DNA of 24,457 bases. It comes from a virus. The notes under the pieces were generated by a model. That model worked only from the letters and a program-made list of their open reading frames with translations, had not been told where the DNA came from and ran no database searches. Shown piece by piece: positions 1 through 24,457 of this stretch. Position 1 is the first letter of the stretch; each line of letters starts with the position of its first letter. A program made the position numbers and the translations under genes. Location of the stretch: IMG/VR virus record IMGVR_UViG_3300020184_000033, positions 1-24,457 of that record; one strand, given 5' to 3'.

Positions 1-39
1 CAATCACGACGATGACTAACTTACTGGAGCAATTCAGCG

Positions 40-432
40 ATGAACTACGAAGAAGCGGCAACACGTTACGCTAGCGTGCGTACCGATATAGACAACCTTG
101 ACCGAGAATACAAAGCCAACAAAGCGGCGTTGAAGGAAAAGCTTGTCTTACTTGAAAACTGGTTTACTGCGCGTGCGCAGGAAGATGGACTGGAATCTAT
201 AAAAACTTCACTTGGCACTGCTTACTGGTCTGCGCATCAGTCTGCAACTGTCGCCTGCCGAGAAGATTTCTTTGCGTTCTGTAAAGAACATGACGCTTGG
301 GAGCTTGTGGAGTCTAGGGCTTCCAAAACTGCTGTCCGTGACCACCTTGAAACCCATGGCGAACTTCCGCCGGGAATAAACTATAACACTGTAAGGGTGT
401 TTAACTTCCGCCGTAACCAAAAGAGGGACTAA
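40..432 (+). CDS. Small coiled-coil phage protein, replication module
   Basis: 130-aa protein of unknown function. Residues about 5-40 are rich in Glu, Lys, Arg and Leu and look like a coiled coil. A region follows with IKTSLGTAYW (about 54-63) and a C-terminal block with SRASKTAVRDHL, GELPPGIN and a basic end. The order coiled coil, then a Lys-Thr/Gly/Trp strand, loosely recalls the Gam host-nuclease-inhibitor fold, but I cannot confirm this by eye. A GGAG at 25-28 precedes the ATG by 11 bases. The stop lies 3 bases before the next gene, so the two are probably co-translated. Its place beside an SSB-like protein and a primase-helicase suggests a DNA replication or recombination role, which is inference. 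Confidence 0.8.
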   Translation: MNYEEAATRYASVRTDIDNLDREYKANKAALKEKLVLLENWFTARAQEDGLESIKTSLGTAYWSAHQSATVACREDFFAFCKEHDAWELVESRASKTAVRDHLETHGELPPGINYNTVRVFNFRRNQKRD

Positions 433-435
433 CCC

Positions 436-1293
436 ATGAACAATGTAATGAACGTACCAGACCATATCGCTGACCGAATTCGCCAGCGTCAAGAAACAGG
501 CAAGAAGTCTGCCGTAGCAGGGGCCATCGTTGGCTCGGGCGGCGAGGGTGCTAGCCTACCGCGTATAAGTATCCGCTCGTCACGCTACCGGCTAATTGAG
601 TCGGGGGTTGAGACTGTAGTAGGAACTTCTTTAGACGTAGTTATTGTGGGTGCTAACCCCCGCGTCTCAAAAGTTTTCTACGGTTCCGCGTACGATGGGG
701 AGAATACTGCGCCAAGTTGTTTTTCAAATGACGGCATAAAGCCTCACGCCTCTGTGGAGAATCCCGTTTGCGCGAGTTGCGCAGGGTGCCCTAATAACGA
801 ATTAGGTTCAAAAATACTTCCCAGTGGTAGCAAGTCTAAGTTATGCTCTGACCAACGGCATTTAGCTGTCGTTGCCGCCGCTGATCCCCACAAGGTCTAC
901 AGCCTTACAATCCCGGTTTCAGCTATGCGCGGTTTGAGAGAATACTTCAAAGAACTGGGGAACTATGGCTTAACCCCTGAAGAAGTTATTACTGAGCTTG
1001 GTTTTGATGACGAGGCTAGCTATCCTAAAATTGTTTTTAAGCATAAAGGATACGTGCCCGAAGGTAAGTTAGACGATTTGGAGAAGCTGACAGAACACGA
1101 CTCGGTTAAGTTAGCTACTCGCCAAATAGAGCTAAACAGCGCGTCTTTAGCGGCCCCTTCAACTAGCAATAAACTAGAGGCAAAACAAGAAGTGGCTGAA
1201 GAAGCACCTGCACCAAAAACCAAGCCCAAACTAGAGCCAGTAAAGGCATCGGACGATTTAGCTGACAGCATAGCTAGCTTGTTTGATGAATAA
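436..1293 (+). CDS. Cys-motif protein with acidic tail, candidate ssDNA-binding protein
   Basis: 285-aa protein. The centre has a cysteine cluster: a Cys in PSCFSNDG, then NPVCASCAGCPNN (C-x2-C-x2-C), then a further Cys in KSKLCSDQRHLAVV. This could bind zinc or a metal cluster. After about residue 215 the sequence is low-complexity, rich in Ala, Pro, Lys and Glu, and it ends in the acidic peptide DDLADSIASLFDE. A disordered linker plus acidic tip is the usual tail of single-stranded DNA-binding proteins such as T7 gp2.5 and E. coli SSB, and the next gene is a primase-helicase. SSB is therefore a reasonable but unproven guess. AGAGG at 422-426 serves the ATG. An intrinsic terminator begins 15 bases after the stop. 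Confidence 0.8.
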   Translation: MNNVMNVPDHIADRIRQRQETGKKSAVAGAIVGSGGEGASLPRISIRSSRYRLIESGVETVVGTSLDVVIVGANPRVSKVFYGSAYDGENTAPSCFSNDGIKPHASVENPVCASCAGCPNNELGSKILPSGSKSKLCSDQRHLAVVAAADPHKVYSLTIPVSAMRGLREYFKELGNYGLTPEEVITELGFDDEASYPKIVFKHKGYVPEGKLDDLEKLTEHDSVKLATRQIELNSASLAAPSTSNKLEAKQEVAEEAPAPKTKPKLEPVKASDDLADSIASLFDE

Positions 1294-1307
1294 TTTAACT
1301 GTGGAAC

Positions 1308-1333
1308 AGCCCCGTTGCGAACGGGGCTTTTTT
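1308..1333 (+). terminator. Intrinsic (rho-independent) terminator
   Basis: A perfect 9-bp GC-rich stem, AGCCCCGTT / AACGGGGCT, with a GCG loop runs directly into TTTTTT. It lies just after the stop of the SSB-like gene and before the primase-helicase gene on the same strand. It would cut or attenuate transcription from the first two genes into the primase. Confidence 0.9.
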
Positions 1334-1338
1334 GTCTA

Positions 1339-1344
1339 GGGGGT
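1339..1344 (+). promoter_or_regulatory. Shine-Dalgarno site deciding a GTG start
   Basis: AGGGGG lies 4 bases upstream of the GTG at 1349. No ATG is nearby in this frame, so the site supports GTG as the start of the primase-helicase. Confidence 0.7.
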
Positions 1345-1348
1345 ACGC

Positions 1349-4315
1349 GTGGAGACGAAGGAGTTTCTTGAACGAGTCCACGCCAAGTCAGATCAGTTAA
1401 TAGTATGTTGTTGGAAGCCAGACCCACAAGGTAATGTAAAAGAGGGGTTTTTTTGGCAGGAGGCTTCCTATACTTATGACGATTTTGACAAGGCGGCAGA
1501 ACGGATAGCGAAGTGCGACAAGCACCCAAGTGTTACTGTTTATTATACGGTAGGCTCATTCTCTGGTCACGAGTATGTGAGCGCCAATGGCAAAACAAAG
1601 TGGTACAGAAAAACAGAATTTGCTAGGCATTTCAAAGCCTTAGCGTTTGATTTGGACATAGGGCCAGACAAACAATACACAAATCAAATAGATGCAGTGG
1701 TGGCACTTAAAAAAGTGCTGTCGTCTATGGATATGCCGTTCCCTATGCTGGTGTCATCAGGCAACGGGCTTCATGTTTATTGGCCCTTGACGCAGGAGCT
1801 ACCGACTAAAACGTGGGTGCAGTTGTCCAAGGCATTACGCAGAGCGCTGGCTGAACATAATTTAGTTATTGATAATTCAAAAATCCACGACCCGTCTATG
1901 GTATTGCGACCCGTGGGTTCTCACCACAAGAAATCAACTACATGGAAGCCGGTCAAAGTCGTAAAGGATTGTGAAGACTTCGATCCAATGATGCTGGCTG
2001 GCATACTGAAGCGGTGGGTTAGCGTAGAGCCGGAGAAAAAACCAGCTAAGAAGTCGTCCATAATGGACGCTGTTATAGGGTCAAGTAACGATGTTGTTTT
2101 AGAGCGCGTTGCTGAGCACTGCACACAAATACGTGCGTTGGTAGCTAGCGGCGGTTTTATTGACGCCGCCGGGGAACAGGTTGAGGAACCACTGTGGCGC
2201 GCGTCATTGGGTATAGCAAAACACTGTACTGACCCAGAAGAAGCTATAATCAAGTTGGCTGGTGAACACCCTGACTTTGATTTAAAAGTAAACCTTGAGA
2301 AGTTAGAAGGGTGGGGCGCACACGGGCCGACTACCTGCGAAACATTTGAGCGTTTATGCCCAGCGGGTTGCCGTGGGTGCCCTCACAAAGAAAACATAAA
2401 AAGCCCTGCGAGACTTAGCTCAACAAGCTCTGTCACTGTAGAGACTGACAAGGGCGAAGAAGAAATCGAATTGCCTAAAGGCTATGTGGTACGCGACAAC
2501 TGCGTGTACAAAGAAGTGCGTGAGAAAGTAGAGTCTACTGACGCCAATGGTAACCCAACAATGGTTGAGCAAGTTGAGTGGGTTCTGGTGTCTCATTACT
2601 TAATGCACGTTCTTGGGCTGTATAAAAACCCAGAGACAGGCAACTCCACGTTCAGACTATCTGTTCGCTACCCGATGGTTGGCTGGACTGAGGAAGATCA
2701 CGAAATGGATGTGCTGGTTAACGGGCCGTCTTTTACCAAGTTCCTTCATCACCGACAGATATTTGACGCTAAGACAGGGGCACAGCAAGAAAGACTGAGG
2801 TTATTTATTGTGGATTATCTAGCGAAAGTACAAAGCGAAAGTCCGACTGGCATCGACTACATCCATTTCGGGTGGCAGAAAGACAAGACGTTCCTGTGTG
2901 GACATACAGTACTCGGTAACGATGTAGACACTGCCATAAAGCGCCGACTAAAAGGCGCGGCTACTCGGTTTGACGAACTAATCAAGCCGGTGGGGTCTCG
3001 CGCTGACTGGGTTGATGCCATGCGCATCCTTGAAAAGCCTGAAGCCAAGATGATACGAATGATGATGTTCCTTAGCATGGGGAGCGTGCTCAGTAGGGCG
3101 GCTGGCAACTGTACTGGCATGGTGTCTATTTACTCACCGCAGACTACAACAGGCAAAACGCTTGCGCTGTACGCTATCAACAGTATGTTCGGAAACCCTA
3201 AAGAGATGTTGCTACAACGTAGAGACACTGCCAACGCCATGTTTAAGATACGCGGCGTGCTTAACCAGCTACCTTGTACAATAGATGAGCTAACTACCGT
3301 ACACCCGGACGAAGCTGTAAATATGGTTTACGACCTTAGCTCAGGCGTAGAGAAGAACTCCATGGATCAGCGGCGGGAACTGCGAGACCCCGCTCGGTGG
3401 ACTGGCCCTACGTTCGTGTCAGCTAACGTCTCATTCCACCAGCAATTTGACCTTGCGCAGACTAACGACAGCGCCCTGCGAGCGCGGTGTATTGAGTATG
3501 TCCACGAGGACAGGACACTGGTAGAAAAGGATACCTCTGGTACAAGCCCCGCAGACCGCTTTGTGGAGGCGATATTCCACAACTATGGCTGGGCCTACCC
3601 AGAGCTTGTAAGCGCTGTAATCAGCAATGGGGGCGACACAGAGCTATGGAAAGCCCTAAAGCCCAAGTTTATAGAGAAATTCGGCTCTGTATTCCAAGCT
3701 GTAGACAAGTATGCTGAACCGATGATTATTTGTGGCTGGATAATGAGCAAGATTGCTAGGAAGCTGGGGCTGGTTAGCTTCGACCCAGACGAAGTAGCCC
3801 AAGACTGGATAGCACACGTACACGCTACTCACGATTATGAGGCTAAGCACGCGGTAGATGCCATAGACACCCTTGGGCAATTTCTTCAAGAGCATAACGA
3901 CGAGATTATACACTCATCTCAGCAACATGGTCAGCAAAAAGAAAACGTGCAATTACCGCCGCCAACAACGGCTGTAGCGCGGGAAAAGCTGATTTATGAC
4001 GCGAACAACAATATCCTGAAGGGTAGTTATTTAGCGGTAAATATAGCTATGCTCAAGCGGTGGCTACAGCGCACCCGAGATGGTATAGACCGAGTAACGC
4101 GGGAACTGGACAGTATGGGAGCGCTAATTAGCGAGCGTGAAAGAGTCACGTTGTTTAAGGGTTGTCCCGGCCATAACCCCGGCCAAGCGTTCTGCATTAT
4201 GGTAGACTTAACGCATCCTAGATTTATTGAAGGGCTGGACGGCTCAGAAGCCGTTAAGAACAGCACTGTCCTGAAGGCGATATTGGGAGGCTCGCATGGC
4301 GCGAAACTACCGTAA
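1349..4315 (+). CDS. Primase-helicase: AEP-like primase plus DUF927-like ATPase
   Basis: 988-aa two-part replication enzyme. The N-terminal part looks like an archaeo-eukaryotic-type primase: a metal-binding DLD (Asp101, Asp103), the SSGNGLHVYW motif (136-145) and a later D-P-S-x-V-L-R-P block near 185-195. A cysteine set follows (Cys330, 337, 341, 344), probably a zinc site. The C-terminal part resembles DUF927 superfamily-3-like helicases, with a P-loop TTTGKT (Lys603) and a Walker B IDE (Asp646, Glu647). It probably lays primers and unwinds DNA at the phage fork. GTG is used as start, with AGGGGG just upstream. The gene begins right after an intrinsic terminator, and its last 20 bases overlap the next gene. 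The family assignment is from motifs only. Confidence 0.9.
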   Translation: METKEFLERVHAKSDQLIVCCWKPDPQGNVKEGFFWQEASYTYDDFDKAAERIAKCDKHPSVTVYYTVGSFSGHEYVSANGKTKWYRKTEFARHFKALAFDLDIGPDKQYTNQIDAVVALKKVLSSMDMPFPMLVSSGNGLHVYWPLTQELPTKTWVQLSKALRRALAEHNLVIDNSKIHDPSMVLRPVGSHHKKSTTWKPVKVVKDCEDFDPMMLAGILKRWVSVEPEKKPAKKSSIMDAVIGSSNDVVLERVAEHCTQIRALVASGGFIDAAGEQVEEPLWRASLGIAKHCTDPEEAIIKLAGEHPDFDLKVNLEKLEGWGAHGPTTCETFERLCPAGCRGCPHKENIKSPARLSSTSSVTVETDKGEEEIELPKGYVVRDNCVYKEVREKVESTDANGNPTMVEQVEWVLVSHYLMHVLGLYKNPETGNSTFRLSVRYPMVGWTEEDHEMDVLVNGPSFTKFLHHRQIFDAKTGAQQERLRLFIVDYLAKVQSESPTGIDYIHFGWQKDKTFLCGHTVLGNDVDTAIKRRLKGAATRFDELIKPVGSRADWVDAMRILEKPEAKMIRMMMFLSMGSVLSRAAGNCTGMVSIYSPQTTTGKTLALYAINSMFGNPKEMLLQRRDTANAMFKIRGVLNQLPCTIDELTTVHPDEAVNMVYDLSSGVEKNSMDQRRELRDPARWTGPTFVSANVSFHQQFDLAQTNDSALRARCIEYVHEDRTLVEKDTSGTSPADRFVEAIFHNYGWAYPELVSAVISNGGDTELWKALKPKFIEKFGSVFQAVDKYAEPMIICGWIMSKIARKLGLVSFDPDEVAQDWIAHVHATHDYEAKHAVDAIDTLGQFLQEHNDEIIHSSQQHGQQKENVQLPPPTTAVAREKLIYDANNNILKGSYLAVNIAMLKRWLQRTRDGIDRVTRELDSMGALISERERVTLFKGCPGHNPGQAFCIMVDLTHPRFIEGLDGSEAVKNSTVLKAILGGSHGAKLP
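4285..4290 (+). promoter_or_regulatory. Strong Shine-Dalgarno inside the primase gene
   Basis: GGGAGG, 5 bases before the ATG at 4296, lies within the 3' end of the primase-helicase frame. It sets the start of the small HNH-type gene, which overlaps the primase stop. Confidence 0.75.
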
Positions 4316-4547
4316 AGAGTACGACAACTACCACTCAAAGCCCAAACAGAAGAAAAACCGTGCGGCGCGTAATGCGGCACGGGCTGTTATGGCTAAAGAA
4401 GGTAAAGTCCGTAAGGGCGATGGCAAAGATGTTGACCACAAAACCCCAATGGCGAAAGGCGGGGGCAACGGCAGGTCTAACCTACGCGCTACCCCTAAGT
4501 CTAAAAACCGTAGCTTCGCCCGTACTAAAAAGGCGAAGATGAAGTAA
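4296..4547 (+). CDS. Small basic HNH-type endonuclease-like protein
   Basis: 83-aa, strongly basic protein. The second half carries a compact HNH-like signature: DVDHKTP (Asp47-His48), GGGN (Asn58), RSNLR (Asn62) and KSKNRS (Asn71), an H-N-N variant. The N-terminal MARNYRKEYDNYH and Arg/Lys/Ala-rich helix should bind nucleic acid. HNH proteins of this size can nick or cut DNA, for example during packaging or homing, but with such a short core the activity is uncertain and it could be a DNA-binding remnant. The ATG has a strong GGGAGG site and overlaps the end of the primase gene by 20 bases. Its TAA abuts the stop codon of the opposing gene. Confidence 0.8.
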   Translation: MARNYRKEYDNYHSKPKQKKNRAARNAARAVMAKEGKVRKGDGKDVDHKTPMAKGGGNGRSNLRATPKSKNRSFARTKKAKMK

Positions 4548-4766
4548 CTAGTAGCCGCCGGAACGACCGCCCGAAGAAACTTCGCCGCCGGGACGGAAGC
4601 TGTGTGCCTTGTCGTTGTTCATCTTAGGAGCTTTCATAGCGCCGTCAGACATGAAGTTAACCATCTTCTGCTGGCCGATAGCTACACCAGCCTCTTTTTT
4701 CATGTGCTGGGGTACGCCCATGCAGCCGCCAGCCTTGTCTGCCATTCCACCTTTCTTACCGTACAT
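4548..4766 (-). CDS. Small Gly/Lys/Met-rich phage protein
   Basis: About 72 aa and of unknown function. It is rich in Gly, Lys and Met (starts MYGKKGGMADK) and ends in a Gly/Ser-rich tail (GGEVSSGGRSGGY). I chose the ATG at 4766 because AAAGGAG lies just upstream. A longer reading from an ATG at 4793 exists but would place that ribosome site inside the coding region. It is the last gene of the leftward virion module, 30 bases after the giant ejection protein. Low-complexity proteins of this kind are often found near phage structural genes. A minor virion or DNA-associated role is possible, but nothing in the sequence proves it. Confidence 0.65.
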   Translation of the reverse strand: MYGKKGGMADKAGGCMGVPQHMKKEAGVAIGQQKMVNFMSDGAMKAPKMNNDKAHSFRPGGEVSSGGRSGGY

Positions 4767-4796
4767 AGCACGTTCTCCTTTGTTTGAGTGCATAGT

Positions 4797-7700
4797 TTAG
4801 TCCCTGTTGTACAACTTGTCTATTTCTTCACGCATATCTTGGCGCAAACTGTCTATCTCAGCGTACAGTGCGTCGTAATCTGGCGCTCCAGACCGCAGTT
4901 CTTCACGCTTAACGCGGGATACAGCGATGCCATAGTCTCGTATGATCTGACGCTCAGCTATCTGCTTGTACATGGTTTCTTCTGTCACGTTGGGGTTGTA
5001 GAACTTCAGTCCAGCGGCTCTGGCGAACAGCATCGGGGATACGTCCCTACCACTTATCGTCGTGCCACCTTCGATAAAGTCTATTGCCTTGCCCACGTTA
5101 CGAGTACTAATTACAGGCGGTAGCGCCATATCAACAACCATACCAATGTTGTTTAGCGTAACATCCAGCGCACTGTCTGTAGGATCGTTGATCTTCTTGC
5201 CTGTGTACGTGTCAGTATTCATAAACATACCGGCAAGCATGACAAGCGGCCCGTTGGGGCTGAAGCCTCCCGGCCAGTTCTCATAGCCCAAGAAACCAGC
5301 AGGTGTACCGCGCATGGTGCTTGACAGCGGTATGTAGTCGCCCAAACGGAAATAAACAGGATTCTCGTCGTCACCCATGAACGGTATACGGATCATGGAA
5401 TTTGGGCCTGAATTGAAAAACAGTTTCTCGTTGTACATCTTGCCGAGGCGGTTACGGTCTTCTTCGTCCTCACCAGCCAGAGCAGACATTGCCGCATCAA
5501 GAAGTGCGTACGATGTCAGTACGTTGGCTATCATCCAAGGCCGCGTCACAGCAATCTTGCCGAGCATGGGTATCGCGGCGTATGTCCACGAAGCAAACGG
5601 CATGACGGTCTGACGCGCATACTGTAAGTACTTGGCGTCGATGTCGTAGTTTAAAAACGCATCGCGTCCAAAGTCACCAGCCTGCCTCCATTGGTCAGCG
5701 GTCAAAGCCGCGCCGTCATTGGCTGACTGAAGCTCTCCCGCACGGTTCATAAACGCGGCTAGACGGAACACGTTATCTTCAGCGGCGTAAAGCTCCAACA
5801 AGTTACGATCTTTCTCAAGAATGTAATTGCCCATCGCCTTAACGTTATCTGATTCAAGTCGTAATAGCTCAGACACGCGACCCATAACGCCTCTGTTGTC
5901 GTTGTCAGGCTTAATTTTGTCTCGCATCTCACGATACTTGGTCTTCTTGACTTCAGAAGCCGAGAAGTTGCCCAACAACGCACCAGACTTCTCAAACTCT
6001 TTAAGGAGAAGTAGCTGATCCTTAGTCAACGCGCCACGATTGCGTGAGACTCTGTATAAGATGCTTGCGGCTTCTTTTAGGGTCTTGAAGGTAATCCCGT
6101 GCATCATCATGATTGACACGTTTGATGCTACGTTGGTGATGTGCGTACCGGGGTTACGTGTCGTTTTAGACAGTTTGAACTGCCGCAGAGCTTCGTTGTA
6201 AGTACGCATAGCCCCTTTGTCGAACATGGTGTGCTTGCTCGACATGTCTTGGATAGCCGCATACACAGGGCCAGACACAATTTTCCCTGCCAGATCGCCC
6301 CACACTTTGACGGGTACACCCTCTGCTTTTAGGGCGGTTGTATCTGGTATCTTAATTAGCGTGCCTTGGCGACGGAACTCATCTGCAACTGCTCCCGTCT
6401 GAAGCTCAGCCGCGCTAGCTGTCTGCACTTCTTTGCTATAGGGGCGTACGGTTTCGCCTTCAGCGGCAGTCATTTCAAGGTAGCGGTTATATTCAGCTAC
6501 GTCTTTGAACACCACAGGCACTTCGCCCCGCTCAAATGCGGCGGGGTCTATGTTACCGTTGGCGTTTCTGCCGATGTTAGCTAGACCAGAGAGAAACTTC
6601 TTAGACGCATAATAAGTACCCAACGTGTTGGCAGTGTTAAGTATGGCAACGCCAATCTGGTCAGCCGCCTGCATTTTATTTGCGTCTTTTAGGGCTTCGG
6701 CAACGCTCTTGTTAGTAGTAAAGGTAAACCGCTTCCCCGGCAAATCCTTACCAGACCACTTGGCGTTCATGTCTATTGGGAAAGACTCACCCTTGTCGTT
6801 GTCTATGGTTATGCCACCAGCGGCGTTTGCTTGGTCTTCCCGAACAAAGCCAATAGTCTTTGTGGGGTCTAAGCGACCTTGCGTCTCTCCCATAACGCGG
6901 TAGTACACAGCGCTAGAGTCAAACACATCGCCTTCTTTCTTGAGTCCTAACCACTCTGGGTTGTCATTCTTTTCAAGATCCTGCTTACGCCCACCAAAAA
7001 TCTGGCTCAGCTTACGTTGCCCAACAGTACCACTGCCGATGTCAGTTTCTTTTTCGACAAAGATCAACGATTCGCTGAACTTACGCCCGTCAAAGAACTG
7101 CTTATAAGTTTCGGGTAGAGCAGTCTTAAATTCCTCTATCGTCTCAAGCAGGTTGTCTGCGCGAGTTTTCAACAACTCAGCGTCCGGCACGCCGTTAAGC
7201 GCCGCTTTGTTACCGTCTAAGTAATCAATAAACTTCTGCGCAGTAGCAATGTCGCGCTGGATAAGATCGCGCAGGTGGTTAGACACAAGCTCGGCAAGCT
7301 GTACGCCGGTATGTTTCTCGTTCTTGAACATCTGGAATACTTTTTTCAGCGTTTCGCCAAACGCCAACTGAGGATTGAACTTGCGCAGTATTTTCTCTGC
7401 GCCGGGGAACGCCTTAATAACGGCCTCGCGCACTTCAGTAACCAGCGTCTTCAGCTTACCTTGGAAATCTTGCGGCAGTGCCTTGCCCAGAAGGTCGAAT
7501 ATAGGCTTAGTTAAGCCGTAAGTGCCTTGGGTGCCATACTTGCGCAAATCTACCTGCTCGGCAGGTTTAACGGCTGTTCCCCCACGGACAGACTGCTTGA
7601 GAACCTTGCCCCTTCTGCTAGGCTTGCCACCTTCTTTACGAGCTTTGTTCAATAACGACACTGTTGAGTTAAGAATGTCGTTAGCCGCCGTGTTCTCTAC

Positions 7701-10700
7701 ACCTAGGAACTTAGATACTAGTTCAGTGAGGTACCGCCACACGTTATTAACGGCGTCTAAAAACGTTTTAGACTCGGCGTCGCGTGCTTTTACCTTAGTA
7801 GTTAGCTCTTTAAACTCAGACAGCGTGTTACCGTAGGAGATAAGCTCAAGCACAGCATCAAGCTCAGCTTGGGGAGCGAAAGCGCCGTCTTTCCTTTGCT
7901 GGCCGCGCACGTTCTGCAACGTGTTAACAACGTCTATAGCAGTCTGTTTATCTTGCGCAGACATACTAGTAACTTTGTCGAGACGCCCGGCTTGTACGAA
8001 ATCAACTATATCTGTGAGTGTGTTTTTAAGCAGAGTGACTTCTGGAGCCGTTTGGTTCCGATATACGTAGCCTTGCAGGGCTACGTGTAGGGACTCGTGT
8101 ACGATTTCTTCTGGCGTGGTAGCGCGCCGCAAGTAGACTGTATCGTCTTTAGGGTCGTAGTAGCTGTTCGCTTCGTCGGTAAACTTCACTGACGCATCTT
8201 GCTGACGCTCACGCAGAGTATCAATCAACATCTTGCGTAATGCCAACGTACCTACGCGCGGCGTGCCGCGTCCCGGAGCACCTACAAGGTTTAGGATACC
8301 GCGCAGTCCTTTCTCTTTACCGAACTTTTTGGTTCTACCTTTGCCCTCAGTAGCGGCGGTCTCTAAATCAGCGATAAAGCCAGCGTCAACTTCTTCACTA
8401 GATAACCGCTTTTGGCGACCTTCTGGAGCAGTCTGTGTAACCCCCTCTAACGCGCCATCTTTATACGCAGCCCAAGCATTAGATAGGACTACATCAACTT
8501 TATTTAGGTATTGCCCGCGAGTATCAGTCCTAGCTTTTTCGCCGAACAGTTCTTTCATGTACGGCTTAATCTTGCCATCTACTTTGCTGGACTTGTTCTT
8601 GTCTTTTTGCGCAGCTAGTTTGTTTATGGCTATCAGCGCGTCTACAGTATTTGCGCTACCAGCTACGCGAACAAGTTCGTCCATAGCTGTCTTAGTTTCT
8701 GCTGCTAAAGCCTGTAGTTGCTCGGCGTTAGCGCCAGCCATGTCCACAGCGCCTTGGTCAGACAACCCCTCTGCTTGCTTAGCGTCAACTAGATTCTGCC
8801 TAGCATTATTGTATGCTCTGGCAGCTACAACAGCCTTTTTGAACGCTTCGTGAACCTCAGTCATTTTTGCGCTGAAGGTATCCGTGGTGTCTGCGTCTCT
8901 AGCAGGGGAACCTTGTTGGCGGACTATAGGCTTAGGGTTAGGCTTAGTAGAGCGCATCATCTCTACCACGCCCTTCAACACTTGCTGGGGCAACGATATA
9001 TCGCCGCTAACCTTTCCGACTTTAGAGGAAACTTCGGCTTTCAAGACCTGCGCTACGTCAGAGTCATCCACCATAGCCGCTTCTTCAACTTCTTCCTCGG
9101 TGACAAGCTCTTCCTCGGGTGCCGTGGTCTGCACTACTTCGCCGCGTGTTTCTTCTTGGACTGCGGCTGGCTCAACAATAGGAGAAGTAGGCTCTACCGT
9201 AGGCACTTGCTCTTGCTCGACATCAACAGTGGTTACTGCCTCTTCTACAGGAGCGGCTTCTAAGTTGGCTTCTCTGTCTATCTGCGCCTGCTCTACTTGT
9301 GCCTGCCCTTGCTCTGGAGTCAATCTACCTTTGCGTACACGCACTAACGCCTTGCGAGCGGCTTTGCCACGAGCATCGACCTCTAAACTATCGCGCAGCT
9401 TATCTATGTGGTACTCAAGCGCAAACAACTGGGCACCTTGTTCGCTGTACTCATTACGCTGGTCGAACTCCATAGAGGCAATAGCGATCTCTAAATCGCG
9501 TCGCTCTTCAGCGGTCTCTTGGGCGCGTTGCTCGGCAGCTTTACGCAGCTTAGCTGCTTTTCTGCCTCTAACGCGCTTACCTATGTTGGGTGATGATTCC
9601 GCCTCTAGTTTAGCTAGGCGGTCTCTGGCTTCAGCAAGTGCCTCGTCTTCTGGCATTGTTTGGTTAAGCTCAGCCAACTTCTCTTCTGCGGCTTTAAGCT
9701 CAAGCCTTGTAGCTTCTCGCTCGCGCGAGTTCATACGCTGTTTAGCTAACTTCTCTAGCTCCTCAACGCCGTTAGTATCTGCGGCTATTGCATCAACTTG
9801 TTCGTCTAGTTGCTCATCAGTTAGAGTAAGTTTGCTGCGTAAGCGACGCTGCTCCTCAATGTACTGCTCTTTGTACCGGAGGATGTCTTCTGGTGTGGAT
9901 ATAACTTTCTCATCAGGCTTAGCATCTTTGGGCTTGAACGTAGCGCTAACAGCACCGGAGAAGCCACCGCCAACTAACGCGCCAGCAACCACTGCATTAA
10001 GGCGACGAGAGGCTATTTCTTCTGGCGACAAATCGTCCCGCATACCGATCTCAAGCTCGGTTTGGAATGCCTCCGTTGCGCCTTCTGCAACAGCACCGCC
10101 GACAAGAGCCTTGCCACCACGACCAAGCCTAGTAGTTGGTACGGTAGTTGTAGCGCCTCCGCCAGCCAGATTGATTTCTCTAGTTGCAGCTACACCGGGG
10201 ACACCAAGACCCCTAACTACACGACCGAGGGCAAACGGCACGGCGGCTTCAGCGGCGGCGTAGGGTATACCACCAAGTAGGGCACCGGAGGCGTCTCTTT
10301 CGCCGCCTTCTACAGACTCGTTGTACAGAGAACCAACACCATACATATAACCAGTGCCTAGCGCGCCTACGCCAGCACCAAAACCCAAACCGCCAGTAGC
10401 TAAGCCAGCAGCGGCTATGCCACCCATAATTGGTATTTGCTGACCAAACTGCCCACCAGCGTAGCTTAACGCGTCGCCAACACCTTGGATGTCTTCTACA
10501 CGCTGCGGAACTTCTGGGTTAATAGATAGGGCGGCTTGCGCTTGCTGGGCGCGGACTTCCGACTCAAGAGTGTTTCTTAGACCCGTAGCACCTAGAGCTT
10601 CTGCAACAGCGGCACCAGCGCCAGCGGCCATAGCTTGTACTTGATCTACTCCAGCGGACGCGCCAGAAGCTATGGCAGAGCGCCCCATACCAGTCTTAAC

Positions 10701-10835
10701 GCCAAACTTAGATGCTACCTTAAAAGGGTCTTGCCCGGTGCCTCTAGCGTATTCTAGTACAAGCTCTTCGTCGCTTTTGCTGGCGTACTCTTCGCTTACT
10801 TGGCTACGTAAATCTTGAAGGGTGAAAATTGCCAC
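4797..10835 (-). CDS. Giant internal virion / DNA-ejection protein with metallopeptidase motif
   Basis: 2012 aa, the largest protein here, at the position T7 gp16 would hold after two other internal proteins. Visible parts: a short N-terminal domain (1-50); a Gly/Ala-rich hydrophobic stretch (about 125-170); long charged coiled coils (about 310-500); an acidic Pro/Val/Glu linker (about 525-595); a zinc-metallopeptidase motif HESLH (His913-Glu914-His917), with a candidate third ligand in ELDAVLELISYG further on; and a C-terminal region resembling the large-polyvalent-protein-associated family (KTTRNPGTHITNV), with a membrane-like segment near 1744-1787. It probably leaves the capsid with the DNA and helps form the channel across the cell envelope. 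The GTG start overlaps the preceding stop (TAGTG) and has GGGGGGA upstream. Peptidase activity is inferred from the motif only. Confidence 0.85.
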   Translation of the reverse strand: MAIFTLQDLRSQVSEEYASKSDEELVLEYARGTGQDPFKVASKFGVKTGMGRSAIASGASAGVDQVQAMAAGAGAAVAEALGATGLRNTLESEVRAQQAQAALSINPEVPQRVEDIQGVGDALSYAGGQFGQQIPIMGGIAAAGLATGGLGFGAGVGALGTGYMYGVGSLYNESVEGGERDASGALLGGIPYAAAEAAVPFALGRVVRGLGVPGVAATREINLAGGGATTTVPTTRLGRGGKALVGGAVAEGATEAFQTELEIGMRDDLSPEEIASRRLNAVVAGALVGGGFSGAVSATFKPKDAKPDEKVISTPEDILRYKEQYIEEQRRLRSKLTLTDEQLDEQVDAIAADTNGVEELEKLAKQRMNSREREATRLELKAAEEKLAELNQTMPEDEALAEARDRLAKLEAESSPNIGKRVRGRKAAKLRKAAEQRAQETAEERRDLEIAIASMEFDQRNEYSEQGAQLFALEYHIDKLRDSLEVDARGKAARKALVRVRKGRLTPEQGQAQVEQAQIDREANLEAAPVEEAVTTVDVEQEQVPTVEPTSPIVEPAAVQEETRGEVVQTTAPEEELVTEEEVEEAAMVDDSDVAQVLKAEVSSKVGKVSGDISLPQQVLKGVVEMMRSTKPNPKPIVRQQGSPARDADTTDTFSAKMTEVHEAFKKAVVAARAYNNARQNLVDAKQAEGLSDQGAVDMAGANAEQLQALAAETKTAMDELVRVAGSANTVDALIAINKLAAQKDKNKSSKVDGKIKPYMKELFGEKARTDTRGQYLNKVDVVLSNAWAAYKDGALEGVTQTAPEGRQKRLSSEEVDAGFIADLETAATEGKGRTKKFGKEKGLRGILNLVGAPGRGTPRVGTLALRKMLIDTLRERQQDASVKFTDEANSYYDPKDDTVYLRRATTPEEIVHESLHVALQGYVYRNQTAPEVTLLKNTLTDIVDFVQAGRLDKVTSMSAQDKQTAIDVVNTLQNVRGQQRKDGAFAPQAELDAVLELISYGNTLSEFKELTTKVKARDAESKTFLDAVNNVWRYLTELVSKFLGVENTAANDILNSTVSLLNKARKEGGKPSRRGKVLKQSVRGGTAVKPAEQVDLRKYGTQGTYGLTKPIFDLLGKALPQDFQGKLKTLVTEVREAVIKAFPGAEKILRKFNPQLAFGETLKKVFQMFKNEKHTGVQLAELVSNHLRDLIQRDIATAQKFIDYLDGNKAALNGVPDAELLKTRADNLLETIEEFKTALPETYKQFFDGRKFSESLIFVEKETDIGSGTVGQRKLSQIFGGRKQDLEKNDNPEWLGLKKEGDVFDSSAVYYRVMGETQGRLDPTKTIGFVREDQANAAGGITIDNDKGESFPIDMNAKWSGKDLPGKRFTFTTNKSVAEALKDANKMQAADQIGVAILNTANTLGTYYASKKFLSGLANIGRNANGNIDPAAFERGEVPVVFKDVAEYNRYLEMTAAEGETVRPYSKEVQTASAAELQTGAVADEFRRQGTLIKIPDTTALKAEGVPVKVWGDLAGKIVSGPVYAAIQDMSSKHTMFDKGAMRTYNEALRQFKLSKTTRNPGTHITNVASNVSIMMMHGITFKTLKEAASILYRVSRNRGALTKDQLLLLKEFEKSGALLGNFSASEVKKTKYREMRDKIKPDNDNRGVMGRVSELLRLESDNVKAMGNYILEKDRNLLELYAAEDNVFRLAAFMNRAGELQSANDGAALTADQWRQAGDFGRDAFLNYDIDAKYLQYARQTVMPFASWTYAAIPMLGKIAVTRPWMIANVLTSYALLDAAMSALAGEDEEDRNRLGKMYNEKLFFNSGPNSMIRIPFMGDDENPVYFRLGDYIPLSSTMRGTPAGFLGYENWPGGFSPNGPLVMLAGMFMNTDTYTGKKINDPTDSALDVTLNNIGMVVDMALPPVISTRNVGKAIDFIEGGTTISGRDVSPMLFARAAGLKFYNPNVTEETMYKQIAERQIIRDYGIAVSRVKREELRSGAPDYDALYAEIDSLRQDMREEIDKLYNRD

Positions 10836-11185
10836 TACTTTAATCCCCCCATAATCTTTCTAACGTATGGCTCAGTTTCGCTGCGTTTAGGTAATGCCGC
10901 GTAGTTTTTGCCCGCTTTCAAAAACTTGTCAGCGTTGCCGGGGCCAGCGTTATAGGCGACTAAAGCAGTTTCAAGATCGCCGTCGTAACGACGTAACATG
11001 GCAGACAAATAGTCTGTTGCGAATCGCCTACTTTCAACGGGGTCGAATGGGTTGCTTATTGGTTTAACACCAAATCCGGGGTCGCGCCCAGTCGCAGGCA
11101 TAACTTGTGTTAATCCCTGTGCCCCTACCGCACTTACAGCGTTAGGGTTACCGCCACTTTCGGCTAGGATAAGCTGGTCAATCAC
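10835..11185 (-). CDS. Lytic transglycosylase (SLT) domain, probably made as a -1 frameshift extension
   Basis: The 116-aa frame from GTG at 11185 is a soluble lytic transglycosylase domain: AESGGNP with the catalytic Glu (residue 9), GAQGLTQVMP, and DLETALVAYNAGPG. It cuts peptidoglycan strands, in this context during DNA entry. The GTG has no convincing ribosome site and would leave only eight residues before the catalytic Glu. The same frame is open upstream to 11264 and encodes further domain-like residues (LEPIATINEV). It lies -1 to the preceding 572-aa gene, whose end carries a slippery site. I infer translation as the C-terminus of a 708-aa fusion, adding 136 residues from 11245, with catalytic Glu at about 601. 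Its stop overlaps the next gene's GTG. Confidence 0.85.
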   Translation of the reverse strand: MIDQLILAESGGNPNAVSAVGAQGLTQVMPATGRDPGFGVKPISNPFDPVESRRFATDYLSAMLRRYDGDLETALVAYNAGPGNADKFLKAGKNYAALPKRSETEPYVRKIMGGLK

Positions 11186-11215
11186 CTCATTTATCGTTGC
11201 TATCGGTTCTAGGGC

Positions 11216-11257
11216 GGCTTGAGGCGTGTCCCCAAGCCCTGCTACTTTCCCAAATTT
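11216..11257 (-). promoter_or_regulatory. Predicted programmed -1 ribosomal frameshift site
   Basis: On the minus strand the end of the 572-aa frame reads A-AAT-TTG-GGA-AAG-TAG. Three overlapping heptamers fit X-XXY-YYZ in the zero frame: AAATTTG, TTTGGGA and GGGAAAG. The last ends just before the stop. After a 6-base spacer (TAGCAG) comes a hairpin with arms GGCTTGGGG and CCTCAAGCC (9 pairs, one G-U) and a 5-base loop ACACG, at 11238-11216. The -1 frame is open into the SLT domain. GGGAAAG is the slippery sequence known from lambda G-T. Confidence 0.8.
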
Positions 11258-12960
11258 GTGCCCCTACGTCTAGCCAATTCTGCCGCAATAACCCCTTGCC
11301 TTTCGCCGGTTGCTCGCTGAGCCGCTTGCATTAACTCTTGGTCTGAAATGTTCGTTAGTGGCCTACCCTCTCTGATATTTCTGTCGATTGAGATGTCAAC
11401 GTTCGACGCGGCTATACCCTGTTGTACGTAGTCAACGCCTCCGCCGATGGCACCTATTACAGCCCTAGTGGGAGTGCCAATAATCTCATCCAGCGTAGCA
11501 CCGTACTTCTTATCAGGCGTTGGGCCAAGTCCAGTTTCTTTAGCTGGAGCCGAACCGCCGCGCATGGAGTCTGGTGCGTCTGGGCCACCACCCATATCTT
11601 CCCCACTAACACCAAGAACCCCCGCGTAAGGTGCCAGCATCGCAAACACAGCGCCGTCTATTTGGGCTTTTTTGTCGTCACTAAGATTAGCATACGAACC
11701 ATAGTCGCCAAGCAACTCGCCAACAAGGTCTTTACGCAGAGTCATAAAGTCGTTCATGTTCTCTATGCCTTGTTGAAAACGCTCTGCTGCTAATTTGTTG
11801 GCGGAAAGCTCAGCGGCGGCGTACGATTGCGCACCCAAGAAAGGGTCTTGCACTGTTTCTTGGAAGTTAGCTCTAGCCGCTGCTTCGTTGGGGTAAGACC
11901 TGCGCATAACCTCTTTGCCAAAGTTAGGGTGAGCGCCAATGTCGTTGTAGTAAACAACATCAACCGCGCCTGTTTTCTCATTTTTTTCTATTTTTACGAC
12001 TTCATCAGGTGTGATCTCATTGTCATCGGAAACCATAGTCGCAAGATCATCTAACGTCTTAGCCTTTTGCATTTTGGCGTCTAAGCGCGCGGAGCCTATC
12101 TCTTGGAACGCACTATCTACACCGTAGATGCCCTGCGCCATAGCCTGCTGGTCTTTAATGTCTAGCGCCTTAAACTCTGGAGTCTCACGGAACTCCATAG
12201 GGGTTCCTTTAAATGTAGAATACGCGTCAGATGCCGCTGAAATACGTCGCATACTGTCGAGTTCTAAATCCTTAAAGTCTATATTTAGAGCGGTAAGTTC
12301 GTTTTGCAAGGCTGTTGTTTCTTGAGCTAATTTTAACCGCTCGTCTGCACGCCCTTCGCCGCGCATGGCGCGTTCTTCTGCTAAAACGTCTTGCTGCTTT
12401 TGGTACTCTGTCTGTTCCATCTGGACAGCGCGCCCGAGTGCTTTGTCAGCCTCATCGGTATAGCCAAGTCCCCGCAGTTTGTCAGCGCGTAAACGCTCGA
12501 CAGCGGATTCGCTCATGGGTACATATTCGCCAGTGGGACGGCGAGGTTCTTGCATCGCTCCTGCTAATTGCTCGGGCGACAGACCAGTAGCGCTTGTAAT
12601 AACGTCGGGAGCCGCCGCATTAGGGGGTAGACCTAAGCTAGCACGTTGTTCGTTAGACAACCCGACAGGGGGTAGTTGTCGTGCTGTACCCATGCCGACC
12701 ATAGCGGCTTGTTGCTCGGGCGACAGACCAGTGGCGCTTGGAGCCTGTGGCATAACCGCTTGTTGCTGTTGCGCGCCAGTCATGCCGGTTGTTGCGTCTT
12801 GCGTCCCAATGCCGTACTGTCGCTCAGCGTTAGCCTGCTGTGCGGCTTTTATCTGCTCCTCAACTTCCCGCATCTGACGAGCGCGCTTGACTTGGTTGTA
12901 TTGGTCAATGGCACCTTCTACGGCTAGCTGCCCAGCGCGCATTCCTGCTGCAAATCCCAT
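11242..12960 (-). CDS. Internal virion / ejection protein (gp15-like position)
   Basis: 572-aa Gln/Ala/Glu-rich protein, second of three large genes that match the T7 gp14-gp15-gp16 order. The N-terminus (MGFAAGMRAGQLAVEGAIDQ) and the following helix resemble phage internal core proteins. Residues about 74-131 hold repeats of the type SATGLSPEQ and GLSNEQ. Long helical, coiled-coil-like stretches follow (about 175-300). A Gly-rich region near 465-480 precedes the C-terminus. No enzyme motif is visible in this frame. The start overlaps the preceding stop (TAATG). At the 3' end a slippery sequence and hairpin predict that some ribosomes shift to -1 and add an SLT transglycosylase domain. The gp15-like label rests on position and composition, not on clear sequence similarity. 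Confidence 0.85.
   Translation of the reverse strand: MGFAAGMRAGQLAVEGAIDQYNQVKRARQMREVEEQIKAAQQANAERQYGIGTQDATTGMTGAQQQQAVMPQAPSATGLSPEQQAAMVGMGTARQLPPVGLSNEQRASLGLPPNAAAPDVITSATGLSPEQLAGAMQEPRRPTGEYVPMSESAVERLRADKLRGLGYTDEADKALGRAVQMEQTEYQKQQDVLAEERAMRGEGRADERLKLAQETTALQNELTALNIDFKDLELDSMRRISAASDAYSTFKGTPMEFRETPEFKALDIKDQQAMAQGIYGVDSAFQEIGSARLDAKMQKAKTLDDLATMVSDDNEITPDEVVKIEKNEKTGAVDVVYYNDIGAHPNFGKEVMRRSYPNEAAARANFQETVQDPFLGAQSYAAAELSANKLAAERFQQGIENMNDFMTLRKDLVGELLGDYGSYANLSDDKKAQIDGAVFAMLAPYAGVLGVSGEDMGGGPDAPDSMRGGSAPAKETGLGPTPDKKYGATLDEIIGTPTRAVIGAIGGGVDYVQQGIAASNVDISIDRNIREGRPLTNISDQELMQAAQRATGERQGVIAAELARRRGTNLGK
12568..12595 (-). repeat. 28-bp direct repeat, copy 1
   Basis: This 28-base stretch differs by one base from the copy at 12712-12739. 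Both encode the peptide SATGLSPEQ within the 572-aa ejection protein. Confidence 0.9.
12712..12739 (-). repeat. 28-bp direct repeat, copy 2
   Basis: Partner of 12568-12595, 27 of 28 bases identical. A weaker third unit (PVGLSNEQ) lies between them at the protein level, which suggests internal duplication. Confidence 0.9.
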
Positions 12961-13988
12961 TACACAACCTCCTCAGTTACTTCTATCATGCGCATTCCTA
13001 GCTCGGCGTAGTCAACAGCCGCGTAGCCAAGATCGTCATAATGCACTGCGCTTGGGAACATTGGTTCAACTTCATCAGCCATTACACCACGGAATCTTCG
13101 GTTTGGTTCACCAACGTAGTTGAACTCGTAAATATTCAAGCCACTGTTCATATCGACTTCAATGAACACGATGTCTTCTTTAAGTCGTCGGTCTGACATA
13201 CCCATAGCGGCACCTGCCAAACCAGTTAATCCGCCGAAGATAGCGCCTTGCCGTTCAAGCTGCGAGCCGTACACGCTAGTTTGGCTGTTAAGTATGTTGC
13301 CATAGCCCTGCATTCCAAGCCCGTAGCCTTGCATCATCGTGCCAGCGCCAGCGCCGTAACCTTGCATCATAATCTGCCCCGGCATCTGGTATGTACCAGC
13401 ACCAGCGGAACCGGCCCCTACGGAGCCTGCGTAAGCGGCGGCAGACGCCCCAGCCAGATTACGACCCAAACCTGCGGCGTCTAGCTGTCTAGCGTAACCA
13501 AGCTGTTCAGCCCGTTCCCTTGCGCCAGTCATTTGTTGGGATCGTGAAGCGGCTTGAGAAACTGATGATTGGGCACGTAACGCACGAGCGGCGGCAGAGT
13601 TGGGGTTTAGCCCCCGTGCAGCGTCAGCCCTAGCTTGTGATCGCTGGATGTTAGTAAACGCGCGCCCTGCGGCTGCGGCGGCTTCTCCCGCCATACGCTC
13701 ACGATAAGACTCTGTACTAAATTCCTGCGCTTGTTGCACCAGTCCTTGTTCCAGAGGCCGGAACGTTCCTACTTGGTAATCGTAGTAATCTTGCGCTTGT
13801 GCTAACTGCTGTTGCTGAGCGGCTATTTGTCCTTGTGCAACTTCAGTCAGAATAGGCGACAGGTATTCGAACTGCTCTCGTGAAAAGTCAATTTGCTGTT
13901 GGCCCAGATCACGAGCAACGTCAACGGCTTCCCTAGATACCGCCGCTAATTCAGTATAATCTGGCGCTGATGAGGATTTTCCACCCAT
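12960..13988 (-). CDS. Internal virion protein (gp14-like position) ending in an S74-type domain
   Basis: 342 aa. The N-terminal two thirds are Ala/Gln/Arg-rich helices (residues about 15-180), as in small phage ejection proteins. A Gly-rich linker with three MQGYG units follows (about 205-230). The C-terminus from about residue 264 (MSDRRLKEDI, YEFNYVGEPNRRFRGVMADEVEPMFPSAV, VDYAELG) matches the peptidase S74 intramolecular chaperone family, best known from tail spikes and fibres, where it trimerises and cuts itself off. The usual catalytic Ser after the LKEDI block is not obvious to me, so self-cleavage is uncertain. It is the first of the three presumed ejection genes. The start is one base after the upstream stop. 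Confidence 0.85.
   Translation of the reverse strand: MGGKSSSAPDYTELAAVSREAVDVARDLGQQQIDFSREQFEYLSPILTEVAQGQIAAQQQQLAQAQDYYDYQVGTFRPLEQGLVQQAQEFSTESYRERMAGEAAAAAGRAFTNIQRSQARADAARGLNPNSAAARALRAQSSVSQAASRSQQMTGARERAEQLGYARQLDAAGLGRNLAGASAAAYAGSVGAGSAGAGTYQMPGQIMMQGYGAGAGTMMQGYGLGMQGYGNILNSQTSVYGSQLERQGAIFGGLTGLAGAAMGMSDRRLKEDIVFIEVDMNSGLNIYEFNYVGEPNRRFRGVMADEVEPMFPSAVHYDDLGYAAVDYAELGMRMIEVTEEVV
13299..13370 (-). repeat. MQGYG coding repeats
   Basis: Three units encoding MQGYG occur at 13299-13313, 13320-13334 and 13353-13367, in a Gly/Met-rich linker between the helical part and the S74-like domain of the 342-aa protein. Confidence 0.8.
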
Positions 13989-13989
13989 T

Positions 13990-14421
13990 TTAGAACTCCC
14001 AACGTTCTCTAGCAGCTTCTTCGGTTATCACTAATACCATCATGTCAGCGCCTACAGCCGCGTCTTTCATAATAAATTCTTCGCTAAAACCTAATTTTTT
14101 GTCAAAACTAATGATATCTGGTTCATTTGTTGGCACCATGCCAGTTAGACGCTTTAGTTTACACTTGTTAAACGCATAATCACAGACCGCACGGAACAAG
14201 TTTATCATAGCTTTAGAGGGTATATCGACCGCTATATGCACGGTAGCGTTGGCTCCGTTAAAGTTGTTGAACACAACTCCTGCGGTAACCTGAGACCCGC
14301 GCATTGTTCCCATGGCATAGTACCCGCCCCAGCTTGAGGTTTGATTAACTTTCGCTGCAACCCACGCGGCGATAAGGTCTTTGCGGTCAAAGACTAGGCG
14401 GTGTTGGGAACTCAACGTCAT
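13990..14421 (-). CDS. Divergent GNAT-type acetyltransferase-like protein
   Basis: 143 aa with a GNAT-like layout. A strand region (YYAMGTMRGSQVTAGVVFNNF) is followed by VHIAVDIPSKAMINLFRAVCDYAFNKC and then LKRLTGMVPTNEPDIISFDKKLGFSEE, where the Asn and KLGF match the usual C-terminal half of GNAT enzymes. The acetyl-CoA loop motif R/Q-x-x-G-x-G/A is not visible, so acyl transfer is doubtful or the fold is modified. Genes of this type occur in phage structural clusters, and a target in the virion is possible but not shown. The ATG overlaps the tail chaperone gene by 35 bases with only a weak ribosome site, so translational coupling is likely. Confidence 0.7.
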   Translation of the reverse strand: MTLSSQHRLVFDRKDLIAAWVAAKVNQTSSWGGYYAMGTMRGSQVTAGVVFNNFNGANATVHIAVDIPSKAMINLFRAVCDYAFNKCKLKRLTGMVPTNEPDIISFDKKLGFSEEFIMKDAAVGADMMVLVITEEAARERWEF

Positions 14422-14836
14422 CTACAGAGGTAATCTCTTGATTGTTAGCTGGTAAATCACGAAGTTGTTGCCTGTACGTTTGCCAAGCTGTTTTAGTGGC
14501 AGCGTCAAGCGGCGCGTCGGGCATCTGTGTCCAGTCGCTATGGGTAAGCCTAGAATTACGCCGCTTGCGTAGGTCTAGCATCGCCGTCTTTCGCGCAGGC
14601 GCAGGGTCATGTACCCACTTCCTAGCTGCGTAGTCAAACACGTACTCTATTGACGGCTTAGGCGGGATTTCTTGTAGCTTGCCGTCCACCACAAAGTGAG
14701 TATCGAAATCAACTGGTTCCTCGGTTATGAAGCCCGGTCTACCGTCTAGTTGAAGGTCTAGCTCACAACTTTCCCGGCTACCAGAGCGTATGGCTATAAT
14801 TTTGCCGCTTAAATCGTAATAGACAGAACTTGTCAT
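14387..14836 (-). CDS. Phage tail assembly chaperone-like protein
   Basis: 149 aa. The C-terminal half (LRKRRNSRLTHSDWTQMPD, then TKTAWQTYRQQLRDLP) matches the phage tail assembly chaperone family (PF16778 type), which helps fold or attach tail fibres. The N-terminal half (VYYDLSGKIIAIRSG, VDFDTHFVVDGKLQEIPPKP) is the usual small beta domain of such proteins. Its ATG overlaps the stop of the 841-aa fibre gene (ATGA), as expected for a chaperone acting on that fibre. Confidence 0.8.
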   Translation of the reverse strand: MTSSVYYDLSGKIIAIRSGSRESCELDLQLDGRPGFITEEPVDFDTHFVVDGKLQEIPPKPSIEYVFDYAARKWVHDPAPARKTAMLDLRKRRNSRLTHSDWTQMPDAPLDAATKTAWQTYRQQLRDLPANNQEITSVDDVEFPTPPSL

Positions 14837-17358
14837 CGCTTACTCGCTAAGGCAAATATGTTTCCACTACCCGTGATGTAATCACCATCGGTATCGTCAC
14901 TCCTTGCTTCTAATATAAAAGAATGTGGTGAATTCCTTCCAGACAAATCAAATTTTGCAGAAACAGTCACCACTTGCGATAAGCCTACGTTTGCCGACAC
15001 TGCCGCAGTTTGTATTTCTACGGTATTGTTTGGCCCTTGTGCCATTAGCCGCAAACGCACCCCCGTGTCACCGCCCGTTTGTTGCGATACAAAATTCATT
15101 GTGCCTACAATGATAATTGCTTTAGGTTTAGTGCTGGCGTCGCTGTTATCCCATGTAATTGGGCTAGTTCTAGCTACTTCGTTAAAGCCGTCATCAAACT
15201 GCGAAGGCGCTGAGATTTCAACACCGGGAGTTACGTTACCACCTACGGGTACGGTTACCGCGTCATCAGCAATCTGCAAAGTATTAACGAGCAGGTTGTC
15301 GATAACGCCGTTATTCGCTGCTACTTCATTAGCAAGGATTTCTCCGAAAATCGCTTTTTCTGCGTACAGGTTTTTAAATATACCGTTAGCTGCAAACAAG
15401 TTAATAAAACCGGCTGATTCAAAGTATGTGTCGATAAGCCCTTGTTCGGCAAAACTACGAATAAATAAGTAGTTAGCTAATTGCTCCTGCTCTGTAAGTG
15501 TACTGAGTAGTGTCCCTATTTTTATAGGGTCAAACGTGTAATTGCCGTTTACATCGACATTGCCCACTTGCAGTAAATCAGTGTTCAGAGCAGCAAGATT
15601 GGTGTTTGTAGTATCAAGGGCGGTTTGTTCTGCTTTAGTTGTTAAGCCGTTTTGTACAGCGGTAACATCGTCAACCAAGTTATTAAACGCAGTTTGGGTT
15701 GCCCTAGAGTCTATATCATCTTGCAAATCATTAATCGTGCCGTCAATAGCCGCTAAAATAGCGTCCCCATCAACTCCATTAGTAGTAAAAATAATATTGC
15801 CGTCAGCGTCTTTGAAGGCAAACACGCCAGTATCAACATCAAAACTAAAGCCCGGCCCACCTGAATCGTACCCCAAACTTTCCAGCTTGTTGCGGATGTT
15901 TAACGCGTTGATAGTGACTACGCCGTTTATAAGCTGCAACGCTGGCGAGTTGTCTAGTGCGCCACGTAGAATAAACTCTATGTCTTCTTGACTAGATAAA
16001 GACTCAAACTGGCCTGTGAACACACCGTTGTTGTAAATAGCTCTACTATTTATAGCGAGCCTAAAGCCCGCTTTGCCCGGCGTGTTTGTAAAGTCAAACG
16101 ACTCAAGATTCCCTGTGCGTATCTTACCGGCATCAAGGTAGGCTATTTTGGCAGTATCAATTGTGGCATCTATGATCTTGGCATTGTCGATAGACGCAGT
16201 GCCAATTTTGGCGTTGGTGATGGTGCCGTCTTGAATAAACGCAGAACGTATATAGACACCGGCAGGTACATCTATTGTCTTGCCGTCTTCGTTAGTCAAA
16301 GTTGTGTCCGTCGTGCGCACAATAAACGGCAACGCGTCTATCTCTACCCAGCCTCCGACGTTTTTCCACACGTAGTATTTAGCAAACCCAGTGCCTTTGT
16401 TGCCTGTTTTGCGCCATACAGTGCCGACAGGGGAACCCGCAGGGGGTTCTTCAGTCTGAAAATATGCCGGTGTTTGCGCAGGTTCAGAAGGCTGAATGAC
16501 CCACGTTGAGCCATCCCAGATATAGTAAGTGGGTGGCAGGTAATCTGGGGGTGGTTGCCGCCAAACTGCACCTTCACCTACAGCCGGTGGGTTTTCCGCT
16601 GGCGTCGCTACCTGATTGTAGTCAATAGGTGGTGATATAAAGAAGTTGTCAGCCAAAATAGCAAAGTCAAACTCTACGCCACCGTTCCTGCTCACTTGTG
16701 CAAGGCCAAATCCCGCAGCGGAACCGTCATCGCCTGCAAGTTTCACAACAAAATTACTTGGTGCGGAGTCTAGGTAAGTACTCAGGTAGTCAACAAACGC
16801 GGTTGATGTCAGCGTCCCAGTCAGTACGTCAATGACTTCTTCTACGTTTATCGCAGTGGTGGCGTCAGCAGGGTCTGACAACGGGCCTTCGCCGCCGTTA
16901 ATATTTGTGTATCTAATCCAATAAGTCGCAGACTGCCCAGTGCCCAAATAGTGCGAGAAAACAGCGGCCCTGCCTTCTACATCAGTGACAGCGGTTGCGT
17001 CTTCAAACGAAGCGCCTAATCCCTCTGCATAGTAAACAGTAGTAAATTGGTGGCCGTAGTACGTTGGCCTAGTCCAATCAAGTATGATGTACTCGTACCC
17101 ACCAGACGCAACGAGACCTTCTGGTTTTGGAGGCGTTAAAACGGGAATTTCAGTGGTGCCACCGTCACCGTCACCGTCACCGCCACCGCCACCGCCCCCG
17201 CCACCGCCACCATCGTAGACACCCGCGCCTTTCAGTTCGGTTAGTGTGACAAACCTATCAGCGCCATTTTCCGATATGATCTCGCCTACACGGTCTATGA
17301 AATAGCGTAGGTCTTTAGGTATATCAGACGTTACAGAAGGAAGCGAATTTCTAGGCAT
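14833..17358 (-). CDS. Central tail fibre with gpJ/DUF1983-like region
   Basis: 841 aa. The N-terminus (about 11-48) looks like a virion anchor. An 11-Gly plus GDGDGDGG hinge (50-67) is followed by a fibronectin type III-like domain (about 72-165). Two Trp/Tyr-rich modules (about 270-340: AVWRQPPPDYLPP..YYIWDGSTWV and TVWRKTG..YYVWKN) come next, then the beta-helical stalk seen in lambda gpJ-type proteins (ITNAKIGTASIDNAKIIDA, about 376-416; DUF1983-like), helical repeats (about 520-620), and a beta-rich tip (about 705-841). It probably recognises the host surface. It overlaps the upstream structural gene by 8 bases and the chaperone gene by 4. Receptor specificity cannot be read from the sequence. 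Confidence 0.85.
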   Translation of the reverse strand: MPRNSLPSVTSDIPKDLRYFIDRVGEIISENGADRFVTLTELKGAGVYDGGGGGGGGGGGDGDGDGGTTEIPVLTPPKPEGLVASGGYEYIILDWTRPTYYGHQFTTVYYAEGLGASFEDATAVTDVEGRAAVFSHYLGTGQSATYWIRYTNINGGEGPLSDPADATTAINVEEVIDVLTGTLTSTAFVDYLSTYLDSAPSNFVVKLAGDDGSAAGFGLAQVSRNGGVEFDFAILADNFFISPPIDYNQVATPAENPPAVGEGAVWRQPPPDYLPPTYYIWDGSTWVIQPSEPAQTPAYFQTEEPPAGSPVGTVWRKTGNKGTGFAKYYVWKNVGGWVEIDALPFIVRTTDTTLTNEDGKTIDVPAGVYIRSAFIQDGTITNAKIGTASIDNAKIIDATIDTAKIAYLDAGKIRTGNLESFDFTNTPGKAGFRLAINSRAIYNNGVFTGQFESLSSQEDIEFILRGALDNSPALQLINGVVTINALNIRNKLESLGYDSGGPGFSFDVDTGVFAFKDADGNIIFTTNGVDGDAILAAIDGTINDLQDDIDSRATQTAFNNLVDDVTAVQNGLTTKAEQTALDTTNTNLAALNTDLLQVGNVDVNGNYTFDPIKIGTLLSTLTEQEQLANYLFIRSFAEQGLIDTYFESAGFINLFAANGIFKNLYAEKAIFGEILANEVAANNGVIDNLLVNTLQIADDAVTVPVGGNVTPGVEISAPSQFDDGFNEVARTSPITWDNSDASTKPKAIIIVGTMNFVSQQTGGDTGVRLRLMAQGPNNTVEIQTAAVSANVGLSQVVTVSAKFDLSGRNSPHSFILEARSDDTDGDYITGSGNIFALASKR
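17158..17211 (-). repeat. Poly-Gly / Gly-Asp coding repeat
   Basis: Tandem GGN and GAC codons encode eleven Gly residues and then three Asp-Gly pairs, between the anchor and the FN3-like domain of the fibre. The tract is prone to slippage, and its length may vary between strains. Confidence 0.9.
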
Positions 17359-19216
17359 TCGCTAATTCCTCTCCACTCTGCGCTGCGGCTATATTAAATA
17401 CTTCGTAGTTTGACTCGACTTGAAACTCCCAGTCTCTAGCGAGTTTAGAAGGTAAGCGCATAATCCCCCGGTTGCGATAGGGCACGAACGCACTAGCAGT
17501 AGTGGAGTTAAGCGTACCGTCTGGAAACTGAATGATCTGGTATTGATCTCTGTACATACGGTACTGGCAGAATAACGTCCCGTCAGTCCACACAGTAAGC
17601 CGCGTGTCTAAACCTTCATCAGCAATATCGTCATGGTAGTCTTCGGCTTCTAGTTGCACAAAGCTCAAACTGACTTCACTAGGAAACCCAAATACTTTTG
17701 ATTTCCACTGTGCTCTAAGGTTTTCACCTTCGCCCCAAGGCTTAACTGGGTCGGTACTTGAACTTTCAACTAGGTATAACTTATCTGTCCGATAGTCAAC
17801 AAGGCCAGCGCGAGCGGCTATGTTAGTTGTAGTGAACTCGCCAGTAGGTAAGTCATAAATAAAAGACTGTGGAAGAATTGACTCGTTGCTGTCCGTACCA
17901 AAGAAGCCGTAATACTTTTGGTCGTGTGTGTACCCGTGAATTAGCTTCGGGTTTACAAACTCGTTCCATTGTGCGTATGAAAACATTTGCTCAGTAACAA
18001 TGCGCGTACCGCGAGGGCTAGTAGCTACTAACCCGTCAGGAGAAGCGTAGTAAACTTCGCCGTTTAGTGTGGCAATGCTCCTTTTAGACAAGCAACCTTG
18101 TTCCGCGTCTCCTTTCACGACAGTAAGGTACTCTGGCGAACTTCCTTGGATAAAGTAGGGCCGCTCTTTAGTCAAGGCAACAAGCGTCGTGTCCAAACTA
18201 GCTAAGCCGACAACAGGGCTATCTACCGAAACGCTGTAACTCAAAGGCCAAGCATGGGGTATGTACGGCTCACAGAAGTGTAGCTCTCGACCTACAAACC
18301 CAGCCATCATGCCGTTTGGCATATTAACAAGACCTTCTAGGGCTTTAGGTGGTGGGTTCCATGTAAGTGAAGGAATAGCTTCGCCTAAATCTTCGGATGG
18401 AGTAGTATCGGTATATCCTTGTTCAGCAGTTGTATAAGGTATATCGGCACCAGAGTTAACTAACAAAAACTCGCCGCCTACAGACCGATAAAAACGTACA
18501 TAAACGTCGCTTAAAAGTAAGTTTCTGGGAAGTTCCGGTGGCCCTCCGGTGTAGTCAGTAGTAAACTGGGGAGACACAACGCCGTCTAGCGCTACAGGTG
18601 TCACGCCTTCTTCTGGCAGAAAGACGCCTACTGAAGCAGTAGCCGGGGATGGGCCGGACTCCATATCTCTGCCGTTAAGTTTCCAAACGTACGTATAGAC
18701 GTAAGAGCGGAATTCTTTACTTAGCCCATCCGTTTCTTCAGGGTTAGTAGGTATAGGTTCGTTTAAAGCGGCACTGGGGTTAGGTATTCCTAGCCCATAA
18801 AACTCCGACAAGCCAATAATTCCTAGCGTTTTTGTACTATCGCTGTAATCCCCACGATCCGGGTCTAGTTCGCCAAACGCCATAAGCGGCGTGACACCGC
18901 CCCCGTTAATCGTGAAATAAATAGTTTCGTTATCATCTTCGATAATTTGGCCGAAACAAAAATTAGCGTCGTTTTCAGAAGCTACCCAGTACCTGTTGTC
19001 TTCAACGGTGTAGTCTTGGTTAAACCGAAACAAAGTTTTAGTAGTTATACCAGTGCCTAGCGTACGCACAGTAGCGCCCAATTCTTTAACAGGCGTCAAC
19101 ACACCTTGGCGCGAAGTGTCTACATTGAGCGCATCCTGCGCCCTTTGGTCAGGTAAGTAACGAGGGTTTAACTTAGGCGCTATACCCCCAAAGGCGCGCA
19201 TCTTGACACCAGCCAT
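17351..19216 (-). CDS. Large tail structural protein, nozzle/stabilisation type
   Basis: 621 aa with no enzyme motifs. The N-terminus (RAFGGIAPKLNPRYLPDQRAQ, then ALNVDTSRQGVLTPVKELG) is the usual opening of phage proteins that close the tail tube or neck: a Gly-Gly-Ile-Pro stretch, a Leu-Pro-Asp turn, and an Asn followed by a Gly-x-Leu. The rest is predicted beta-rich and repetitive (for example LASLDTTLVALTKERPYFIQG and STPEYLTVVKG-like blades), compatible with a beta-propeller as in T7 gp12 or P22 gp10. It lies directly upstream of the fibre gene, which would attach to it. The ATG has a GAGG site. The exact equivalent in a model phage is uncertain. Confidence 0.75.
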   Translation of the reverse strand: MAGVKMRAFGGIAPKLNPRYLPDQRAQDALNVDTSRQGVLTPVKELGATVRTLGTGITTKTLFRFNQDYTVEDNRYWVASENDANFCFGQIIEDDNETIYFTINGGGVTPLMAFGELDPDRGDYSDSTKTLGIIGLSEFYGLGIPNPSAALNEPIPTNPEETDGLSKEFRSYVYTYVWKLNGRDMESGPSPATASVGVFLPEEGVTPVALDGVVSPQFTTDYTGGPPELPRNLLLSDVYVRFYRSVGGEFLLVNSGADIPYTTAEQGYTDTTPSEDLGEAIPSLTWNPPPKALEGLVNMPNGMMAGFVGRELHFCEPYIPHAWPLSYSVSVDSPVVGLASLDTTLVALTKERPYFIQGSSPEYLTVVKGDAEQGCLSKRSIATLNGEVYYASPDGLVATSPRGTRIVTEQMFSYAQWNEFVNPKLIHGYTHDQKYYGFFGTDSNESILPQSFIYDLPTGEFTTTNIAARAGLVDYRTDKLYLVESSSTDPVKPWGEGENLRAQWKSKVFGFPSEVSLSFVQLEAEDYHDDIADEGLDTRLTVWTDGTLFCQYRMYRDQYQIIQFPDGTLNSTTASAFVPYRNRGIMRLPSKLARDWEFQVESNYEVFNIAAAQSGEELANA

Positions 19217-19225
19217 ACAACAACC

Positions 19226-19435
19226 TCACTTGTTCTTGTAGTTGCGTTTAGCGGCAGCTTTCATCTTACGGTCAGTTTCGGCTGTCTTGGCGGCTTTCGA
19301 CATACGTGCCTTTTCAGCGGCGGTAGGCATTGGGTTTTGCATCCGCTTGCGGTCAGCAGCTATGGCTTTTTCAATGTCCTTCTGCTGCTGGGAAGGACTT
19401 TTCTTGGACACTTTGGCTTTAGGTTTAGTAGCCAT
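19226..19435 (-). CDS. Small Lys/Ala-rich basic protein
   Basis: 69 aa, highly basic and probably mostly helical (residues 18-60 rich in Ala, Lys, Glu, Arg). It contains KAAKTAETDRKMKAAAKRN, similar in composition to the neighbouring 50-aa protein's KKAAKTAKRK. No known domain. It starts one base after the upstream stop and ends 9 bases before the tail structural gene. It may be a virion-packaged or DNA-associated protein, as an inference from charge and place. Confidence 0.7.
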   Translation of the reverse strand: MATKPKAKVSKKSPSQQQKDIEKAIAADRKRMQNPMPTAAEKARMSKAAKTAETDRKMKAAAKRNYKNK

Positions 19436-19436
19436 T

Positions 19437-19589
19437 TTATTTCCTCTTGGCTGTCTTAGCGGCTTTTTTAAACGCTTTGTCAGTAGGAGCGCCCTTTGCT
19501 CCTTTCTTGCGCATAGTTTCTCCTGATCCAGCCGCGATACGCTTTCGCTTGGCGTGGATATTAGCGTACAGTCCGGGTTTCTTAGCCAT
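19437..19589 (-). CDS. 50-aa basic phage protein
   Basis: A small frame starting MAKKPGLYANIHAKRKRIAA and continuing with GSGETMRKKGAKGAPTDKAF, ending in a Lys-rich tail. I recall very similar mini-proteins in many phage genomes, with the G-S-G-E-x-M-R-K core conserved, but no function is known to me. The ATG shares its A with the TAA of the upstream DUF6321-like gene (TAATG), and the stop lies one base before the next ATG, so all three small genes are tightly coupled. Confidence 0.85.
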   Translation of the reverse strand: MAKKPGLYANIHAKRKRIAAGSGETMRKKGAKGAPTDKAFKKAAKTAKRK

Positions 19590-19873
19590 TAGCATTTCCA
19601 CCTTTTACGAGCTTGTCGTAGCCGTGAATTAGGGTCTTTAGCCGCTTTAGGGTGCTGTTTCATTTGTCCCGCAGAACGCGCACAAAATGATTTACGCCGC
19701 TTAGCGTCTTTACTACCAGCCTTAACTTTGCCCGTTACAGCCGTTTTAAGCTTTGAGCCGGGGTTAGCCTTACGGTACGCCTTGACGCCCTTCTCGGTCA
19801 TTCCTGCTCCAGCTTTCGTCTTTCGGTAATTACCACCTTTTCCAGTAGTCCGACGTATTGGTTTGTCAGCCAT
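19589..19873 (-). CDS. DUF6321-like small basic protein
   Basis: 94 aa starting MADKPIRRTTGKGGNYRKTK. The core MTEKGVKAYRKANPGSKLKT, the Gly-Lys-Val-Lys-x-Gly-Ser segment and the C-terminal KSFCARSAGQMKQHPKAAKD followed by a basic end match the DUF6321 type of small proteins common in aquatic phages. It is rich in Lys/Arg with two Cys, and the function is unknown. I prefer the ATG at 19873, which follows a GGAG in the 3' end of the endolysin gene. A longer frame from 19918 would overlap the endolysin by 44 bases and add an unrelated hydrophobic leader. Confidence 0.85.
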   Translation of the reverse strand: MADKPIRRTTGKGGNYRKTKAGAGMTEKGVKAYRKANPGSKLKTAVTGKVKAGSKDAKRRKSFCARSAGQMKQHPKAAKDPNSRLRQARKRWKC

Positions 19874-19874
19874 A

Positions 19875-20243
19875 TCAGTAGCTCCAAATAGCAGGATTAG
19901 GCAAATCCAGCGCGGCATCCAAATGGATAAACCGCTTAGAGTGTGGCCCAGACTGGTTAACGCCTACTCGTTTTATACCATGTTCTAGCGCCAATTCAAG
20001 CAATCTATGGGCTTTCCACCCACTAATTTGGATATCCACTGCTTTACCTGTGCAGTGGGCACCAGTGCCGGGGTGTTCTTTAGCCGCTTCTATAGGGTGC
20101 CCAGAGCACCGATAACCACTAGAAACGGGGAGAGGGAAACCGCAAGAAACACGAATAACGTTAAGAAGGCGTAAAAAGTCCTCATCAAAGCGGTAAACCC
20201 CACAATGCTGGCATTTAAGCTCAGCTTCGGAAAAATAACTCAT
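19875..20243 (-). CDS. Endolysin, M15 family peptidase
   Basis: 122 aa, a single-domain cell-wall peptidase of the Peptidase_M15_3 type. The family signature is visible: SSGYRC (41-46), GAHCTGKAVDI with zinc ligands His63 and Asp70, and RFIHLD with His107. It would cut peptide bonds in peptidoglycan to release phage. An N-terminal CQHC pair (Cys11, Cys14) and Cys34 may add a small metal or disulfide site. No signal peptide is seen, so it needs the holin encoded directly upstream. The start overlaps the holin stop (ATGA). Confidence 0.9.
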   Translation of the reverse strand: MSYFSEAELKCQHCGVYRFDEDFLRLLNVIRVSCGFPLPVSSGYRCSGHPIEAAKEHPGTGAHCTGKAVDIQISGWKAHRLLELALEHGIKRVGVNQSGPHSKRFIHLDAALDLPNPAIWSY

Positions 20244-20644
20244 TTTTTAAGCGTCTGAGCTATTTTTTCTCCACTACGACCTATAATGTAGCCGCCTAAG
20301 CCTATTTGGATGACGCCATACAAAGCGTCGTAGTCGGCCTGTTGCAGTCCTTCGGCAGAAAAACCAAACCAGCGGGCCACAACTAGGCTTAGAAAAGTAA
20401 GCATGGTTATTGGACGCCAGTTGGCTGTTAGCCAATGCTTTGATGACGCTTCAGCGTGAATGATTTTAGATTTGCCCTCAAGCATGGACTTTTCATATTC
20501 AAACACGCGCTGCATGGCGGCAGCTTGAACGTCGAGCAAGTGCCCTTGAGCTTTAAGTCTTTCTTCTTCGGAGGTGTGTAATTCATCAACAAGTTCAGCA
20601 GCAGGCTTAAATATCCCCGCGATTAGGTCTGTAATTGCTAGCAT
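20240..20644 (-). CDS. Holin, 3TM / GTA-release type
   Basis: 134 aa. A helical N-terminal half (LVDELHTSEEERLKAQGHLL) is followed by SSKHWLTANWRPITMLTFLS and a membrane segment (about 76-95), then a second membrane segment ending GGYIIGRSGEKIAQ (about 108-128). The WRPITML and GGYxxGRSxEK motifs identify the holin family first described for gene-transfer-agent release (Holin_3TM). It forms holes that let the endolysin reach the wall. The ATG shares a base with the upstream stop (TAATG), and the endolysin gene follows at once. Confidence 0.9.
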   Translation of the reverse strand: MLAITDLIAGIFKPAAELVDELHTSEEERLKAQGHLLDVQAAAMQRVFEYEKSMLEGKSKIIHAEASSKHWLTANWRPITMLTFLSLVVARWFGFSAEGLQQADYDALYGVIQIGLGGYIIGRSGEKIAQTLKK

Positions 20645-20859
20645 TATTTATCCGCCTTGTCGTCCAATTTTTCAAGAATTTTGTCAAGTTTGTCCTTGAT
20701 TTCTTTAATTTCGCGGTCGTGCGACTGGCGTGCCATATCGGTTTCGGTCTTCAAAACGGCTATTTGGGTGGCATGATCCTGCTGGCGCATAAAGATAAGC
20801 CATACAAAAGCGCCGATAGGCATTACTACCCACCGTAAAATCGTTTCCAAAACGTCCAT
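20644..20859 (-). CDS. Membrane-anchored coiled-coil protein in the lysis cassette
   Basis: 71 aa from ATG at 20859 (75 aa if GTG at 20871 is used; ribosome sites are weak for both). One N-terminal membrane helix (VLETILRWVVMPIGAFVWLI) is followed by a charged coiled coil to the end (HDREIKEIKDKLDKILEKLD). The layout resembles a short inner-membrane spanin or an XhlA-like holin accessory. Its place just before the holin supports a lysis role. No lipoprotein outer-spanin partner is seen nearby. Confidence 0.75.
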   Translation of the reverse strand: MDVLETILRWVVMPIGAFVWLIFMRQQDHATQIAVLKTETDMARQSHDREIKEIKDKLDKILEKLDDKADK

Positions 20860-20908
20860 AGAACCGCCCACCGCACCTATCCGAGAATTGAAGTATTAAC
20901 AAGTATAT

Positions 20909-21088
20909 CTAATCTACGACTTCTGATCCATTAAGTTCGTACGCTTCTTCGCACTCAGCGCAAATTATCAGGTGCGCTGTGTAATCCATTTCGAACGTTT
21001 GCCAAATGAAGTTAGGAGAGCCACATTCCCCGCAAAAACGGTCGTAAGCTGCATCTTTTTTTGCTTCAAAATCTATTACGTCACCCAT
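20909..21088 (-). CDS. 59-aa zinc-ribbon protein
   Basis: A short frame starting MGDVIDFEAKKDAAYDRFCG. Two CxxC pairs, Cys19/Cys22 (CGEC) and Cys43/Cys46 (CAEC), are 20 residues apart and form a typical zinc ribbon, with an acidic C-terminus. The first 8 bases overlap the end of the metallophosphoesterase gene, so translation is probably coupled. Such ribbons bind nucleic acid or proteins, and the actual partner is unknown. Confidence 0.85.
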   Translation of the reverse strand: MGDVIDFEAKKDAAYDRFCGECGSPNFIWQTFEMDYTAHLIICAECEEAYELNGSEVVD

Positions 21089-22253
21089 AACGTGCCATCC
21101 TTATATCGCAACGATATCTAGCTATTTCACCGAACTCCTTATGTAACACTATCGCGTTTAGGTCGCGCCCCGACCGGTAGCCCTTAGCGGCGTGCCATGC
21201 ATCTTTAGCGGCAAGGGTGCGGAACGACTCTACTGTACACCCTCGTAGCTCCGTTTTACTAGAGTGATGTATGTGGCCTACGTACCAGTACCTATGCTCT
21301 GTCGCGCCCCATTCTTCAGGTTTGTCAGTAGCCATTAAAGCACCTAAGTCGGCGTGTTTTACGGTGTCACCATGGGTAACGCCTATTAACGTTTTACCAA
21401 ACGAAAAATAATGGAATTTAGACGTAGTGGGTTGAATGGTAACACGAGGTTCGTTACTAAAATACGCATCTAAAAACGCGGCTAGCATAACTGAGGAATG
21501 GTCATCGTGGTTACCTATAGCGTTAATAACTTCCACATTTGGGTGTTTTTTCAACGCTAGCTTAATGACATCGACCATCAACATACAGCCAAGTTGTAGA
21601 ACCTTTGCCCACCTGCTATCAACATCAAGTTGGTGCTTACTACGGCTGGTCTGATTGCTTTGGTTATCCGCATGGAAAAAATCGCCTAAATTACATATTA
21701 GACAAGTTTCGGCGGCTGGGGCTGTTGATATAACTTGGTTAGCAGCGGAAAGTAAGTCCTTTCTAGCTATAGAAAGGTCAAAATCCTCGCCAGCTTCTTC
21801 ACGCCAAGCGTAAAGGCCAATATGGGGATCACCTATGGGAATAGCCACTATTATATCGTCAGGAGCGCTTTTGGGTATTTTAGTAGGTTTAGCTAGTCCT
21901 TTGAAATCTTCTACAGCGTCAGATATGGCATCGTGCAGTATTTTTAGCTTATGGTCTTCACTTAGCCTAGATTTAACCCATTGTCCTGTGGGCTTACCTT
22001 CGTCGTTATAATATGTGGATACTCCAGAAACAACAAAGCCGTCGGGAACAGTGTTGGTCATATCGTGACTAGGAGCGTAGCCTTGTCTAGCCGCGTTCGC
22101 GCGTGTTTTCTGGAGCATACGCCGCGCGTGCCTTTCGCCAATACCAAGCTGAATTGCAGCGTCAGAAACGGTTAGCCCAGTGTTTAAAACATCTAGTAGC
22201 TGTTTCTGTTGTGTTGACGACACATATGGAATTAAAGATTCCCATTCAGTCAC
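21081..22253 (-). CDS. HTH-metallophosphoesterase (calcineurin-like)
   Basis: 390 aa. The N-terminal 16-52 look like a helix-turn-helix (LTVSDAAIQLGIGERHARRM). The rest has the full set of calcineurin-like phosphoesterase motifs: DPH (Asp142, His144), GD (191), GNHD (247-250), THGD (His294) and GHIH (His327, His329). These bind two metal ions and cleave phosphoesters, so a nuclease or a nucleotide phosphatase are both possible. DNA binding by the HTH would favour a nuclease acting on DNA. The start is GTG at 22253, preceded by AGGGGG. It sits just before the lysis genes and after the tail genes, and has no obvious tie to either. Confidence 0.9.
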   Translation of the reverse strand: MTEWESLIPYVSSTQQKQLLDVLNTGLTVSDAAIQLGIGERHARRMLQKTRANAARQGYAPSHDMTNTVPDGFVVSGVSTYYNDEGKPTGQWVKSRLSEDHKLKILHDAISDAVEDFKGLAKPTKIPKSAPDDIIVAIPIGDPHIGLYAWREEAGEDFDLSIARKDLLSAANQVISTAPAAETCLICNLGDFFHADNQSNQTSRSKHQLDVDSRWAKVLQLGCMLMVDVIKLALKKHPNVEVINAIGNHDDHSSVMLAAFLDAYFSNEPRVTIQPTTSKFHYFSFGKTLIGVTHGDTVKHADLGALMATDKPEEWGATEHRYWYVGHIHHSSKTELRGCTVESFRTLAAKDAWHAAKGYRSGRDLNAIVLHKEFGEIARYRCDIRMARYG

Positions 22254-22294
22254 GTAGCATACCCCCTGTGTGCTGTCGTGAAAAAAGAGGCGGC

Positions 22295-22645
22295 TTAGTT
22301 ATTATCTAGCATCAACCGCGCACGCTCTAAATCAGCCGTGTACGCGAGTTTACAATGATTATCTTGGAAAAAGAACAAGAAGTTTATTACATTAAACATA
22401 ATAAACCAAAAATAACTTTTTTCTTTGTTAGCGTAAGAGCGTCCGCTTAACGATTCGTTTGGATTACTACCGAGAAAAAACGCCACGTTTAGCAACTGCG
22501 ATAAAGCGTCACCAACTCTAACTACATAAAGAAATATCTTCAGCCATATTGAGTTTTTGTTTTGGAAAGTTTGGTGTAGCTTTTTTTCTGTTGCTATCCT
22601 TTCCCAAAACTTTTTATCTATGTCATCAAGATTCATTTGCGGCAT
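22295..22645 (-). CDS. Small membrane-associated phage protein, unknown function
   Basis: 116 aa from ATG at 22645, the start fitting best next to the upstream stop (TAA-A-ATG); a GTG at 22654 or an ATG at 22636 are alternatives. Residues about 28-60 (IWLKIFLYVVRVGDALSQLL, NVAFFLGSNPNESLSGRSY) and 72-90 (FWFIMFNVINFLFFFQ) are hydrophobic, followed by DNHCKLAY and a charged C-terminus. I recognise the GDALSQLLN...SGRS...DNHC layout from small conserved phage proteins of unknown role. I infer membrane association but not a function. Confidence 0.75.
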   Translation of the reverse strand: MPQMNLDDIDKKFWERIATEKKLHQTFQNKNSIWLKIFLYVVRVGDALSQLLNVAFFLGSNPNESLSGRSYANKEKSYFWFIMFNVINFLFFFQDNHCKLAYTADLERARLMLDNN

Positions 22646-22646
22646 T

Positions 22647-23471
22647 TTACCCACCCGCTTGACTGTTTTTGCTATCGTAAGCTTTTACCGTCAAAAGAGC
22701 GCCGTTAGTAGAATCAAAGACGGCTCCATACATCCAAAAATCGCCTTTATAACCGCTTGGATACGGAAATGTGTAGTTGTTTTCTTCACACCAAAGAAAA
22801 AGCCTTTGTTCTGTAGTGCCGAAAAAAACGTCTACTTCGGCGTACGGCGTTCCGTCCTCTGCGTAAACTCGCGCAATCCAATAAGGCAAACATAGTTCTG
22901 GTAAATTAAACACGCCATATTGCTCATGGTAGCTTTCTACAAACTTATAAAACTTTGGCGAGTTCGGTTGATTGCCTTTTTTTACGGCGTACCACTGTTG
23001 TAATTCGCCCGGAAAGTCTGCTGTTGTTTTACCCAGCGAAGCAAGTAGCTCGCTTGGCGGCACTCGCTGGTCATAAATGCTAATTCCGGGGCCGTCGTAT
23101 GGAGGTCTGTAACTACTGTATCGGCCAAACACGGGGTTTACGGCACCATCTGGAATCAAAGCTTGTTCTTGTGGAGTCAGTACAATCTTTTCTCTTGGAA
23201 AATCTTGCCTAACCAGAACTCCGTTAGCATAAACATCATCTTCAAACACAGCTAGGCTTTGGGCTTTTCTTCCAATGCCTTTGTTAACACCATTAAAAAG
23301 CTGTTTTACAGCGGCTTCGTTCATTTTTGCTTTGTTTTGTTCCGCCGTACCGTCTGTCACTACTCGGATTTCTACATACTCACCAAGTTCATTGGTGTAA
23401 CACGCCCACTGTATTTCTTGGCCGTCAAAAACCTCAGTGCGGTAGGTCAAATCAAGTGTATCAATAAACAT
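22647..23471 (-). CDS. Phage protein of unknown function in the tail region
   Basis: 274 aa, rich in aromatic residues and probably beta-rich (YSSYRPPYDGPGISIYDQRV, LPYWIARVYAEDGTPYAEVD, FWMYGAVFDSTNGALLTVKA). The first part (QNKAKMNEAAVKQLFNG) is helical. No catalytic motif, signal peptide or membrane helix is visible. It lies directly after the adhesin-like tail gene and overlaps the next small gene's upstream region, so a tail-tip or fibre-associated structural role is the likeliest reading. The ATG is preceded by AGGA at a rather long spacing that spans the stop of the gene before. Confidence 0.75.
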   Translation of the reverse strand: MFIDTLDLTYRTEVFDGQEIQWACYTNELGEYVEIRVVTDGTAEQNKAKMNEAAVKQLFNGVNKGIGRKAQSLAVFEDDVYANGVLVRQDFPREKIVLTPQEQALIPDGAVNPVFGRYSSYRPPYDGPGISIYDQRVPPSELLASLGKTTADFPGELQQWYAVKKGNQPNSPKFYKFVESYHEQYGVFNLPELCLPYWIARVYAEDGTPYAEVDVFFGTTEQRLFLWCEENNYTFPYPSGYKGDFWMYGAVFDSTNGALLTVKAYDSKNSQAGG

Positions 23472-23478
23472 TTAGCAA

Positions 23479-24180
23479 TTATTCCTCAACCCAAAAAACA
23501 CCAGTCCAGTTGCCATTTCCTGTATTGAAGTTCGCATAACTACTAGGCCATTCCCAATCCTCAAGACTATAGCCAGATGACGTTGTATATCCGAATCCAT
23601 CGCCTACAAGCGTATAGGTTGCGTCTGTTCGGTATAGCTCTATCTGAAAATCACCACCAGTACCGGCAAATCGAATGCGCGTCCATCCTGAATTACCTGT
23701 TCGGTTAGTTGTGCCGTTTTGACCATTGGGGGTCAGTATTTGAAATATAGGGCCAAAGGTTTGGTTTAAATTAAACTGATAGGTTTTTATGAAACAAATA
23801 CGGTTTTGTGGAACACCCGATCCCCTTGTGCCGTCGTCGTCCCATTTAGTCATCAATCGACAATGAGGGTTTGAGTAACTTCCATCATCCGCACCCCCAT
23901 TAGAGTATCGAAACCACAGATAGTCGCCAACGTATTGCACGTTTGTTTGCCGATCCATAGTCAACGTAGCGCTGCCATTGGCCCAGCCCTGATAAATGCC
24001 AACGAAATCCGCAGCACTTATTTCGCCCGTTGTAGGCCACGCACCTCCTCCGCTTTTTTCTTGGTCTGGATGAACAAAGCCCGTGCTGCTAGCGTAATAT
24101 TCAGACATAGAAACTGGGTTGCTGCCGCCAAAAAGCGCTTGGATTTCTGCCCAATCTACATTTGTAGTTGACATCGGCAT
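23479..24180 (-). CDS. Tail-associated adhesin-like protein
   Basis: 233 aa. It opens with TTNVDWAEIQALFGGSNPVS followed by MSEYY, the FGGSNP-hxhSEYY opening seen in phage tail proteins of aquatic phages. The rest is Gly, Asn, Trp and Tyr-rich beta structure (GGGAWPTTGEIS, FRYSNGGADDGSYSNPHCRL, YTTSSGYSLEDWEWPSSYAN) as in receptor-binding or lectin-like fibre tips. The first ATG overlaps the upstream TAA (TAATG) and has AAGGGAG upstream; an ATG two codons later is also possible. Host binding is inferred from composition and from the fibre gene just upstream. Confidence 0.75.
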   Translation of the reverse strand: MPMSTTNVDWAEIQALFGGSNPVSMSEYYASSTGFVHPDQEKSGGGAWPTTGEISAADFVGIYQGWANGSATLTMDRQTNVQYVGDYLWFRYSNGGADDGSYSNPHCRLMTKWDDDGTRGSGVPQNRICFIKTYQFNLNQTFGPIFQILTPNGQNGTTNRTGNSGWTRIRFAGTGGDFQIELYRTDATYTLVGDGFGYTTSSGYSLEDWEWPSSYANFNTGNGNWTGVFWVEE

Positions 24181-24457
24181 TATCTTTCTCCCTTAAGCTC
24201 GTCAAGTTCTGCCTTTAGCTGCTTTACCGCCTCAATCAACACCGGTACTAACTGGTCATAGCCAACGCTAAGATAGTCACCGCCATCTATAAGGGAGTCT
24301 TTTACCTCCCTAACGACCTCTGGGATAACCGCCTGAACCTCTTGGGCGATAACGCCGATATCTCGCTCACCTTTACGGCTTCCTGCGTTCCAGTTGTACG
24401 ACACGCCCCGCAATGCACACACTTTCTCAAGTGCTCCATTAATGGTTTCCACATTGT
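24180..24457 (-). CDS. Tail fibre, C-terminal end with S74 chaperone domain (partial)
   Basis: Only the last 92 residues are in the window; the gene continues beyond the right edge. A GTG at 24452 is an internal codon, not a start, because the frame is open upstream to the window edge. The residues LEKVCALRGVSYNWNAGSRK, RDIGVIAQEVQAVIPEVVRE and LSVGYDQLVPVLIEAVKQLK are the C-terminal half of a peptidase S74 domain, an intramolecular chaperone at the end of trimeric tail fibres that usually cuts itself off after folding. The final helix (KAELDELKGER) would form the trimer coiled coil. The upstream fibre body is not visible. Confidence 0.9.
   Translation of the reverse strand, partial: NVETINGALEKVCALRGVSYNWNAGSRKGERDIGVIAQEVQAVIPEVVREVKDSLIDGGDYLSVGYDQLVPVLIEAVKQLKAELDELKGER

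Follow-up and report, generated by a model that had tools for sequence, protein, structure and literature searches.

A probable programmed −1 frameshift site joining an SLT lytic transglycosylase domain to a putative internal virion protein

The locus and its gene neighbourhood

The window analysed here is a stretch of viral DNA of 24,457 bases (IMG/VR virus record IMGVR_UViG_3300020184_000033), and the site of interest lies on its minus strand (Table 1). A gene of 572 aa terminates at this site with the codons GGC ACA AAT TTG GGA AAG TAG, which hold three overlapping, in-phase heptamers of the form X_XXY_YYZ. The last of these, G_GGA_AAG, adjoins the stop codon and is the slippery heptamer of lambda G/GT; AAATTTG and TTTGGGA are found in the window only and are not kept in the related loci L007 and L089. 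Six nucleotides past GGGAAAG begins a hairpin of 9 bp, including one G.U pair (GGCUUGGGG-ACACG-CCUCAAGCC), with a dG of −15.9 kcal/mol, a value that 4 of 200 shuffled versions of the 42-nt stretch also reached; within the window region, an equally strong hairpin at equal spacing occurs at 0.08% of positions. An earlier note on this DNA had described the gene ending with its three heptamers, the hairpin and an open −1 frame leading into an SLT domain. The first of these is exact base for base, the second was found where it had been placed, and the third is borne out by a match to PF01464 (E 2.6e-22, 79 bits against a curated cut-off of 21.3). An SD-like element upstream of the heptamer is a possible further stimulator, although 4–6% of positions score equally well.

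In the window, the 0 and −1 frames share only 19 nt, and a slip would therefore be confined to the heptamer run or directly beside it. The −1 frame then reads V-AGLGDTPQ..., followed by the SLT domain, and a slip at GGGAAAG would extend the 572 residues by 136, yielding a product of 708 aa. The catalytic Glu (codon 11161-11159 in the window) and an AESGG motif are invariant in an alignment of the three lineages that carry the domain. By profile and catalytic motif, the extension is an SLT lytic transglycosylase, for which cleavage of peptidoglycan is predicted.

Table 1. Features at the putative frameshift site and in the adjoining genes; positions are those of the window unless a relative is named.
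Feature	Position	Strand	Basis or remark
Acyl-CoA N-acyltransferase-like protein (phrog_4470)	13990..14421	−	PHROG match
342-aa virion structural protein (phrog_8003), C-terminal Peptidase_S74	12960..13988	−	Profiles; syntenic upstream neighbour
0-frame gene, 572 aa	11242..12960	−	ORF; homologues in >10 clades
SD-like AGGGG, 9 nt 5' of the heptamer, possible stimulator	11261..11265	−	Sequence
Overlapping in-phase heptamers AAATTTG, TTTGGGA, GGGAAAG	11257-11251, 11254-11248, 11251-11245	−	Sequence
Slippery heptamer G_GGA_AAG	11245..11251	−	Sole heptamer common to all SLT lineages
0-frame stop TAG, adjoining the 3' side of the heptamer	11242..11244	−	TAA in relatives
Hairpin, 6 nt past GGGAAAG	11216..11238	−	Folding; other stem at equal distance in L007/L089
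−1 frame extension, 136 aa, GTA (Val) to TAG	10835..11245	−	Translation of the −1 frame
SLT lytic transglycosylase domain	10907..11185	−	PF01464; Glu invariant in alignment
GTG, the window's sole in-frame start candidate ahead of the catalytic Glu	11183..11185	−	Absent in relatives
Overlap of SLT stop and giant-gene start	10833-10837; L007 5391-5398; L089 5702-5706		
Giant 2012-aa protein, gp16 position, without SLT	4797..10835	−	ORF, profile search

Genes for an internal virion protein (phrog_511), a tail fibre/tip protein, a fibre assembly protein and the N-acyltransferase precede the structural, 572-aa and giant proteins. This block resembles the order found in T7-like and Pelagibacter phages (tail tubular B, acetyltransferase, internal virion proteins), which suggests that the 572-aa protein is an internal (ejected) virion protein in the gp15 position. 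The earlier note had called it an ejection protein; gene order agrees with that name, whereas sequence, profile, hhalign and Foldseek searches returned no family, PDB, PHROG or fold match, so that the name reflects the position of the gene. The AlphaFold model of the protein is of low quality (pLDDT 57) and led to no informative Foldseek hit, which makes the negative outcome of the fold search a weak one. No PDB, PHROG, hhalign or Foldseek link to T7-like gp15/gp16 was found for the giant protein, no homologue of either the 572-aa or the 2012-aa protein was found among GenBank phages, and the genes searched in the window and in L007 included no tape measure gene.

Lysis genes lie elsewhere: the window has a holin and another endolysin in adjacent genes (19875-20243 and 20240-20644), and L007 has a holin and an amidase. 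The SLT domain is therefore probably not the lysis enzyme. The holin family, phrog_3427, is common to the window and L007 (L212 3987-4810), whereas the endolysin beside it is of a peptidase/endolysin type, phrog_894, in the window and an amidase, phrog_822, in L007; by these assignments, the lysis enzyme is swapped between the two relatives.

Relatives with and without the SLT domain

An SLT domain occupies the equivalent spot in three divergent lineages, all metagenomic, and these constitute the conservation evidence. The first is the window; the second is L007 (IMGVR 3300031658_000030, 39 kb), recovered by a search with the SLT domain; the third comprises L083/L089 and L084/L090, where L083 and L084 were recovered by profile search, together with L097, recovered by motif search, with identical SLT domains in L089 and L097. 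The homologues of the 572-aa protein in the other two lineages are at most 31% identical to that of the window. In L007, the homologue has 540 aa (31% identity) and ends CCG GGA AAG TAA, with the SLT domain following in the −1 frame, and those in L083 and L084 have 597 codons and end GGA AAG TAA. All three lineages thus have GGGAAAG adjoining a TAR stop, a stem beginning exactly 6 nt further on and an SLT domain in the −1 frame, and the 0 and −1 frames overlap by 19, 25 and 31 nt, with G_GGA_AAG inside each overlap. A start of the stem at +6 nt falls within the range of about 5–9 nt that is typical of bacterial-type stimulators. The stem itself reads GAGGGU/GCCCUC in L007 and L089 as against GGCUUGGGG/CCUCAAGCC in the window, and the hairpin in these two relatives is modest (about −10 kcal/mol; 1% of positions are as good). 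Both also have an SD-like GAGGG 8 nt upstream of the heptamer. Since L007 and L089 share the junction sequence, independent replication of the signal is only about two-fold.

Other relatives lack the domain. The giant protein of L082 is 91% identical to that of the window over the first 1200 residues. The L082 counterpart of the 572-aa protein can be aligned with it through to a shared C-terminal end, which reads ...ELARRQAAQ where the window has ...ELARRRGTNLGK. This gene ends at TAA with neither the heptamer nor an SLT domain, the giant gene begins 11 nt further on, and no SLT domain was found on the L082 contig, which is a fragment. Similarly, neither the domain nor the heptamer was found in L085, L086, L088 and the further homologue loci that were fetched. 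A syntenic set of 80 loci was fetched by means of the preceding 342-aa gene, and the end of the 572-aa-type gene was readable in 71 examined loci, 3 with the SLT domain and 68 without. All 3 loci of the former kind end in GGGAAAG, as against 0 of the 68 of the latter (Fisher p of about 7e-5, a statistic that ignores relatedness and redundancy among the loci), the heptamer being missing where the domain is missing. The single chance heptamer among the 68, TTTAAAA, has only 4 open codons behind it. As the relatives without the domain end at the equivalent 0-frame stop, this stop is an ordinary gene end. Judged by these comparisons, heptamer, hairpin and SLT domain come as a cassette.

In-frame X_XXY_YYZ heptamers occur at 0.3% of codon positions, and the background rate of in-frame GGGAAAG is 4e-5 per codon. 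Among 895 distinct ORFs, from the loci fetched up to that scan, 6 have an X_XXY_YYZ heptamer at the stop and 3 have GGGAAAG there, the latter being exactly the three SLT lineages. Two further loci served as a positive control for the scan: frames of 271 codons in L081 (near 1058) and 210 codons in L125 (near 849) end with GGGAAAC or AAAAAAC, located 3 nt before the stop in L081 and directly at it in L125, and are followed by a −1 extension of 75–85 codons (LLKANGAAWELYAHWRFGG...). They resemble classical tail assembly chaperone frameshifts.

The SLT domain of the window (10835-11185) is 57–71% identical to in-frame SLT domains of L002-L006 and L008, which sit in unrelated large proteins on other virus contigs and have glycine-rich flanks of the GGGIVGFA type. 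On these comparisons, the domain is one that moves between protein hosts. In one tree, the SLT domain of the window is nearest to the in-frame domains of L003 and L002, and a single clade of the window and L007/L089 domains is not rejected (p-AU 0.12), so that the cassette may have acquired its SLT domain once or twice. A search of genome contigs gave only SLT domains, at no more than 47% identity.

Translation of the SLT domain

The earlier note had held that GTG 11185 is the only start available to the domain, that it lacks a ribosome site and that its use would trim the domain. The second point stands, as there is no properly spaced SD and a GAGG directly adjoins the GTG; the third does not, as a start there would retain the entire Pfam match and the catalytic Glu and lose only the residues preceding the match. 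In the window by itself, a short, free SLT protein could therefore be made, although an internal start at this GTG is unlikely. A stronger form of the claim about starts is met with in relatives. From the preceding stop to the catalytic Glu, ATG, GTG and TTG are all missing from the −1 frames of L007, L089 and L097, where the only start-like codons are ATT, ATC and CTG, and the first start lies 14–17 codons past the Glu. An internal start for these three was therefore ruled out, and an active SLT enzyme could hardly be made there except as a fusion. As far as the reading frames tell, the enzyme cannot plausibly be made by any route other than frameshifting in two of the three lineages.

The start-less linker is also constrained as protein. 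Over 58 aligned codons, L007 and L089 differ at 17, 2 and 13 first, second and third codon positions (dN 0.167, dS 0.344, dN/dS of about 0.5), and the gap in the alignment is four whole codons. The corresponding values for the SLT domain are dN 0.146 and dS 0.378 (dN/dS of about 0.4), and the domains of the window and L007 differ at 29, 26 and 75 positions, i.e., 75 of 130 differences fall at position 3. Going by these substitution patterns, the linker is under protein-level constraint in the −1 frame and the SLT domain is under purifying selection.

The signal shared between lineages, the start-less and constrained linker, and the tie between heptamer and SLT domain together make it very likely that a minority 708-aa fusion would be made. 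It can be said with considerable confidence, if on sequence evidence, that the 572-aa gene ends in a site of programmed −1 ribosomal frameshifting; the core claim of the earlier note, that such a shift appends the SLT domain to the 572-aa protein, is thus supported by comparative tests. Most ribosomes would terminate at the TAG and release the 572-aa protein. A minority would be delayed by the hairpin that begins 6 nt further on, with a possible contribution from the SD-like element upstream, and would slip from G_GGA_AAG to GGG_AAA, reading 136 more residues to give a 708-aa form with a C-terminal SLT domain. Some copies of a probable ejected virion protein would thereby acquire a peptidoglycan-cutting domain, which could open the wall locally. 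We infer slippage itself, its rate, the virion location, ejection and copy-number control.

The alternative that survives best, though it is itself unlikely to be the main explanation, accepts the frameshift as real and sees its principal role in delivering ribosomes to the giant gene by reinitiation, with attachment of the SLT domain as a side benefit. Such delivery would set the ratio of the 572-aa to the giant protein, and it is compatible with a programmed SLT fusion. It draws on the one-base overlap of the SLT stop and the giant-gene start, which is present in all SLT lineages (TAGTG in the window, where the start is a GTG, and TAATG in the other two), but not in L082, and which may couple the SLT frame and the giant gene. 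However, overlaps of this kind are frequent in phage operons, ribosomes could be recruited directly by the purine-rich GGGGGG that precedes the GTG of the window, and a conserved catalytic domain is left unexplained.

It is improbable that the SLT domain is a separate protein, whose translation begins internally at GTG 11185 or follows from termination and reinitiation close to the TAG, with the heptamer being incidental. The window would allow this, given that the Pfam match and catalytic Glu are retained from that GTG. The missing SD, the lack of any start before the Glu in L007, L089 and L097, the constraint on a linker that lies upstream of any start, and the association of heptamer and domain across syntenic loci all speak against it and for the programmed shift.

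A still smaller probability attaches to the splitting of a single 708-aa gene, whether by an error in sequencing or assembly or by a frameshift mutation of recent date, or to the SLT domain being a decaying pseudogene. A difference of one base would fuse the two frames, and the SLT domain is found in frame at the end of large proteins elsewhere (L043, L050 and Pelagibacter phage HTVC024P). Nevertheless, the identical −1 break occurs at the identical heptamer in three lineages, on different contigs and in different alleles, relatives that lack the domain end this gene at the equivalent 0-frame stop, and no uninterrupted frame fusing the 572-aa protein and SLT, which would have told against the earlier note, was found in the family. 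On the strength of the three-lineage conservation and purifying selection, both sequence error and pseudogene were rejected. Slippage by RNA polymerase, rather than the ribosome, would give an identical fusion protein but is scarcely credible, as transcriptional slippage normally requires much longer A or T runs than the longest homopolymer at the slip site (3 nt), and the fixed hairpin spacing and codon-phased heptamer fit ribosomes.

Comparison with known frameshifts

The phage frameshifts known so far mostly yield tail chaperones or non-catalytic added domains. Among the best characterised is that of the lambda G/GT tail assembly chaperone, in which a −1 shift extends a minority product (PMC5009743), as would be the case here. 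Lambda G and GT, however, are assembly factors that are absent from the virion and are not enzymes, and the carrier and neighbourhood differ in the window: the lambda-type context, in which a small chaperone gene is flanked by those for the major tail protein and the tape measure, was not found, the neighbours being the N-acyltransferase, the virion structural protein and the giant protein. In the T7/T3 capsid proteins gp10A/gp10B and other phage structural proteins, frameshifting adds C-terminal, often Ig-like, domains (PMC5009743). A minority of virion-protein copies gains a C-terminal domain in this way, similar to what is proposed for the window, but these additions are non-catalytic, whereas the addition in the window is an enzyme. 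In E. coli dnaX, a 5' SD stimulates the −1 frameshift (PMC5009743), and the arrangement of upstream SD-like element, slippery heptamer and downstream stem-loop resembles that of the window, although the dnaX shift shortens the product instead of extending it and the SD-like element of the window is weak.

The earlier note had also stated that frameshifting was not known as a means of loading a transglycosylase onto an ejection protein. This requires qualification, as a −1 frameshift linking an internal virion protein with an enzyme that degrades the wall had been predicted for gp39/gp40 of Alteromonas phage vB_AspP-H4/4 (MF278336; PMC5658483), the sole relevant precedent on frameshifting with a transglycosylase or internal virion protein found in the openly accessible literature. 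Its lysozyme-like gene (L207 32352-32850) ends GTA AAA AAG TAG, with A_AAA_AAG adjoining the TAG. As in the window, the predicted slip lies between the penultimate and the giant internal virion protein, with the heptamer abutting the stop. The polarity is the reverse of that in the window, however: the lysozyme-like enzyme is what the 0 frame encodes, and the giant protein is what the predicted shift would append. The H4/4 frameshift is known from annotation, no stimulator analysis or comparative support for it having been found in print, whereas the case in the window has comparative support. The relative R8W (L210 2960-3010) keeps the H4/4 heptamer, and its giant gene is additionally provided with an ATG and a ribosome site.

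Wall-cutting domains in comparable operon positions are otherwise read without a shift. The T7 gp16-type protein (L009; PDB 7eyb, 7k5c) shares with the window an SLT domain in the ejection block between the last two large proteins, but there the domain is constant and N-terminal in the giant protein, whereas in the window the giant protein lacks it and it is an optional addition to the preceding one. Gp47 of Pelagibacter phage HTVC024P likewise has a C-terminal SLT domain in a similar operon position, after an acetyltransferase and an internal virion protein B-like gene, yet every copy of it includes the domain in frame, and it shows no detectable homology with the 572-aa protein. What would be new here is thus the optional addition of a catalytic wall-cutting domain by frameshifting, as frameshifted extensions of structural proteins were already known.

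Dosing of a virion enzyme carried on an ejected protein is a plausible role, about as probable as its contrary. The chances are similarly balanced for the broader proposal that a cassette of GGGAAAG, stop, hairpin and SLT, gained and lost as a unit, doses a virion enzyme as well as coupling translation of the giant gene, and that it is the first well-supported case of this kind. If so, recoding would equip just part of the copies of a virion protein with a peptidoglycan-cutting enzyme, which would be one way of keeping down the copy number of a wall enzyme that is potentially self-damaging. The frameshift reading would also explain why gene callers miss the SLT domain, which has no start codon, and suggests that further frame-broken enzymes may be found in phage ejection operons, with H4/4 as the mirror case. 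In two other loci, L039 (4999-5030) and L040 (5036-5060), an SLT domain follows a frame of 407 and 257 codons, respectively, in the +1 frame. A single base separates stop and start in both (TAGCGTG and TAACGTG), with no visible SD and with CCC TAG in L039; this is probably ordinary translational coupling.
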